Source: Cohaesibacter haloalkalitolerans
GTDB taxonomy: Bacteria; Pseudomonadota; Alphaproteobacteria; Rhizobiales; Cohaesibacteraceae
Length of the DNA: 64,000 nt
Direction: 5' to 3'
Assembly (NCBI RefSeq): GCF_003574655.1
Contig: NZ_QNUM01000001.1
Location: forward strand, 434,001 to 498,000
Positions within the stretch are counted from its first letter, which is position 1; each line of letters begins with the position of its first letter. The position numbers were made by a program, and so were the translations under genes. Under the pieces are notes generated by a model. It was not told the DNA's origin. It did no database searches and was given only the letters and a program-made list of their open reading frames with translations. Positions 1-64,000 of this stretch are shown one piece after another.

Positions 1-2457
1 GATGCGTCCATTGCAACGCAGGCCGCAGACGTGCTGAAAACGCAGGTCTTCCTTTATGATGCCGACACCAGCCGCCTTGAGGAAGCCTACAAGGCAGGCA
101 ATGCGGTGGCCAAGGATGTCCTGCAGAGCTATGCCAACGCCGAATTCTTCACCAAGCTGCCCGACATCGAGGAAGAGGTCGAAGTGGTGACCTATATCGC
201 CGCTGAAGGCGACATCTCCACTGACCTGTTGTCTCCGGGCAATCAGGCCCACTCCCGTGCCGACCGTGAACTGCATGGCAAATGCATGATCTCGGAAAAG
301 GCACAGAAGGAAATTCAGGCGCTGAAATTGCAGCATCCGGGCAAGCGCGTGATGCTGATTGCTGAAAAGGGCACCATGGGCGTGGGGTCCTCGCGCATGT
401 CCGGTGTCAACAACGTGGCGCTGTGGACCGGCAAGCAGGCCAGCCCCTATGTTCCTTTCGTCAACATCGCTCCGGTTGTTGCCGGTACCAACGGCATTTC
501 GCCGATCTTCCGCACCACGGTCGATGTGACCGGCGGGATTGGCATCGACCTCAAGAACTGGGTCAAGAAGACGGATGAGGATGGCAAGCCGATCCTCAAC
601 AACGACGGTAACCCTGTTCTCGAACAGAAATATTCCGTTGAAACCGGCACCGTTCTGAAGATCAACACCAAGAACAAGAAGCTCTACAGTGACGATGGCA
701 AGGAAGAGCTGGCCAATGTGGCCTCTGCCTTCACGCCGCAGAAGGTCGAATTCATGAAGGCTGGCGGCTCCTATGCCGTGGTCTTCGGCAAGAAGCTGCA
801 GACGGTTGCTGCCGACATCCTCGGCGTCGAGCCGCCGGTTGTCTTTGCGCCTTCCAAGGAAATCACCAAAGAGGGTCAGGGCCTGACCGCCGTTGAAAAG
901 ATCTTCAACAAGAACGCCGTGGGCGTGAGTTCGAAGCTGCCGCTGCTCGCCGGTTCGGACGTGCGCGTCAAGGTCAATATCGTCGGCTCGCAGGATACCA
1001 CCGGTCTGATGACCGCGCAGGAACTGGAAGCCATGGCCGCAACGGTGATCTCGCCGACGCTGGACGGGGCCTATCAGTCCGGCTGTCACACCGCATCGGT
1101 CTGGGATCTCAAGGCACAGGCCAACATTCCGAAGCTGATGAAATTCATGAACGGCTTTGGTCTGATCACCGGTCGCGATCCGAAGAATGTCTATCCGCCG
1201 CTGACGGACGTCATTCACAAGATGCTGAACGACCTCACCGTGGATGACTGGGATATCATCATCGGCGGCGACAGCCACACCCGCATGTCCAAGGGTGTTG
1301 CCTTTGGTGCCGACTCCGGTACCGTGGCGCTGGCTCTGGCCACCGGTGAAGCTACCATGCCGATCCCTGAATCCGTCAAGGTCACCTTCAAGGGCACAAT
1401 GGCCGATTACATGGACTTCCGCGATGTGGTGCATGCCACTCAGGCCCAGATGCTCAAGCAGCATGGCGACAACGTCTTCCAGGGCCGCATCATCGAAGTG
1501 CATATCGGCACCCTATTGGCCGACCAGGCCTTCACCTTCACCGACTGGACTGCCGAGATGAAGGCCAAGGCCTCCATCTGCATTTCCAACGACGAAACCC
1601 TGATCGGATCGCTGGAACAGGCCAAGAGCCGTATTCAGGTGATGATCGACAAGGGCATGGACAACGAGAAGAAGGTGCTTCAGGGCCTGATCGACAAGGC
1701 AGACAAGCGCATCGCCGAAATCCGATCCGGCGAGAAGCCTGCCCTGCGTCCTGACGACAATGCAAAATACTTTGCCGAAGTGGTTGTCGATCTCGACGAA
1801 ATCGTCGAGCCGATGATTGCCGACCCGGATGTCAACAACGCCGACGTCTCCAAGCGCTATACCCACGACACGATCCGTCCGATCTCCTATTATCATGCGG
1901 AAAAGAAGGTCGATCTGGGCTTCGTCGGTTCCTGCATGGTGCACAAGGGTGACATGAAGATCGTTGCCCAGATGCTGCGCAATCTGGAAGATGAAAAGGG
2001 CAAGGTCGAGTTCAAGGCTCCGCTCGTCGTGGCGGCACCGACCTACAACATCATCGATGAGCTGAAAGAGGAAGGCGACTGGGACGTTCTGGAGAAATAT
2101 TCCGGCTTCGAGTTCAACGACGCAGCGCCAAAGAACACTGCCCGTACCGAGTATGAGAATATTCTCTATCTGGAACGTCCGGGCTGTAACCTCTGCATGG
2201 GCAACCAGGAAAAGGCCGAGAAGGGCGATACCGTTCTGGCAACCTCGACGCGCCTGTTCCAGGGGCGCGTGGTGGAAGACAGCACCGAGAAGAAGGGCGA
2301 ATCCCTGCTTGCCTCGACGCCGGTGGTTGTTCTCTCTGCCATTCTTGGTCGCACGCCGACGCTTGATGAATACAAGACGGCTGTGAAGGGGATCAACCTG
2401 ACCAAGTTCTCACCACCACAGGAGATTCCGGGCACCTCGCGGTCCGTCCATTTCTAG
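1..2457 (+). CDS. acnB: Aconitate hydratase B, 5' end outside window
   Basis: Interconverts citrate and isocitrate in the TCA cycle, and in related bacteria also hydrates 2-methyl-cis-aconitate; cytoplasmic [4Fe-4S] enzyme. The frame is open to base 1, so about the first 110 residues (most of the N-terminal HEAT-like domain) are missing; 818 residues are visible. The swivel-domain stretch GVGSSRMSGVNNVALW lies near the start. The catalytic core carries IIGGDSHTRMSKGVAFGADSG, and the three cluster cysteines are visible as SC at 1933 and GCNLC at 2185 and 2194. The AcnB type (swivel domain first) differs from AcnA by domain order. A strong hairpin terminator follows 43 bases after the stop. Internal GTG or ATG codons near base 31 are not the real start, because the family homology continues upstream of them. 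Confidence 0.97.
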   Translation, partial: DASIATQAADVLKTQVFLYDADTSRLEEAYKAGNAVAKDVLQSYANAEFFTKLPDIEEEVEVVTYIAAEGDISTDLLSPGNQAHSRADRELHGKCMISEKAQKEIQALKLQHPGKRVMLIAEKGTMGVGSSRMSGVNNVALWTGKQASPYVPFVNIAPVVAGTNGISPIFRTTVDVTGGIGIDLKNWVKKTDEDGKPILNNDGNPVLEQKYSVETGTVLKINTKNKKLYSDDGKEELANVASAFTPQKVEFMKAGGSYAVVFGKKLQTVAADILGVEPPVVFAPSKEITKEGQGLTAVEKIFNKNAVGVSSKLPLLAGSDVRVKVNIVGSQDTTGLMTAQELEAMAATVISPTLDGAYQSGCHTASVWDLKAQANIPKLMKFMNGFGLITGRDPKNVYPPLTDVIHKMLNDLTVDDWDIIIGGDSHTRMSKGVAFGADSGTVALALATGEATMPIPESVKVTFKGTMADYMDFRDVVHATQAQMLKQHGDNVFQGRIIEVHIGTLLADQAFTFTDWTAEMKAKASICISNDETLIGSLEQAKSRIQVMIDKGMDNEKKVLQGLIDKADKRIAEIRSGEKPALRPDDNAKYFAEVVVDLDEIVEPMIADPDVNNADVSKRYTHDTIRPISYYHAEKKVDLGFVGSCMVHKGDMKIVAQMLRNLEDEKGKVEFKAPLVVAAPTYNIIDELKEEGDWDVLEKYSGFEFNDAAPKNTARTEYENILYLERPGCNLCMGNQEKAEKGDTVLATSTRLFQGRVVEDSTEKKGESLLASTPVVVLSAILGRTPTLDEYKTAVKGINLTKFSPPQEIPGTSRSVHF

Positions 2458-2499
2458 GATCTTTTGGCTGAGCCCGGCTCACCGTGACATTGAAACAAC

Positions 2500-2530
2500 G
2501 CCCGGCGTTCGAAAGAGCGCCGGGCTTTTT
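2500..2530 (+). terminator. Rho-independent terminator of acnB
   Basis: An 11-bp stem (GCCCGGCGTTC with GAGCGCCGGGC, one G-U pair) closes on a GAAA tetraloop and is followed by five T. It sits 43 bases downstream of the acnB stop codon. Confidence 0.9.
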
Positions 2531-2751
2531 CATTTGGTTGACTGTGGCGATGGTCCGGCGTATCCAGAAAGCAGTGATGGAAACAGGAGTTTTTATGTCC
2601 CGCTGAAGAGGGAAGCCGCAGGGCTTCCGATCGCACGAACAACGTAAGATCTGCGGCGCGGTGCGCTTGCAGCGGTGGTTTGTGCCTTCTTTTTGCGAAG
2701 CATTGAAGCTGGAGGGCGGTTGCCACTCCGGCCATAACGGGACATACCATC

Positions 2752-3183
2752 ATGATCCGGACATTTACATCTGAAGACACCGACGCCGTGATTGCGATCT
2801 GGCGTTCGGCCAGCGAGCTGGCGCATGCCTTTCTTCCTGCTGAATTTATGGACGAAGCCGAACGGCTGACGCGGGAGATCTATCTCCAGCAGGCCGAGAC
2901 CTGGGTTTATGAACGCAACAGCAAGATTCTGGGCTTCATCGGGCTGATCGATGATTATATCGGCGGACTGTTTGTTGACCCTGCCCATCACGGGGAGGGG
3001 ATCGGCAGAGCCCTTGTTGACAAGGCCGTGGCAGAAAAGGGATCGCTGGCGGTCGAGGTTTTCGTGGACAATGCCATCGGGCGCCGGTTCTATGCAGCCT
3101 ATGGCTTTCAGGGAGAAAAGCAGGTGACGGACCCGCATTCGGGCTTCCCGCTGTTGCAGCTCACCTATGAGCCGCGGGGGTAA
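2752..3183 (+). CDS. GNAT-family N-acetyltransferase, YjaB-like
   Basis: A 143-residue protein of the Gcn5-related acetyltransferase fold, which moves an acetyl group from acetyl-CoA to an amine. The acetyl-CoA binding motif A is visible at about residues 74-90 (GLFVDPAHHGEGIGRALVD), followed by the motif B region with RRFYAAYGF typical of the family. Length and the opening MIRTFTSEDTDAVIAIW resemble E. coli YjaB. The substrate cannot be read from the sequence. It has its own terminator on each side and so is probably monocistronic. The ATG at 2752 is the only start that keeps the full fold; the SD in front (AACGGGA, about 10 bases away) is weak. Confidence 0.85.
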   Translation: MIRTFTSEDTDAVIAIWRSASELAHAFLPAEFMDEAERLTREIYLQQAETWVYERNSKILGFIGLIDDYIGGLFVDPAHHGEGIGRALVDKAVAEKGSLAVEVFVDNAIGRRFYAAYGFQGEKQVTDPHSGFPLLQLTYEPRG

Positions 3184-3191
3184 GAACAGGG

Positions 3192-3219
3192 AACCCGGCG
3201 TAACATGCGCCGGGTTTTT
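3192..3219 (+). terminator. Rho-independent terminator of the GNAT gene
   Basis: A stem of eight GC-rich pairs (ACCCGGCG with CGCCGGGT) is followed by TTTTT. It lies between the acetyltransferase stop at 3183 and the next start at 3287, which argues against any upstream start for the DUF1989 gene. Confidence 0.85.
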
Positions 3220-3286
3220 GCTTGCGCGCCTTGGTTGTTTTCTGTCAGACTGGCAAAAACAAATCCTTCCAGATCCGAGATTCCCA

Positions 3287-4138
3287 ATGACCATATCTGT
3301 TCCTCCTGCCGACGCAGACGTGCGTCGTGCCATCAAGCCGGTTATCTGCTATCCGACCGAAACGCTGCCCCGCCCCGATGTTGCCCTTTATCAGGCCGCC
3401 TTTGAGGGGGCAGAGAAGGTCGACGAGGTGATCATCCCGCCGCGGGATGCTGCCAGCATCGAGGTGCCAGCCGGTCATCTGCTGCGTATCATCTGCCCGG
3501 AAGGGCCTCAGGTGGGGGACCTTGACCTGTTCAACAGCGCCAATCTCGATGAACGCTTCTATTCGGGCAAGACCCGCGCCCTTCACGGCACCCACGTGAC
3601 CATTGGTGATCAGCTGTGGTCGAGCTTCCCCTATATGCGGCCGATGGCAACCGTTATCGAGGATACGCTGTCATGGTATGGCATCGATCAGTATGGCGGC
3701 TCTGTGCATGATGTGATCGGCACCCGCTGCGACCCTTATACGGGGCGCGTTCTCAACGGGGTGGACTATCACCATTGCTGCCATTCGAACCTGACGCGGG
3801 CGCTGGCCCGGGCGCGCAATCTCAGCCTGCCCGAGGCGGAGAAATATATTCACGACGTGCTCAATGTCTTCATGTGCACCGGGTTCACCCGCGACACGGG
3901 GCAATATTTCATGAAGGCAAGTCCGGTGCGGCCCGGTGACACTCTGGGGCTGTTTGCCGAGATTGATCTTCTGGCGGTGCAGAGCGCCTGTCCGGGCGGG
4001 GATTGTTCATCCGAGCATTCCAGCGACGCGGCCCAATGCTATCCGTTGAAGATGGAGGTTTATAAACCGCTGGCCGGGCGGCTTGAGGGCTGGCAAAGCC
4101 CGGCAGTCAACGCCTATGATTGCAGTCACGGCTGCTGA
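3287..4138 (+). CDS. DUF1989 family protein (urea carboxylase-associated type)
   Basis: A 283-residue protein of the DUF1989 family, often called urea carboxylase-associated or urea amidolyase-associated protein. Members are usually found beside urea or guanidine carboxylase and its transporters; no such genes are here, so its role in this organism is open. Family features seen are the N-terminal IIPPRDAASIEVPAGHLLRI, the central GTRCDPYT and DYHHCCHSN motifs, and a CPGGDCSS cluster near the C-terminus; the Cys and His residues suggest metal binding (inference). The frame stays open upstream to 3167, but that extension crosses the terminator at 3192-3219, so the ATG at 3287 is preferred. The stop lies 6 bases from the end of the convergent EamA gene. 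Confidence 0.85.
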   Translation: MTISVPPADADVRRAIKPVICYPTETLPRPDVALYQAAFEGAEKVDEVIIPPRDAASIEVPAGHLLRIICPEGPQVGDLDLFNSANLDERFYSGKTRALHGTHVTIGDQLWSSFPYMRPMATVIEDTLSWYGIDQYGGSVHDVIGTRCDPYTGRVLNGVDYHHCCHSNLTRALARARNLSLPEAEKYIHDVLNVFMCTGFTRDTGQYFMKASPVRPGDTLGLFAEIDLLAVQSACPGGDCSSEHSSDAAQCYPLKMEVYKPLAGRLEGWQSPAVNAYDCSHGC

Positions 4139-4144
4139 GGGGAA

Positions 4145-4579
4145 CTAGAACAGGGCGACGAGCGTGGCGCCAACGGCGATGAAGCCGACACCGAGCCAGC
4201 CGCCAAGAGAGAGATGCTCACCAAGGAACAGGGCACCGAAGATGGCCACCAGCACAACGCTCATCTTGTCAATGGGCGCAACCTGCGAGGCATGGCCGAT
4301 CTTGAGAGCCCGGAAATAGCAGATCCATGAGGCACCAGTGGCAAGGCCGGAAAGGACGAGAAACAGGCCAGACCTTGCCGAAAGCACCGAAAGGCTTTCC
4401 CAGCCGCCGGTTGCGCTGAGAATCGCCGCAAGGGTGAAGAGAATCACGATCGTGCGAATGAAGGTGGCGAAGTCCGAGCCAATGCCGGAGACGCCAACCT
4501 TGGCAAAAATGGCCGTCAGGGCGGCAAAGCAGGCCGACAGGATGGCCCAGAACTGCCATGTCAGAAGCATGTTTCGCAT
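4145..4579 (-). CDS. Single-domain EamA/DMT-superfamily permease
   Basis: A 144-residue integral membrane protein with about five hydrophobic helices and a single EamA unit, half the size of the usual ten-helix DMT transporter. It probably works as a dimer, as other 140-residue members do (family knowledge). The fingerprint is the C-terminal SVVLVAIFGALFLGEHLS followed by GWLGVGFIAVGATLVAL. The substrate is unknown. The reading frame continues upstream across the opposite strand of the aldo-keto reductase, but that part has no family content. The ATG at 4579 has GAGGA six bases upstream and begins just before the first membrane helix. It is convergent with the DUF1989 gene, with almost no spacer and no visible terminator. 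Confidence 0.85.
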   Translation of the reverse strand: MRNMLLTWQFWAILSACFAALTAIFAKVGVSGIGSDFATFIRTIVILFTLAAILSATGGWESLSVLSARSGLFLVLSGLATGASWICYFRALKIGHASQVAPIDKMSVVLVAIFGALFLGEHLSLGGWLGVGFIAVGATLVALF

Positions 4580-4729
4580 TCTATCCTCGTTCAGGCGGGG
4601 GTGACCTTTCCGCAAGCCGGGTGCGGCTGGTGCGGATATTGAGAGAGACAAATTTTGTTGGCTTCCGAATGGTTTGGCAAGCGCCAATCGATGGAAGCCG
4701 CAAGGAAATTTAACGTTGGAGGTATCACT

Positions 4730-5758
4730 GTGACATATATTGCGTCTGAAACCCGTTACGACACCATGCCCTATCGCCGGTGTGGCAAGTCGGGGCTCAA
4801 GCTGCCAGCGGTCTCGCTGGGGCTTTGGCACAATTTTGGTTATGACACACCGCATTTCACCAAGCAGGCCATGTGTCGGACGGCCTTTGATCTGGGGATC
4901 ACCCATTTCGATCTGGCCAACAACTATGGCCCGCTTCCGGGCGCAGCCGAAGAAGCCTTCGGGGATATCCTCAGGACCGATTTCAAACCGTATCGCGATG
5001 AGCTGATCATTTCCTCCAAGGCGGGCTATGAAATGTGGCCGGGGCCTTATGGTGAATGGGGCAGCCGGAAATATCTGATTGCATCCTGCGACCAGTCGTT
5101 GAAACGCATGGGACTCGACTATGTCGACATCTTCTATTCCCATCGTTTCGATCCCAACACGCCGCTGGAAGAAACCATGGGGGCGCTTGACACGCTGGTC
5201 CGTCAGGGCAAGGCCCTTTACGTGGGTATCTCGTCCTACAACTCCCAGCGCACGCGGGAAGCGGTGAAGATCCTCAATGAGCTTGGTACGCCTTGTCTCA
5301 TCCATCAGCCGAGCTACAACATGCTCAACCGCTGGGTGGAAAAGGACGGCTTGAAAGATACGTTGAAGGAACTTGGTGTCGGCTCCATCGCCTTTACGCC
5401 ACTGGCGCAGGGAATGCTGTCGAACAAGTATCTCAATGGCATTCCGGCTGATTCCCGCGCCGCTGCCGGTCGGTTCCTCAAGAAGGAAATGATCACCGAT
5501 CGGGCTGTCGAGCATCTCAAGAAACTCAACGAGATCGCGGCTCGCCGTGGTCAGACGCTGGCCCAGATGGCCATTGCCTGGGTGCTGCGCGACGAGGGCA
5601 TCACCACGGCGCTGATCGGTGCGTCGCGTGCCGAGCAGATCGTCGATTGTGCCGCTGCGGTGAAAAATCTTGACTTCACGGCAGAGGAACTGGCTGAAAT
5701 CGATCTCTATGCGCAGGAAGAGAACATTAATATCTGGAAGAAATCATCCGACCTGTAA
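4730..5758 (+). CDS. yghZ: Aldo/keto reductase, YghZ (L-glyceraldehyde 3-phosphate reductase) type
   Basis: A 342-residue NADPH-dependent reductase of the AKR14 group. E. coli YghZ reduces L-glyceraldehyde 3-phosphate and methylglyoxal, so detoxification is the likely role. The match to E. coli YghZ runs over the whole length: MPYRRCGKSGLKLPAVSLG, HFDLANNYGPLPGAAEEAFG (catalytic Asp and Tyr), the active-site Lys in IISSKAGYEMWPGPYG, SRKYLIASCDQSLKRMG, and ALIGASRAEQ at the cofactor phosphate site. The chosen start is GTG 4730, because GGAGG lies seven bases before it and the protein then begins at the same point as YghZ; the frame is open further upstream to 4655. A bidirectional terminator follows. 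Confidence 0.93.
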   Translation: MTYIASETRYDTMPYRRCGKSGLKLPAVSLGLWHNFGYDTPHFTKQAMCRTAFDLGITHFDLANNYGPLPGAAEEAFGDILRTDFKPYRDELIISSKAGYEMWPGPYGEWGSRKYLIASCDQSLKRMGLDYVDIFYSHRFDPNTPLEETMGALDTLVRQGKALYVGISSYNSQRTREAVKILNELGTPCLIHQPSYNMLNRWVEKDGLKDTLKELGVGSIAFTPLAQGMLSNKYLNGIPADSRAAAGRFLKKEMITDRAVEHLKKLNEIAARRGQTLAQMAIAWVLRDEGITTALIGASRAEQIVDCAAAVKNLDFTAEELAEIDLYAQEENINIWKKSSDL

Positions 5759-5788
5759 TCGGTCGGTCGAAAATGTCCGATGCAACAA

Positions 5789-5822
5789 GAAAGGGCGAGC
5801 GGCATGGCCGTTCGCCCTTTTC
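5789..5822. terminator. Bidirectional terminator between convergent genes
   Basis: A 13-bp stem (AAAGGGCGAGCGG with CCGTTCGCCCTTT, one G-U pair) has A-rich and T-rich flanks on opposite sides, so it can serve both the aldo-keto reductase on the plus strand and the DUF1674 gene on the minus strand. Confidence 0.85.
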
Positions 5823-5839
5823 CATTGGAGATGGCCGGA

Positions 5840-6133
5840 TCAGAAGTCGATGGCGCGGCCGTCGATTTCATAGTCATCATAGCGGGACGGGTCGAGACCG
5901 CCACGACCATTGAATTCCTTGGGCCGGTCCGCGCTCACCTTCAGGGCGTCGCGTTCCCTGCGGCGTTCTTCCGCCTCCATCAGCGCGCGTTGGGCTGCGG
6001 GGGGCAGATCCTCAAACTTGCGCCGTGGTGTTTCTTCCTTCGGTTTGGCCGTTTCGGCCACACGTTCTTCCGTGCTCTTGAACTGAGGGGAGTTGACGTC
6101 AACCGTCTGTCTTTTCGGGGCTTCGTCTGCCAT
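5840..6133 (-). CDS. DUF1674 family protein (SdhAF4-like)
   Basis: A 97-residue soluble, charged protein. The last 25 residues (RGGLDPSRYDDYEIDGRAID plus a final Phe) match the DUF1674 signature (GxEPTRYGDWExxGxxxDF), the family of eukaryotic succinate dehydrogenase assembly factor 4, which protects newly flavinylated SdhA. The middle part FEDLPPAAQRALMEAEERRR is typical of rhizobial members. The usual Glu-Pro-Thr is Leu-Asp-Pro-Ser here. SDH-assembly function is inferred from the family; sdhCDAB lies 47 kb away in this window. The ATG has GGGAG seven bases upstream. It is divergent from htpX (109 bases apart), and that neighbourhood is also seen in other Hyphomicrobiales. Confidence 0.8.
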   Translation of the reverse strand: MADEAPKRQTVDVNSPQFKSTEERVAETAKPKEETPRRKFEDLPPAAQRALMEAEERRRERDALKVSADRPKEFNGRGGLDPSRYDDYEIDGRAIDF

Positions 6134-6242
6134 TTATCTGCTCCCTTGCTTTCCTGTCTTGAAAATGGGTCTCGGGTGGCACCATATAGGATAATGAAAT
6201 GCGATCCAATCGCTCAGAGCCATAAAGAAGGATAGATCTGGC

Positions 6243-7253
6243 ATGAATTTCTTCCGTACCACACTCTTGCTGGCCGCCATGACAGGCCTGTTCATGGCCA
6301 TCGGCTATTTGCTCGGTGGCTCGGGGGGCATGATGATTGCCTTCATCTTTGCGCTGGGCATGAATGCGTTCAGCTACTGGAATTCGGACAAGATGGTGCT
6401 GAGGATGCATAACGCCATGGAGGTGGATGCTCGCTCGGCCCCGGAATATTACGAGATTGTCGAGAAGCTGGCGCAGTCTGCCGGGCTGCCGATGCCGCGC
6501 GTCTATGTCATCGATTCCGATCAGCCTAACGCCTTTGCCACGGGGCGCAATCCGCAGCATGCCGCTGTGGCTGCCTCGACAGGTCTTCTCAACCGGCTCT
6601 CCTATGAAGAGGTGGCCGGTGTGATGGCCCACGAGCTGGCCCACATCAAGAATTACGACATTCTGACCATGACCGTGACGGCGACCTTTGCCGGTGCGAT
6701 TTCCATGCTTGCCAACTTTGCGATGTTCTTTGGCGGCAACAGGGAGAGGGGCGGCATTATTGGCACGATTGCCATCATGATTCTGGCTCCGCTGGCTGCC
6801 TCCATCGTGCAGATGGCGATCAGCCGGACGCGGGAATATGAGGCCGACAAGACCGGTGCCGAAATCTGCGGTCAGCCGATGTGGCTTGCCTCGGCGCTGG
6901 CCAAGATCGCCAACGCAGCCGGTCGCACCGCCAACGTGACCGCCGAACAACATCCGGAAACCGCGCATATGTTCATCATCAACCCGCTTTCGGGGCAGAA
7001 GATGGACAATCTCTTTTCGACCCACCCGGACACCCAGAACCGCATTGATGCGCTGCAGGCCCTGCAGGCGGAATGGTACGGCGGTCAGGGGCCGCTCAAG
7101 GTCAGCACCGGTGGCACGCTGGGTGCCAATCAGCGCCGCAGCCAGATGCGGGACGATGCTGGCTCTGACGGGCCGTGGAGTGGCGGCGGCCAGTCGCGTT
7201 CATCGCGACCATCGCACCATGACGAGCCGGATCAGTCCGGACCATGGGGCTGA
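6243..7253 (+). CDS. htpX: Membrane zinc metalloprotease HtpX
   Basis: A 336-residue inner-membrane M48 protease that degrades misfolded membrane proteins. Two hydrophobic segments open the protein (residues about 5-45); the zinc motif HELAH is at 130-134 and the third ligand lies in the [10 protein letters not shown] stretch at about 200. Two further hydrophobic stretches lie between these. The C-terminal tail after about residue 280 is Gly/Ser/His-rich and probably disordered. The start has AAGGA about ten bases upstream. It is divergently oriented from the DUF1674 gene. No heat-shock promoter could be identified with confidence. Confidence 0.95.
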
Positions 7254-7288
7254 GGTCGGCTTGCGTCGTTGATATCCGAAACAATGCG

Positions 7289-7314
7289 GGGGCTCAGCAC
7301 TGCCGGGCCCCTTT
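7289..7314 (+). terminator. Possible terminator of htpX
   Basis: A 7-bp stem (GGGGCTC with GGGCCCC, one G-U) is followed by only three T. It is 36 bases past the htpX stop; the short T-run makes it a weak candidate. Confidence 0.4.
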
Positions 7315-7375
7315 GCATGCGTGCATGGCCCCGCGACGGGGCGCAGGAACGGCCCGCAGGGGCGAAGAGGAATGA

Positions 7376-7723
<348 letters not shown>

Positions 7724-7735
7724 AAGCCACCAATG

Positions 7736-7770
7736 AAAAAGCCGCTGCGGGGTGACCGGAGCGGCTTTTT
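7736..7770. terminator. Bidirectional terminator, DUF6122 gene and typA
   Basis: A perfect 11-bp stem (AAAAAGCCGCT with AGCGGCTTTTT) extends inward with CGG/CCG. The A-run and T-run on the two sides let it end both the plus-strand DUF6122 transcript and the minus-strand typA transcript. Confidence 0.9.
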
Positions 7771-7790
7771 GTATCGGATCAGCAAACGTC

Positions 7791-9611
7791 TTAGGCGGTT
7801 TTCTTGGAGGCGCGCACGGCCCGTTTGCGATCATTCGGATCCAGCAGGATCTTGCGCAGACGGATCGACTTTGGCGTCACTTCCACCAGTTCGTCATCGG
7901 CGATGTAGGACAGGGCTGCCTCAAGGCTCAGCTTCAGCGGCGTGGTCAGCTTGATGGCGTCGTCCTTGCCTGCCGAGCGGATGTTGGTCAGCTGCTTGCC
8001 CTTGAGCACGTTGATGTCGAGGTCGTTGCCGCGGGTGTGTTCACCAACGATCATGCCTTCATACACCTTGGTGCCCGGGGTGATCATCATCGGGCCGCGA
8101 TCTTCCAGCTGCCACAGGGCATAGGCAACTGCCTCGCCTGCGCCGTTGGAGAGCAGCACACCGGTGTTACGCGATGCGATGTCACCCTTGTGCGGTGCAT
8201 AGGCATGGAACAGACGGTTGAGAATGGCCGTGCCGCGGGTGTCGCTCAACAGCTCTGACTGATAGCCGATGAGGCCACGGGTCGGAGCGTGGAAGACAAG
8301 GCGGGTGCGGCCACCGCCGGACGGACGCATCTCGATCATGTCGGCCTTGCGTTCCTGCATCTTCTGGACAACGATGCCGGAGAATTCATCATCGACGTCG
8401 ATGGTGACTTCCTCGATCGGTTCCAGCATCTTGCCTTTTTCGTCCTTCTGCATCACCACCTGAGGACGCCCGACGCCCAGCTCGAAGCCTTCGCGGCGCA
8501 TGTTCTCGATGAGAATGGAGAGCATCAGCTCGCCACGACCGGAGACGATGAAGGCATCGGTGCCCTGGGCTTCTTCCACCTTCAGGGCAACGTTGCCTTC
8601 GGCTTCTGCAAACAGACGGGAGCGGATGACGCGGCTCTGAACCTTGTCGCCTTCCTGTCCTGCGAGCGGGCTGTCGTTGACGCGGAAGGTCATGGACAGG
8701 GTCGGCGGGTCGATCGGCTGGGCCTGAATGGCTTGGCTGACGGATGGTGCGCAGAGGGTGTCTGCCACGGTTGCCTTCTGCAGACCGGCGATGGAGACGA
8801 TGTCGCCTGCTTCACCCTTTTCGATGGCTGCGCGTTCGAGGCCACGGAAAGCGAGGATCTTGGAGACGCGGCCCTGCTCGATCAGCTTGCCATCGCGGGA
8901 CAGGGCCTTGATGGCCATGTTCGGGGTGACTTCACCAGCGAGGATGCGGCCGGTCAGGATGCGGCCAAGGAAGTTGTCGGCCTGAATGGTGGTGGCAAGC
9001 ATGCGGAACTCGCCTTCTTCCACCTTGGGGGCCGGTACATGCTTGATGACCATGTCGAACAGTGGCTCAAGGCTGTCTTTCGGGCCGTCCGGGTCGGTCG
9101 ACATCCAGCCATTCTTGGCCGAGCCGTAAAGAACCGGGAAGTCGAGCTGGTGCTCGTCGGCGTCCAGATTGGCGAACAGGTCGAATACTTCGTCCAGCAC
9201 TTCATGGGCACGCTGTTCCGGCTTGTCGATCTTGTTGATCGCCACGATCGGGCGCAGGCCGAGGTTCAGAGCCTTGGAGACCACGAATTTGGTCTGGGGC
9301 ATCGGGCCTTCCGCTGCGTCGACCAGCACGATCACGCCATCAACCATGTTGAGGATACGCTCCACCTCGCCGCCGAAGTCGGCGTGGCCCGGAGTGTCCA
9401 CGATGTTGATGCGGGTGCCGTTGTGCTCCAGCGAGGTGACCTTGGCCAGAATGGTGATACCGCGCTCACGTTCGATATCGTTGGAATCCATCATCCGCTC
9501 TTCGGTCTGCTGGTTGGCCCGGAACATGCCGGAGGACTTGAGCAGTTCGTCGATCAGAGTGGTCTTGCCGTGGTCAACGTGTGCGATAATCGCAATGTTG
9601 CGCAGATTCAT
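7791..9611 (-). CDS. typA: Ribosome-associated translational GTPase TypA/BipA
   Basis: A 606-residue GTPase of the EF-G/LepA family that binds 70S ribosomes and is needed for ribosome assembly and growth at low temperature or under stress. Seen: G1 motif AHVDHGKT at residues 10-17, switch sequence ERERGITI, G3 DTPGHADFGGEVER, G4 NKIDKPEQR, then the two beta-barrel domains and the BipA-specific C-terminal region with TRGLIGYQSELLSDTRG. The ATG at 9611 starts the canonical MNLRNIAIIAHVDHGKT; the frame is open 19 codons further upstream without family content. The gene is monocistronic, with a long upstream region and a bidirectional terminator. Confidence 0.97.
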   Translation of the reverse strand: MNLRNIAIIAHVDHGKTTLIDELLKSSGMFRANQQTEERMMDSNDIERERGITILAKVTSLEHNGTRINIVDTPGHADFGGEVERILNMVDGVIVLVDAAEGPMPQTKFVVSKALNLGLRPIVAINKIDKPEQRAHEVLDEVFDLFANLDADEHQLDFPVLYGSAKNGWMSTDPDGPKDSLEPLFDMVIKHVPAPKVEEGEFRMLATTIQADNFLGRILTGRILAGEVTPNMAIKALSRDGKLIEQGRVSKILAFRGLERAAIEKGEAGDIVSIAGLQKATVADTLCAPSVSQAIQAQPIDPPTLSMTFRVNDSPLAGQEGDKVQSRVIRSRLFAEAEGNVALKVEEAQGTDAFIVSGRGELMLSILIENMRREGFELGVGRPQVVMQKDEKGKMLEPIEEVTIDVDDEFSGIVVQKMQERKADMIEMRPSGGGRTRLVFHAPTRGLIGYQSELLSDTRGTAILNRLFHAYAPHKGDIASRNTGVLLSNGAGEAVAYALWQLEDRGPMMITPGTKVYEGMIVGEHTRGNDLDINVLKGKQLTNIRSAGKDDAIKLTTPLKLSLEAALSYIADDELVEVTPKSIRLRKILLDPNDRKRAVRASKKTA

Positions 9612-9985
9612 GTCTGTTTCTCTAGTTGTTCGGGCAACAGCAAACAGGCTCGGCGAACGCCGACGCACCTCTTGCGGCCCGACTTATTCAGGAAGTTGGC
9701 GCAAGCTCTATACGAATTTTCCCCAGTTGAAAAGCCTTGATGGCAAGGAAAAGCGGCATATTGGCTGCGTTGCACTATTGCATAGCTCCATAATGCGTCC
9801 CTGTGACAGGGGAATGAAGCCCGGCGCGGGACCTGAAATCGCAGAACTTGCATAGCGATGCGGGGATGTCATGCTGAAGCGAATGCCGAGGTTGGCTGTC
9901 TTTGCCGCCCTCTCGGGGTGGCCAAAAAATTATGATCTCCTGCCACGGTTTCAGGCGCAGCGTCGAGATTGCCTGAGACGATCGC
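9612..9985. other. Gene-free interval upstream of typA
   Basis: This 374-base interval contains no frame with coding character. It must hold the typA promoter and 5' UTR. A 9-bp hairpin (9948-9956 with 9971-9979) lies just downstream of the DUF1643 stop but lacks a T-run. Confidence 0.6.
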
Positions 9986-10522
9986 CTATGAGGCCTGTGC
10001 AAGGGTCCAGATTTCGAGGGCGGTCTGATAGCTGATATAGAGCGGATGCTTGGGGTGGTTGTCTCGGGACAGGCCGAGATGGTGCAACGTCAAGCTCTCC
10101 GCCGTCAAAAGCCGCTGGACTGCGGGGCCCATGCCCAGATAGGCGCCGTGTGTTCCCCATGCACAAAGGATCGTGTCGGCCTCGCGGGCGGATTGCAGAA
10201 GAATTGCAAGGTTCTCCGGCCCGATCGGCTCCTTGGCTCGCTTGAGATCCCGCGGGTCGGTGGCACGAAAGGCAAACAGGTTGCAGGCCCTGAAGCCGCC
10301 ATAGCCCAGAGCGCGGGCGCGCCTTTCGCAGCGCTCGATGGTCGGGTCGTTTTTGATCTCGGTTGCAGTGGACGGGTTGAGCATGATGAACAACAGCCTG
10401 GGAGCCGCCTCGTCCCAGATCCGCGTCAGGGCATAGCGATAGGTCTCGCAAGGGGAATAATGGGCAGAGGAGACCGTTCCTTGCTCTTTCAGCTCTCTGA
10501 TCAGAATCGTCTCGGCTCTCAT
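9986..10522 (-). CDS. DUF1643 domain protein
   Basis: A 178-residue protein of the DUF1643 family, whose function is unknown. Family features are the RLLFIMLNPSTATEIKNDPT block (residues about 40-60), GYGGFRACNLFAFRATDPRDL and a C-terminal region ending in HPLYIS. The start is uncertain: the ATG at 10522 begins just inside the end of a 17-bp tandem repeat and gives a normal family length, but the same frame stays open upstream through the whole repeat to a TTG at 10657, which would add a 45-residue Arg/Gln/Gly-rich repetitive tail. No good SD is visible for either. See the repeat entry: copy-number change would shift the frame of any upstream start. Confidence 0.8.
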   Translation of the reverse strand: MRAETILIRELKEQGTVSSAHYSPCETYRYALTRIWDEAAPRLLFIMLNPSTATEIKNDPTIERCERRARALGYGGFRACNLFAFRATDPRDLKRAKEPIGPENLAILLQSAREADTILCAWGTHGAYLGMGPAVQRLLTAESLTLHHLGLSRDNHPKHPLYISYQTALEIWTLAQAS

Positions 10523-10528
10523 GCGTGT

Positions 10529-10641
10529 CTTGCCCGTTTGCCTGTCTTGCCCGTTTGCCTGTCTTGCCCGTTTGCCTGTCTTGCCCGTTTGCCTGTCTTG
10601 CCCGTTTGCCTGTCTTGCCCGTTTGCTTGTCTTGCTCGTTT
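10529..10641. repeat. 17-bp tandem repeat, about 6.6 copies
   Basis: Five exact copies of CTTGCCCGTTTGCCTGT (10529-10613), then one copy with a C-to-T change (10614-10630) and a decayed partial copy to about 10641. The unit length is not a multiple of three and the sequence has no stop codon in any of the six frames, so it reads as a 17-residue periodic peptide on either strand. It adjoins the start of the DUF1643 gene. Confidence 0.97.
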
Positions 10642-10759
10642 CTGGGTCAAAAGGCAAGGCAGCCCGGCGTCATGCCAAAGGCTGCCTTTATCCTGAGGTC
10701 CTGTCGTCGACCGGCCCACATCCCATGGCGAGGGCCTTCTGGCAGGGTGGGTGTCCCGA

Positions 10760-11203
10760 CTAGAGCCGGACAACGCCCTTCTTGACGATGATGTTGCCAT
10801 AGAGGCGGCGTTCGCCGGTCTGGACGATGGCATAGGACTGCTTGGACAGATCGTAGAAGGCGAAGCGCTCGATTGCGGAAATGGGGGCCGGGTTGTCAGC
10901 AACCTCGTTGATGACGGTCTGGAACTCGGTCACGACCGGGGGAACCTCGGCTGCGTCGCCAACCATTTCCATGACATAGGCGGGGTCCTTGACGAAATCA
11001 TCGAGTGGCATCAGTTCGAGCACGGCCTTCAGGACATCGGTCGCCAGAATGCCATCGAGGCGCACGTAACGGCAGCCGTTGGCGCGGGCGATCTGTTCGC
11101 CGGGGAAGTTGGCGTCGGCAATGACCAGATTGTCGCCATGCCCCATGGAGGCAAGAATATGAAGAAGCTCCGGAGACAGCAGCGGATTGATATTTCTAAG
11201 CAT
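10760..11203 (-). CDS. fucU: RbsD/FucU family sugar mutarotase, FucU-like
   Basis: A 147-residue protein of the RbsD/FucU fold. FucU interconverts alpha and beta anomers of L-fucose (and other sugars); these proteins are cytoplasmic and usually sit in sugar-catabolic operons. The match to E. coli FucU covers the start (LRNINPLLSPELLHILASMG, HGDNLVIADANFP with the catalytic His), ERFAFYDLSKQSYAIVQTGE and the C-terminal YGNIIVKKGV. The ATG at 11203 aligns with the FucU start; a GTG six codons upstream is possible. No fucose or other sugar genes are adjacent; it is downstream of argG on the same strand but behind a terminator. Substrate is therefore unassigned. Confidence 0.85.
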   Translation of the reverse strand: MLRNINPLLSPELLHILASMGHGDNLVIADANFPGEQIARANGCRYVRLDGILATDVLKAVLELMPLDDFVKDPAYVMEMVGDAAEVPPVVTEFQTVINEVADNPAPISAIERFAFYDLSKQSYAIVQTGERRLYGNIIVKKGVVRL

Positions 11204-11301
11204 TGGATGGTTCCCAATCACATGACGGATTTATGGATACAGGACTGCGGTCAGGGCTTGCGAGTGCAAATCGAAGAAGGCGAACCTGTCTCAACCATAA
11301 A

Positions 11302-11331
11302 AAAATGGCGAGGTTGTAACCCCGCCATTTT
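11302..11331 (-). terminator. Terminator downstream of argG
   Basis: A stem AAAATGGCG with CGCCATTTT, extended inward by GGTT/AACC, followed on the minus strand by a run of T. It lies 26 bases past the argG stop. Confidence 0.85.
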
Positions 11332-11356
11332 CTCATTCCGGTTCGGAACGATCAAC

Positions 11357-12586
11357 TTAGCCTTTGGCCTTGCGATTGCGATAGCCGATGGTCCGAAGAC
11401 GCAGGCCCTGCAGCTCGATGAAGCCTGCAGCATCGTGATGATCGTAGTCGATTGCGCCTTCCTCGAAGGTGACGAGGTCTTCGCTGTAGAGGCTGAATTC
11501 GCTGTCACGGGCAATGACGTTGACATTGCCTTTGTAGAGCTTCAGCTTGACGGTGCCGGTGACATATTCCTGGGACTTGTCGATCAGCGCCTGCAGCATT
11601 TCGCGTTCCGGGCTGTACCAGAAGCCGTTGTAGATCAGCTCGGCATAGCGCGGCATGATGCTGTCCTTGAGGTGAGCGGAGCCACCGTCAAGAGTGATGG
11701 ATTCGATGCCGCGATGGGCAGCATGCAGAATGGTGCCGCCCGGGGTTTCATAGATGCCGCGGGATTTCATGCCGACGAAGCGGTTCTCGACAAGGTCGAG
11801 ACGACCGATGCCGTTGTCGCGGCCAAGCTCGTTGAGCTTGGTAAGGATGGTGGCCGGGCTCATCTTTTCGCCGTTGATGGAAACAGCGTCACCCTTTTCA
11901 AAGCCGATCTCGATGATGGTGGCTTCGTCCGGGGCAGCTTCCGGGCTGATGGTGCGGGAATAGACATACTCCTCGGCCGGGATCGACGGATCTTCCAGCA
12001 CGCGGCCCTCAGAGGAGGTGTGCAGCAGGTTGGCGTCGACCGAGAACGGTGCTTCGCCGCGCTTGTCCTTGGTGATCGGGATCTGGTTCTGTTCGGCGAA
12101 CTCGAGCAGCTTGGTGCGCGAGGTCAGGTCCCATTCGCGCCAAGGGGCGATGACCTTGATGTCCGGGTTGAGGGCGCGGGCTGCCAGTTCGAAGCGGACC
12201 TGGTCGTTGCCCTTGCCGGTTGCGCCATGGGCAACGGCGTCGGCGCCGACTTCCTTGGCGATTTCAACGAGGCGCTTGGAGATCAGCGGGCGGGCGATGG
12301 AAGTGCCGAGCAGATAGACGCCTTCATAGAGGGCGTTGGCACGGAACATCGGGAAGACGAAGTCGCGGACGAATTCTTCACGCACGTCTTCGATGTAGAT
12401 CTGCTTGATGCCCAGCATCTCGGCTTTCTTGCGGGCCGGTTCCAGCTCTTCGCCCTGACCGAGGTCGGCGGTAAAGGTTACCACTTCGCAGCCATATTCG
12501 GTCTGCAGCCATTTGAGAATGATCGACGTGTCGAGGCCGCCTGAATAGGCCAATACGACTTTTTTGATATCGCCTTTTTTCGCCAT
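11357..12586 (-). CDS. argG: Argininosuccinate synthase
   Basis: A 409-residue enzyme that joins citrulline and aspartate with ATP in the penultimate step of arginine synthesis; cytoplasmic homotetramer. Seen: the N-type ATP pyrophosphatase P-loop AYSGGLDTS at residues 13-21, [13 protein letters not shown], the [19 protein letters not shown] citrulline/aspartate region, and the C-terminal tetramerisation tail. Length is normal. The ATG has AGGTGA six bases upstream. It is monocistronic with its own terminator. argC lies 32 kb away in the window, so the arginine genes are scattered. Confidence 0.97.
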
Positions 12587-12839
12587 GCGATTTCACCTGA
12601 ACTATCTGGAGGCGCGAATAGGGAGTGCGCCATAGGGATTGGGAAGACTATGCTTTCAAAAGCACATTCCGGAAAAGGTTACCAGTCTTTTCGGGCGGGA
12701 ATATGCGACAAATTTTCGGATCGAGCCAGCCAGCCGCCTCGCGTGAAGGACAAACCGTCTCTAACTCCGTCTGGCGGCACTATAAGCGCTATAAAATTCT
12801 GCGCAAGGGGGAGAGGGGAGAATTTCCTCCTGATAACGA

Positions 12840-13685
12840 TCAGTTATCCGCCGCGTTTTTGGGCTCTGCCTTTTTGTCGGGCGCAAGGGGCTGGGTCCTG
12901 CTACGCAAAGGGCGTCTTTGCCACAGGGTGGCAAGGTGCCGGGCGATCCGCCTGCCTGCGGCCGTCCAGTGCTGTTCCAGTTCTTCCGCTGCGGGGCCGA
13001 ACCATCCCGCCTTGCTCATGAGCTGGAAAAGCGCCACCATCACCCAGCCGGTGAGGGCCCAGGCCAGCAGCACGTCTGAAAGATAATGGCCGCCAAAGGC
13101 GATCCGGTTGAGCGAGACGAGCACGCCCAGCGCAGCAAGGATCAGTGCTCCGCCCTTGCGCCAGCCGAGCGGCAAGACGAGGACAAGGCCCATCAGCCAG
13201 AAGGCCATAGAGGCCTCGCCAGATACGAAGGAGCAATTGCCCTGGCAATGGTCTGTGATAACCCAGACCTCGGAATAGGGCCATGCGCCGCCAAACAGAT
13301 CCGTTTGGACAGGGCGGGCGCGGCCCCAGTTGGCCTTGAGCAGGCCGTTGACCAGCAGGCCGGGGCCGAGCAATGCAGTGGCCGCAAGATAGAGCAGGGT
13401 GGGGAGCGCAAAGAGCTTTTGCAGCGCTGGCCAGAAGAGGCGGGCGACCAGAAGCCCGGTGACCACAAGGATGGCGGCGCGGGGCAGGAACAGGCCGAGT
13501 GCCCGCAGGCGCAGCGGGACATAATGGTTCTTCAGCCAGAAGCCATCCTGAGCGGAATAGAACAGCCGGCTGGTCCAGCGGTCCAGTTCGGGCACGACCA
13601 GGAACAGTGCCGATAGCAGCAGAACGGCCCAGGTTGCCCAGAAAACCGGATGGTCTTGCATGTCTTTGCCGAGGGTTTTGCGCAT
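12840..13685 (-). CDS. PAP2-family membrane phosphatase, LpxE-like
   Basis: A 281-residue inner-membrane protein with about six helices and the tripartite PAP2 signature: KANWGRARP (KX6RP) near residue 118, SFVSGEAS in the second motif position, and NRIAFGGHYLSD (RX5HX3D) near 200. The second motif normally reads PSGH; here it is SGEAS, a variant I recall from other alphaproteobacterial members, so the catalytic set should be checked. Lipid A or phosphatidylglycerol-phosphate dephosphorylation (LpxE/PgpB-like) is the likely role but the substrate is inferred. The C-terminal 50 residues are basic and cytoplasmic. The ATG has AAGG eight bases upstream. Confidence 0.8.
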   Translation of the reverse strand: MRKTLGKDMQDHPVFWATWAVLLLSALFLVVPELDRWTSRLFYSAQDGFWLKNHYVPLRLRALGLFLPRAAILVVTGLLVARLFWPALQKLFALPTLLYLAATALLGPGLLVNGLLKANWGRARPVQTDLFGGAWPYSEVWVITDHCQGNCSFVSGEASMAFWLMGLVLVLPLGWRKGGALILAALGVLVSLNRIAFGGHYLSDVLLAWALTGWVMVALFQLMSKAGWFGPAAEELEQHWTAAGRRIARHLATLWQRRPLRSRTQPLAPDKKAEPKNAADN

Positions 13686-13857
13686 GGTTCGGGCCTTGAG
13701 GTGTCTTCTGCCTCTGGCCTAGCCGATTTTCGGTGGAATTTAAAGTGCGTTGACTCGCTTGCAACCCGAGGGGCTTTTGTGCAGGACTGTCCCTGCCGGG
13801 TTTTTGATGGTGATTCCATCTCCAGATCGCGTTGAACGCGGTGGAAAGGATCGAGCA

Positions 13858-14193
13858 ATGATGAGCGTTGGAACGAGATTGACCCGTTTGGTCCAGACCA
13901 GTGTGATGGTTGCGGCGCTGACGATGATTGCCACCGGGTCTCCGGCACGGGCTGCCAGTTGTCTGGGGCTCAGCAAGGTGAACTGCGAGGGGGCCTCGCG
14001 CTGCCTCTGGATGGAGCGCTACAAGAGTGAGGCTGGTATTCTGGTGCGCGCCCATTGTGTCGACAAGAACAAGAAAAAAGGCACCATCCTCAACCAGCTT
14101 TTCAATAACAAGACATCATCAACAACCGTCACAAAGCTCTCAACCAGGAAGAGGGTGGATGTGAATTCCAAACCGGCCTCCAAACTTAAATGA
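13858..14193 (+). CDS. Small secreted Cys-containing protein, unknown
   Basis: A 111-residue protein with a Sec signal peptide: basic start, hydrophobic stretch VMVAALTMIAT, and a probable cleavage after ARA at about residue 32. The mature part has four Cys (residues 35, 43, 49 and 67), which could form two disulfides, and a Lys/Thr/Ser-rich C-terminal tail. I do not recognise a family. The ATG at 13858 is chosen because AAGGA lies seven bases upstream and it places the signal peptide at the N-terminus; the open frame extends to 13750 without such features. It is divergent from the PAP2 gene and followed by a hairpin terminator. Confidence 0.7.
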   Translation: MMSVGTRLTRLVQTSVMVAALTMIATGSPARAASCLGLSKVNCEGASRCLWMERYKSEAGILVRAHCVDKNKKKGTILNQLFNNKTSSTTVTKLSTRKRVDVNSKPASKLK

Positions 14194-14272
14194 CGCTCTG
14201 CCGATTGCCGCGTCGTTGATGGGGGCCGTTGATGGGGTGCCGTTGTGGCGGGCTTTGGTGGATCGCATATGA

Positions 14273-14316
14273 AAAGAGCCGATGATCAGGGGGGGACCCT
14301 TTTCAATCGGCTCTTT
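14273..14316. terminator. Hairpin terminator between convergent small genes
   Basis: A perfect 11-bp stem (AAAGAGCCGAT with ATCGGCTCTTT) around a 22-base loop, T-rich on one side and A-rich on the other, between the secreted-protein gene (plus) and the 50-residue gene (minus). Confidence 0.75.
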
Positions 14317-14378
14317 ATGTCAAATCCGGATTGACGGAGGTTCGCCGGTCACGTCCGGTCTGACAGTCGAGGGATCAC

Positions 14379-14531
14379 TCAGTGTTTGCGGGTGATGGCA
14401 TGCAGGATGTTGACCCATGGCAGGAAAGGCTGCCACTCGGGCCGTTCGAACGGATCCTGGAAGGCATCTGTCTTGCCTTGATGATGTTTCGTTGCAGAAT
14501 CCCACAACAACAGGGTTTGCATGTGTGTCAT
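14379..14531 (-). CDS. Unrecognised 50-residue small protein
   Basis: A short gene not resembling anything I can name. It starts at ATG 14531 with AGGAG eight bases upstream, and a second ATG lies three codons in. The product opens MTHMQTLLLWDSATKHHQG and continues with DPFERPEWQPFLPWVNILHA, so it is rich in Trp, Pro and His; the last part is mildly amphipathic. Evidence for coding: the strong SD, GC-rich third positions in line with the neighbours, and a well-placed terminator 63 bases past the stop. No signal peptide or clear membrane helix. Function unknown. Confidence 0.55.
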   Translation of the reverse strand: MTHMQTLLLWDSATKHHQGKTDAFQDPFERPEWQPFLPWVNILHAITRKH

Positions 14532-14783
14532 GCTCTACACTCCTGATTTTTCACAAGAAAGCCCTGTCCCTGATGTGCGGGGCAATCAGGGTGGCGCCTT
14601 GTGCGGTCTATAGCTGATGGGCCCTTTTCGTTTCCGAGCGCTGATTGGTGGAAAATCGCGCAGCGGTGTCGGGCCTTGTCACGACTATAGCACCGGGGCT
14701 GCCGAGGATGTAGATTTGGCATTGAAAGTCGTTTTTCATTCATGTGCGTTGCAAGGGAATGCTGCGTGTAGGAAACAAGCATC

Positions 14784-15650
14784 ATGGAAGCAAGTTGGGA
14801 CGATCTGAAACTGTTTTTGATTGTGGCCGAATGCGGTGGCCTGTCCGGCGCGGCGGCCCGCACAGGGCTCAGTGCGCCCACCATCGGGCGGCGCATTCTG
14901 GCGCTTGAGCGGACGATGAACCGGCTGCTTTTCGAGCGCAGCAGGCGGGGCTATGTTCTGGCCAAGGACGGCGAAAAGTTGCTGGCCCGCGTCCGCGAGA
15001 TGCAGAAGATTTCCTCGGAAATCACCGACTGGCATGGCGGTGCCTTCAAGGACCCTGTTGTCGAGGTGGCTGGGGATACATGGATGGCGATGTTCTTTGC
15101 CAGACATGCCCATGCCCTTTCCAAGGGACCGGGAGACATTCGCGTCGGCTTTACCGATTTTCATGACACGACGCAGTTGATCAATCGTGACCGGCTGGTA
15201 TTCGTGACCATCGTCCCGCCGACATCGGGCAACTATGCCATTCTGCAGTCGGTGGTGATGCGCTTTGCGATCTACAAGAGCGAGGCGCTTGCCGGGGTCG
15301 TGGATGCGCCATGGGTGTCACTTGGCAAGGAGACGTCGCGGTTTCCGGCGGACCGCTGGGTGTTCGAGCATCATGATCAGGAAATCTACAGCTGGACCAA
15401 CAAGGCTCATATGGCGCTGCATCTCATTCTCAGCGGGCAGGGGCGCGGGGTGCTGCCCTGCTTTATCGGAGATGTCCAGCAAGAGCTTGTGCGCGAGGGT
15501 GATTGCATCGAAGACCTCACCACCCGGCTTTACATCGTGGTCAATGATGACGACCGGAGGCGGCCGGAAGTGCGGCTGATGATGGATCGGGTGGCCGGGC
15601 TGCTCGGCGAGCATGCCGAGCTGTTCGCCGGTAGGGGCGGGCGGGAATAA
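14784..15650 (+). CDS. LysR-family transcriptional regulator
   Basis: A 288-residue DNA-binding regulator. The N-terminal winged helix-turn-helix (residues 5-65) reads LKLFLIVAECGGLSGAAART then LSAPTIGRRILALER, the LysR recognition-helix pattern; a LysR substrate-binding domain follows. The helix carries TIGRR instead of the common SVSRQ, a form seen in a distinct LysR subgroup. No divergently transcribed target is adjacent: the next minus-strand gene is convergent on it. Effector unknown. The SD (AGGAAAC, 11 bases away) is weak. Confidence 0.85.
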   Translation: MEASWDDLKLFLIVAECGGLSGAAARTGLSAPTIGRRILALERTMNRLLFERSRRGYVLAKDGEKLLARVREMQKISSEITDWHGGAFKDPVVEVAGDTWMAMFFARHAHALSKGPGDIRVGFTDFHDTTQLINRDRLVFVTIVPPTSGNYAILQSVVMRFAIYKSEALAGVVDAPWVSLGKETSRFPADRWVFEHHDQEIYSWTNKAHMALHLILSGQGRGVLPCFIGDVQQELVREGDCIEDLTTRLYIVVNDDDRRRPEVRLMMDRVAGLLGEHAELFAGRGGRE

Positions 15651-15704
15651 AACCCGATGGTTTGGATTGAAGGCTTGGTGTTAAAAGATTGCAATGACTG
15701 CGGG

Positions 15705-16163
15705 TCAGAGGCTCTTTGGCCGGTTGTCGAGCGAGCGGCGCACGACGCCTGCACCTCTCCCCGCAATCAGCCAGTAGACAAAGCCGCCGATGAGGCCTGA
15801 TGCCATGGCCCGGACGTCGAGCCCGATGGCCAGACCGTCAATCGGTTCGCCCGGCGCGTGGGTGATGAAGAGAGACAGCACCAGCCCGTAGGCAAGATAG
15901 ACCCAGAGGCTGCGCCACGAAAAGATCTCCGCTACGATCAACCCCATGATGGCCGGGTAGAAGGCGAAATGCCCGATTGGGAAGGCCAGCACGAAACCTG
16001 AGAAGATGGCAAAGATATTTTCGGCCGCAGGGTCACCATAGACCGCCGGGTCCGGATACATGGCATTGATGGCAAAGCCAAGGAAGATACTGGCGGCTAG
16101 GATGGCCAGAAACAGGCCGATCGGCACCATGAAAATACGGGCAATCAGGCGGGACAGGCTCAT
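15705..16163 (-). CDS. Conserved four-helix membrane protein, unknown
   Basis: A 152-residue inner-membrane protein with four or five hydrophobic helices; the last is GLIGGFVYWLIAGRGAG, a pattern I know from small uncharacterised membrane proteins of Hyphomicrobiales. The ATG has AAGGAG six bases upstream. It lies 66 bases downstream of... the rlmN side boundary on the same strand: rlmN ends the next minus-strand block at 16230, which is itself 66 bases upstream of this start, so co-transcription after rlmN is possible. Function cannot be assigned. Confidence 0.7.
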   Translation of the reverse strand: MSLSRLIARIFMVPIGLFLAILAASIFLGFAINAMYPDPAVYGDPAAENIFAIFSGFVLAFPIGHFAFYPAIMGLIVAEIFSWRSLWVYLAYGLVLSLFITHAPGEPIDGLAIGLDVRAMASGLIGGFVYWLIAGRGAGVVRRSLDNRPKSL

Positions 16164-16229
16164 CTCAGGCTCCTTGGCTTTGAGGTATCAAACGGCGTGA
16201 AGGCAGCCACAGGGGCTGCCATTCATGCC

Positions 16230-17561
16230 CTATTCGTCTTCTTCCATTTCGTCGTTGGAGCCGTCGCCGACAAGATTGGAAAGGCGCATTCTTTCCAGTG
16301 CTGCCAGCTCGGCTTCCAGTTTTTCCCGTTCGACCTTGCGCAGGCGTTCGGATTCGGACTTCAGCTGACCGCAGGCGGCATAGATGTCACGACCACGCGG
16401 CGTGCGGACCGGTGAGGCGTAGCCAGCGCGGTTGATGAAATCGGCAAATTCCTCGATCTGGTCCCAGTCGGAGCATTCATAGTTGCTGCCCGGCCACGGG
16501 TTGAACGGAATGAGGTTGATCTTGGCTGGAATGCCGCGCAGCAGCTTGACCAGATTGCGGGCGTCCTCAATGGAGTCGTTGACACCCTTCAGCATCACAT
16601 ATTCAAAGGTGATGCGCTTGGCGTTGGACACCCCGGGATAGGTGCGGCACGCTTCCAGCAGCTCCTTGAGGTTCCATTTCTTGTTGATCGGCACGATCTC
16701 GTCGCGCAGTTCGTCATTGGTGGCGTGCAGCGAAATGGCCAACATGCAGCCGACTTCCTCACCGGCGCGCCTGATATTGGGCACATGACCGGAGGTCGAC
16801 AGGGTAATGCGGCGCTTGGAGATGGACAGTCCCTCACCGTCGGCCATGATCAGCATCGCGGCCTTGACGGCATCGTAGTTGAAGAGCGGTTCACCCATGC
16901 CCATCATCACCACGTTGGAGACGAACCGGCCCATCTTGGGAACGATGGCGCCGGTTTCGGGTTCCCGTTCCGGGAAGTCGTTGAGCATTTCGCGGGCCAC
17001 CCGCAGCTGGGCGACAATTTCCTCGGCGGTGAGGTTGCGCACCAGCTTCTGGGTGCCGGTGTGGCAGAAGGTGCAGTTGAGCGTGCAGCCGACCTGAGAG
17101 GAGACGCAAAGCGTGCCGCGGTTCTCGTCGGGAATATAGACGGTTTCCACTTCGACCGGACGACCGGCGCCACGCGGCGGGAAGCGCAGCAGCCATTTGC
17201 GCGTGCCATCCACCGAGATCTGCTCGGCTACCAGCTCGGGATGGGTGATCGTGTAGACGAAATCCATCTTGGCGCGCAGATCTTTGGAGACGTTGGTCAT
17301 CTGGTCAAAGGACGTTGCTCCGCGCACATAGATCCAGTGCCAGAGCTGGGCGACACGCATGCGGATCTGTTTATCGGCAACCCCGATGCGGCGCATGGCT
17401 TCGCCAAGCTCGGCGCGGTCCATGCCCACCAGGTTCATCTTGTCCGGATCGAGCGCAGGCCAGCTGTAGGAATGGCTGGTGGCGATCGCGGCGGTTTCTG
17501 CCAAGGTGGTGCCTGGAACAGTGGCTTCCGGTGTGGTTTCAACGGCTGACAGGTTGGTCAT
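16230..17561 (-). CDS. rlmN: Dual-specificity rRNA/tRNA methyltransferase RlmN
   Basis: A 443-residue radical-SAM enzyme that methylates C2 of A2503 in 23S rRNA and A37 in tRNAs. Seen: the cluster motif CTLNCTFC with Cys at about residues 159, 163 and 166; [31 protein letters not shown]; and the C-terminal [13 protein letters not shown] with the methyl-carrying Cys. The tail (last 45 residues) is a charged coiled extension ending in acidic residues. The ATG at 17561 is preferred; an in-frame start at 17615 would add 18 basic residues. It lies downstream of the ialB-type gene on the same strand, an order common in Hyphomicrobiales, but a terminator separates the two. Confidence 0.96.
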
Positions 17562-17808
17562 GTTGGCTTTTATCCGCAGGTCCTTGCTGCGGCTCCTCTT
17601 TTCAAGGCCGATCACTGCCGCTTTCCGACGTTCCCATTCGCTGGGGTGCTGTTGTCGGTGGGTGGGCGTGATCCTTCAAGGCTGCCATTCCGGAACGCCA
17701 AACCAGTATGAGGGTGTGGCCTGATCCTTGCCCTTTTGCCAACACTCTGTTGGCCATCAGGGGGCAGTCCGTTCGAATTCTGGGCGAATTCGCGGGTGTA
17801 TAAAGCAA

Positions 17809-17833
17809 AAAAGCGGCTTTGTCAGCCGCTTTT
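17809..17833 (-). terminator. Terminator downstream of the ialB-type gene
   Basis: A perfect 10-bp stem (AAAAGCGGCT with AGCCGCTTTT) around a five-base loop, with a T-rich tail on the minus strand, 25 bases past the stop at 17858. Confidence 0.85.
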
Positions 17834-17857
17834 GTTGGTTTTCTTAGCTGTTTTTGC

Positions 17858-18370
17858 TTACTGGCACTCGGCCAGAGCCTTCTGCGTTGCGGCCGTGATC
17901 CCGGAAAGAGAATAGGTGTCGACGGTCACAGTGCCGCGAGAAGAGGTGCCCTTGATGACCATGCTGGCGCCGCGCCGCATGGCATTGACCAGACGCGCTT
18001 CTTCAGCCGCATTCTCAAGCCATGCCCCATCTCCCGAGGTGTAAAGGGAGAAGGTGTCGGAGCCGACCTGAATGGTGGTCTTGGACCCTTCCTTGTAAGG
18101 ATAGCCGGTGATCACGTTGACTTCCTCGCGAACACCTTCGCGCGGACGCGTGGTGACGAAGAAATAAACGGGGTCGCGGTTCACATTCTTTGGCTCCATG
18201 TCTTTGGGCTGGCTGACCGCAAAGCACATCTTGCCGCGTTGAGGATCATTGAAAACATAAGCACCCCAATCCTTGAATTGTTCGACGCGAGTGGCCGCGC
18301 CCTGAGCATGTGCTGCAGTGGCGGAAAGTGCGAGAAGGGTGGCTGCTCCGAGGATTTTTACGCTTTTCAT
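17858..18370 (-). CDS. Invasion-associated locus B (IalB) family protein
   Basis: A 170-residue exported protein of the IalB family, named after a Bartonella factor for erythrocyte invasion but widespread in free-living alphaproteobacteria, where the role is unclear. The signal peptide MKSVKILGAATLLALSATA ends in AHA (residue about 22). The mature domain shows the family pattern FKDWGAYVFNDPQRGKMCFA, then FFVTTRPREGVREEV, and the C-terminal GTSSRGTVTVDTYSLSG with two Cys spaced at the ends. ATG 18370 has AGGT upstream and starts the signal peptide; the frame is open to 18424 without features. Confidence 0.88.
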   Translation of the reverse strand: MKSVKILGAATLLALSATAAHAQGAATRVEQFKDWGAYVFNDPQRGKMCFAVSQPKDMEPKNVNRDPVYFFVTTRPREGVREEVNVITGYPYKEGSKTTIQVGSDTFSLYTSGDGAWLENAAEEARLVNAMRRGASMVIKGTSSRGTVTVDTYSLSGITAATQKALAECQ

Positions 18371-18651
18371 CTCTACCTGTCGCTTTCGACTGGATGCCAA
18401 CAGGAGCCACAGGCTCCAATTCATTCATTTAACATTTACCAAAGTCAGGGTTACCAAACCGTGAAGCTGCAGCAATTTTTGACTTTTTTTCAAATCGGCT
18501 GCAATTCCTGATCATGATTCCCAGAATCTGATGGGTTGACGTGCAAGATTCAATGCAAATGCGGCAAGAGATGGGCACTGCCTTGTCTTCATTCGGCTTT
18601 CGGTCCTGCCGACGCCATCAAAGTTCCGTTATACGCCCCCTGCCGCATCTT

Positions 18652-19194
18652 TCAACCCTTGAGGCCGTCCGGAATGTCGCCCCGGAACTTCGGCTGGCCG
18701 TGTTGATGGACCTTCAGTTCCCTGGGACCTCCGGCGCGAACCGGCCGGTCGGTAAAGCCTCCCATGGACTGGACACGATCATACATGATGATGGCCCCCG
18801 CCGTTGCCACATTCAGGCAGAAGCGGGTCGGGATCTTGACGATGAACTCACACTTGTCCTGCATCGACTGGGTCAGATTGCCTCTTTCCGGCCCAAGAAT
18901 ATAGGCGGCTTTGGTCGGATGCCTGAATGAGGGCAGATCGACCGCATCATCGGTCAGCTCGACGCCGACCAGCCGGCAATCCTTCGGCAGGATCAGATCC
19001 TCTTCACTGGCCCAGGGGTAATAGGGCAGATGATCGCCGCTGTTGGAGGTGTCCGTACCGGGCTTGGCGAAGGTTCGCTCTGCCGCAATCGTGAAAAAGA
19101 AGCTGGCGCCAAAGGCATGTGCCGTGCGCAGCAGATTTCCGAAATTGCCCTCTTTGGATAGCCCCTGTACGCCCACTGCGAAATATCCGCGCAT
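18652..19194 (-). CDS. SpoU/TrmH-family RNA 2'-O-methyltransferase
   Basis: A 180-residue SPOUT-fold methyltransferase. Family motifs seen: GNFGNLLRTAHAFGA (motif 1, residues about 16-30, with the RNA-binding Asn/Arg), YILGPERGNLTQ (motif 2) and FCLNVATAGAIIMYDR (motif 3). Motif 3 forms the knotted SAM site, usually N-SLNVSVAAGI; here NVATAGAI. Target RNA (tRNA or rRNA) is not determinable. The ATG at 19194 has AGGA five bases upstream; a longer open frame begins at 19239. Monocistronic. Confidence 0.87.
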   Translation of the reverse strand: MRGYFAVGVQGLSKEGNFGNLLRTAHAFGASFFFTIAAERTFAKPGTDTSNSGDHLPYYPWASEEDLILPKDCRLVGVELTDDAVDLPSFRHPTKAAYILGPERGNLTQSMQDKCEFIVKIPTRFCLNVATAGAIIMYDRVQSMGGFTDRPVRAGGPRELKVHQHGQPKFRGDIPDGLKG

Positions 19195-19554
19195 CTCGTT
19201 CCTGTCTTCCGATCTGTTTTCTGAAATCCTGGTCCGCAAGAGCCGGTCGATCTTTCATGCGAGCGGGCCCGGTACGGATGCGCTGTTCTAGACCAGATTT
19301 GCTTCAAAGGGAACCATGTGGGGCAAGAGGGGGGAAATTCCGGCCGGTGGGCTAGACAAAAGCGCAATCGTGAAATTTTGGGTTGAAGAAATGGTATTTG
19401 AAATCCTGCTGTCCCGGGCAATCGTTTTGCGCCCGCGCGGGTGCGCTGACCTGCTCCGTTCTCTCCTTTCGTCTCATTGTCGGGTTTTGCGCCTTTGTGA
19501 TGGCGCTTTGCCATGGTAGGGCTTGAGCGTGGTTGAACAAACGGGGAGCCGAGC
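19195..19554. other. Divergent intergenic region
   Basis: This 360-base interval separates the SpoU-type gene (minus) from the oxidoreductase (plus). It contains no convincing gene or hairpin; it should hold both promoters. Confidence 0.6.
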
Positions 19555-20529
19555 ATGCGGGCGATACTTTGCGATGCCTTTGAAGGCGTCGACAATCTGA
19601 AACTGGTCGAGCTGGACAAACCATCTGTCGGGCCGGGCGAGGTTCTGATCCGGGTCAAGGCGGCAGCGCTCAATTTCTTCGACACGCTGCTTCTGCATGA
19701 CAAATACCAGTTCACGCCAGATCTGCCCTTCTCGCCTGCCGGTGAGATTTCCGGCATCATCGAAGAGGTTGGTGAGGATGTCGACTCTTCCCGGGTCGGG
19801 GAGAAGGCGCTGAGCTATCTTCGCTGGGGTGGTGCCCGCGACTATGTCGTAGTTCCTGCTGATGACGCCATCACCATGCCCGATCCGCTCGGTTTCGAGG
19901 AAGCGGCCGGTCTGATGATCACCTATGGCACAACCATTTACGGGCTGCGGAGCCGGGCGCGGATGCAGCCGGGCGAGACGCTGGCGGTGCTCGGGGCTGC
20001 TGGTGGTGTCGGCTTGGCTGCGGTGGAGATCGGCAAGCTGATGGGCGCGCGGGTCATTGCCTGTGCCTCGTCGGACGAAAAGCTGCAGCTTTGTGCCGCC
20101 CACGGGGCTGATGATCTGATCAATTACAAGACCATGGACCTCAAGGAAACGCTGAAGGACATGACCCATGGCCACGGAGCCGATGTGGTTTATGATCCGG
20201 TCGGTGGCGATTTGTCGGAGGAGGCCCTGAGGGCGACAGACTGGTACGGTCGCTTCCTTGTTGTCGGCTTTGCCTCGGGCACCATTCCGAAAATGCCGCT
20301 CAATCTCGTCATGCTCAAGGGCGTGGATGTGCTCGGGGTCTTCTGGGGTGAGGCGATCCGGCGGGAACCGGCAGATCATGGCGAAAACATGAAGCTGATC
20401 ATGTCGTGGGTGGCTGAGCGCAAGCTCAAACCCCATGTGGGCCGGTGCTATCCGTTGGAGGAAACGCCCGACGCGATCCGGGCGATTGCCAACAGGGAGG
20501 CAAAGGGCAAGGTAGTCATCACCCTGTAG
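19555..20529 (+). CDS. NADPH:quinone oxidoreductase family protein
   Basis: A 324-residue zinc-free medium-chain dehydrogenase/reductase. The N-terminal GroES-like domain is followed by the Rossmann motif LGAAGGVGLAAVEIGKLMGA at about residues 144-163 and by DVVYDPVGGD, typical of quinone oxidoreductase/crotonyl reductase relatives. The structural and catalytic zinc Cys/His are absent. Likely an NADPH-dependent enone or quinone reductase; the substrate is not known. The SD GGGGAG is six bases from the ATG. Monocistronic and convergent with the DUF1232 gene. Confidence 0.9.
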   Translation: MRAILCDAFEGVDNLKLVELDKPSVGPGEVLIRVKAAALNFFDTLLLHDKYQFTPDLPFSPAGEISGIIEEVGEDVDSSRVGEKALSYLRWGGARDYVVVPADDAITMPDPLGFEEAAGLMITYGTTIYGLRSRARMQPGETLAVLGAAGGVGLAAVEIGKLMGARVIACASSDEKLQLCAAHGADDLINYKTMDLKETLKDMTHGHGADVVYDPVGGDLSEEALRATDWYGRFLVVGFASGTIPKMPLNLVMLKGVDVLGVFWGEAIRREPADHGENMKLIMSWVAERKLKPHVGRCYPLEETPDAIRAIANREAKGKVVITL

Positions 20530-20603
20530 TCAGGGCTTGGGCGATGCCTGATGGCGGACCTATGCCCGCCACGGCTTGATGATCCGGGCACGGGGGTTTT
20601 TAT

Positions 20604-21029
20604 CTATCGTTCAACATGGACGTCATGCTCCGCCATGGCCTGTTTGGCGCGCAGGCGATGGGTGTCGGTGATGTTGCTATGCACGGTCTTGATGACATAG
20701 GTGAGCAGGGCAATGTCGTCGGCAAAGCCGAGGCCGAAGATCATGTCGGGGATGGCATCTAATGGCAGCACGAAGTAGGCCAGCGCCCCGATCAGCGTCA
20801 GGCGGACCTTGACCGGTGTTTGCGGATCAAACGCACAATAATAGGCGGCCACAACATCTTCGATGATCGGCACCTGTCGCGCAGCCTTGCGCACGACCGA
20901 CCAGAATTTCTTGCGCACATTGGCTGCCTTCCTGGCCATGGACGAGTCGCGATGGCCCTGTTCATCCTCGGCCGCCTTCTCGGGTGGCAGCAGCTCGATG
21001 TCATCTTCGGAATAATGTTTGTGTGCCAT
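20604..21029 (-). CDS. DUF1232 (YkvA-family) membrane protein
   Basis: A 141-residue protein with the DUF1232 core: KVRLTLIGALAYFVLPLDAI then PDMIFGLGFADDIALLTYVI, where PLDAIPD is the family signature and lies between two hydrophobic segments (residues about 75-120). The N-terminal half is polar and contains acidic and basic stretches. Function unknown. ATG 21029 is taken as start because it opens the polar domain and has GGGGA upstream; the frame is open further without features. Confidence 0.8.
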   Translation of the reverse strand: MAHKHYSEDDIELLPPEKAAEDEQGHRDSSMARKAANVRKKFWSVVRKAARQVPIIEDVVAAYYCAFDPQTPVKVRLTLIGALAYFVLPLDAIPDMIFGLGFADDIALLTYVIKTVHSNITDTHRLRAKQAMAEHDVHVER

Positions 21030-21175
21030 GCTTCGGTCCCCGCAAAATCCTGCTCCCATTCGATATGGGGAATTGTCATGGCAAACACAAGCGGTGCGGT
21101 GGAAAGGCTGGATAGCGATACAGCGCCAAGGTTCGATTTTGGCACCTGTTTGCGCTTGATCGAGGCCAGACACAC

Positions 21176-21206
21176 AAAAGGGGACCGCCTGAGACGGTCC
21201 CCTTTT
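21176..21206. terminator. Perfect 12-bp hairpin terminator
   Basis: AAAAGGGGACCG pairs exactly with CGGTCCCCTTTT around a 7-base loop. It lies 123 bases past the stop of the FIVDYV-repeat gene and between it and the DUF1232 gene on the minus strand; either orientation has only four T. Confidence 0.75.
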
Positions 21207-21328
21207 GACTGGAATGAGCCTGTAAGGATGAGGTCACCTACAGAATCATCTTCCGGGTATTTCACCACCTCTTCCCACTGGCCTTGGGCCGTTCGGGAAG
21301 GGGCAAGATGCCGAAGGCCTGATGGCCA

Positions 21329-21721
21329 TTAGCCGGCAGTGACATAGTCGACGATGAAGGTGCTGTTGTCGTCAGCAGGAACGCCGAGTTTCAGGTTGAC
21401 CTTTTCCTTGGAAACAGGAGCCTTTACGCCAGCTTTCTGGGAATTGACGACATAGTCGACGATGAAGGTGCTGGAGTCATCAGCGGAAGTGCCGAGCGCG
21501 ACCTTGCTGACTTTGCCCCGTTCGGTGCTGACGGGAGCATTTGCGCCAGCCTTCTGGGAAGACGTGACGTAGTCGACAATGAACAGGCCGTTGTGATCAG
21601 CTGGCAAGATCTTGGACTGCGAGAAATCTGCGCCTGCAAAAGCGCTGGAAAGAGGTGCGGCTACAGCAACGCCTGCGACAACTGCTGCCAATACTGCTGA
21701 TTTTACATAACCGTTTTGCAT
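21329..21721 (-). CDS. Secreted protein with triplicated FIVDYV motif
   Basis: A 130-residue protein of no family I recognise. A signal peptide (hydrophobic stretch AVLAAVVAGVAVAAP) probably ends after AFA at residue 29. The mature chain repeats FIVDYV at residues 47-52, 86-91 and 122-127; the first two copies continue with SQKAG-x2-APVS-x-E and end in ADD, giving units of 39 and 36 residues; the last unit is cut short by the C-terminus. The repeat is imperfect at the DNA level, so it is old. Start: ATG 21721 with AAGGA eight bases upstream; the longer open frame to 21772 runs into AT-rich promoter sequence. No Cys in the mature part. Likely periplasmic or extracellular. Confidence 0.75.
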   Translation of the reverse strand: MQNGYVKSAVLAAVVAGVAVAAPLSSAFAGADFSQSKILPADHNGLFIVDYVTSSQKAGANAPVSTERGKVSKVALGTSADDSSTFIVDYVVNSQKAGVKAPVSKEKVNLKLGVPADDNSTFIVDYVTAG

Positions 21722-22133
21722 TGTTTTTATCCTTTTCTTAATTTGAAATGCCAATATTTGAAAAATGGACATTTCGTTGCAAGTTTGCTATTGTGTTTGG
21801 TCTTGACTTTCTCTTGTTGATTGATATTTGGTGATTGAATACTTTTCTTCAAGCACATTAACAATTTGTAATGATTGTTTTTATTTTTGCTGTGCTCTTG
21901 AATATTCGCTTGGCTGTTCCCAAGGCGGCCGATGGCATGGCCAGATCTTTCAACACGGGGTAGGTTCTGCGCGCGGTCGGGACAAACAAAAAGCCCGAAG
22001 CGGCTGCTCCGGGCTTTGTTTGTTTCAGCGGCGGCTGATCCAGATGGCCACGAACTGGTATGGTCAAGCGCGTGAATGTTGCTTTGATGCCTATCCCTGT
22101 CCGATAGCCATGCGCAGCGTTTGGTTTGCGCTG
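21722..22133. other. AT-rich promoter region and purH 3' region
   Basis: A 412-base interval. The part from 21722 to about 21910 is far more AT-rich than the surroundings and must hold the promoter of the FIVDYV-repeat gene. The rest carries the purH terminator. No gene is visible. Confidence 0.6.
21983..22024 (-). terminator. Terminator downstream of purH
   Basis: AAAGCCCG pairs with CGGGCTTT, and the outer ACAAAC/GTTTGT continue the stem with two unpaired A. It lies about 110 bases past the purH stop at 22134 and has a T-rich minus-strand tail. Confidence 0.8.
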
Positions 22134-23747
22134 TCAGTGGCGGAAGTGGCGCATGCCGGTCATGACCATGGCAAGGCCTGCTTCGTCGGCGGCATCGATC
22201 ACGTCCTGATCGCGCATCGAGCCGCCCGGCTGGATCACTGCGGTTGCTCCCGCTTCGGCTGCGGCCAGAAGGCCGTCGGCAAACGGGAAGAAGGCATCGG
22301 AAGCGACAACGCAGCCCTTGGTCAGCGGCTCGGAAAGACCGGCAGCCTCGGCGGCGTCTTCGGCCTTGCGGGCAGCGATGCGGGCGGAATCGACACGGCT
22401 CATCTGGCCTGCACCGACGCCGACGGTTGCGCCGTCCTTGACATAGACGATGGCGTTTGACTTGACATGCTTGCAGACGCGGAAGGCAAACTTGAGGTCG
22501 GCCATTTCCTGTTCGGTCGGCTGGCGTTTGGTGGCAACCTTGAGATCAAGGTCATCGACATTGCCGTTGTCACGGTCCTGAACCAGCAGGCCACCGGAAA
22601 CGGACTTGACGGTGACGCCTTCCTCGCGCGGGTTGGCAAGGCCGCCGGTGAGCAGCAGGCGCAGGTTCTTCTTCTTGGCAACCAGCTCCTTGGCGCCTTC
22701 GGTGGCGTCCGGAGCGATGATCACTTCGGTGAAGATCTTGGTGATTTCCTCTGCGGCTTCCTCGTCAAGGGTGCCGTTCAGGGCGACGATGCCGCCGAAA
22801 GCGGAAACCGGGTCGCAGGCCAGAGCCTTTTCATAGGCTTCCTTGAGGGAAGCGCCGATCGCTACGCCGCACGGGTTGGCATGCTTGATGATGGCGACGG
22901 CCGGGGAAATGGCCGGATCGAACTCACACACCAGCTCGAAGGCGGCGTCGGTGTCGTTGATGTTGTTGTAGGACAGCTGCTTGCCCTGCACCTGGGTTGC
23001 GGTGGCAACGCCGGGGCGGGAAGAGGCGGTCTTGTAGAACCCGGCTTTCTGGTGCGGGTTTTCGCCATAGCGCATCACTTCGGCGAGCTCGCCACCAAAG
23101 GCGCGGAAGGTCGGAGATTCGATTGCCAGCTCCTTGGCGAACCAGCCCGAAATGGCTGCGTCATAGGCGGCGGTGCGGGCATAGGCCTTGGCGGCAAATT
23201 TCTTGCGGGCGTCATAGGTGATGCCACCCTTCTCGTCGATCAGCGCAAGGATTTCGGCATAGTCGGCCGGGTCGACCAGCGTGGTGACGAAAGCGTGGTT
23301 CTTGGCCGCGGCACGGATCATGGCCGGGCCGCCGATGTCGATATTCTCGACAGTGGTGGCATAGTCGGCGCCTTTGAGGATGGTTTCCTCGAACGGATAG
23401 AGGTTGACCACCAGCAGGTCGATTTCCGGAATGCCATGTTCCTTCATCGCGGCGCTGTGGGCCTCGACGGAGCGGGCACCGAGCAGGCCGCCATGAACGC
23501 GGGGGTGCAGGGTCTTGACGCGGCCATCCATGATTTCCGGAAATTCGGTCACTTCGGAAATGTCCTTCACCGGAATGCCTGCGTCGGCAATGGCCTTGCA
23601 AGTGCCGCCGGTGGAGACAAGCTCGACACCCTTTGCGGCGAGGGCCTTGGCAAAATCGACAATGCCGGTTTTATCGGAAACGGAGATGAGAGCGCGCTTG
23701 ACGGAAACAACTTCCGGCGCGGTAACGGAAAGTGGAGCTACGGACAT
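22134..23747 (-). CDS. purH: Bifunctional AICAR transformylase/IMP cyclohydrolase
   Basis: A 537-residue bifunctional enzyme for the last two steps of IMP synthesis. The N-terminal MGS-like cyclohydrolase domain (residues about 15-200) shows [43 protein letters not shown] and NLYPFEE; the transformylase domain shows [10 protein letters not shown], the catalytic KHANPCGVA and the C-terminal [11 protein letters not shown], then [12 protein letters not shown] and GMRHFRH. Length is normal. The start has CAGGA upstream. It follows the heparinase-like gene on the same strand with 162 bases between, an order shared with other Hyphomicrobiales (rsmB, heparinase-like, purH). Confidence 0.97.
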
Positions 23748-23909
23748 CGGTCATCCTGCTGCGTTTGATAGGGGAAAAATTTCGCCCCTCCGATAGCACG
23801 AATTGGCGGGGAGGGAAACAACCCATTTAGCACAAATCGGCAACAATGTGTTGCTACTTTGGCATCAATTGGTCTGAGCTCGTTTTGAGCGACGGCTCCG
23901 TGTCGGGGG

Positions 23910-25598
23910 CTAGCGGGTCGCCTTGGTGACCCGTTCGAAGAACCAGTTGACGGTCGGCACATGGCTGGCGTGGCCATAGATGACCAGCTGGCTGGTCTTG
24001 CGGATGCCGTGAATGTCGGAAAGATAGACGCTTTCCTCTATGTAAGGATCCACTTCCTGGGAAATGAACTTCCAGATCTCGCCATTGTTGAGACCCAGAT
24101 AGACACAATCCCGGTCATCGGAGAATTCCAGCTCGACGGATGGATGCAGGTGGAAGCGGATGGCGAAGCTGTCCTTGGCGCGGGTGATGCCCTTGCCGAT
24201 GGCTTCCATCTCGTCGCGCCCGTCGAGACGGCGGCCGTCGATGGCCAGCCATATCTGGCGGTTGTGGCGGATGCCGAATTCGGGACCATAGGCGTCATGG
24301 CTGGCGCGGATGGTTTCCTGTCCGCGATCCAGAAAGCGCTCATAGCGGGTTCTGGTTTCCGGACAGATCAGCGGGCGTCCTTCCAGATCGAAGCGCTTGG
24401 GTGCGATCTTACAGGTGGAATGATCCTGAATGACCAGCGTTGAATGGGCCGCCGTGCTGCGGGCAAGCTCGCGCCAGCCTTCATGCTGGGGGGCGGGTGT
24501 GCCGCAATTGACCACCATAGGCGCGGTTCCGGAACTCATTTCGAATGACAGGGTTCCTGCGTGGGCGGTGGCCGACTGTTCCGGTGGCGGGGTGTCGCCG
24601 GTGTCCATGATCAGCACCGACTGGCCCGCTTCCATGCGCTGGTAGCCCGAGAAGGAAGCATCGGAGACCGGCGCGCCACGGGTGTCGTCATAGGCCAGGA
24701 TGGTGGCAAGGGAATCGGCGGGCGTTGCGCCGGTGCCGTTGAAATGGGCGAAGCTGCCATTGGGGTGGCGGAAGAAGCGCAGCATCGGCATCATGCGCTC
24801 GATGGCCAGATTCATTCCTTCCGGTGGCACCATGTCGCGGGACAGGAAGGTCTGGCGCAGGGGCAGCAGTTCCAGCAGGATGGAAATGATGGCCAGCGGA
24901 TTGCGCGAGACGTGGCCGCCGTCGGGCAGGATCTGGTCATTGAGTTCCTTGACCAGCCGCCGCGACACCGAGCGGGCAAGTCGCTCCTTGCCGGCAAAGC
25001 AGAGCCAACCGGCCAGTTCGGCGATGATCAGTTGCAGCCGGTCCATGTTGTCGGGCATGCCCGAATAGGAGGCACGCAGGAAGCGGACCTGCAGATAAAG
25101 CGCCCGCAGGAAGGCCCGGTAAAAATCGTGATCGGCATCCTGAAGGATCAGCGGTGAATTGTTGAGCCAGGCCAGAACGCGGCTTGAGACAACCGGTATG
25201 GACCAGGCTTCCTGATCGAGCTTGCCGGAATTCCTGATCCAGTCTTCCACCAGCGTGCGGGCGTTGGAGCGGGTCATCGACGCATTGGAGGCGCGCAAGT
25301 GGCGCAGCCAGCGAAAGCCGTGCAGCTCACGGGCCCACTCGCGGCTCGGAGCCGGGTGCAGAAAAGGTGAACGGGTACCGCAGTTTTCCACCTGACCGGC
25401 AAAGATGAACAGGCCAGCGTAGATGTCTTCGGCGACTGTCGGGTCGGAGGTTCTCAGATCCTGCGGCGCGATCAGCAGGCGGTCGGGACAGCGCGGGACA
25501 TAGCGCGTGTTGCAGGCTGGCCGTCTCACAGGGAGGCGCTTGCACTGGCGTAGCAGCGCCGCCAGGGAGATTCGCAATTTTTGCCAGTTTTGAGACAC
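23910..25598 (-). CDS. Heparinase II/III-like protein
   Basis: A 562-residue protein with an alpha-helical toroid in the N-terminal half and a heparinase II/III C-terminal beta-sandwich in the second half (MVVNCGTPAPQHEGWRELAR, STAAHSTLVI). In Hyphomicrobiales this gene is conserved between rsmB and purH; it is probably a polysaccharide lyase-like enzyme acting on a cell-envelope polymer, but no substrate is known. No clear signal peptide is seen, which is unusual for a lyase. The start is GTG 25598, without a strong SD. It is separated from rsmB upstream by 274 bases and so may have its own promoter. Confidence 0.85.
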   Translation of the reverse strand: MSQNWQKLRISLAALLRQCKRLPVRRPACNTRYVPRCPDRLLIAPQDLRTSDPTVAEDIYAGLFIFAGQVENCGTRSPFLHPAPSREWARELHGFRWLRHLRASNASMTRSNARTLVEDWIRNSGKLDQEAWSIPVVSSRVLAWLNNSPLILQDADHDFYRAFLRALYLQVRFLRASYSGMPDNMDRLQLIIAELAGWLCFAGKERLARSVSRRLVKELNDQILPDGGHVSRNPLAIISILLELLPLRQTFLSRDMVPPEGMNLAIERMMPMLRFFRHPNGSFAHFNGTGATPADSLATILAYDDTRGAPVSDASFSGYQRMEAGQSVLIMDTGDTPPPEQSATAHAGTLSFEMSSGTAPMVVNCGTPAPQHEGWRELARSTAAHSTLVIQDHSTCKIAPKRFDLEGRPLICPETRTRYERFLDRGQETIRASHDAYGPEFGIRHNRQIWLAIDGRRLDGRDEMEAIGKGITRAKDSFAIRFHLHPSVELEFSDDRDCVYLGLNNGEIWKFISQEVDPYIEESVYLSDIHGIRKTSQLVIYGHASHVPTVNWFFERVTKATR

Positions 25599-25872
25599 GC
25601 AATAGTCGTCCGTCTTCTGTCAGTCTTCGACGCCTTGCCGTGCCGAGGACCCATATCTGTCTGGATTGATCCCGCGCCGCGCCGCCAGAAAGGCAGGACG
25701 GCTGCGCTTCATCCGCTTCAGGAAAAAATCGAGTGTGCTTGCATCCGGCAATGGCGAATCATCGAATGGAAGCGCTTTCCGGTCATCGATTGGTTACGAT
25801 TTTATCAAGCTATGGTTAACAAGGTCTATCCGAGACCCTCTGGCCATTGCTTTTTGCAAGAAAGGGTGGGGC

Positions 25873-27213
25873 TCAGGAGGGGGCGTAGTTGCGTAGCCGG
25901 ATGGCAAAGAAGCCATCCATGCCACCAGCCTCTGGCCAGAAATCCGGCCGGGTTCTGAGACTGCCATCCGGTTCGATGAACGGGGCGAGCTGAGGCATTG
26001 CCTCGGCGGTCAGCGGGTCTATGCCGAAATCGGGATTGTTCATCAGGAAATCGGCGATAAGGCCCGGTCCCTCTTCGGGCTGAAGCGAGCAGGTGCAGAA
26101 GACCAGGGTACCGCCGGGTGCCAGCAGTTCTGCCACATGGTCGAGCATTTTCGCCTGCAGCTTCGAAAAATGTTCAATGTCTTCAGGCGAGCGCTGATGG
26201 ATCAGTTCGGGATGACGCCGCACGGTGCCGGTTGCCGAACAGGGGGCGTCGAGCAGAATGAATGGCCATTTCTCATCGAAACTCTTCTTGAGCACGTCGC
26301 CCTTGACCAGCTCGGCCTTGAGACCGACCCGTTGCAAATTTTCCTCGATGCGGGCAAGGCGCTTGGCAGAAATGTCGAGGGCGGTCACGTCGGCGCCGAG
26401 GGCGGCCAGCTGCATGGTCTTGCCACCGGGTGCGGCGCAGAGATCCAGCACCTTGCGGCCTGCGACATCACCGAACATCTGGACGGGCAGCGTCGCGGCT
26501 GCGTCCTGCACCCACCATGCGCCTTCGGCGTAGCCTTCCAGAAGGTCAACCCGCTCATGGCTGGCAAGGCGAAGGCTGCCGGTCGGCATCTTTTCGGCGC
26601 CAAGGCGCTCCGCCCAGATATCAGCGGAGGCCGGATCCTTGAGACTGAGATCAAGGGGGATCTGCTGTCTGGCATATTGCACCATCATGGCGGCGGTTGC
26701 GTCCGTGCCGTAGGCGTTGGTCAGGGCCTTGTACATCCATTCGGGCAGATTGGCCTTGGCTGGATCGATGGAGGCGAGCTCGTCCGGGCCTTCCTTGCTC
26801 ACGCGTCGCAACACGGCGTTGGTCAGGCCCTTGAAGCCTGCATATTTGCGCCAAGTGCGATAGTGCGACACGGCACAGTCGACCACTGCGTGGGGTGGCG
26901 TGTTCAGGAACAGCAGTTCGGCAGTGCCGATGCGCAGGATATTGCGCAAGGGGCCGGACTTCTTGGGAATGCCGCGATCCATGAAGCGGGCCAGCAGCGT
27001 GTCGATTTCGCCCAGATGCTGCAACACGGTGGTGGCAATCCGTTTGGCAAAGGCCCGATCGTTGCCGGTCAGCTTGCGCAAGGGGCCTTCGGCCAGCTCA
27101 TGGGCATAGGCATCGTCCAGCAAGGCCTTTTCGCTCAATACGGCGTGGATGAGGCGCAGGGCGCCTGCACGTGCGGCCATTCCGCTTTTGCCGGAGGATT
27201 CGGATTTTTCCAT
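25873..27213 (-). CDS. rsmB: 16S rRNA m5C methyltransferase, RsmB-like
   Basis: A 446-residue RsmB/Fmu-type protein: an N-terminal NusB-like RNA-binding domain (residues about 12-140) followed by a Rossmann methyltransferase domain. Seen: SAM motif LDLCAAPGGKTMQLAALGADV, motif IV DAPCSATGTVRRHPE with the Cys, and the catalytic Cys in TCSLQPEEG. RsmB methylates C967 of 16S rRNA in E. coli; the same site is inferred here. ATG 27213 has AAGG nine bases upstream and starts a normal N-terminus; an in-frame start at 27255 is possible. Confidence 0.92.
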   Translation of the reverse strand: MEKSESSGKSGMAARAGALRLIHAVLSEKALLDDAYAHELAEGPLRKLTGNDRAFAKRIATTVLQHLGEIDTLLARFMDRGIPKKSGPLRNILRIGTAELLFLNTPPHAVVDCAVSHYRTWRKYAGFKGLTNAVLRRVSKEGPDELASIDPAKANLPEWMYKALTNAYGTDATAAMMVQYARQQIPLDLSLKDPASADIWAERLGAEKMPTGSLRLASHERVDLLEGYAEGAWWVQDAAATLPVQMFGDVAGRKVLDLCAAPGGKTMQLAALGADVTALDISAKRLARIEENLQRVGLKAELVKGDVLKKSFDEKWPFILLDAPCSATGTVRRHPELIHQRSPEDIEHFSKLQAKMLDHVAELLAPGGTLVFCTCSLQPEEGPGLIADFLMNNPDFGIDPLTAEAMPQLAPFIEPDGSLRTRPDFWPEAGGMDGFFAIRLRNYAPS

Positions 27214-27305
27214 TTTTCGAGGCCTTACGATGCATCTGGAGGCTTTGGGCCGCACGTTTCGGGCACGTCACGGTCCGGCAGAAGGGCTGCCTGACAACGA
27301 AGCAG

Positions 27306-27336
27306 CACCCACGCAAAGGATTGCCTTGCGTGGGTG
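27306..27336. other. Strong hairpin between xth and rsmB
   Basis: A perfect 11-bp stem (CACCCACGCAA with TTGCGTGGGTG) around a nine-base loop. It lies 95 bases past the xth stop and 93 bases before rsmB on the minus strand. There is no T-run, so it may be a Rho-associated 3' end or an mRNA-stabilising structure. Confidence 0.6.
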
Positions 27337-27430
27337 GCTATACATCATATCACCGGAACGGATGCAAGGAAAAGGTTGGCAAACCGGTCCGTTGGGCGCC
27401 TTGAGCCCCTTGGAAAGCCCCAATAGAGGG

Positions 27431-28246
27431 TCAGTCCTGTGGCACGAGATCGAGTTTGGCGATCACTGGTGCATGGTCTGACGGCTTCTCCCAGCCTCGG
27501 GCGTCGCGGAAGACCTCGATGGCGCTGACCTTGTCGGCGGCTGCATCGGTTGCCCAGATATGATCCAGGCGGCGACCCTTGTCGGCAGCCGACCAGTCGC
27601 GGGAGCGGTAGCTCCACCAGCTGTAGAGCTGATGGTCGACGGGGATGTGATTGCGCACCACGTCCTGCCAGGGACCGGCTGCCTGCACCGCATTGAGGGC
27701 ATCGACCTCGACCGGGGTGTGGCTGACGACCTTCAGGAGCTGCTTGTGGTTCCAGACGTCATTCTCATGCGGAGCGATGTTGAGGTCGCCGACCAGAATG
27801 GAAGCGTTGGACGTCTCAACACCGTTCAGCCAGCCCTTCATTTCCTCAAGGAAGTCGAGCTTGTGCTGGAACTTGTCGTTGAGGACAGGATCCGGGATGT
27901 CGCCCCCCGCCGGGACGTAGAAATTGTGAATGCGCAGCGGGCCCTGATCGGTGTCGATGGTGACTTCGATATGGCGCGCGTCGCCCTTGTCACAGAACCC
28001 ATGCATGTCGATACCGGCAAAGGGAATGCGCGAGAGGATGGCCACGCCATGATAGCCCTTCTGGCCGTTGATGGCGAAGTGCTTGTATCCCAGTTTCTTC
28101 AGGGCAGCCGTCGGGAACTGGTCATTGTGGACCTTGATTTCCTGAAGGCAGAGGATGTCCGGTGCCCGATCGGCATTGAATTGCGCGACATGATGCAGTC
28201 TGGGGCGGATGGAATTGATGTTCCAGGTGGCAAGAGTGATGGTCAC
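27431..28246 (-). CDS. xth: Exodeoxyribonuclease III (AP endonuclease)
   Basis: A 271-residue Mg-dependent exonuclease III-family enzyme that cuts at abasic sites in base-excision repair. Seen: ATWNINSIRPR, LCLQEIK with the metal Glu, IHNFYVPAGGDIPD, VGDLNIAPHENDVW, RLDHIWAT and the catalytic SDHAPVIA. GTG 28246 is taken as start: AAGG lies eight bases upstream and the protein then opens with the family's TITLATWN. The frame continues upstream to 28345, but that extension crosses the lolA terminator. It follows lolA and ftsK in the conserved order aminotransferase-ftsK-lolA-xth. Confidence 0.95.
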   Translation of the reverse strand: MTITLATWNINSIRPRLHHVAQFNADRAPDILCLQEIKVHNDQFPTAALKKLGYKHFAINGQKGYHGVAILSRIPFAGIDMHGFCDKGDARHIEVTIDTDQGPLRIHNFYVPAGGDIPDPVLNDKFQHKLDFLEEMKGWLNGVETSNASILVGDLNIAPHENDVWNHKQLLKVVSHTPVEVDALNAVQAAGPWQDVVRNHIPVDHQLYSWWSYRSRDWSAADKGRRLDHIWATDAAADKVSAIEVFRDARGWEKPSDHAPVIAKLDLVPQD

Positions 28247-28338
28247 GGGCGGCGCCTTGTTGATGGAAGGGTTCAGGAATCGATCCGCAGATGGGGAATC
28301 GTCATTGTCTTCATATATAGCAGGCGTTTGGCACAAAA

Positions 28339-28368
28339 AAAGCACCGCATGACATTTCGCGGTGCTTT
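28339..28368 (-). terminator. Terminator downstream of lolA
   Basis: A perfect 10-bp stem (AAAGCACCGC with GCGGTGCTTT) around a ten-base loop, followed on the minus strand by seven T. It lies 37 bases past the lolA stop. Confidence 0.9.
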
Positions 28369-28405
28369 GATCTCTCGTGTTATATGAAGCCGGGTGAAAA
28401 GCGGA

Positions 28406-29101
28406 TCACTTCTGGCCGGGTGACAGGTCATACTTGATCTTGAAGACTGACGGCTTGATGGGCTTGCCCACCTCGACGTTGAAGACGGTGACCGTGGTGT
28501 CATTGCCGTTGGCGTCGCGGATGGTCCACTGGCGCAGCAGCGAATCTTCCCGGTCGAAAATCAGCGTCAGGATGCCATCGCCGAACAGGCTTTCCTGCTC
28601 CACGACCACCGAGACGATGTCATCGGCGATGCTGGCCTGCCGGACGCGCGGGTCGTGGGCCAGATCGAGCTTTTCGGACAGCAGAACGCGCAAGGGCGTC
28701 TTGCTCAGCGGATAGATATCCTGCGTTTTGAGCTTGCGGTCCTCAATGGACAGGGTCTGGCCATCGGAAATGATGTCGGTGTAGGAGGGCTTGGAATAGT
28801 AGAAGCGGATCTTGCCGGGGCGCTGGATGAAGAAATAGCCCTGCAGCGTGTCACCGTTCGGCGCCGTCTGGATGAACTCGCCATTCATGGTCGGGGTGGT
28901 GTTGAAAGCCTTGGATATTTTCTCCAACGCCGCCGTGGAATCGTTCGTCATGTCGGCGCGGGCGGTGTTGGCAAGGGTGAGGCTGAACAGCACCAGAAGG
29001 CTGGCAAACAGCAGCGTGACCGGCTGGAACAGACCCGCTGATGCGGTCCTGGTGCGCGCAGGCTTGTTGAGGGTCAGGCTGTTTGACTGTCGGTAATCCA
29101 T
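28406..29101 (-). CDS. lolA: LolA-like outer-membrane lipoprotein carrier
   Basis: A 231-residue periplasmic protein of the LolA/LppM half-barrel fold, which shuttles lipoproteins from LolCDE to the outer membrane. A long N-region precedes the signal hydrophobic stretch (LFASLLVLFSLTLANTARA, residues about 31-49). The mature domain shows the family pattern TMNGEFIQTAPNGDTLQGYF and IQRPGKIRFYYSKPSYTDII, typical of the alphaproteobacterial type. The ATG at 29101 is chosen over the one at 29107, because AAGG is seven bases from the former and about one base from the latter. Two genes downstream of ftsK in transcription order. Confidence 0.88.
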   Translation of the reverse strand: MDYRQSNSLTLNKPARTRTASAGLFQPVTLLFASLLVLFSLTLANTARADMTNDSTAALEKISKAFNTTPTMNGEFIQTAPNGDTLQGYFFIQRPGKIRFYYSKPSYTDIISDGQTLSIEDRKLKTQDIYPLSKTPLRVLLSEKLDLAHDPRVRQASIADDIVSVVVEQESLFGDGILTLIFDREDSLLRQWTIRDANGNDTTVTVFNVEVGKPIKPSVFKIKYDLSPGQK

Positions 29102-29294
29102 GATCATGCCTTCGTTTTCTCGCTTCCCTTGCGTCGCGCAGCGGCGGGCTTCGCGACGCTCATCTTAAAATTCCGGTTCCGTCTGTAACCAGATAGCAAG
29201 GCAATGCGGCAGAATCACGAAACAATTCTGGTCATTCCTTGATTGTTGCCAAACCTGCCTGCGTCCGGCTCACCCACGTCAGGCCTTGTCCGGC

Positions 29295-32129
29295 CTACAT
29301 GGGGGCCCCTTCTTCCGGCACCAGAACCTCGCGCTTGCCGGCATGGTTGGCCGGGCTGATCACACCATCCTTTTCCATCTGCTCGATCAGGGTGGCAGCC
29401 CGGTTGTAGCCGATGGAGAGGCGGCGCTGGATGTAGCTGGTCGAGGCCTTGCGGTCGCGGATGACGATGTCGACGGCCTTGTCATAGAGGGTTTCTGCAT
29501 CGCTGGCGCTGCCGCCGCCTGCTCCGCCACCGCCGCCATAGCTGTCAGGCCCTTCGCCGTCGGTATCTTCTGTGACCGCTTCGAGATAATCCGGTGTACC
29601 TTGCAGCTTGAGATGGGCGACGATTTCCTCGACCTCCTCATCGGCAACAAAGGCACCATGGACGCGCTGGATGCGGCCGCCACCGGCCATGTAGAGCATG
29701 TCGCCCATGCCCAGCAACTGCTCGGCACCCATTTCGCCCAGAATGGTGCGGCTGTCGATCTTGGAGGTGACCTGGAAGGACATGCGGGTCGGGAAGTTGG
29801 CCTTGATGGTGCCGGTGATGACGTCGACCGACGGGCGCTGGGTCGCCATGATGAGGTGGATGCCGGCGGCACGGGCCATCTGGGCGAGGCGCTGGATGGC
29901 GCCCTCGATGTCCTTGCCTGCCACCATCATCAGATCGGCCATTTCGTCGACGACAATGACGATATATGGCATCGGCTCCAGATCCAGCGTCTCCTGTTCG
30001 TAAATCGGATCGCCGGTTTCCGGATCAAAGCCGGTCTGGATGGTGCGGGTGACTTCCTCGCCCTTGATCATCGAATCGCGGACGCGCTTGTTGAAGCCGT
30101 CGATGTTGCGCACGCCCATCTTGGACATGCTCTTGTAGCGTTGTTCCATTTCGCGCACCGCCCATTTGAGGGCTACGACGGCCTTGGACGGATCGGTCAC
30201 GACCGGGGTCAGCAGATGCGGGATGCCGTCATAGATGGAAAGCTCCAGCATCTTGGGGTCGATCATGATCAGGCGGCATTCATCCGGACGGTGCCGATAG
30301 AGCAGCGACAGGATGGTGGTGTTGATCGAAACAGATTTGCCCGAGCCGGTGGTACCGGCCACGAGCACGTGGGGCATGCGGGCCAGATCGACGACGACCG
30401 GATCGCCTGCGATATTCTTGCCAAGGCAGATGGGCAGCTTGGCCTTGGATTTCTCGAAATCCTTCGACGCCAGCATTTCGCGCAGATAGACGGTCTCGCG
30501 CCGCGCATTGGGCAGCTCGATGCCGATGGCGTTGCGGCCCGGCACTACGGCCACGCGGGCGGAGATGGCACTCATGGAGCGGGCGATGTCGTCGGCAAGG
30601 CCGATGACGCGCGAGGATTTGATCCCCGGTGCCGGTTCCAGTTCATAGAGCGTGACGACAGGGCCGGGGCGGACCTTGATGATTTCGCCACGGATGCCGA
30701 AGTCAGACAGAACGCCTTCCAGCAGGCGGGCGTTGTGCTCGAGCTGGTCGGCGGTCAGGCCTGCGTTCGGGCCGAGACTTTCCGGTTCGGAGAGAATCTC
30801 GAGGGACGGGAACTGGTATTCATCCTTGCGGGTGAACAGGTTGCCCTGACCGGAGCGGACCATGCGCTTGCCCTTGCCACGGCCAGCGGCGCCAGCCGGG
30901 CGGGCCTTGGCGTCTTCATTGGTCGCGGCCCGGTTGCCATACTGGCTGGATGGCCGGTCGACTTCCGGTGGGGCGATACCGACCGGAACGGACTGTGGAG
31001 CGCCATCGTCGTCCCAATCGTCGTCCCCGTTGTCGCCATTGTCATAGCCGTCATCATGGCCTTGCTGCGATGGCGGGGCAAAATCCTGCGGTCCATTGTA
31101 GCCCATGTCGAGGGCGGGGCCGGGTCTTTGCTGCGGATAGCCGGTGGTGGCCGAACGATCAAGGCGCGGCTCCATGCGATCGCTCAGATCACTGAGGCCG
31201 TCGTCTTCATCGGCCAGCAGACGGGCGAGGAAGGATGGCTTCCTGGCCTTTTCCTGCAGCTTGATGCTGCGTTCATGCGCCTTGCGGGCCTTGCTGGCCT
31301 GACGCGACAGGCGCCAGTGGCTGAGGGCACCGAGGGGCACGGACAGCAGGGAACCGCGCTTGCGGCCAGACCCCTTGGTCCGGTCGAGCGTGCCGTCATT
31401 GTCGTGATCATAGTCGAAGGCGTCTTCGTCGTCGTCTTCTTCTTCCCACTCTTCCTCCTCATACTCGGGTTCGGCATAGCCACGGGCCTCATCCTCGGCG
31501 GGACGGGCGGGCTTGCGGCGGAAGGAGAGGTCACGGAAGCCAAGATCGACGGATGCCAGCAGGATCACGAAGCCGAACAGGCCCGTGCCTGCACCAACAA
31601 TGATCGCGCCCAGACCTTGCATGAAGTTGGCGTCGAAGCGATTGATGACGGACAGGAAGGCGTCGCCCACCATGCCGCCGAGGCTGAGCGGCAGTGGCCA
31701 GCTGGACGGCGCGGGAATGCTGGAGCAGGCGATGGCCAGCATGCACAGACCGGCAAACCAGGCCATCAGCCGGTTGCGGCTGGCGCGGGCCGGGCGCATC
31801 AGGACCAGTCGCCAGAACCAGACGGCAGGCGGAATGATCAGAAAGGCCGACGCCAGACCGAGGGCCTGAAAGCTCAGATCGGAAATGATCGCACCAGCCA
31901 GCCCGAACGCGTTGCGCGGGCTGACTTCGGTTGCGTTGGACAGGCTCGGGTCGGCGACATGCCATGTGACCAGACTTGTCGCCACGACACCGCAAAGCAA
32001 CAGCCCGAGCAGCCCAAGGCCTGCATAGGCGTTGCGCCGCAAGGCATGCTTCAAGGCTCCATCACGATCTCGTCTTCCCATGGCTCCGCCTTTATAGGGT
32101 GCGGTTCGATACTCGTCGAATGTGGTCAT
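29295..32129 (-). CDS. ftsK: DNA translocase FtsK
   Basis: A 944-residue septal DNA pump that clears chromosome dimers and activates XerCD. The N-terminal domain has four membrane helices (residues about 35-190). A linker of about 230 residues follows, with a very acidic run ([15 protein letters not shown] near 228) and Asp/Gly/Pro-rich parts. The motor has the Walker [12 protein letters not shown] at about 590-600, Walker [15 protein letters not shown] and the [12 protein letters not shown] motif. The C-terminal gamma domain (last 65 residues) is a winged helix that reads KOPS. ATG 32129 is used; ATG 32081 is an alternative with an SD placed too close. It lies downstream of the aminotransferase gene. 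Confidence 0.97.
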
Positions 32130-32237
32130 GATCTGCTCAAGTCCAGTTTCATCTGCCGCATTTCAACCTTTGTACTGTTTTTCACTCACCCTTTTAAGAC
32201 GCGCTCCGATCTGATGTTGCGGTGTCTTGTCGGCGGG

Positions 32238-33440
32238 TCAGCCGATAAGACAGGTGCGCAGCCTTGTGAGGGCTTCTTCTGTTTCTGCCAGATCGCCCAC
32301 CAGAGCCAGACGCAGGAAGCCGTCTCCGGGATTGACCCCCGTGCGGTCCGCGCGTGCCAGATAGGAACCCGGAATGACCTTGACGCCCACCTCTTTCCAG
32401 AGCTTCTCGGTGACCGCGACATCATCGCCAAAGGCACTGACATCAAGCCACAGGAAGAATCCTGCAGGTGGGGTCTCGTATGGCAACTCTTTGCCCAAAA
32501 TGCGGCGTGCCGCATCGAACTTTTCATTATAGAGACGCCGGTTTTCCTTCACATGCTCTTCATCGCGATAGGCAGCGGCGGCTGCCGCTTGTATCGCCAT
32601 GGAGACCTGCGGGGCAACCAGATTGCGGTATTTTGTCCACTGGGTCATGAAGGCGCCGTCTCCGGCAGCAAAGCCGCAGCGCATGCCGGCAAGGTTGGAG
32701 CGCTTGGAAAGGGAATGGAAGGCCACAACGTTGGAGAAATCACCCTCGCAGGCCTGAAGAATGCCCGGAGGCGGGGTTTCCCTGTAGAGCTCGGAATAGC
32801 ATTCGTCGGCAAGAATCATGAACTTGTGCTTGCGGGCCAGCGCGATCAGCTTCTTCCATGTGGCGATGTCGGCGATGTTGCCTTGCGGGTTGGCTGGCGA
32901 CGCGTAGAAGAAGGCGATGGTGCGATCAAGCAGCTCTGTTTCCCCGGCCAGTTCGTCAAGGTCTGGCAGGAAGCCGGTCTCGGCTGTGCCATTGAGGAAA
33001 ATCTGCTCGGCGTCAATGGCCGCGGCGGCGCCCTTGTAGGTGTGGTAGAACGGGTTGGGCAGCAATACGGCAGCGTTGCTGGTGTCCTTGCCAAAATGGG
33101 AGCGGGCCCAGTCGCGGGCGCCGACGCAGGCGTGGAACAGCCCTTCGCGGGTGCCGTTGAGCGGCAGGATATTCTTATCCCCGAGCGGCAGGCCGCCCAG
33201 ATCATAGCGCCAGTTCAGCCAGTCTTCCACCGCCTTGCGGAACTCGTCGGTGCCGCGCATCTGCGGATAGGGGCGGAAATTGTGGGCGTTTTTCATGATG
33301 ACTTCGGGGATGAAGTCTGGAAACGCATGGCGCGGCTCGCCAATGGTCATGTCGATTGGCCGGGCGTCTTTTTCATTCAGCGGTACAACACCGTTCAGCA
33401 GATCTGCCAGTTTCTGGAAAGGAGAACGTTCGTCTTGCAT
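32238..33440 (-). CDS. Class I/II aminotransferase, DapC/AatC-like
   Basis: A 400-residue PLP-dependent aminotransferase of fold type I. Seen: the IGEPRHAFPDFI opening, NPFYHTYKGAA, ASPANPQGNIA, the ADECYSELYRE strand with the PLP Asp, the lysine in FHSLSKRSNLAGMRCGF and the substrate-binding Arg near the C-terminus (FLRLALV). Such genes next to ftsK in Hyphomicrobiales are annotated as aspartate or N-succinyldiaminopimelate aminotransferase; the latter role (lysine and peptidoglycan synthesis) is plausible but not shown. A 108-base gap separates it from ftsK. Confidence 0.88.
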   Translation of the reverse strand: MQDERSPFQKLADLLNGVVPLNEKDARPIDMTIGEPRHAFPDFIPEVIMKNAHNFRPYPQMRGTDEFRKAVEDWLNWRYDLGGLPLGDKNILPLNGTREGLFHACVGARDWARSHFGKDTSNAAVLLPNPFYHTYKGAAAAIDAEQIFLNGTAETGFLPDLDELAGETELLDRTIAFFYASPANPQGNIADIATWKKLIALARKHKFMILADECYSELYRETPPPGILQACEGDFSNVVAFHSLSKRSNLAGMRCGFAAGDGAFMTQWTKYRNLVAPQVSMAIQAAAAAAYRDEEHVKENRRLYNEKFDAARRILGKELPYETPPAGFFLWLDVSAFGDDVAVTEKLWKEVGVKVIPGSYLARADRTGVNPGDGFLRLALVGDLAETEEALTRLRTCLIG

Positions 33441-33945
33441 TGGGAATCAGGGCCTTTCAAAAGCCTTGGGTGTTGCGATAAATCAGCGGTCATTTTAGCT
33501 GGCTTTAGGTTAAGACAGCATTAACTTTTACAAGCGGTAAAGAATGCATAGGCATCCGGCTTGCCGTTGCTGAGCGCATCAGCGGCTGGCCCCGGGGCTT
33601 CGCGCCGATCTATCACAGTTTGGAGGCAACAGGTTCATGGGATTGCCCCGGGCGGACCCGGAGCGTAACTCTGGCGTTGACCAGAGGCTTGGCAAAAAGA
33701 TGATCCAAAGTGACGCATGAGGCAAGGCTTCGGGTATTGATGAAACATCCGATGGTCATGACTTTGGGGAATGGCCAGTGCTGGGTCAGGGCAGTGTTTA
33801 TATCGGGCAGCTGCCGGAGTGGGGACATTGGCAAAACAGCCTGATCGCGCAATGCCATCAGGCTGTTTCCTGGGTGTGGTCAGGCTTTCCCAATCTTGCT
33901 CAGTCTTGTTCGGGAGCCACGGTCTTCATGCTTCATCATGCTTCA
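33441..33945. other. Gene-free interval
   Basis: This 505-base interval contains the GDH terminator and presumably the promoter of the aminotransferase gene. Short open frames here show no family or SD support. Confidence 0.6.
33834..33868 (-). terminator. Terminator downstream of NAD-GDH
   Basis: A perfect 12-bp stem (AAACAGCCTGAT with ATCAGGCTGTTT) around an 11-base loop, with a T-rich tail on the minus strand, 78 bases past the GDH stop. Confidence 0.85.
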
Positions 33946-36900
33946 TCAAGCTTCATGGGCAAGGTCTGACAGCAGACCGGCGGCAACCGCGAACTTGGAT
34001 ACCGTCAGGTCATCGCTTTCGGTAATGGCGTTGACCGCCTTGACCGTGCGCTGGATGGCGGCGGATTCCTGTTCGAGCCAGATTTCCATGCCGCTCTTGC
34101 CTCCGGTGGCCAGACTGAGCACATAGGCGGTCATCTGGTTATGGGCGGCGGAGATGGAATCCCGGACGCGATCAAGAGCCAGCCCTTCATAATAGTCCGA
34201 CACATCGAGATTCTCGGCGAGGGCGTCGATGCGGCCAATGTTGAACTGGCCTGCAACCGCAAAGTAGGCGGCGGCGACTTCGCTGAGAGAATGATGGGAC
34301 CGTTCCGCGATCAGCACCATGTCCGGGATATCCGCAATCAGGAACAGCCGGGCGATTCTGGCGGCGAGATCGGCCGGGATGTCATGCTGTTCGAACTTGC
34401 GGGTTTCCTGGTCCACCAGTTTGCTCAGATAGGCGGGCAGATACTGGTCGAGGCTCTGCGACAGCTCGCCGATGCCTTTGCGATAGAGCGCAACGGTTTC
34501 TGCGATCGGGCAGGATGGGGCAATGTTGCGCATGAACCACTGGATCTTGCTCAACAGCAGCTTTTGCACTTCGCCATAGAGTTCCAGCTGGACGGCACCG
34601 GAGATCTTGGTGTCGAGCGCATCGATTGAGGCATTGAGCCCGGGCAGATCGAAGGAATCGCGCACGATCATGTAGGCGCGGGCTATATCTGCGGTCGAAG
34701 CACCGGTCTTGTCGGCAATGCGCGGCACCAGCGTCGCTCCACCGCGGTTGATCATCGAATTGGCGATGACCGTCGAGATGATTTCCCGGCGCAGGCGATG
34801 GTCCCTGATTTCCTCGGCATAGGTTTCGCGCATCTTCTCGGGGAAGTAGCGCATCAGTTCCAGCTCCAGATAGGGATCGTCGGGGAAGCTGCTGTGCAGC
34901 AGGCTGGAATAGAGGGTGTTCTTGGCATAGGCCAGAAGCAGGCCCACTTCGGCGCGGCTCAGTGGCTGGCCCTTCTTTCTGGCCTCCTTGAGGGCTTCAT
35001 TGTCGGGCAGGAACTCGACCGCACGATCCAACTCGCCGGATTCCTCCAGCCGTTCCATCAGGCGGCGCTGATAGCCGAAGTCTTCCATGCCACGCAGTTC
35101 GGTGAGCGAGATCGACAGGGTCTGGAGATAGTTGTTGCGCAGGATCAGCTGCGAAACATTGTCTGTCATCTCGACAAGTAGCCGGTTGCGTCCCTCAAGA
35201 TCGATCTTGTTCTGCCGAATGGCAGCGCCGAAGGCGATCTTGATGTTGACCTCCATGTCGGAGCTGTTGACGCCAGCGGAATTGTCGATGGCGTCGGAGT
35301 TGCAGCGGCCGCCGAGATGATGAAACTCGACGCGGGCCCGCTGGGTGACGCCCAGGTTCGCCCCTTCGCCGATGACCTTGACGTTGAGGTCCTTCGGTGT
35401 CACGCGGATGGCATCGTTGGCGCGGTCGCCCGCGTCGGCATTGGTCTCGGAGCTGGCGCGGATATAGGTGCCGATACCGCCGAACCAGAGCAGGTCGACC
35501 TCGGCCATCAGAATGGCTTTCATCAGTTCCTGCGGGGTGACCTTGGTCTTGGTGATGCCAAGGGCGGCGCGAGCTTCTTTCGACAGGGAAATGGCTTTTT
35601 CCGTGCGTGCATAGATGCCGCCACCCTTGGAAATCAGGCTCTCATCATAATCCCGCCAGGAGGAGCGACCCAGATCGAAGACCCGTTTGCGTTCCTTCCA
35701 GCTTTTGGCCGGATCCGGATCGGGATCGATGAAGATATCCCGGTGATCGAAGGCGGCGATCAGGCGGGTTTCCTTTGACAGCAGCATGCCGTTGCCGAAG
35801 ACGTCGCCGGACATGTCGCCGACACCAACTGCGGTGAAGGGCTCGTTCTGGATGTCGCGATCCATTTCGCGGAAGTGCCGCTTGACCGCTTCCCAGGCAC
35901 CACGGGCGGTGATGCCCATCTTCTTGTGGTCATAGCCGGCTGAACCGCCAGAGGCAAAGGCGTCGCCGAGCCAGAAATCATAGGATTCGGAAATGCCGTT
36001 GGCGATGTCCGAGAAGGACGCGGTGCCCTTGTCGGCGGCGACAACCAGATAGGGGTCGTCCTCGTCGTGGCGGATGACATCTTTCGGCGGCAGGATGGCC
36101 TGTCCTTCCAGATTGTCGGTGACGTCAAGAAGCGCCGAGACGAACAGCTTGTAGGATGCAATGCCCTCGGCCATATAGGCTTCCCGGCCACCTGTGGTCG
36201 GCAGGTGCTTGGGTACGAAACCACCCTTGGAGCCGACGGGCACGATGACCGCGTTCTTGACCTGCTGGGCCTTTACCAGCCCGAGCACTTCGGTGCGGAA
36301 ATCCTGTGGTCGGTCTGACCATCTGAGGCCCCCGCGGGCAACCTTGCCAAAGCGCAGATGCAGGCCCTCGACCCGTGGGCTGTAGACGAAGATTTCGCGG
36401 AACGGCTTGGGCTCGGGCATGTCTTCCATGGCGCGCGGATCAAGCTTGATCGACAGGGTCGGCTTGAAGTCGCCATCGGCGGTGCGCTGGTAGAAGTTGG
36501 TGCGCAGAGCGGCCTGGATCACATTGTGGAATTTGCGCAGGATGCGGTCGTCATCAAGGTTGGAGACCTGTTCCAGTGCGGTGAGAATGCCATTCGACAG
36601 GCGATTGCATTCTTCTGTCCGCTTGGCCTGAGCCGGATCGAACCGGGCGTGGAACAGATGCACGATGAGGGCAGCCAGATCCGGATATGTGTTGAGGGTT
36701 TCCCACATGTAGTCCTGATCATAGGGAATGCCGATCTGGCGCAGATAGCGGGAAATGGTTCTCAGGATCGTGATGTCGCGCCATGGCAGGTCGGCGGCCA
36801 TCGACAGCTTGTTGTAGCCATCATTCTCGGCCTCGCCGTTCCAGACGGCCAGGAAGCAGGCCTCCAGATCGTCGTGGACATCCTTGAAGGGGATCGGCTT

Positions 36901-38775
36901 GCCGCTGGCCCGTTCCAGATCCATGTCATGGAGCCAGTATTTGAGGTTGGAATCGAGTGGGGCAATCTCATAGGAGCGCTCGTCGATGACGCGGAAGCCC
37001 ATGTTTTCGAGAATCGGGACCCGCTCGGACAGGGGAATGGGCATGCCCTGATGGAAGATCTTCAGGGTGACGCGGTGTTCCGCCTCACGTTCCTTGCGGT
37101 AGAACTGGATGGCGGTGTCGTTCGTGCCATCCATGCCTTCCATGATGGCGATGTCCTCCATGGCCGTTTCCGGCTTGAAGGTGTCGCGATAGGCATCGGA
37201 GAAGGCGACGCAGTAGCGGCTGATCAGCCGTGAGGCGGTCTTGATGGAATTTCTGGACCGGACCACCTGCGTCAGGTTGTCCACCCACGTGCGGACGATA
37301 TTGTTGACCGCATCTTCGAGGATGGCGCGGGTCGGTTTCGGGGTCTGGCCTTCGGAGCGGCCGATGATGAAATGGACCCGGGCGAGGGGACCATCCGGGA
37401 ACTCGGGATAGACCGCCGACAGGCGACCGTCATAGGCTTCCTTGAGGAATTGGCCTATCTGGATGCGTACCTCGGTGTCATAGCGATCTCGCGGCACGAA
37501 GACGAGGCAGGAGACGAAGCGGTCGAACTTGTCGACCCGCGAGAGGACTCGCACCTTGGGACGCTGGTGCAGACGCAGGATTTCCTGGGCGTGGTAGAGC
37601 AGGGTCTCGCTGTCGGTCTGGAACAGTTCGTCGCGGGGGTAGTTTTCCAGCGCGTTGAGCATCGCCTTGCCCGAGTGACCGGAGGGATCGACTGCGGCCA
37701 TGTCGATGATGCCTTCGACCTTGCGTCTGAGGAACGGGATATTGAGTACGGAGCGGTTATAGGCGGTGTTGGTGAACAGACCGACGATGCGCAATTCGCC
37801 CGACAGCTTGCCTTCACCGTCATAGAGCTTGATGCCGATGTAATCCATGTAGGTGCGACGGTGCACCTTGGTCTTGACGTTGGCCTTGGTGATGAACAGC
37901 GGCTCGGGGCGCATCAGGAAGTCGCGGATTTCCGGCGTCATGGTTACCAGTTCTTTGCCGCGCCGGAGCACCCTCACCTCCGGATTGCGCAATACGCCGA
38001 GGCCTGCCCGTTTGGTGCGCACCAGATCGCCTTCCTCGGTGGTGCCATCGAAGGTATATTCACGCATACCCAGAAGGGTGAAGTTGTTGTCGACCAGCCA
38101 GCGCAGGAATTCGACCGTTTCGGTGATGTCACCTTCCGGCAGCGGCGGCGGGGTGATCTTCAGGATGGCGATGGTTTCTTCCAGCCGCAGCAGCATCGGT
38201 TTCCAGTCGCTGACGACGGAATCGACATCATCCAGAATGGCGTCCAGCGCCTTTTGCAGCTGCTTGCGCTTCTCACCGTTTGACAGGCGCGAGATGTGGA
38301 CATGGATGAGACTTTCGCGCCGAAGCTGCGGATTGGTCTGGACGTCCTTGCGCTCCCTCAGGGCAACGGCCCGGTTTTCCGCATCCCGCTCGACATTCAT
38401 GATCGGATGGAGCACCAGATGGATATCAAGCCCGGCCTGCTGCAACTCGCCCATGATGGAATCGACGAGAAACGGCTTGTTGATATTGTGCAGCTCGATG
38501 ATGGAAATCTGATTGGTGAAGGCGTCCTTGCGATCCTTGTAGTTGGGCTCGAAAATGTCGATCCGGTGCTTGCCATCAAACGGCGCCTGGAATTTTGCCA
38601 GTGAATGGTGCGAGAGAAACGCCAGTTCTTCGGCGCTGTAGCGGGACAGGTCCTCTATGTCGCCCTGAATGAAGAACCTTTCCAGAAAGTCCGCTTCCAG
38701 TGCACTGCTTTTGGCCGCCAGAGCTCTTGCTTCCGACAAGAGCTTTTCATGCGCGCGTTTCAGATCCGTAACCAT
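33946..38775 (-). CDS. gdhB: Large NAD-specific glutamate dehydrogenase
   Basis: A 1609-residue enzyme of the 180-kDa GDH class, which deaminates glutamate to 2-oxoglutarate with NAD and feeds amino-acid carbon into the TCA cycle. The N-terminal half holds ACT-like regulatory segments (SIIELHNINKPFLVDSIMGE), the centre the catalytic part (KVARGGLRWSDRPQDFRTEV, the Lys in VPVGSKGGFVPK, ADKGTASFSDIANG) and the C-terminal part the Rossmann domain (VIGEGANLGVTQRARVEF) and a helical tail. ATG 38775 is preceded by GGAGG five bases away; the open frame goes 25 codons further without family content. It has its own terminator. The gene symbol follows usage for this class in Pseudomonas and is tentative. 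Confidence 0.95.
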   Translation of the reverse strand: MVTDLKRAHEKLLSEARALAAKSSALEADFLERFFIQGDIEDLSRYSAEELAFLSHHSLAKFQAPFDGKHRIDIFEPNYKDRKDAFTNQISIIELHNINKPFLVDSIMGELQQAGLDIHLVLHPIMNVERDAENRAVALRERKDVQTNPQLRRESLIHVHISRLSNGEKRKQLQKALDAILDDVDSVVSDWKPMLLRLEETIAILKITPPPLPEGDITETVEFLRWLVDNNFTLLGMREYTFDGTTEEGDLVRTKRAGLGVLRNPEVRVLRRGKELVTMTPEIRDFLMRPEPLFITKANVKTKVHRRTYMDYIGIKLYDGEGKLSGELRIVGLFTNTAYNRSVLNIPFLRRKVEGIIDMAAVDPSGHSGKAMLNALENYPRDELFQTDSETLLYHAQEILRLHQRPKVRVLSRVDKFDRFVSCLVFVPRDRYDTEVRIQIGQFLKEAYDGRLSAVYPEFPDGPLARVHFIIGRSEGQTPKPTRAILEDAVNNIVRTWVDNLTQVVRSRNSIKTASRLISRYCVAFSDAYRDTFKPETAMEDIAIMEGMDGTNDTAIQFYRKEREAEHRVTLKIFHQGMPIPLSERVPILENMGFRVIDERSYEIAPLDSNLKYWLHDMDLERASGKPIPFKDVHDDLEACFLAVWNGEAENDGYNKLSMAADLPWRDITILRTISRYLRQIGIPYDQDYMWETLNTYPDLAALIVHLFHARFDPAQAKRTEECNRLSNGILTALEQVSNLDDDRILRKFHNVIQAALRTNFYQRTADGDFKPTLSIKLDPRAMEDMPEPKPFREIFVYSPRVEGLHLRFGKVARGGLRWSDRPQDFRTEVLGLVKAQQVKNAVIVPVGSKGGFVPKHLPTTGGREAYMAEGIASYKLFVSALLDVTDNLEGQAILPPKDVIRHDEDDPYLVVAADKGTASFSDIANGISESYDFWLGDAFASGGSAGYDHKKMGITARGAWEAVKRHFREMDRDIQNEPFTAVGVGDMSGDVFGNGMLLSKETRLIAAFDHRDIFIDPDPDPAKSWKERKRVFDLGRSSWRDYDESLISKGGGIYARTEKAISLSKEARAALGITKTKVTPQELMKAILMAEVDLLWFGGIGTYIRASSETNADAGDRANDAIRVTPKDLNVKVIGEGANLGVTQRARVEFHHLGGRCNSDAIDNSAGVNSSDMEVNIKIAFGAAIRQNKIDLEGRNRLLVEMTDNVSQLILRNNYLQTLSISLTELRGMEDFGYQRRLMERLEESGELDRAVEFLPDNEALKEARKKGQPLSRAEVGLLLAYAKNTLYSSLLHSSFPDDPYLELELMRYFPEKMRETYAEEIRDHRLRREIISTVIANSMINRGGATLVPRIADKTGASTADIARAYMIVRDSFDLPGLNASIDALDTKISGAVQLELYGEVQKLLLSKIQWFMRNIAPSCPIAETVALYRKGIGELSQSLDQYLPAYLSKLVDQETRKFEQHDIPADLAARIARLFLIADIPDMVLIAERSHHSLSEVAAAYFAVAGQFNIGRIDALAENLDVSDYYEGLALDRVRDSISAAHNQMTAYVLSLATGGKSGMEIWLEQESAAIQRTVKAVNAITESDDLTVSKFAVAAGLLSDLAHEA

Positions 38776-38989
38776 TTTTTCCTCCGGCGGCCTTGTTCGA
38801 TGCAAGTCCTGCCTGATTGTTCTGTTTGATTTGAGCTCGCCTGCCGCCAATCCACCTCATGCGGCAAAGTCCTGAGGATGAAAGATACGCGATTTGCTTA
38901 AATGAGCGTCAAACAACATTGTGCAACTTTCGTATAATCTACTGATATGATTCGGATTTTATGGCACGAAGACGGCAGACCGGTGGCGA

Positions 38990-39895
38990 TCAGCGGTTTT
39001 TGTCTTCCCTGTGGATGCTGCGTGCCAGAGCGATGAAGGCGGCAGCCGTCGGGGAGGGGTTGCCACGCAGGATTGCCGTGGCGATTGTTGCTTTCATCGG
39101 CAGCTTCTTGAGATGCTTGTAGCTGACGTTGTCGAGCGCCAGCTGGCGCATGCATTCCGGGACAAGCGAAATTCCCTGTTCGGCCGAGACCATGCTCATG
39201 ATTGATGTGATCTGCGGGGCGGGCTGGCCAAGGATCGGTTCAAAGCCGGCGCGGCGACAGGCGGCGATGGCCGAATCATGCAGGCTGAGGCCTATGTGCC
39301 GGGGGGTGAGGACCAGCGGCTCGTCGCGCAGCTTGAGCAGGTCGATCTCGTCGCTGCCCGGTTCCGGATCGCGTGAGGTCGGAATGGCGGCGATCAGCGT
39401 TTCCGATGACAGCGGATAGGTGACGATGGTCTTGGGGTCGTCATGGTTGGGCCGCAGAATGGCGATGTCCAGTGTACCGTTGAGCAGGTCATCGCGTAGC
39501 TCCACCGAGTTGCCTTCCTCCAGTTTGAAGCTGACATCAGGGCGATCGCGCCGGAAGGTCCGGATCAGGCGGGAAACCGTGGGGTTGAGCAGCGAGGCGC
39601 CGGTGAAGCCGAGGTTGAGGGTGCCGGTTTCGCCGCGCGCTGCCCGGCGGGCGGCTTCGGCGGCTTCCCGGGCGACACCGGGCAGGACGATCACCCGTTC
39701 CATGAAGGCCTGTCCGGCTGATGTCAGTTCGGCCCCATGAGGCACACGATGGAACAGCTGCACCCCGATCTCCCGTTCGAGGTCGCGGATCTGCTGGCTG
39801 AGGGGAGGCTGGGCGATGCCGAGTTTTTCGGCGGCGCGGGTGAAGTTTCCCTCTTCGGCAACGGCCAGAAAATAGCGGATGTGACGCAGTTCCAT
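38990..39895 (-). CDS. LysR-family regulator divergent from an MFS gene
   Basis: A 301-residue LysR regulator. The helix-turn-helix MELRHIRYFLAVAEEGNFTR-AAEKLGIAQPPLSQQIRDLE is a textbook LysR N-terminus, followed by the two-lobed effector domain (residues about 90-300). It faces an MFS transporter across a 120-base gap with a palindrome, so it likely controls that transporter and itself. The start codon lacks a visible SD. The effector is unknown. Confidence 0.92.
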   Translation of the reverse strand: MELRHIRYFLAVAEEGNFTRAAEKLGIAQPPLSQQIRDLEREIGVQLFHRVPHGAELTSAGQAFMERVIVLPGVAREAAEAARRAARGETGTLNLGFTGASLLNPTVSRLIRTFRRDRPDVSFKLEEGNSVELRDDLLNGTLDIAILRPNHDDPKTIVTYPLSSETLIAAIPTSRDPEPGSDEIDLLKLRDEPLVLTPRHIGLSLHDSAIAACRRAGFEPILGQPAPQITSIMSMVSAEQGISLVPECMRQLALDNVSYKHLKKLPMKATIATAILRGNPSPTAAAFIALARSIHREDKNR

Positions 39896-39898
39896 GGT

Positions 39899-39913
39899 AT
39901 ATGAATTTCATAT
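39899..39913. promoter_or_regulatory. Palindrome in the LysR/MFS intergenic region
   Basis: ATATGAA-T-TTCATAT is a perfect inverted repeat of seven bases per arm, four bases upstream of the LysR start codon. A further TTTCATATAT half-copy follows at about 39926. It contains the T-N11-A pattern of LysR binding boxes. Binding is inferred from position. Confidence 0.55.
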
Positions 39914-40015
39914 CAATAAAGACAGTTTCATATATTAGATAACTTGCGGCTTCTGCGCTATAGTGTTTTCTCCCACCTCACAGAAGAGCCTCAGAAAGAG
40001 TCCCAGGAAGAGTTA

Positions 40016-41290
40016 ATGTCTACCACCTACCCCGATCCCGGAGAGATTGCTCCGGGGTTAGACGCCAACGCCGAGTCCTTCGGTCACCCCGCTTCACTCC
40101 AGCCGTCTCATGTCCAGTCCGGTACCGGCGAATTCCGTCGCATTTCCATCGCCTTCTTTCTGGCTGGTTTTGCGACCTTTGCACTGCTCTATTGTGTGCA
40201 GCCGCTGTTGCCGCTGTTTGCACAGTATTTCGACGTGCTGCCAGCCACCAGTTCGCTGCCGCTTTCCCTGACGCTCGGGTGTCTTGCCCTGTCGATCATG
40301 ATCATGGGCGCGCTGTCCCAGCAACTGGGGCGCAAGGGGCTGATGCTCTGTTCGATGGTTTCCGCCGCCGCACTCAACCTGTTGGCCTCCATCGCGCCGG
40401 ATTGGAATTCGCTGCTGATCGCGCGGGCGCTGGAAGGGGTGGCGCTCGGTGGCCTGCCCGCTGTGGCGATGGCCTATCTGGCCGAGGAGATAGATCCGAA
40501 ACATCTGCCCAAGGCGATGGGCATCTATATTGCCGGAACCTCGGTTGGTGCCATGCTCGGGCGCGTGGGGATGGGGTCGCTGACGGAATTCATTTCCTGG
40601 CAGCAGGCCATGGAAGTTCTTGGCGTGCTGTGTCTGATGGCTGCTGGCGGTTTTGCTTTGCTGTTGCCGCCTTCGCGCAATTTCACCAAGACCAGCCATG
40701 CCGGTCTCGCTTTCCATCTGCAGACCTGGCTGGGGCATCTCAAGAACCCGGCGCTGCAGAAGGTCTACGGGCTTGGCTTTTGTCTGACCGGTGTCTTCTC
40801 CACGGTCTATAACTATCTGTCGTTTCGCCTGTTCGAGCCGCCCTATAGCATGAGCCCTTTCACGGTCAGTCTTATGTTTCTGCTGTTCCTGTTCGGAACG
40901 GTTGCCTCGTCCTATACCGGTGCGCTGACCCTGCGCTTTGGCGCCAAGCGGCTGCTGCTCGGCTCCTTCGGGCTGACCTTTGTCGGCGTGCTGATCACGC
41001 TGCCCGGTTCGCTGTTCCTGATCTGCGTCGGCATCGCCTTTACCACCGTTGGCTTCTTCATCGGCCATTCGGTAGCGAGTGGGCTGGTCGGGCTGTCGGC
41101 CAAAGGCAACAAGGGCCATGCCTCCTCGCTCTATCTGCTGTTCTACTACATGGGCGCGAGCCTCGTGGGCTATGTCGGTGGCTGGTTCTGGCATCTGGGC
41201 CACTGGCCAGGTCTTGCGGCTCTCACCTGTCTTCTGGCTCTGGCTGCCCTTATCATCTCGTCCCGGGTCCGGGTTTCCCGTCCGGCCTAG
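40016..41290 (+). CDS. MFS transporter, YnfM-like
   Basis: A 424-residue major-facilitator permease with twelve predicted helices after a 45-residue polar N-terminus. The opening TFALLYCVQPLLPLFAQYFD, then LPLSLTLGCLALSIMIMG and GRKGLMLCS resemble E. coli YnfM, an inner-membrane exporter of the arabinose-efflux type. The substrate is unknown. The start ATG 40016 has AGGAAG five bases upstream; the frame is open to 39944, where it would enter the regulatory region. It is divergent from a LysR regulator, as ynfM-type genes often are, and ends at a bidirectional terminator. Confidence 0.88.
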   Translation: MSTTYPDPGEIAPGLDANAESFGHPASLQPSHVQSGTGEFRRISIAFFLAGFATFALLYCVQPLLPLFAQYFDVLPATSSLPLSLTLGCLALSIMIMGALSQQLGRKGLMLCSMVSAAALNLLASIAPDWNSLLIARALEGVALGGLPAVAMAYLAEEIDPKHLPKAMGIYIAGTSVGAMLGRVGMGSLTEFISWQQAMEVLGVLCLMAAGGFALLLPPSRNFTKTSHAGLAFHLQTWLGHLKNPALQKVYGLGFCLTGVFSTVYNYLSFRLFEPPYSMSPFTVSLMFLLFLFGTVASSYTGALTLRFGAKRLLLGSFGLTFVGVLITLPGSLFLICVGIAFTTVGFFIGHSVASGLVGLSAKGNKGHASSLYLLFYYMGASLVGYVGGWFWHLGHWPGLAALTCLLALAALIISSRVRVSRPA

Positions 41291-41378
41291 GCCGTAAAGG
41301 GGCCGGTGGCGCCTTTCAAGCGAGTGCTTGCTGTCGCAGTTGAGGCTTCTGTGCCTTGCCATATCGAAGAGTGCATTG

Positions 41379-41410
41379 AAAAAGCCGGATGGTTTCCCAC
41401 CCGGCTTTTT
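41379..41410. terminator. Bidirectional terminator, MFS gene and leuB
   Basis: AAAAAGCCGG pairs exactly with CCGGCTTTTT. It lies between the convergent MFS (stop 41290) and leuB (stop 41438) genes and has T-runs for both directions. Confidence 0.9.
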
Positions 41411-41437
41411 GTCTGTTCACCGTAAAGGTGCGTTGGC

Positions 41438-42544
41438 TTATGCCAGAGCCTTCAGTTCGGCCAGAACGGCTGCGCCCATTTCGGATGTGGTGACAACGGT
41501 GTCGCCTTCCTTGGCGATGTCGCCGGTCCTCAGGCCCTTTTCCAGAACGGTTGCAATGGCCTTGTCGATCATGTCGGCTTCCTTGCCCATGTCGAAGCTG
41601 TAGCGCAGGGCCATGGAGAAGGAGGCGATCATGGCGATCGGGTTGGCAATGCCCTTGCCAGCGATGTCCGGTGCAGAGCCGTGAACCGGCTCATACATGG
41701 CCTTGCGCTGGCCGGTCTTCTCGTCCGGAGCGCCGAGCGAGGCGGATGGCAGCATGCCGAGGGAACCGGTCAGCATGGCAGCCACGTCGGACAGGATGTC
41801 GCCGAACAGGTTGTCGCAGAGGATGACGTCGAACTGCTTGGGACGACGGACCAGCTGCATGGCGCAGTTGTCGGCCAGAATGTGCTCAAGCGGGGTTTCC
41901 GGATATTCCTTGGCGCCGATGCGGGTGACGACTTCTTTCCAGAGCAGGCCGGATTTCATCACATTGTGCTTTTCGGCAGAGGCCACGCGGTTGGAGCGGG
42001 TCTTGGCAAGATCAAAGGCCACGCGGGTGATGCGTTCGATTTCGCTGGTGGTGTAGAGCTGGGTGTCGACAGCGCGTTTCTGGCCGTCTTCCAGCGTGAC
42101 GATTTCCTTCGGCTCGCCGAAATAGACGCCACCGGTCAGCTCGCGCACGATCAGGATGTCGAGACCTTCAACCAGTTCCTTCTTCAGCGAAGAGCTGTCG
42201 GCCAGCGCCGGGTAGCAGAGGGCCGGGCGCAGGTTGGCAAACAGCCCCAGATCCTTGCGCAGACGCAGCAGTGCGGCTTCCGGGCGGGCTTCGTAAGGAA
42301 CGTCAGCCCATTTCGGGCCACCCACGGCGCCGAAGATGACCGCGTCGGCAGCCAATGCCTTGGCCATGTCCTCTTCCGAGATGGCAACGCCATAGGCATC
42401 ATAGGCGCAGCCGCCCACCAGACCATCATCGGTTTCAAAGCTCACGTCGAGATTGGCGTTCATCCAGTCGATGATCGCCTTCACTTCGTTCATGATTTCA
42501 GGGCCAATGCCGTCGCCGGGCAGGAGAAAGAGTTTGTGGGACAT
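41438..42544 (-). CDS. leuB: 3-Isopropylmalate dehydrogenase
   Basis: A 368-residue NAD-dependent dehydrogenase for the third step of leucine synthesis. Seen: LLPGDGIGPEIM at the start, RELTGGVYFGEP with the substrate Arg, LFANLRPALCYP, and the Mg-binding DNLFGDILSD with the conserved Asp pair, then VHGSAPDIAGKGIANP. Length is normal. CGGAAG lies six bases from the ATG. leuD is 307 bases upstream on the same strand but ends at its own terminator, so leuB is probably transcribed separately. Confidence 0.97.
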   Translation of the reverse strand: MSHKLFLLPGDGIGPEIMNEVKAIIDWMNANLDVSFETDDGLVGGCAYDAYGVAISEEDMAKALAADAVIFGAVGGPKWADVPYEARPEAALLRLRKDLGLFANLRPALCYPALADSSSLKKELVEGLDILIVRELTGGVYFGEPKEIVTLEDGQKRAVDTQLYTTSEIERITRVAFDLAKTRSNRVASAEKHNVMKSGLLWKEVVTRIGAKEYPETPLEHILADNCAMQLVRRPKQFDVILCDNLFGDILSDVAAMLTGSLGMLPSASLGAPDEKTGQRKAMYEPVHGSAPDIAGKGIANPIAMIASFSMALRYSFDMGKEADMIDKAIATVLEKGLRTGDIAKEGDTVVTTSEMGAAVLAELKALA

Positions 42545-42697
42545 GATTTACTTCCGAGGTTGGATTTCGCTTCGAATTTGCCTGTTACGCGCAAGGATCG
42601 AAAAGATTGGATGCGTTCAGCATTCGATTAATACCGATCGGACGCGATTGCAAGGTCTAAGCCGCTCACAGCGGGGCTGCAACTGCTATCTGATACA

Positions 42698-42725
42698 AAA
42701 AAGCCAGACCTTGCGGACTGGCTTT
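42698..42725 (-). terminator. Terminator downstream of leuD
   Basis: AAAGCCAG pairs with CTGGCTTT around a ten-base loop; the minus strand continues into six T. It lies about 127 bases past the leuD stop. Confidence 0.85.
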
Positions 42726-42851
42726 GATGTCATGTGTCGGACGCTGTGGTCAAAACGTTTGAGGCTCAAAACGCCTGAGGGCTAGATCTCCTGTCGCCGC
42801 GAGACCGGAGCGAACGGGGCTATCCACGCGCATTCGGCCTTGCAAAATGCT

Positions 42852-43457
42852 CTAGACCCAGGGGCGTTCCTTGACCATCGCTGTTTCGAATTTGTCGACA
42901 TTGGCGATCTTTTCCATGGTCAGACCGATGTCGTCGAGGCCTTCGAGCAGGCATTTCTTCTTGAACGGGTCGAGCTCGAAGCTCAGTTCGCCGCCATCCG
43001 GGCCCTTGATGACCTGATTTTCAAGATCGATGGTCAGAGTAGCGTTGGAGCCGCGGGAAGCATCGTCCATCAGCTTGGCGTGATCTTCTTCGCTGACAAT
43101 GATCGGCAGGATGCCGTTCTTGAAGCTGTTGTTGTAGAAGATGTCGGCAAAGCTCGTGGAGATGACGCATTTGATGCCGAAGTCCTTCAGCGCCCACGGG
43201 GCATGCTCACGGGAAGAGCCGCAGCCGAAGTTGTCGCCAGCCACGATGATTTCCGCCTTGCGGTAGGCGTCCTGATTGAGAACGAAGTCCTTGTTCTCGG
43301 TGCCATCCTCGTTGTAGCGCATTTCGTAGAACAGATCGACGCCAAGGCCCGAGCGCTTGATGGTCTTCAGGAACTGCTTCGGGATGATCATGTCCGTGTC
43401 GATGTTGATCAACGGCATGGGTGCCGCAACAGCGGTCAAGGTGGTGAATTTTTCCAT
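42852..43457 (-). CDS. leuD: 3-Isopropylmalate dehydratase small subunit
   Basis: A 201-residue swivel-domain subunit that pairs with LeuC to isomerise 2- to 3-isopropylmalate. Family motifs: [16 protein letters not shown] and [20 protein letters not shown], where [10 protein letters not shown] forms the substrate loop. leuC is not in this window. It lies 20 bases downstream of argC on the same strand and has AAGGA ten bases before the ATG, so argC and leuD are very likely one operon. A terminator follows. Confidence 0.96.
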
Positions 43458-43477
43458 TGTCTGGCGGTCCTTCCGAT

Positions 43478-44434
43478 TTAGAGATCGGCAATGGTGAGAC
43501 CGGTAGTCTCGTCAATGCCCATCATGATGTTCATGTTCTGAATGGCAGCGCCGGAGGCGCCTTTGCCCAGATTGTCGTAAACTGCCAGCAAGACGGCCTG
43601 TCCGGTTGCGTCATTGCCGTGAATGTGCAGGTGAAGCGAGTTGGTGCCGTTGAGCCGTTCCGGCGTGATCGCTTCAAGGCGCCCTGCCGATTCCAGCGGG
43701 GCAACCCTTACGAAGACTTCATCCCTGTAGCGCCGCTCGAGGCAGGCGTGCAGGTCGGCCAGCTTGACCTTGGTGTCGAGCGCCCAGAGGTTGAGCGGCA
43801 CCGCGTCGATCATGCCCTGTGCGTAGAGGCCGACGGCAGGCTGGAAGACCGGCGGATGGTCGAGCCCGGCATGGAAGGTCATTTCCGGCACATGCTTGTG
43901 GGCCAGTGTCAGACCATAGGGCCAGTAAGGTACGGTCACCGGGTCCTCTTGGCGTTCATAGTCGGCAATCATGCCCTTGCCGCCACCGGAATAGCCCGAG
44001 ACGGCATTCAGCGTTGCCGGGAAGGTGGCCGGAATGATGCCTGCGTCAACGAGCGGCCGCATGATGGCGATATAGCCTTGCGGATAGCAGCCGGGGTTGG
44101 CAACCCGCTTGGACGCGGCGATCTTGTCGCGCTGATCCGGAGCGAGTTCGGCAAAGCCATAGGTCCAGCCCTCGGCGGTCCGATGGGCCGTGGAGGCGTC
44201 GATGACGCGCGTGTCCTTGCTCTCGATCAGGCTGACCGCTTCAATGGCTGCCGCATCGGGCAGGCAGAGAATGGCGATGTCCGCCTCGTTGAGCATCTGC
44301 GCCCGTGCTTCGGCATCCTTGCGCAGATTTTCAGGCAAGCGCAGGAGCTTGATATCGTCGCGGGCCTCAAGGCGGGTCCGAATCTGCAATCCGGTTGTGC
44401 CTGCTTCGCCGTCGATGAATAGTTTTGTCGTCAT
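43478..44434 (-). CDS. argC: N-acetyl-gamma-glutamyl-phosphate reductase, type 2
   Basis: A 318-residue NADPH-dependent reductase for the third step of arginine synthesis. It belongs to the shorter type 2 group (about 310 residues), known from alphaproteobacteria and Pseudomonas. Seen: [16 protein letters not shown] (cofactor site), the catalytic Cys in [23 protein letters not shown] and AHKHVPEM with the general base His. ATG 44434 opens the standard [11 protein letters not shown]; the frame continues 14 codons further. It leads directly into leuD, which couples arginine and leucine enzymes in one transcript. Confidence 0.95.
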
Positions 44435-44532
44435 GGTCTTCTGCCTGATAGCCTGAATGGGCGGTTGATTGCTCACGGGGTGGGGGAAGTGATCCGTGTC
44501 TGGATCCTGATTACAGCACTATGGGTCTTTTG

Positions 44533-44805
44533 TCATCGTGTGAAATGAGTGACAAGCCACAGAACCAGAAAGATTGCGAAAATAACGCCACCAATGCGTC
44601 CGATGCGGGTGCCCCAGATCTCGATCGGATCACTCGGGTCCGCATCGCCGGCGCCAAGGTGCTGCCTTGCCCGGTTTGCCGTGCGGGCAAAGGCCGAGGT
44701 GCCAAGGGCTTCGCCTTCCATGTCGACACGGTCGAGAATGCGCTGGGCTTCCCGGGCCTTGTCGTCCTGGCGTTGGTGCCGCGATTTTGGGTCATCTTCT
44801 GTCAT
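44533..44805 (-). CDS. Small single-helix membrane protein, unknown
   Basis: A 90-residue protein: a charged N-terminal 45 residues rich in Arg, Asp and Gln, then IEIWGTRIGRIGGVIFAIFL and a hydrophobic helix to the C-terminus (residues 68-86). The block TSAFARTANRARQHLGAGDA before the helix is a pattern I recall from an uncharacterised family in Hyphomicrobiales. The cytoplasmic N-terminal part with a C-terminal anchor suggests a tail-anchored protein. The start has AAAGAG upstream. It lies 98 bases upstream of argC on the same strand and may be part of the argC-leuD transcript. Confidence 0.75.
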   Translation of the reverse strand: MTEDDPKSRHQRQDDKAREAQRILDRVDMEGEALGTSAFARTANRARQHLGAGDADPSDPIEIWGTRIGRIGGVIFAIFLVLWLVTHFTR

Positions 44806-45009
44806 GATTGCTCTTTAACCTGCTTTTCTGTGATTGTTCAAGCGCAGAACAGCATCTCGGGGTTCCCGGGGCTGTTCTTTTCGGTCGATTCCGTACCACG
44901 ATCAGCAAATTGTGAGTATTTTGTCTTGACTTGCGCGCACCCATACCGCAAAAGGCTTGACGTGAACCGAGAGGGTTGGGCACTCGCTGCCGCACGTGAG
45001 TTTGTGATA

Positions 45010-45123
45010 ATGGCACTCAAGATGAAAACAGCAATGATGCGCAAGACCGCTGGCGTCCTCGCCGGTGCCTTCACTGCTGGCCAGACCACACTCACAACAA
45101 CCACTACCACCACCAAGGTTTAG
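45010..45123 (+). CDS. Threonine-rich leader peptide upstream of asd
   Basis: A 37-codon frame starting at ATG 45010 (other in-frame ATGs at 45022, 45034 and 45037) and ending at TAG 45121. Its end reads QTTLTTTTTTTKV: nine Thr codons in ten positions (acc, aca, then aca, aca, acc, act, acc, acc, acc after one Leu). This is the design of an attenuation leader such as E. coli ThrL, where scarce Thr-tRNA stalls the ribosome. Three hairpins follow (see 45125-45228) and asd begins 125 bases after the leader stop. The SD (GTGAG, nine bases before 45010) is weak. Asd makes the common precursor of threonine, methionine and lysine, so a Thr-sensing leader is biochemically sensible. Function is inferred. 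Confidence 0.7.
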   Translation: MALKMKTAMMRKTAGVLAGAFTAGQTTLTTTTTTTKV

Positions 45124-45124
45124 G

Positions 45125-45228
45125 CCCCTCTCGCTCCCTGTCTGGCTTCCCCCAGGGATGTGAGGGGAGCGAAACCGCCCGCCAGCGCGCAAGCGACAGG
45201 CCGGGTGGCAACCTCGGGGGAGCTTGCG
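45125..45228 (+). promoter_or_regulatory. Competing RNA hairpins between Thr leader and asd
   Basis: P1: CCCCTC (45125-45130) and CCCTG (45136-45140) pair with CAGGG (45153-45157) and GAGGGG (45162-45167). P2: CCGCCCG (45175-45181) pairs with CGGGTGG (45202-45208). P3: CGCAAGC (45188-45194) pairs with GCTTGCG (45222-45228) and ends a few bases before the asd SD. P2 and P3 interleave and so exclude each other. There is no T-run, so control could be by Rho or at translation rather than by an intrinsic terminator. Confidence 0.5.
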
Positions 45229-45247
45229 GATCAGGAGATCATTGAAA

Positions 45248-46291
45248 ATGGGTTATAAAGTTGCAGTCGTCGGGGCCACGGGCAATGTCGGTCGCGAAAT
45301 GCTTGACATTCTTTCCGAACGCGGGTTTCCCGCAGATGAGGTCGTGGCATTGGCTTCCAGCCGTTCCAAAGGCAAGGAAGTGTCCTTCGGTGACAAGATT
45401 CTGAAATGTCAGGTGCTGGACAATTACGATTTTTCCGACACCGATTTCTGTCTGATGTCCGCTGGTGGCAGCACCTCTGCCGAATGGGCTCCCAAGATCG
45501 CAGCTCAGGGCTGCATCGTCGTCGACAACAGCTCCCAGTGGCGCTATGACGAGCGGATCCCGCTGATCGTTCCGGAAGTGAACGCTCCGGTGCTGGAAGA
45601 GTGGATCAAGAAGAAAGATCGCATCAATATCATCGCCAACCCGAACTGCTCGACGGCGCAGCTGCTCGTGGCTCTGAAGCCCCTGCATGACGCGGCAACC
45701 ATCAAGCGTATCGTGGTTGCGACCTACCAGTCTGTTTCCGGCGCTGGCAAGGAAGCCATGGACGAGCTGTTCACCCAGACCCGCGCTGTGCTGGTTTCCG
45801 ATCCGATCGAAGTGCACAAGTTCACCAAGCGCATCGCCTACAATGTGATCCCGCACATCGATAAATTCATGGAAGACGGCTACACCAAGGAAGAATGGAA
45901 GGTTGTTGCCGAAACCAAGAAGATGCTCGATCCGAAGATCAAGGTGACCTGCACCGCCGTGCGCGTTCCGGTGTTCATATCCCATGCCGAAGCGGTCAAC
46001 ATCGAGTTTGAAAAGCCGATCACGGCTGACGAAGCCCGCGATATCCTGCGTGAAGCACCAGGCTGTCTGGTCATCGACAAGCGTGAAGATGGCGGCTACA
46101 TCACCCCGGCAGAAGCCGCTGGTGAAGATGCAACCTACATCTCCCGTATCCGTGAAGATGCGACGGTCGAGAATGGGCTCAACATCTGGGTTGTTTCCGA
46201 CAACCTGCGCAAGGGTGCTGCTCTCAACACCATTCAGATTGCCGAAGCGCTGATCAACCGCGGTCTGGTCAAGCCACGCGCTGAAGCCTGA
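45248..46291 (+). CDS. asd: Aspartate-semialdehyde dehydrogenase
   Basis: A 347-residue NADP enzyme that makes aspartate semialdehyde for lysine/diaminopimelate, methionine and threonine. Seen: VAVVGATGNVGREML (residues 5-19), SSRSKGK, the catalytic Cys134 in NPNCSTAQ, the Gln in TYQSVSGAGKEAMDEL, and the active-site His and Arg in CTAVRVPVFISHAEAVN. ATG 45248 has AGGAG about ten bases upstream and opens MGYKVAVVGATG; the frame runs upstream eight codons without family content. It is preceded by a Thr-rich leader and followed by its own terminator, so it is monocistronic. Confidence 0.97.
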   Translation: MGYKVAVVGATGNVGREMLDILSERGFPADEVVALASSRSKGKEVSFGDKILKCQVLDNYDFSDTDFCLMSAGGSTSAEWAPKIAAQGCIVVDNSSQWRYDERIPLIVPEVNAPVLEEWIKKKDRINIIANPNCSTAQLLVALKPLHDAATIKRIVVATYQSVSGAGKEAMDELFTQTRAVLVSDPIEVHKFTKRIAYNVIPHIDKFMEDGYTKEEWKVVAETKKMLDPKIKVTCTAVRVPVFISHAEAVNIEFEKPITADEARDILREAPGCLVIDKREDGGYITPAEAAGEDATYISRIREDATVENGLNIWVVSDNLRKGAALNTIQIAEALINRGLVKPRAEA

Positions 46292-46318
46292 TTGGCAGCC
46301 TCACGGCCTCGATAGTTT

Positions 46319-46353
46319 AAAACCGGTCTGGTTCTGAACCAGGCCGGTTTTTT
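46319..46353 (+). terminator. Terminator downstream of asd
   Basis: AAACCGGTCTGGTT pairs with AACCAGGCCGGTTT (one G-U pair) around a CTG loop, followed by T-rich sequence; 28 bases past the asd stop. Confidence 0.9.
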
Positions 46354-46394
46354 CATGCTTGGTGCTGCGGGCGCGCAAGGACCATGGGACGAGC

Positions 46395-47045
46395 CTAGGC
46401 GTTCACCTTCAGGAAGGTGCCCTGTTCTTCCTCGTAATATTCCAGCTCACCGGTCGAGATGTCGAACCATGCGCCATGCAAAGCCAGCTTGCCTTCCAGC
46501 ACGCGGGTCTTGATGAACTGATAGGAATAGAGATTTTCCAGTGAATGGATGATGGAAGACCGCTCCAGCAGACCGCCGTGGTCCAGCTCGGGGCGATTGA
46601 GTGCCTTGTAGCGGATCGGATTGTCTGCCGCCTGCAACTGGCCGGACCATTTGCCGATATAGTTGCTTTCGGAAAGCGGCTCGGACTCGTCGGCGGAAAT
46701 GTAGCTCTTGACGCCACCGCAACGGCCATGGCCCATGATGACGATATGCTCGACCTTGAGGCCGTTTACGGCAAATTCCAGCGCCGCCGTGGTGCCGTGT
46801 ATGCCGTCGTCCTGGGATGACTTGTGTGGCACGATGTTGGCCACGTTGCGCATGACGAAGATTTCGCCTGGTCCCGAGTCGAAGATGATTTCCGGCGCAG
46901 CCCGGCTGTCGCAGCAGCCCACGAGCATGATGTTCGGGTTCTGGCCCTTCTCGGCCAGCTTTTCATATCGTCCCTGTTCGGTCGGGAAACGTCCCTTTTT
47001 GAACTCGGCATAGCCTTCGAGCAAGCGTTCAGGTAATTGGGCCAT
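46395..47045 (-). CDS. can: Beta-class carbonic anhydrase
   Basis: A 216-residue zinc enzyme that interconverts CO2 and bicarbonate. Zinc and catalytic residues are visible as CCDSR (Cys45, Asp46, Arg48) and GHGRCGG (His106, Cys109), with RNVANIVP between. The plant/Rhizobium-type length and C-terminus are normal. ATG 47045 has AAAGAGGA four bases upstream. It is convergent with asd; asd-can-pdxY adjacency is common in Hyphomicrobiales. It may be the last gene of a run with pdxY, which ends 188 bases upstream. Confidence 0.95.
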   Translation of the reverse strand: MAQLPERLLEGYAEFKKGRFPTEQGRYEKLAEKGQNPNIMLVGCCDSRAAPEIIFDSGPGEIFVMRNVANIVPHKSSQDDGIHGTTAALEFAVNGLKVEHIVIMGHGRCGGVKSYISADESEPLSESNYIGKWSGQLQAADNPIRYKALNRPELDHGGLLERSSIIHSLENLYSYQFIKTRVLEGKLALHGAWFDISTGELEYYEEEQGTFLKVNA

Positions 47046-47232
47046 CGTATCCTCTTTCGTCGCGTACTGGTTTTTCCTTATGACATCTCGCGCCGGACCG
47101 ATCAAAAATCAAGGGTGAGGAAGCCTTTTGTCCTGCTTTTTACCGGTGCTGGGTCGAGATGGCCGGAAAAATGGTCCCAAAACCGACTCACGACTGGCCT
47201 GTCAAGCGGGCTTGAACGGTGCTGTGTCGCCG

Positions 47233-48201
47233 TCAGTTCAAGGGTTCCGGCTTCTTTGGTGGTCTCCTCACCGCCGTCAGTTGCGGACCGGCGCCGATCT
47301 GGCGCATGTTGACCATGGCCATCGGCGTATGGAAACGATCGGAGAAGCGGGCAACTTCCAGATCGCGATAGCCCATGCTGGCCGAGCGCGTAACCACTTC
47401 GAGGACGCCGCTCGAGGCTTTCTTGAGAGCCAGTTCGTCCGAAGCGCCGCTGAGCTTGTGGCCAAGGAACAGCGACGCCATCATGTCGCCGGTGCCATTT
47501 TGCGGATTGGGAATGGCCGGGTGCTCGCACATGATGGGCAGGGGGGCCTTGCCGGTCTCTTCGGCGTGAATGAGCAGATTGGCAATGGCATTGCGCATCA
47601 GGGCAAAGGCGCTGGTGATCAGGGTGGTCTTGCGTCCGAGCTTCCTGGCCTGCTCGATCAGGCCGTTGTTGTTGCTTTCCTCCGAGCCGGTCAGCCAGTT
47701 CAGCTCGAAACGGTTCGGCGAAATGATGTCGGCGCGCGGAATCAGTTGGTCGCGGATGGCAACGGCGATGGCCTCCTTCATGTAGAGGCCTTCCTTGTCG
47801 CCGATCACCGGGTCGCAGAAATAGAGCCCGTCCGGGTTGGCCCGCTTGTAGGCGTCCACCAGCCCGGCGATGGCCTCCACTTGCTCAAGCGAGCCCAGAT
47901 AGCCCGAGTAGATGGCCGAGACCGATGCGAAGTCGGGATGGCGTGCGAGATCCTCAAGACTTCTGGCAAACAGGGCAGGGTCGATTTTCTGGATGGTCGA
48001 GGGGCCGTGGCCGGGGTGCCATGGCATGATGACGGTGGGTACTTCCCAGACCGGGAAGCCCAGACGTTCAAGCGTGAAGGCGGCGGCGCGGTTGCCCACC
48101 GCGCCAGCCATGACATGGGAAGAGATGATGATGATCGGGCGGGCGACAAAGGGCGCCTCGCTCTTGGTCGGGTTGCCCTTGCTGGGCATGAAGTCGGTCA
48201 T
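47233..48201 (-). CDS. pdxY: Pyridoxal kinase
   Basis: A 322-residue kinase of the ribokinase fold that phosphorylates pyridoxal (B6 salvage). Seen: IIIISSHVMAGAVGNRAAAF at residues 23-42 (substrate loop), the VIGDKEGLYM phosphate region, SPNRFELNWLTG and the catalytic anion-hole motif NGTGDMMASLFLGH with the base Asp. A 20-residue polar N-terminal extension precedes the core. It lies 24 bases downstream of the FAD-oxidoreductase gene, hence probably one operon with it. Confidence 0.93.
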   Translation of the reverse strand: MTDFMPSKGNPTKSEAPFVARPIIIISSHVMAGAVGNRAAAFTLERLGFPVWEVPTVIMPWHPGHGPSTIQKIDPALFARSLEDLARHPDFASVSAIYSGYLGSLEQVEAIAGLVDAYKRANPDGLYFCDPVIGDKEGLYMKEAIAVAIRDQLIPRADIISPNRFELNWLTGSEESNNNGLIEQARKLGRKTTLITSAFALMRNAIANLLIHAEETGKAPLPIMCEHPAIPNPQNGTGDMMASLFLGHKLSGASDELALKKASSGVLEVVTRSASMGYRDLEVARFSDRFHTPMAMVNMRQIGAGPQLTAVRRPPKKPEPLN

Positions 48202-48225
48202 GCGATCATCTCTTCGTCGTCTCGG

Positions 48226-49392
48226 TCAGATGATATTGAATTCTCTGACGGGTTTGTTGTTCGCTATCCTTTCATAGCCGAAGATCGAGAGGTCAAGCGA
48301 GCGATATTCACCATAGAGGAAAAGTTCTCCAATGCCGCGTCCCGCACCCGGCCCGTGCTGCAGACCATGGCCGGAATAGCCGGCGTTGATGTAGAAGTTG
48401 GTGATCTCGGGATGGGCGCCGATGAAAGCATTCTGATCGAGGGTGCAATATTCGTAATGACCGGCCCAGGCATTGGTCATCTTGATGGCGTCAAAGCCCG
48501 GCATGCGGTTGTAGAGCGCAGGCCAGATGACTTCATCGAACAGATCGTAATGGGGATCATGGTCCTCATAGTCGGCAGCCGGGTCCTCGATCGGCGGGCA
48601 GCCGGAGATGAAGAACTCGCCTTCGGGACGGATATAGACGCCAGTGGTGTCGGTGATCAGCGGCATGTTGGGATGCGGCTTCTTGTTGTCGATGACAAAG
48701 ATCGTGCGCTTGCGCGGCTCTATCGGCAGGGGAATGTCGAGTAGGGCTGCGACCTTGCCTGCGTTGGCACCGGCGCAGTTGACCACGGCACCGCAGGCGA
48801 TGGTGTCGCCGTTGTCGAGCTTGACGGCAGTAACCTTGCTGCCCTGCTTCTCCATGGCGACCACGGTGCCCTTGATGAATTCCGCACCAGCGGCAATGGC
48901 GCCCTTGCGGACCAGATCAAGGAACATGTGGGCGTCGAACCAGCCTTCACCGGAGCGGCCATAGGCACCGGCTGCCAGATCCTCGACATTGAGCCAGGGG
49001 AAGGTCTTCTTCATCTCATCGGGAGACATCAGCTCGATGTCGGCGCCGCATGCGATCTGGGTCTTGTAATTGTTCTGCAGGATCGGCAGGCCAGCCTCGG
49101 AGGCCAGAATGAGATAGCCGCCCTCGTGGTAGGCGATATCTGCATCAGGACCGAAACGATCCTTCAGCTCACTGAAGAATTGCAGCCCGTACTGGGACAG
49201 GGCTATGTTCTCGGGCGTTGAGAACTGCTGGCGAATCGACGCCGCCGAAAGTGTGGTTGAACTGTTGGCATAGGTGGGGTCCTTTTCGACCACCAGAACT
49301 GACCCTTCGAAGCCGAGATCCTTCTTCAGGAAATAGGCCACAGAGGCACCCATGATTGCGCCACCAATAATGACGAGATCTGCCTGTTTCAT
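48226..49392 (-). CDS. FAD-dependent oxidoreductase, DAO family
   Basis: A 388-residue flavoenzyme of the D-amino-acid oxidase/sarcosine oxidase-like family. Seen: the dinucleotide motif IIGGAIMGASVAYFL at residues 8-22 with Glu36 in VVEKDP, AASIRQQFSTPEN, the VVNCAGANAGKVA strand, and the C-terminal FAD motif FYINAGYSGHGLQHGPGAGR. Acts on a secondary or tertiary amine or amino acid; the substrate is unknown. CGGAA lies six bases from the ATG. It is followed after 24 bases by pdxY and is divergent from the CoA-lyase gene. Confidence 0.9.
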   Translation of the reverse strand: MKQADLVIIGGAIMGASVAYFLKKDLGFEGSVLVVEKDPTYANSSTTLSAASIRQQFSTPENIALSQYGLQFFSELKDRFGPDADIAYHEGGYLILASEAGLPILQNNYKTQIACGADIELMSPDEMKKTFPWLNVEDLAAGAYGRSGEGWFDAHMFLDLVRKGAIAAGAEFIKGTVVAMEKQGSKVTAVKLDNGDTIACGAVVNCAGANAGKVAALLDIPLPIEPRKRTIFVIDNKKPHPNMPLITDTTGVYIRPEGEFFISGCPPIEDPAADYEDHDPHYDLFDEVIWPALYNRMPGFDAIKMTNAWAGHYEYCTLDQNAFIGAHPEITNFYINAGYSGHGLQHGPGAGRGIGELFLYGEYRSLDLSIFGYERIANNKPVREFNII

Positions 49393-49521
49393 TTGCTGTT
49401 CCGCTTTTCTTCTTGTCTTCCTTCAGGGGAGGTTGGCCTAAGGAAGGGGATGGCTAGGTGCGCGTTTGTGTTTTAAGTTGTCGCGCGCTCGCATATTGCC
49501 TCAAAGATCGGAGAAATTTCA

Positions 49522-50409
49522 ATGTCTTTCAGACCGCGCCGAACAGCTCTTTACATGCCCGGTTCCAACGCTCGTGCCCTCGAAAAAGCCCGTGGCCTTG
49601 ATGTGGATGTGCTGCTGCTGGACCTGGAGGATTCCGTAGCCATGGACATGAAGGACGTGGCACGAAAACAGGTCGCCGAGGCGGTGAAGGCCGGTGGCTT
49701 CGGACACCGGGAAGTGGTGATCCGGATCAACGGACTGGAAACCCCGTGGGGAGAGGCCGATCTGGCCGCAGCCATCGAGGCCAAGCCGGATGCCGTGCTC
49801 ATCCCCAAGGTCAACAGCGCCGAGGATGTCTTCACCGTCGGGCGCAAAATGAACGATGCCGGTGCGGATCAGTCCATCAAGATCTGGGCGATGATGGAGA
49901 CCCCGCAGGGCATGCTTCGAGCCCTTGAAATTGCTGCTGCAACGCAGGAATATCACGGCCGTCGTCTGAGCTGTTTCATTTTGGGAACCAATGACTTGGT
50001 CAAGGAGACCCGGGTTGCCATGGTGGCCGGGCGAGCTCCGGTCTATGGCTGGTTGATGAACTGTCAGGCTGCCGCCAGAAGCTATGATCTCGACGTCATC
50101 GACGGGGTGTTCAACCACTTCAATGATGCCGACGGCTTCGTTGCCGAGTGCGAACAGGGCAAGGAAATGGGGATGGACGGCAAGACCATCATTCACCCCA
50201 AACAGATTGCCGACTGCAACCGGATCTTCTCACCCGACGAAACGGACGTGGCATGGGGTCGCCGAGTGATTGAGGCCTTTGATGCACCGGAGAATCAGTC
50301 CAAGAATGTCATGACGATTGATGGAAAAATGGTCGAGCGGCTGCATGCGGAAATGGCACGTCGGCTGGTCGACATTGCCGAGGCCATTGCTGCCCGGGAT
50401 GAGGAATAG
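49522..50409 (+). CDS. CoA-ester lyase (HpcH/HpaI aldolase family)
   Basis: A 295-residue TIM-barrel lyase related to malyl-CoA/(S)-citramalyl-CoA lyases and CitE. Seen: RRTALYMPGSNARALEKARG (CoA-phosphate site), LDLEDSVA with the Mg-binding Asp region, the catalytic METPQGML, the Mg ligand in FILGTNDLVKE, and KTIIHPKQIADCN. Likely cleaves or forms a C4-C5 hydroxyacyl-CoA such as malyl- or methylmalyl-CoA. CGGAG precedes the ATG. It is two bases upstream of the DUF1737 gene and near a MaoC-type hydratase, a grouping conserved with sdhCDAB in Hyphomicrobiales. Confidence 0.92.
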   Translation: MSFRPRRTALYMPGSNARALEKARGLDVDVLLLDLEDSVAMDMKDVARKQVAEAVKAGGFGHREVVIRINGLETPWGEADLAAAIEAKPDAVLIPKVNSAEDVFTVGRKMNDAGADQSIKIWAMMETPQGMLRALEIAAATQEYHGRRLSCFILGTNDLVKETRVAMVAGRAPVYGWLMNCQAAARSYDLDVIDGVFNHFNDADGFVAECEQGKEMGMDGKTIIHPKQIADCNRIFSPDETDVAWGRRVIEAFDAPENQSKNVMTIDGKMVERLHAEMARRLVDIAEAIAARDEE

Positions 50410-50411
50410 TC

Positions 50412-50630
50412 ATGAACGAAAAACAAAGAGTATACCGGTTTCTCACAGGGGTGGATGACGCCAACTTCTGTCACCGCGTGACCGAGGCTCTTTCCAAGGG
50501 TTGGGAGCTGCACGGCTCGCCAAGTCTGGCCTATGATGCAGAGGCCAAGGTGATGAAATGCGGCCAGGCCGTAACCAAACTGGTCGAACCCTTTGAGTAT
50601 AGCCGGGACGTGGTTTTGGGGGCGCTGTAA
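50412..50630 (+). CDS. DUF1737 protein
   Basis: A 72-residue protein that is essentially one DUF1737 domain: VYRFLTGVDDANFCHRVTEA, LSKGWELHGSPSLAYD and GQAVTKLVE. The domain resembles small sandwiched RNA- or nucleotide-binding folds but has no known function. It begins two bases after the CoA-lyase stop, with GAGGA at the end of that gene serving as its SD, so the two are translationally coupled and probably work together. Confidence 0.88.
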   Translation: MNEKQRVYRFLTGVDDANFCHRVTEALSKGWELHGSPSLAYDAEAKVMKCGQAVTKLVEPFEYSRDVVLGAL

Positions 50631-50655
50631 GGCGGGCTTTCAGAGAAAACGAATC

Positions 50656-50681
50656 AAGGTGGCTGCTGGCCGCCTTTTTTT
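50656..50681 (+). terminator. Terminator after the CoA-lyase/DUF1737 pair
   Basis: AAGGTGG pairs with CCGCCTT (one G-U pair) around a seven-base loop and is followed by a run of seven T. It separates this operon from the siderophore-interacting gene. Confidence 0.85.
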
Positions 50682-50782
50682 GTTGCTGACGGACACTTCG
50701 TCGACAGGCGAGACTGATATGGATCGGGCTCGCTTTTTTGTAAATGTTGAGTTACAAACTCTTGAATTTCGGATTTGCGTTG

Positions 50783-50803
50783 AGATATATCTAAAATATA
50801 TCT
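50783..50803. promoter_or_regulatory. Candidate operator upstream of the siderophore-interacting gene
   Basis: GATATAT-N5-ATATATC (50784-50802) is a perfect inverted repeat; within it ATATATCT occurs twice, 11 bases apart. It lies 21 bases before the start codon, in an AT-rich stretch. Palindromes of this look precede ferric-reductase genes controlled by PadR-type regulators (from memory of E. coli yqjH/yqjI, not checked). Confidence 0.5.
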
Positions 50804-50823
50804 GATTAAATGAATGGTGGTTT

Positions 50824-51606
50824 ATGACTGTAGAAACGACTTCAGCACCGACGGTGGAGCGGGTGCGCCACGAATTGAAGAGGCGGGATCTTGAGGTCCT
50901 GAGCGTCGAGCGACTTACCCCTGCCATGGTGCGGGTGACGCTTGGCGGCGAAAGCCTTGCAGACTTTACCAGCCTGGCTCCGGATGATCACATCAAGCTG
51001 TTCGTGCCAGATGCCAGTGGCATGATGGCCATGCGGGACTACACGCCACGCGCCTATGACAATGAGGCTCAGACGCTGGTGGTTGACTTTGCCGTGCATG
51101 ATGCCGGTCCGGCGACGGCCTGGGCGCTGGCGGTGAAGCCGGGCGACAGCCTGCAGATTGGTGGCCCGCGCGGGTCTGCTGTGGTGACGGGCGATATACG
51201 GCGCTTCATCCTCATTGGCGATGAAACCGCCCTGCCAGCGATCGGTCGACGGATCGAGGAAACCGCTGCCGGTGTGGCGATCGACGCCTATATCGCAGTG
51301 CCTGGCGCTGCGGACGAGCAGTCGTTCAAGACCGATGCGACCCTGACGACGACATGGATTCACAGGCCTGAGCATGCTTCTGACGACCCGGCGCCGTTCC
51401 TTGAGGCCATTGGCGATGTTGCCTGCGGGGAAGGCACCTATGTCTGGATTGCTGCCGAAGCCCGGGTTGCCAAGGCCATCCGTACCCATTTTCTGGAAGA
51501 GCTTGGTCATCCGCTGACCTGGATGAAGGCCTCGGGCTACTGGGTCAAGGGGCAGGCGGACAGCTCGGAGAAATCCATTGGTGAGGCGCCGCCGAAGATG
51601 GCCTGA
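50824..51606 (+). CDS. Siderophore-interacting protein (ferric-siderophore reductase)
   Basis: A 260-residue FAD-dependent reductase of the ViuB/YqjH group, which releases iron from ferric siderophores. Seen: the flavin motif MRDYTPRAYD (RxYT) at about residue 76, the GDSLQIGGPRGS site, RFILIGDETALPAIGRRIEE and the C-terminal VWIAAEARVAKAIRTHFLEE, TWMKASGYWVKGQAD. Length is normal. The SD (GGTGG, three bases away) is close. It has its own upstream operator candidate and a downstream terminator, so it is an independent unit inside the central-carbon cluster. Confidence 0.92.
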   Translation: MTVETTSAPTVERVRHELKRRDLEVLSVERLTPAMVRVTLGGESLADFTSLAPDDHIKLFVPDASGMMAMRDYTPRAYDNEAQTLVVDFAVHDAGPATAWALAVKPGDSLQIGGPRGSAVVTGDIRRFILIGDETALPAIGRRIEETAAGVAIDAYIAVPGAADEQSFKTDATLTTTWIHRPEHASDDPAPFLEAIGDVACGEGTYVWIAAEARVAKAIRTHFLEELGHPLTWMKASGYWVKGQADSSEKSIGEAPPKMA

Positions 51607-51635
51607 GCCAGCAAGGCTGCAGACATGATTTGCAG

Positions 51636-51663
51636 GGGATGGCGAGTGATCGGCATCCCTTTT
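51636..51663 (+). terminator. Terminator of the siderophore-interacting gene
   Basis: GGGATG pairs with CATCCC around a 12-base loop, followed by TTTT and a pyrimidine-rich tract. Confidence 0.65.
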
Positions 51664-51732
51664 CTCTTTCGGTCTTTCTTTCCCGGTATTTCTCTCTCTT
51701 TCTTTCTCTTGGCCTTTCTCCGCCTTTCCTCC
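51661..51732. repeat. Polypyrimidine tract
   Basis: Of 72 bases, 64 are C or T on the plus strand, mostly as CTTT and CTCT units. It lies between a terminator and the hydratase gene, where the promoter of that gene should be. Confidence 0.85.
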
Positions 51733-51815
51733 AAATGACAGCTTTGCTGCGCTGCAATATATTGCTCGCAAGGCCTGCGGCATTTCCCATGCTGCGGGAC
51801 AAGGAGGAGGGGACC

Positions 51816-52865
51816 ATGAGCAAGACAAATCCGGGCAATTATTTCGAAGACTTTTCAATCGGGCAGGTGATTCGCCATGCAACGCCGCGCACGGTAACAG
51901 CCGGGGATTCTGCTCTCTATACGGCACTCTATGGTTCCCGTTTTGCAGTGCAGAGTTCGGACGTGTTTGCCCGGGGCCTTGGCTATGAAAAGGCACCGCT
52001 CGATGATCTTCTGGTGTTCCATATTGTCTTTGGCAAGACCGTGCCGGACATTTCGCTCAATGCCGTGGCCAATCTGGGCTATGCGGGTTGCCGTTTTCTT
52101 GTGCCGGTGTTCCCGGGCGACAGCCTGACAGCCACCTCGGAAGTGATCGGGCTCAAGGAGAACTCCAACGGCCAGACCGGCGTGGTCTATGTGCGCTCCC
52201 GCGGGGTGAACCAGCATGGCGAGACCGTGCTCGATTATGTCCGCTGGGTGATGGTGCGCAAGAAGGATCCGGCCACGCCGACCGGTCAGGACAGTGTGCC
52301 ATCGCTGCCAGCGGCTCTGTCACCCGATTCGCTTGGCGATGCGGTGCCCATTCTGGATGTCGACGGGTTCGACACCGATCTCTCCGGATCGCCTTACAAG
52401 TGGGCCGACTATGAGGTTGGTGAAAAGATCGATCATGTGGATGGCATGACCGTGGAAGAGGCCGAGCACCAGATGGCGACGCGTCTCTATCAGAACACCG
52501 CCAAGGTACATTTCAACCAGTTCACCGAGGGCAAGGGGCGATTCGGACGGCGGCTCATCTATGGCGGGCATGTGATTTCGCTGGCCCGCGCCCTGTCGTT
52601 CAACGGCCTGTCCAATGCCTTCCACATCGCGGCAATCAACGGGGGACGTCATGTTGCACCGCTTTTTGCCGGTGAAACCGTATTCGCCTGGTCGGAAATC
52701 CTCGACAAGGCCGAATTGCCGGCCCGTGACGACGTCGGGGCTCTGAGGGTTCGGCTGTGCGCCACCAAGGACGCGCCATGCAACGGATTTCCGGGCAAGA
52801 CGGAAACCGGTTATGAACCATCTGTCATTCTGGATATGGATCTGTGGTTGGTGCTGCCGCACTGA
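51816..52865 (+). CDS. MaoC-family hydratase, mesaconyl-CoA hydratase-like
   Basis: A 349-residue protein with two hotdog (MaoC-like) halves, N-terminal YFEDFSIGQVIRHATPRTVT and C-terminal ADYEVGEKIDHVDGMTVEEA, where the hydratase Asp/His motif is read in FARGLGYEKAPLDDLLVFHI and FGRRLIYGGHVISLARALSF. Length and order match beta-methylmalyl-CoA/mesaconyl-CoA hydratase (Mcd/Mch) of alphaproteobacteria, which hydrates 2-methylfumaryl-CoA. Together with the upstream CoA lyase this suggests a C5-CoA route to glyoxylate and propionyl-CoA; no other ethylmalonyl-CoA pathway gene is here, so that is inference. ATG 51816 is chosen for GGAGGAGGGG upstream; the open frame before it runs through the pyrimidine tract. 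Confidence 0.85.
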   Translation: MSKTNPGNYFEDFSIGQVIRHATPRTVTAGDSALYTALYGSRFAVQSSDVFARGLGYEKAPLDDLLVFHIVFGKTVPDISLNAVANLGYAGCRFLVPVFPGDSLTATSEVIGLKENSNGQTGVVYVRSRGVNQHGETVLDYVRWVMVRKKDPATPTGQDSVPSLPAALSPDSLGDAVPILDVDGFDTDLSGSPYKWADYEVGEKIDHVDGMTVEEAEHQMATRLYQNTAKVHFNQFTEGKGRFGRRLIYGGHVISLARALSFNGLSNAFHIAAINGGRHVAPLFAGETVFAWSEILDKAELPARDDVGALRVRLCATKDAPCNGFPGKTETGYEPSVILDMDLWLVLPH

Positions 52866-53109
52866 TCATGGTACAAGAGGGTGAAGCGCTCTGCTTCGCA
52901 GGGCGCCCTGACATGTCCATGTTGTCGGGGTGACGAGGAGGGAACTGCGCTGAGCTGAAGCCCCGAGAGAATCATACGGGAGTCTTTTTAAGCTCGTGCG
53001 TCATTGATTTGTGGCTTAAGTGCCAAAAAATGGGAGGGTTTGCGAAATATCATTTATCATCCCCATGATTGCAACTAAGTTTCGCCATGTCCGCTAAGAT
53101 ATTGCTTAC

Positions 53110-53123
53110 TTGATCTTAATCTG
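53110..53123. promoter_or_regulatory. FNR/FixK-like box upstream of sdhC
   Basis: TTGAT-N4-ATCTG matches eight of the ten defined bases of the FNR/FixK consensus TTGAT-N4-ATCAA. It lies about 190 bases before sdhC. Oxygen control of succinate dehydrogenase would fit, but one imperfect site is weak evidence. Confidence 0.3.
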
Positions 53124-53270
53124 ATTGAGTTAATGGCATTATTGTTCAAATGTGATACTGTCCGTTAGGCGCAGTTTGGACAAAATTCATCGATTTAGCG
53201 GGTTGGTCGCTTTGACCAGATCCAGAAATCTCGCTATGACAACAGGCATGCAGACCTAAACCGGTTATTT

Positions 53271-53285
53271 TTACGTACTACGTAA
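53271..53285. promoter_or_regulatory. Perfect palindrome 26 bases before sdhC
   Basis: TTACGTA-C-TACGTAA has seven perfectly paired bases per arm. It sits 25 bases upstream of the sdhC ATG. Related sequences with a TTACGT core lie upstream of mdh. Confidence 0.6.
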
Positions 53286-53310
53286 GTGTCAGCTGTCGAG
53301 GACCGAAAAA

Positions 53311-53715
53311 ATGACAGACGTCGACCTGAAGGGCAAGCGCCCTACATCTCCCCATGTCCAATACTTTGCCTATAAGATCACCCTGTCGATGGCGACTTCC
53401 ATCAGCCATCGCGTTACCGGGGTTGGGGCTTACATCGGCATGTTCTTTTTGGCTTACTGGCTGATTGCTCTGGCAATCGGACCTGAAGCCTTTGATACCG
53501 CGCAGACCCTCTGGGGCTCCTTTATCGGGCGCTTTGTGCTGTTCTGCTTTACCTGGTCACTCATGCATCACATGCTTGGTGGTCTTCGCCACTTTCTGTG
53601 GGACATCCCTGTGATGATTGAGAAGCCCCAGATTGAATTCCTTTATCGTGCAACCATTCTGGGCGGCTTCCTGTTGACGGTCGTTATCTGGATTATCGGT
53701 TACGCTGTGATGTGA
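53311..53715 (+). CDS. sdhC: Succinate dehydrogenase cytochrome b556 subunit
   Basis: A 134-residue membrane anchor of complex II with three helices. Seen: SPHVQYFAYKITLSMATSIS-HRVTG with the quinone-site Ser and Arg (residues about 13-37) and the heme-ligand motif MHHMLGGLRHFLWD (residues about 84-97). It starts the operon sdhCDAB; GAGGA lies eight bases before the ATG. sdhD follows after 16 bases. Confidence 0.96.
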   Translation: MTDVDLKGKRPTSPHVQYFAYKITLSMATSISHRVTGVGAYIGMFFLAYWLIALAIGPEAFDTAQTLWGSFIGRFVLFCFTWSLMHHMLGGLRHFLWDIPVMIEKPQIEFLYRATILGGFLLTVVIWIIGYAVM

Positions 53716-53731
53716 GGACGGGGAGAGAGAA

Positions 53732-54106
53732 ATGAAAACACCTACCAAAATCATCCGTGGCCTTGGTGAAACCCATCACGGCACGGAACATCACTGGATG
53801 ATACGGCTTACGGCGGTGGCTCTGGTTTTCCTCACCATCGGTTTTGTCATTTTCGTAATGGCAGCTGCCGGGTCGGACTATGAGCAGGCCAAGGCACTTG
53901 TCGGTCATCCCGTCATTGCGATCTTCCTGTTGCTGGTTATCGCTGTCTCCGGATATCACGCCTATCTTGGTGCCATCACCATTCCGGAAGACTATTTCCA
54001 GAATCAGCTCTATCGCACGCTGACAAAAATCGTGAACAGCTTCGCGGCGATCGTCGTCTGTGCCGCCCTTTTCTTTGCGGTGCTTAAAGTGGCATTTGGA
54101 GGGTAA
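53732..54106 (+). CDS. sdhD: Succinate dehydrogenase membrane anchor subunit
   Basis: A 124-residue three-helix anchor that completes the quinone and heme site of complex II. The N-terminal KIIRGLGETHHGTEHHWMIR and the HAYLG...IPEDYF stretch occupy the expected places for the family, with the quinone-site Asp-Tyr at EDY. The sequence around it (GAITIPEDYFQNQL) departs from the usual LGMQVVIEDYVH of rhizobia. GGGGAG is seven bases from the ATG. sdhA starts six bases after its stop. Confidence 0.92.
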   Translation: MKTPTKIIRGLGETHHGTEHHWMIRLTAVALVFLTIGFVIFVMAAAGSDYEQAKALVGHPVIAIFLLLVIAVSGYHAYLGAITIPEDYFQNQLYRTLTKIVNSFAAIVVCAALFFAVLKVAFGG

Positions 54107-54112
54107 GATCAG

Positions 54113-55960
54113 ATGGCCAATACATATAATATCAATGGTCGTGCCTATGATGTTCACGACCACTATCATGACGTTGTGGTTCTGGGTGCCGGTGGCGCCG
54201 GGCTGCGCGCAACGCTCGGCATGGCCGAACAGGGTCTGCGCACCGCTTGCGTAACCAAGGTTTTCCCGACCCGTTCGCACACGGTTGCTGCTCAGGGCGG
54301 TATTGCTGCTTCTCTGCAGAACATGGGCCCGGACAGCTGGCAGTGGCATATGTATGACACCGTCAAGGGGTCTGACTGGCTCGGCGATACCGACGCCATG
54401 GAATATCTCTGCCGTGAAGCGCCTGCTGCCGTTTACGAACTGGAACATTATGGTGTGCCGTTCTCCCGTACGGAAGAAGGCAAGATCTATCAGCGTCCGT
54501 TCGGCGGTCACATGCAGAACTACGGCGAAGGCCCGGCTGTGCAGCGTACCTGTGCTGCTGCCGACCGTACCGGCCACGCCATCCTGCATACGCTCTATGG
54601 TCAGTCCATCCGCAACAAGGCTGAATTCTACATTGAATATTTCGGCCTCGATCTGCTGATGAGCGAAGACGGTGTCTGCGAAGGTCTGGTTGCCTGGAAC
54701 CTTGACGACGGTACTGTCCATCGCTTCAACGCAAAGATGGTCGTTCTGGCTACCGGTGGTTATGGTCGCGCCTACTTCTCCGCAACGTCGGCTCATACGA
54801 TTACCGGTGACGGTAACGCCATGATCGCCCGCGCTGGCCTGCCGCTGCAGGACATGGAATTCGTTCAGTTCCACCCGACCGGCATCTACGGCGCCGGCTG
54901 CCTGATCACCGAAGGTGTTCGTGGTGAAGGTGGCTATCTGGTGAACTCCGAAGGCGAACGCTTCATGGAGCGCTATGCTCCGAGCGCCAAGGACCTTGCG
55001 TCCCGCGACGTTGTTTCCCGCTGCATGACCATCGAAATTCGCGAAGGTCGCGGTGTTGGCCCGCTCAAGGACCATATCTACCTGCATCTTGATCACCTTG
55101 ATCCGGCCATGCTGGCAGAACGTCTGCCCGGTATTTCCGAATCGGCCGAGATCTTTGCCGGTGTTGACGTGACCAAGGAACCAATTCCGGTTCTGCCGAC
55201 GGTTCACTACAACATGGGCGGTATTCCGACCAACTATTGGGGTGAAGTTCTGGCTCCGACCAAGGAAGATCCGAATGCTATCGCTCCGGGCCTCATGGCT
55301 GTTGGTGAAGCTGCCTGTGCGTCTGTTCACGGTGCAAACCGTCTTGGCTCCAACTCGCTCATCGACCTTGTGGTCTTTGGCCGCGCCGCTGCCATCAAGG
55401 CCGGCAAGGTTATCGACCGCGAAGCCCCGATGCCGACACCGAACCAGGCTTGCTTTGACAAGATCATGTCCAACTTCGACAAGGTCCGTCATGCAAACGG
55501 TTCCCAGTCCACTGCCCAGCTGCGCCTGAAGATGCAGAAGAGCATGCAGAACAACGCTGCCGTCTTCCGTACTCAGGAAACGCTGGAACAGGGCTGCAAG
55601 GAAATGGCTGCCATCTGGGGTGAACTGGGTGACATGAAGGTGACCGACCGGTCGCTGGTATGGAACTCCGACCTGATGGAATCCCTTGAGCTGCAGAACC
55701 TGATGATCAACGCTCTGCCGACGGTCGTTGGTGCCGAGGCCCGTAAGGAAAGCCGTGGCGCTCACGCTCGCGAAGACTATAAAGATGGTCCTCTGGGTGG
55801 TCGTGATGACGAAAACTGGCGCAAGCATACGCTGGCTTGGGTCGCTGAAGATGGCGGGGTCAAACTCGACTATCGTCCTGTCATTCTCGATCCGCTGACT
55901 CCTCCGGAAGAAGGCGGTATCGATCTGGCGAAGATCGCGCCGAAAGCTCGCGTCTACTAA
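54113..55960 (+). CDS. sdhA: Succinate dehydrogenase flavoprotein subunit
   Basis: A 615-residue FAD subunit that oxidises succinate to fumarate. Seen: GAGGAGLRA at residues 25-33, the flavin-linked His56 in [17 protein letters not shown], the active-site stretch [20 protein letters not shown], the catalytic Arg in [32 protein letters not shown] and the C-terminal RPVILDPL. Length is normal. Strong GGAGGG precedes the start. The membrane anchors lie upstream and sdhB is 102 bases downstream. Confidence 0.98.
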
Positions 55961-56062
55961 TGCCCTTCAAGTCGGGCAGCATGACGTTGCCCGGCCTTTT
56001 CGAAATTTATACCCGACGTCGCCGTGATGCGACTAGGGTCGACCCGAATACGGAGCGAAAAG

Positions 56063-56845
56063 ATGGTTGAACTTGCGCTGCCGAAAAATTCACGGATTAA
56101 AGAAGGCAAGACCTGGCCAAAACCTGAAGGTGCGACCAACTTGACCGAATTCCGCGTGTATCGCTGGAATCCTGATGACGGCAAAAACCCACAGATCGAC
56201 ACCTATTATGTTGATCGTGACAATTGTGGCCCAATGGTTCTCGACGGGCTGCTCTACATCAAAGACAATATCGACGCAACGCTGACGCTGCGCCGGTCCT
56301 GCCGTGAAGGCATCTGCGGTTCTTGCGCCATGAATATCGATGGTGCAAACACCCTCGCCTGCACCTTCGGCATGGATCAGTGCAAGTCCAAGACCGTGAA
56401 GGTCTATCCGCTGCCGCACATGAAGGTGGTCAAGGATCTGGTTCCCGACCTCAACAACTTCTATGCCCAGCATGCGTCCATCGAGCCTTATCTGAAAACG
56501 GATACCCCGGCTCCGGATACCGAATGGCTGCAGTCCCATGAAGATCGTCAGAAGCTTGACGGCCTTTATGAGTGCATCCTTTGCGCCTGCTGCTCGACCT
56601 CCTGCCCATCCTACTGGTGGAACGGCGATCGTTACATCGGCCCATCGGCCCTGCTGCAGGCTTACCGCTGGATCATCGACAGCCGCGACGAATATACCGG
56701 CGAACGTCTTTCCCAGCTCGATCATGCCTTCGGTGCCTATCGTTGTCACACGATCATGAACTGCACCAAGGTTTGCCCGAAAGGCCTGAACCCGGCCAAG
56801 GCAATTGCCGAAATCAAACGCATGCTACTTGAGCGCGCCGTTTAG
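56063..56845 (+). CDS. sdhB: Succinate dehydrogenase iron-sulfur subunit
   Basis: A 260-residue subunit with three Fe-S clusters that carries electrons from FAD to quinone. Seen: the [2Fe-2S] motif [16 protein letters not shown] with LACTF at about residues 80-105, and the [4Fe-4S]/[3Fe-4S] motifs [16 protein letters not shown] and [22 protein letters not shown] 56063 has CGGAG upstream; the frame begins 13 codons earlier without family content. A 14-bp-stem terminator closes the operon. Confidence 0.97.
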
Positions 56846-56894
56846 GATTTCTGCGCCCAGGTGTGCACGGGTGGTTCGCCACCCACTCAGTTTT

Positions 56895-56926
56895 AAAAGC
56901 CGCCTTCCTTTTGGAGGGCGGCTTTT
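56895..56926 (+). terminator. Terminator of sdhCDAB
   Basis: AAAAGCCGCCTTCC pairs with GGAGGGCGGCTTTT (one G-U pair) around a TTTT loop; 49 bases past the sdhB stop. Confidence 0.92.
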
Positions 56927-57270
56927 GTCGTTTGCAATAGGCTGTTTGCGTCGAAACAAGGGCGGTTTGATATCCAGGGGCGAGGGGGGCGATGCGGAAT
57001 GAACTAGACCACGCTGTCCATATGTGGATGACTCCGAATGTGGCAGGAATGGGCGACGTTCTGTGGAAGTCTCTGAATTCATGGTGAAATTTGTCTTCTT
57101 GAAAGAGCCGATGGGGCAAACCAGATAGGGGGAGTGCTGCTGACTGTGCTGTTCTGTTGAACATCGGGCCAATCAGACGTTCGCGGATCGCGAATTTTCC
57201 TGTTTGTCATGGAGTTGTCGGAAAGTTGGTTTAGTTGGCTGCCTGACTGTCCGCATAACGGGAGGCTCTC
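56927..57270. other. Gene-free interval
   Basis: This 344-base interval shows no coding character; minus-strand open frames here have no SD or family support. It probably carries the promoter of the phosphatase-like gene. Confidence 0.6.
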
Positions 57271-57723
57271 ATGCTGCAGACAAATATTCTGTTTCTCGAC
57301 AAGACAAACAATGATCGAAGCATATTGGCAGAAGCCTATTTCAATCGGGGGCTGAACAATGCCGTTCGAGCGTTCAGTGCCGGATTTGATCCATCCGAGC
57401 GGCTTGACCGCCACGTCTTTGATGTGCTGAGAGAAAACGGAATTGTACCGGATGACTATATCCCAAAGCCCGTTGACATCTTTCTGCAGGCCTATTCTCC
57501 GCGGATCGATCTGGTGGTGCTGTTCGAGCCGATGAGCCAGCGCTACAAACTGCCGATTTTTCCGGACAACCCTCCCGTGACAGGTCTGAGTGTGCTTGGT
57601 AGTCTGGATCGGGAAGAGGCCAGTAGCCGCAAACAGGCGGTGAGGGCCTGTTATGCAGACCTGCGGCTCGTCATTGATCGGGCCGTGGCTACCGGATTGC
57701 TGCCGGGATCGCTCGCAGCATGA
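57271..57723 (+). CDS. LMW-phosphatase/ArsC-like protein lacking the catalytic Cys
   Basis: A 150-residue protein with the layout of low-molecular-weight tyrosine phosphatase and thioredoxin-type arsenate reductase: first strand NILFL, P-loop, then ILAEAYFNR helix and FSAGFDPS strand, followed by FDVLRENGIVPDDYIPKPVD as in ArsC. The P-loop should be C-x5-R-S; here it reads D10-KTNND-R16-S17, with Asp where the nucleophile belongs, and the usual later Asp is also not evident. It is therefore probably not a phosphatase or arsenate reductase but a binding or regulatory homologue. The SD GGGAGG is five bases from the ATG. It stands alone between sdhB and fba. Confidence 0.65.
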   Translation: MLQTNILFLDKTNNDRSILAEAYFNRGLNNAVRAFSAGFDPSERLDRHVFDVLRENGIVPDDYIPKPVDIFLQAYSPRIDLVVLFEPMSQRYKLPIFPDNPPVTGLSVLGSLDREEASSRKQAVRACYADLRLVIDRAVATGLLPGSLAA

Positions 57724-57857
57724 CAGGATAAGGTGCGGAAAACGGCCAGATTGGGCTTTGAGATATGCGCATGGTGCGTGTCAGCCTAAGCGAAAACACA
57801 GAGATTGGTCGTCAGGGATGGCCCGGTGCAAGGCCGGGTTCCGCCCCGCCAGTAATC

Positions 57858-57899
57858 GTTGAAGTGATTCAACATGTTGTGCTAATAACGGAATAGCAC
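57858..57899. promoter_or_regulatory. Two inverted repeats upstream of fba
   Basis: GTTGAA-GTGA-TTCAAC (57858-57873) is followed by GTGCT-N11-AGCAC (57879-57899). Both lie 115-157 bases before the aldolase start. A GC-rich hairpin (57822-57838) precedes them. Binding factors are unknown. Confidence 0.4.
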
Positions 57900-58014
57900 T
57901 AATCGATAGTACCTATGGAACGCCATTCTTTGCTATTTTCTGGACGTTGGAGAAGGAATGTTTTATTTGACTATCGAGAATTAATTTAGTCTCGAAACTA
58001 TAAGGGAGATCAGC

Positions 58015-59097
58015 GTGAGCGGATTCAAATTGCGCCCCGGCGTCGTCACCGGTGAAGAATATTTGCAGCTTCTGGAAGCCTGCAAAGAAGGTGGATATGC
58101 CCTGCCAGCCGTCAATGTTACCGGCACCAATAGTCTCAACGCAGTGATGGAAGCTGCTGCCAAAGCGAAATCCGATATCATTATCCAGATGTCCAACGGC
58201 GGTGCCCAGTTCTTTGCTGGTCAAGGTGCTCCCGATGCCATGCGCGCCCGCGTGCTCGGCTCTGTTTCCATCGCCCAGCATGTTCATCTGCTGGCTGAAG
58301 AATATGGCATCTGCGCTGTTCTTCATACCGACCACTGCAGCAAGAAACTGCTGCCATGGGTCGATGGCCTGCTTGACGAAGGTGAAAAATACTTCAAGGC
58401 AAATGGCAAGCCGCTCTATACCTCCCACATGATCGACCTGTCTGAAGAGACCCTCGAAGAGAACGTTGCCATCAGCGCCAAATATCTGGAACGCATGGCT
58501 CCGATGGGCATGAGCCTTGAAATCGAGCTGGGCGTGACCGGTGGTGAAGAAGACGGTATCGGCAAAGAGCTGGAAGAAGGCGATGCAGCCGATCCGCGCC
58601 TCTACACCCAGCCTGAAGACGTGCTCTATGCCTATGACATTCTTTCCAAGATCGGCCACTTCACCGTTGCCGCTTCCTTCGGTAACGTGCATGGCGTTTA
58701 TGCTCCTGGCAACGTCAAGCTGCGTCCGGAAATCCTGAAGCTTTCCCAGGCACTGATTGCCAAGGAACGTGGTCTTGGCGAAAAGCCATTGAGCCTTGTG
58801 TTCCACGGTGGTTCGGGCTCTCCGAAACAGCAGATCGCAGAAGCCGTGTCCTATGGCGTGTTCAAGATGAATATCGACACCGACATCCAGTTCGCTTTTG
58901 CTGAAGCCGTTGCTGCCAACATGGATCTCAACCCGGTTGCCTTCAAGCACCAGGTTGATCCGGAAAATGGCACGCCGTACAAGAAATTCTACGATCCGCG
59001 CAAATGGCTCCGTGCCGGCGAACAGGGCATGATTGCCCGCCTTGAAGAAGCCATGAAGGACCTTGGCTCTTCCGGTCGTACGGTTGTTTCTGCCTGA
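58015..59097 (+). CDS. fbaA: Class II fructose-bisphosphate aldolase, FbaA type
   Basis: A 360-residue zinc aldolase that splits fructose 1,6-bisphosphate. It matches the class IIA (E. coli FbaA/yeast) group: ALPAVNVTGTNSLNAVMEAA, the zinc/catalytic LHTDHCSKKLLPWVDG, EIELGVTGGEEDG, ASFGNVHGVY, VFHGGSGSPKQQI and KMNIDTDIQFA. Many Hyphomicrobiales instead use class I or class IIB enzymes, so this type is worth noting. The start is GTG 58015 with GGGAG six bases upstream. A terminator follows, so it is monocistronic. Confidence 0.96.
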   Translation: MSGFKLRPGVVTGEEYLQLLEACKEGGYALPAVNVTGTNSLNAVMEAAAKAKSDIIIQMSNGGAQFFAGQGAPDAMRARVLGSVSIAQHVHLLAEEYGICAVLHTDHCSKKLLPWVDGLLDEGEKYFKANGKPLYTSHMIDLSEETLEENVAISAKYLERMAPMGMSLEIELGVTGGEEDGIGKELEEGDAADPRLYTQPEDVLYAYDILSKIGHFTVAASFGNVHGVYAPGNVKLRPEILKLSQALIAKERGLGEKPLSLVFHGGSGSPKQQIAEAVSYGVFKMNIDTDIQFAFAEAVAANMDLNPVAFKHQVDPENGTPYKKFYDPRKWLRAGEQGMIARLEEAMKDLGSSGRTVVSA

Positions 59098-59127
59098 TAG
59101 GCTTTGCTGTCTGGCGTAATCATTGCT

Positions 59128-59161
59128 GGCTTTCCGGGTTTGCGTCCGGGAAGCCTTTTTT
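59128..59161 (+). terminator. Terminator of fbaA
   Basis: GGCTT and CCGG pair with CCGG and AAGCC across a small mismatch, followed by six T; 31 bases past the stop. Confidence 0.8.
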
Positions 59162-59389
59162 GTGTCTGGCGCTGGCTTTGTTAGCGGCTCCAAACGGCGT
59201 TTGATGGTAAAACCTAGTAAGAACACGGAATTTGGTAAAAAGGTTTTGTCTTTGCCACATTTCCCTGTTAACCGTGGATGTGCGTTTGGGATTGTACGGG
59301 ACAAAATTTCTGGTTGTCTTGTCCGTTTTGGGGCGGCTTATCTGCCTGCTTCAAAGCCTGTTCCCGAGGGCTTGTGTTCTGGCTGATGG

Positions 59390-60058
59390 ATGAAACTGAT
59401 TGTGAAAAAAGTCAAAGATATCATGATCATGTCGGTCTGCTCCCTGATGCTTGGGGGCTGTGCCGTGTCGGGTGCGGGGCTTGGTAGCTCAAGCGCCCAG
59501 AGGCAGCCGGGGCCTGCAGAATCAGCCCTTCCTCCCGTGCCTCAGATCGAGCCAGGCAATGATCTTGCCCTTGCTTCCGCTTCGGACAAATTTTCCAAGT
59601 CCGACCAGCAGACGCTTGTCGCGGGTGATCAGGCCCGGTCATTCGACGCGGTGGATGCCGAGTTTCGTCAGGCCTATGCGGAAGCCACCAAGCGTTCCGT
59701 TTCTCTCGGCACCGAGCATGTCAGCCTGAAGCCCTATGTCGGGCGCTGGCAGTTGCAGGCAAAGGGTTCGCGCGGCGGAGCCGATGGGGTTGCCCGGCCG
59801 GTTGGGTTCATTTCCGGGTTTGCTGCTGCCTGTGAAGTGGTTCTGGAAGACCAGCCCGGCGGCTATGGCTACAGGGCAACCGGCACGTCGGCCTGTCCGA
59901 CCAGCCTGTTCATGCTTGACAGCTGGGTTGCCTTTGATGATCGTATCGTGCTCCGGGATCACATGGGCGATGATATCGTCAAATTGCGGTCTGATGGCCG
60001 CGGCGTCTGGGCCGGTGTGAATAAAGAGGGTGATACCCTCGTTCTCAAAAAATCTTGA
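59390..60058 (+). CDS. Lipoprotein with Inh/AprI-like domain
   Basis: A 222-residue lipoprotein: lipobox LMLGGC with Cys24, then a Pro/Ser/Gln-rich linker (residues 25-105), then a C-terminal beta-barrel of the metalloprotease-inhibitor (Inh) type, recognised by VGRWQLQ, a Cys pair (CEVVLEDQPGGYGYRATGTS then CP), and the closing RSDGRGVWAG. It resembles the next gene's product in plan. Family members inhibit proteases or, in Brucella Omp19, protect antigens from host proteases. The start ATG 59390 has no strong SD; another in-frame ATG at 59423 would give a shorter signal peptide. Confidence 0.75.
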   Translation: MKLIVKKVKDIMIMSVCSLMLGGCAVSGAGLGSSSAQRQPGPAESALPPVPQIEPGNDLALASASDKFSKSDQQTLVAGDQARSFDAVDAEFRQAYAEATKRSVSLGTEHVSLKPYVGRWQLQAKGSRGGADGVARPVGFISGFAAACEVVLEDQPGGYGYRATGTSACPTSLFMLDSWVAFDDRIVLRDHMGDDIVKLRSDGRGVWAGVNKEGDTLVLKKS

Positions 60059-60155
60059 TTTGAAAGACTTTGGTCTTTAAGCTTGTTTCAAAACGCTCTT
60101 GAAAAGTTCCCAATATGAATCAACACTCACATTTGTGTGACGTAAGGAGAGTGGT

Positions 60156-60746
60156 ATGATTCGCTATTCCGCGCTTTTGTGTGCCGGTTTGTTGCTCACA
60201 GCTTGTTCGTCCGCTGGCTTTGACCGGTTCGGGGGCGGTGATGCTGCCCCGTTGAATCCGGCGCCCACGTCACCGGTAGAGAGCCAGCAACTTGGCTCCC
60301 TGATCCCGAACGACCAGTATCCAAACCAGTCCTATTCCACGGCCCCTCAGGCCGGGCAGCCCATCAACAATGCGATGGGGGCAGAGGCTGAGCTGGCGCC
60401 GCCGGTGCAGAATGACATTGCTTCCCTCAATCAGTCTGTTCCCTCTTCCGCCCGCGAATTGAAGCGCACGGATCTGCTGGGAGCATGGACGCTGACCTCC
60501 GGGGCCGAGCAATGCCAGTTGACGGTCAACCTGACCAACTGGACGGGTGGCTATCGCGCTTCCACGCGGGGCTGTAACAGCTCCGATCTGCAGCGCATCA
60601 ACGCCTGGCGTCTGGATGGCAAGAAGCTCGTCGTCTTCATTGCCGAGGATGGGACGACAATCCTGTCGCGCTTCTATTCGAACGGCACCGGGCGTTTCTC
60701 CGGTCAGTCGACGATGGATGGTCGCACGCTGTCCTTCTTCCGTTGA
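60156..60746 (+). CDS. omp19: Omp19-like outer-membrane lipoprotein (protease inhibitor family)
   Basis: A 196-residue lipoprotein with lipobox LLLTAC (Cys17), a disordered Pro/Gln/Asn-rich segment and an Inh-type C-terminal barrel (residues about 100-196). The barrel matches Brucella Omp19 in pattern: LLGAWTLTSGAEQCQL, a Cys near TRGC, INAWRLDGKKLVVF, and the ending SNGTGRFSGQSTMDG. Brucella Omp19 inhibits gut and lysosomal proteases; the role here is inferred. It lies between the first Inh-like lipoprotein and zapE-mdh-sucC, as in related Hyphomicrobiales. AAGGAG precedes the ATG. Confidence 0.85.
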   Translation: MIRYSALLCAGLLLTACSSAGFDRFGGGDAAPLNPAPTSPVESQQLGSLIPNDQYPNQSYSTAPQAGQPINNAMGAEAELAPPVQNDIASLNQSVPSSARELKRTDLLGAWTLTSGAEQCQLTVNLTNWTGGYRASTRGCNSSDLQRINAWRLDGKKLVVFIAEDGTTILSRFYSNGTGRFSGQSTMDGRTLSFFR

Positions 60747-60996
60747 TCACCGTTTGGCGGCGCAATACCGGATCTCCACCGATCGCTTGTCCGCGCGCGG
60801 TGGAGCGGTTCATTGCGTCCGAGGGTCTGATTCGTCTTAGGAATCATTTCCTTGCGCTGATATTTCCCCTAAAGCAGGACCATTCCCGCCGCCACTCTTA
60901 CGCGCGGTGGATCGGGTTAGCTGTCGGTTTCATGGTGTGTGGGTGTGCCACCGTGGGGTTGGCCGATTTGATGTCACGAGCATATGAGGCACATTT

Positions 60997-62142
60997 TTGA
61001 CTGGAGATCTGGGCGACATATCGGTTTCCGATTTTTACGACAGCAAGGTGCGCCACGGCGAAATCGAGGCAGATGCAGACCAGCGGGCGCTGGCTGTCCG
61101 CTTCGACCGTCTGCTGGAACAGGTGAGCGAAAAGCGCCTGTCTCGCAAGACCTCTTCTCTTGGCTGGCTGTTTGCCAAGCGCCAGCCTGCCGAGCCTGTC
61201 AGAGGCCTCTATATCTGGGGCGAGGTTGGTCGTGGCAAGACCATGATCATGGACCTGTTTTTCGAGATCGTGCCGGTCAGACGCAAGCAGCGGTTCCATT
61301 TTCACGAATTCATGCGCGACATGCATGCTCGCATCAAGCAGGCGCGGGCCGATATCGCCAGCGGCAAAATCAAGGGCGATGATCCGATCAAGCCGGTGGC
61401 CGAGGACCTGTGCAGGGAAGTGCGGCTGTTATGCTTTGATGAGTTCAGCGTCACAGACATTGCTGATGCCATGCTGCTGGGGCGGCTGTTCTCGCGGCTG
61501 TTTGCCGATGGTGTGGTGGTGGTGGCCACGTCGAATGTCGAGCCGAACCTGCTCTACAAGGATGGCCTCAACCGCCAGCTGTTTGTGCCTTTTATCGGGC
61601 TTTTGCAGCAGCATTGCGAAGTGGTCCGTCTGTCGTCCCGAACGGATTTCCGCATGGAAAAGCTTGGCGGGCAGCCTGTCTACCTCTATCCCGACGGATT
61701 GGAGACGCGGCAGCGGTTTCAGGCGATGTGGGAAACGGTGATCGAGGGGCCATGCGCCCCCAGTGATGCAGTTGAAGTGCAGGGCCGCAGCATTCACGTG
61801 CCTCAGGCCTATCATGGCATGGCCCGGTTTTCCTTTGCGGATCTGTGCGCCAAACCGCTGGGTGCGTCCGACTATCTGCGCCTCTGTGAGCTCTATCATA
61901 CGGTGTTTATCGAGGGGATTCCGCGCTTCGAACGCTCCATGCGCAACGAGGCCAAGCGCTTCATCATCCTGATTGACACCTTCTATGACAATCATCTCAG
62001 GATCATTGCTCTGGCTGAGGCATCGCAGTTCGAATTGGGGGGGCTTCTCAATGGAACGGAAGCCTTTGAATTCGACAGAACTGCGTCCCGTCTTACGGAA
62101 ATGCAGTCGGATGAGTATCTCGATAAGTGCTTGAGCTTATAA
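60997..62142 (+). CDS. zapE: Cell division ATPase ZapE (AFG1 family)
   Basis: A 381-residue AAA-type P-loop ATPase that acts on the Z-ring in E. coli and resembles mitochondrial Afg1. Seen: Walker A GEVGRGKT at residues 75-82, RFHFHEFMRDMHARI, Walker B LLCFDEFSVTDIADAMLLGR and the sensor ATSNVEPNLLYKDGLNR. The start used is TTG 60997, with GAGG about ten bases upstream; no in-frame ATG gives the family N-terminus. It lies between omp19 and mdh, as in many Hyphomicrobiales. Confidence 0.92.
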   Translation: MTGDLGDISVSDFYDSKVRHGEIEADADQRALAVRFDRLLEQVSEKRLSRKTSSLGWLFAKRQPAEPVRGLYIWGEVGRGKTMIMDLFFEIVPVRRKQRFHFHEFMRDMHARIKQARADIASGKIKGDDPIKPVAEDLCREVRLLCFDEFSVTDIADAMLLGRLFSRLFADGVVVVATSNVEPNLLYKDGLNRQLFVPFIGLLQQHCEVVRLSSRTDFRMEKLGGQPVYLYPDGLETRQRFQAMWETVIEGPCAPSDAVEVQGRSIHVPQAYHGMARFSFADLCAKPLGASDYLRLCELYHTVFIEGIPRFERSMRNEAKRFIILIDTFYDNHLRIIALAEASQFELGGLLNGTEAFEFDRTASRLTEMQSDEYLDKCLSL

Positions 62143-62144
62143 TT

Positions 62145-62160
62145 ACCTTAACGTAAAGGT
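62145..62160. promoter_or_regulatory. Palindrome upstream of mdh, distal copy
   Basis: ACCTT-AACGTA-AAGGT is an inverted repeat three bases past the zapE stop and 131 bases before mdh. Its core resembles the proximal copy (62269-62281) and the sdhC palindrome. Confidence 0.5.
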
Positions 62161-62268
62161 TAAGTTCGCCAAAAGTCTCGGGTTTTTTATGCATTTAAAA
62201 CTATCTGCGACTTGAAAGCGCACCGGATTCGCGGTACTCACAGCCATCCATTCCCAGTTCTGGGAGAA

Positions 62269-63254
<986 letters not shown>

Positions 63255-63322
63255 GGCTGATTGGCGATTGAGATCCCCCCTCTTGAGACGGCTTGATCAA
63301 TCGAGAGGGCATGATACCGGAT

Positions 63323-63354
63323 ATTCCTGAGCTCCTGGCTTACGGCTCAGGAAT
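63323..63354 (+). other. Hairpin between mdh and sucC
   Basis: ATTCCTGAGC pairs exactly with GCTCAGGAAT around a 12-base loop. It lies 68 bases past mdh. There is no T-run, so it may be an mRNA-processing or stability element between the two genes rather than a terminator. Confidence 0.6.
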
Positions 63355-63517
63355 TTCTCCGGCCTAAATTATTGTATCACTTCCCTGCAGGACAAGGCCC
63401 ATGGGGATGGTCCGCGTGACGCAAGGAAGTGGTGCATTAAGACCATAAGCAAAGACCAGTCTGGTGGCGCTTGCTCACGGTGTTCATCAGGCCGATCCAA
63501 AGATTAGGGGAGATCCC

Positions 63518-64000
63518 ATGAATATTCATGAGTATCAGGCGAAGGCGCTTCTAAAGGAATATGGAGCGCCTGTCGCCGACGGCATTGCTATATTTTCTGC
63601 TGAGGAAGCGGCTGCTGCCGCAGAAAAACTTGGCGGTCCGCTCTGGGTTGTCAAATCCCAGATCCACGCGGGTGGCCGCGGCAAGGGCAAATTCAAGGAA
63701 GAAGCTGCTGGTGAAAAGGGCGGCGTCCGCCTGGCTTTCTCGAAAGAGGATGTTAGCACCTTTGCCAAGCAGATGCTGGGGGCAACCCTGGTAACCAAGC
63801 AGACCGGCGCTGCCGGCAAGCAGGTCAACCGCCTCTATATCGAAGATGGCGCCGATATTGACCGCGAGCTTTATCTCTCCCTTCTGGTGGACCGCTCCTG
63901 CGGTCGGGTGTCTTTCGTGGTTTCCACCGAAGGCGGCATGGACATTGAAACCGTCGCCGAAGAAACCCCGGAGAAGATCGTCACGGTTGCCATCGATCCG
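63518..64000 (+). CDS. sucC: Succinyl-CoA synthetase beta subunit, 3' end outside window
   Basis: The first 161 residues of the ATP-grasp subunit that, with SucD, makes succinate and ATP/GTP from succinyl-CoA. The start [19 protein letters not shown] and the nucleotide-binding [19 protein letters not shown] are clear, followed by [20 protein letters not shown]. The frame is open to the window edge. ATG 63518 has GGGGAG seven bases upstream. Likely continues into sucD and the 2-oxoglutarate dehydrogenase genes, as in related genomes (inference). Confidence 0.96.

Follow-up and report, generated by a model that had tools for sequence, protein, structure and literature searches.

A threonine-rich leader frame in front of asd in Cohaesibacter and its recurrence across Hyphomicrobiales

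Asd, aspartate-semialdehyde dehydrogenase, stands at the branch leading to lysine, threonine and methionine. In the thr attenuator of E. coli (ThrL; Rfam Thr_leader), a threonine-pathway gene is preceded by a short leader frame that contains consecutive threonine codons and is accompanied by overlapping hairpins. A short frame with a threonine run likewise lies just upstream of asd in the window, the 64,000-nt stretch of Cohaesibacter haloalkalitolerans DNA analyzed here (features are on the forward strand unless stated otherwise). The locus raises the question of whether this frame is the leader peptide of an attenuator on asd, which amino acids it would sense, and through which step it would act.

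The frame (45010–45123) runs from ATG 45010 through 37 codons to the stop codon TAG at 45121–45123 and has the tail QTTLTTTTTTTKV; its translation ends in TTLTTTTTTT, nine threonines in ten residues. A sequence-only reading had described this frame, its threonine run, the stop, the hairpins and the asd Shine–Dalgarno (SD) sequence, and all of them were confirmed at their places; the frame and its threonine run before asd are a real observation. ATG 45010 was picked as the probable start over 45022, 45037 and 45040, and the Thr/Lys control codons were placed at 45085–45117 from the tail composition of 88 leaders of the same order. A search of the own genome for six consecutive ACN codons hit the leader run, in two overlapping matches, and a single further site, whose bases belong to a longer frame that translates them as Asp codons. 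The backwards control of this pattern gave 35 matches, so the genome-wide ACN count cannot serve as a measure of rarity. Upstream of the two homoserine dehydrogenase genes of the same genome, the best frame held only 2 Thr in 12.

The asd gene itself (45248–46291, ATG 45248) was identified by TIGR01296 (443.8 bits, cut-off 324.2) and is preceded by an SD-like AGGAG at 45233–45237, where CAGGAG is invariant across 17 aligned genomes of the genus. It looks monocistronic because a terminator-like site follows at 46328–46347 and the next gene lies on the opposite strand. Upstream of the leader, a candidate promoter (TTGACT, 17-nt spacer, CAAAAG; 44926–44954) is conserved in the genus: CTTGACTT and GCAAAA were both present in 16 of 18 genomes, and the aligned slice ends there in the other two. 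Promoter prediction returned no site at 44926–44954, and the candidate −10 element departs from the sigma-70 consensus. Between this candidate and the leader start, AACCGAGAGGGTT (44965–44977) may form a hairpin with a GAGA loop, in which AGAGGG is invariant in the 18 genus genomes. A 90-residue frame on the reverse strand (44533–44805), between argC and asd, has a C-terminus that is hydrophobic by eye, and no NCBIfam match to it was found.

The spread of the leader was evaluated in genomes of the order and class, with a leader defined as a frame whose tail includes 12 consecutive codons with 4 or more Thr and whose stop lies 60–200 nt before asd. In the order sample, asd was matched in 148 of 150 genomes and upstream DNA was obtained from 144 (145 sequences, one genome having two), four partial asd matches and one 138-nt sequence being left out. 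A Thr leader preceded asd in 88 of these 144 genomes, compared with 0.9% of 2880 dinucleotide shuffles; at least 6 Thr in the tail were found in 58 of 144 genomes and in none of the 2880 shuffles. The 88 leaders represent 28 families and 47 genera (labels transferred by hand into the script) of an order sample that spanned 52 families. Within the genus Cohaesibacter, a Thr-rich frame occupied the place upstream of asd in 18/18 genomes; the aligned first ATG is absent from four of them, whose leader starts elsewhere. The recurrence of a short frame with a Thr run across Hyphomicrobiales, which the sequence-only reading had named as one part of its check, was thus borne out. In 60 genomes from other orders of the class, mostly from the top of the asd match list, a Thr leader was present in 6, against 0.9% of shuffles. 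It was also present in 77 of 80 named loci (1.2% of shuffles), these being the best 80 of 569 and rich in Rhizobiaceae, and hence not an independent sample. By the threshold of at least 4 Thr, the frame was absent from 56 of the 144 order genomes and 54 of the 60 other class genomes. A crude regular expression placed the end of leuB upstream of asd in 11/56 order and 22/54 class genomes lacking the leader and in 5/88 and 3/6 of those carrying it, which is no more than a hint.

The leaders share their tails more than their beginnings: the part before the tail varies strongly between families, and Thr and Lys are kept in the tail. Across the 88 leaders, the last 12 codons (1056 codons) comprise 46% Thr and 16% Lys, whereas the preceding stretch of up to 12 codons holds 19% and 4.6%; Ile and Met were not enriched in the tails over the preceding part. 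All four Thr codons are in use, and off-frame readings of the tails contain little Thr. AAN codons in these tails encode Lys 168 times and Asn never, and 32 Lys and one Asn were counted in the leader tails of two other alphaproteobacterial orders, although all such Lys/Asn and Thr counts stem from genomes related to one another and do not represent independent events. In nine close genomes, variable sites of the leader fell on the three codon positions 10, 13 and 17 times, showing no strong third-position bias, and the tail was conserved also at third positions. This composition suggests that the leader probably senses both end products, threonine and lysine. The earlier proposal that threonine supply controls Asd therefore agrees with the recurring Thr codons (88/144) but is probably too narrow on its own, since Lys codons are enriched as well. 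The window's own tail contains a single Lys, so that in the genus Cohaesibacter the signal would be mostly threonine.

The orders differ in what follows the leader. No T-run terminator was found between leader and asd in the window, and a hairpin with a T-run occupied this interval in only 3 of the 88 order leaders and in 1 of the 77 named loci with leaders (among the best 80 of 569); the missing T-run in the sequence-only reading thus holds beyond the window. In two other alphaproteobacterial orders, by contrast, a hairpin with a T-run followed the Thr leader in 11/11 and 8/8 cases. Leaderless genomes of these orders had a terminator in 0/5 and 1/6 cases, and the single exception carries a frame with 3 Thr (16/17 and 14/16 genomes were used; in the others asd was truncated or represented solely by a distant paralogue). 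In the window's order (47 genus representatives), the best local hairpin began a median 20 nt past the stop, with 0.9 T in the next 8 nt, compared with 26.5 nt and 4.2 T in the other orders (18 of 19 leaders); the mean z of the hairpin against shuffles was −0.65 and −2.7, respectively. By sequence, the Thr leaders of the two other orders would be textbook attenuators whose output is intrinsic termination. On the same measures, the hairpin in the window's order appears similarly placed but less distinct, its T-run lost or never there, and its output is probably something other than intrinsic termination. Of the ribosome-mediated attenuation layout that the sequence-only reading had assigned to this locus, the leader peptide, its position and its Thr codons stood; the textbook T-run terminator of ThrL-type attenuators, present in 19/19 leaders of the two other orders, is missing from the window.

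The RNA between stop and asd was then described by its strands. A pyrimidine-rich strand, A1 (45125–45140), lies directly after the stop and is conserved in the genus (17 of its 18 genomes aligned); A2 (GGCTTCCCCC, 45144–45153) follows about 24 nt after the stop, and the purine-rich strand B (45153–45170) is the 3′ arm common to the hairpins A1:B and A2:B. A second hairpin (45175–45208) separates B from the purine element C (GGGGGAGC, 45216–45223), which is complementary to A2 and lies upstream of the asd SD. In the window, the long pairing joins 45125–45140 with 45153–45167 and the competing one joins bases within 45144–45153 with 45164–45170; because strand B is common to both, A1:B and A2:B are mutually exclusive in the genus. 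The folding energy of the region is ordinary (z −1.06 and −1.13), so the hairpins rest on conservation instead. In the genus alignments, which took in 17 of 18 genomes, the arms of the 45175–45208 hairpin keep their complementarity by eye while the sequence varies. The three hairpins read earlier, two of them exclusive, are thus present as pairings in the sequence, but flank covariation is weak for A2:B (p = 0.04, from 10 distinct genus sequences and without phylogenetic correction) and was not found for A2:C within the genus (p = 0.71).

Across the order, 33 of 47 genus representatives had their best CTCTCCCC-like match at +18 to +28 counted from the stop; the window's own best match lies at +7, inside A1. 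A GGGGAGAG-like match of at least 7 occurred in 31 of 47 representatives against 15% of base shuffles, the motif having been derived from the same sequences. A distal A:C helix was rejected by a covariation test that used 46 of the 47 representatives, own partners doing no better than swapped ones (mean ranks 0.485 and 0.46). Separately, in 58 distinct, mostly Rhizobiaceae sequences (last 150 nt), GCTCTCTCCCCGG does not vary downstream of the leader and AGAGAGC hardly varies ahead of asd; a new RNA family model could be built from these 58 sequences.

Nascent-RNA folding was computed for eight genus members with the ribosome edge at different positions. With the edge before A1, A1:B (0.55–1.0) exceeded A2:B in 8/8 members, and with the edge at stop+15, A2:B dominated (0.86–0.92) in 8/8; this edge removes most of A1, so that the loss of A1:B there is largely built in, and at stop+12 the remaining A1 was still paired to B in 5/8. 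In the full RNA with the edge at stop+15, A2:C rose above the stalled state in 8/8 members together with the pairing of C, and the asd SD gained pairing relative to the stalled state in only 6/8. Order-wide, the result was opposite to that of the genus: moving the ribosome to stop+15 lowered the pairing of C with the post-stop strand in 33 and raised it in 10 of 88 leaders. SD accessibility was computed with the ribosome edge at the Thr codons, at the stop and absent; SD opening at the stop became harder in 31/88 and easier in 32/88, and SD sequestration was rejected as a general rule, SD pairing going up in 21/88 and down in 22/88. A ribosome-position switch between hairpins is plausible from this modeling. 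Under the proposed mechanism, asd expression would be adjusted to the availability of charged threonyl-tRNA and, probably, lysyl-tRNA. A ribosome waiting at the Thr/Lys codons or reaching the stop would leave the post-stop strand free or covered, and this would decide which of the overlapping hairpins forms, as far as sequence and computed folding can suggest.

The frame might instead encode a small protein, or be an upstream frame without Thr/Lys sensing whose Thr run is a compositional accident, as the run consists of a simple ACN repeat, the genome has many backwards CAN runs (the 35 control matches), and codon-position bias is weak within the genus. However, shuffled DNA gave such frames in 0.9% of cases against 88/144, every AAN codon in the 88 tails is Lys, off-frame tail readings hold little Thr, and terminators track leaders in the two other orders; we consider an accident highly improbable. 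The frame is very probably the leader peptide of a ribosome-mediated attenuator on asd, a judgment that concerns the leader as such and not its output step.

For the output in the window's order, we lean towards either translational control of asd or termination by Rho, without a choice between them; the sequence-only reading had named the same two levels. In translational attenuation, A1 or A2 would base-pair to C and the asd SD whenever neither the A:B hairpins nor a stalled ribosome keeps them occupied. The A pyrimidine elements are complementary to the purine elements of C and the SD, and in Rhizobiaceae the invariant GCTCTCT has its complement in the nearly constant AGAGAGC immediately ahead of asd; yet own A:C pairs were no better than swapped pairs, and with SD accessibility lacking a consistent direction in the 88 leaders, a translation-level mechanism by sequestering of the SD has found no support so far. 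We regard this possibility as real but rather doubtful. Alternatively, the leader ribosome would cover or expose a C-rich Rho loading site at the Thr codons and the post-stop strand, and with Thr and Lys abundant, Rho would stop transcription ahead of asd. The T-run terminator seen in just 3/88 order leaders agrees with this, as does the composition of the leader tail together with the 45 nt that follow the stop (mean C 0.379, G 0.243), although this C-richness is largely a consequence of the Thr codons, and the GGGGAG element beside the asd SD is left unexplained; Rho-dependent output seems somewhat unlikely, if still a serious candidate. Taking the orders together, we tentatively propose, at just short of an even chance, that one alphaproteobacterial asd leader reads Thr and Lys and that its peptide part stayed while its output changed, being intrinsic termination in some orders and terminator-less (translation or Rho) in Hyphomicrobiales.

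The asd leader resembles E. coli ThrL in having a Thr-run leader frame upstream of a pathway gene and overlapping hairpins. It differs in the gene (asd instead of thrABC), in the second amino acid (Lys here, Ile in ThrL), in the T-run terminator, and in having no Rfam match: no Rfam family, including the lysine riboswitch, Thr_leader and T-box, matched above its gathering score in window positions 40000–50000 or in nine related loci. At E up to 10, five matches appeared, all below the gathering score and at chance level, none of them to those three families. A closer counterpart is SEP5 of S. meliloti, which, according to the available part of its description (PMC10117765), has six Thr and three Lys codons near its 3′ end, is translated, sits in the 5′ UTR of a gene named aspartate dehydrogenase, and was proposed in 2023 as a possible leader peptide conserved only in Sinorhizobium; no RNA structures are described for it in that part. 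Two Ensifer asd leaders end in KTTAKTTTKTV, with six Thr and three Lys as in SEP5, and we infer that SEP5 is the asd leader of Sinorhizobium. Unlike SEP5 as published there (PMC10117765), the asd leaders span 28 families of the order. Another alphaproteobacterial leader frame with codons for its sensed amino acid is uORFC-8-2 of Rhodobacterales cysS, with Cys codons and, in the portion of the source available (PMC8632094), a consensus that closes with a U run like that of an intrinsic terminator. The main text of PMC1273637, PMC2965389 and PMC8632094, as far as available, does not mention asd, and a Vibrio natriegens study that treats two asd genes describes no asd leader peptide in its accessible part (PMC12925634). 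The literature covered held no account of an asd leader peptide besides SEP5, and nothing on the breadth of the leader or on the contrast between orders; Vitreschak 2004, the likeliest survey, lay outside its scope. The earlier remark that a Thr leader on asd was not known as described consequently needs correction for S. meliloti SEP5 (PMC10117765, as partly available) and stands for the breadth and the order contrast.

A leader reading both threonine and lysine would explain how many Hyphomicrobiales fit the Asd branch to demand. If the proposed change of output is true, this attenuator would have been caught in a change of mechanism. The comparison of orders with T-run terminators against one nearly without them makes it possible to study directly how the output of an attenuator changes.
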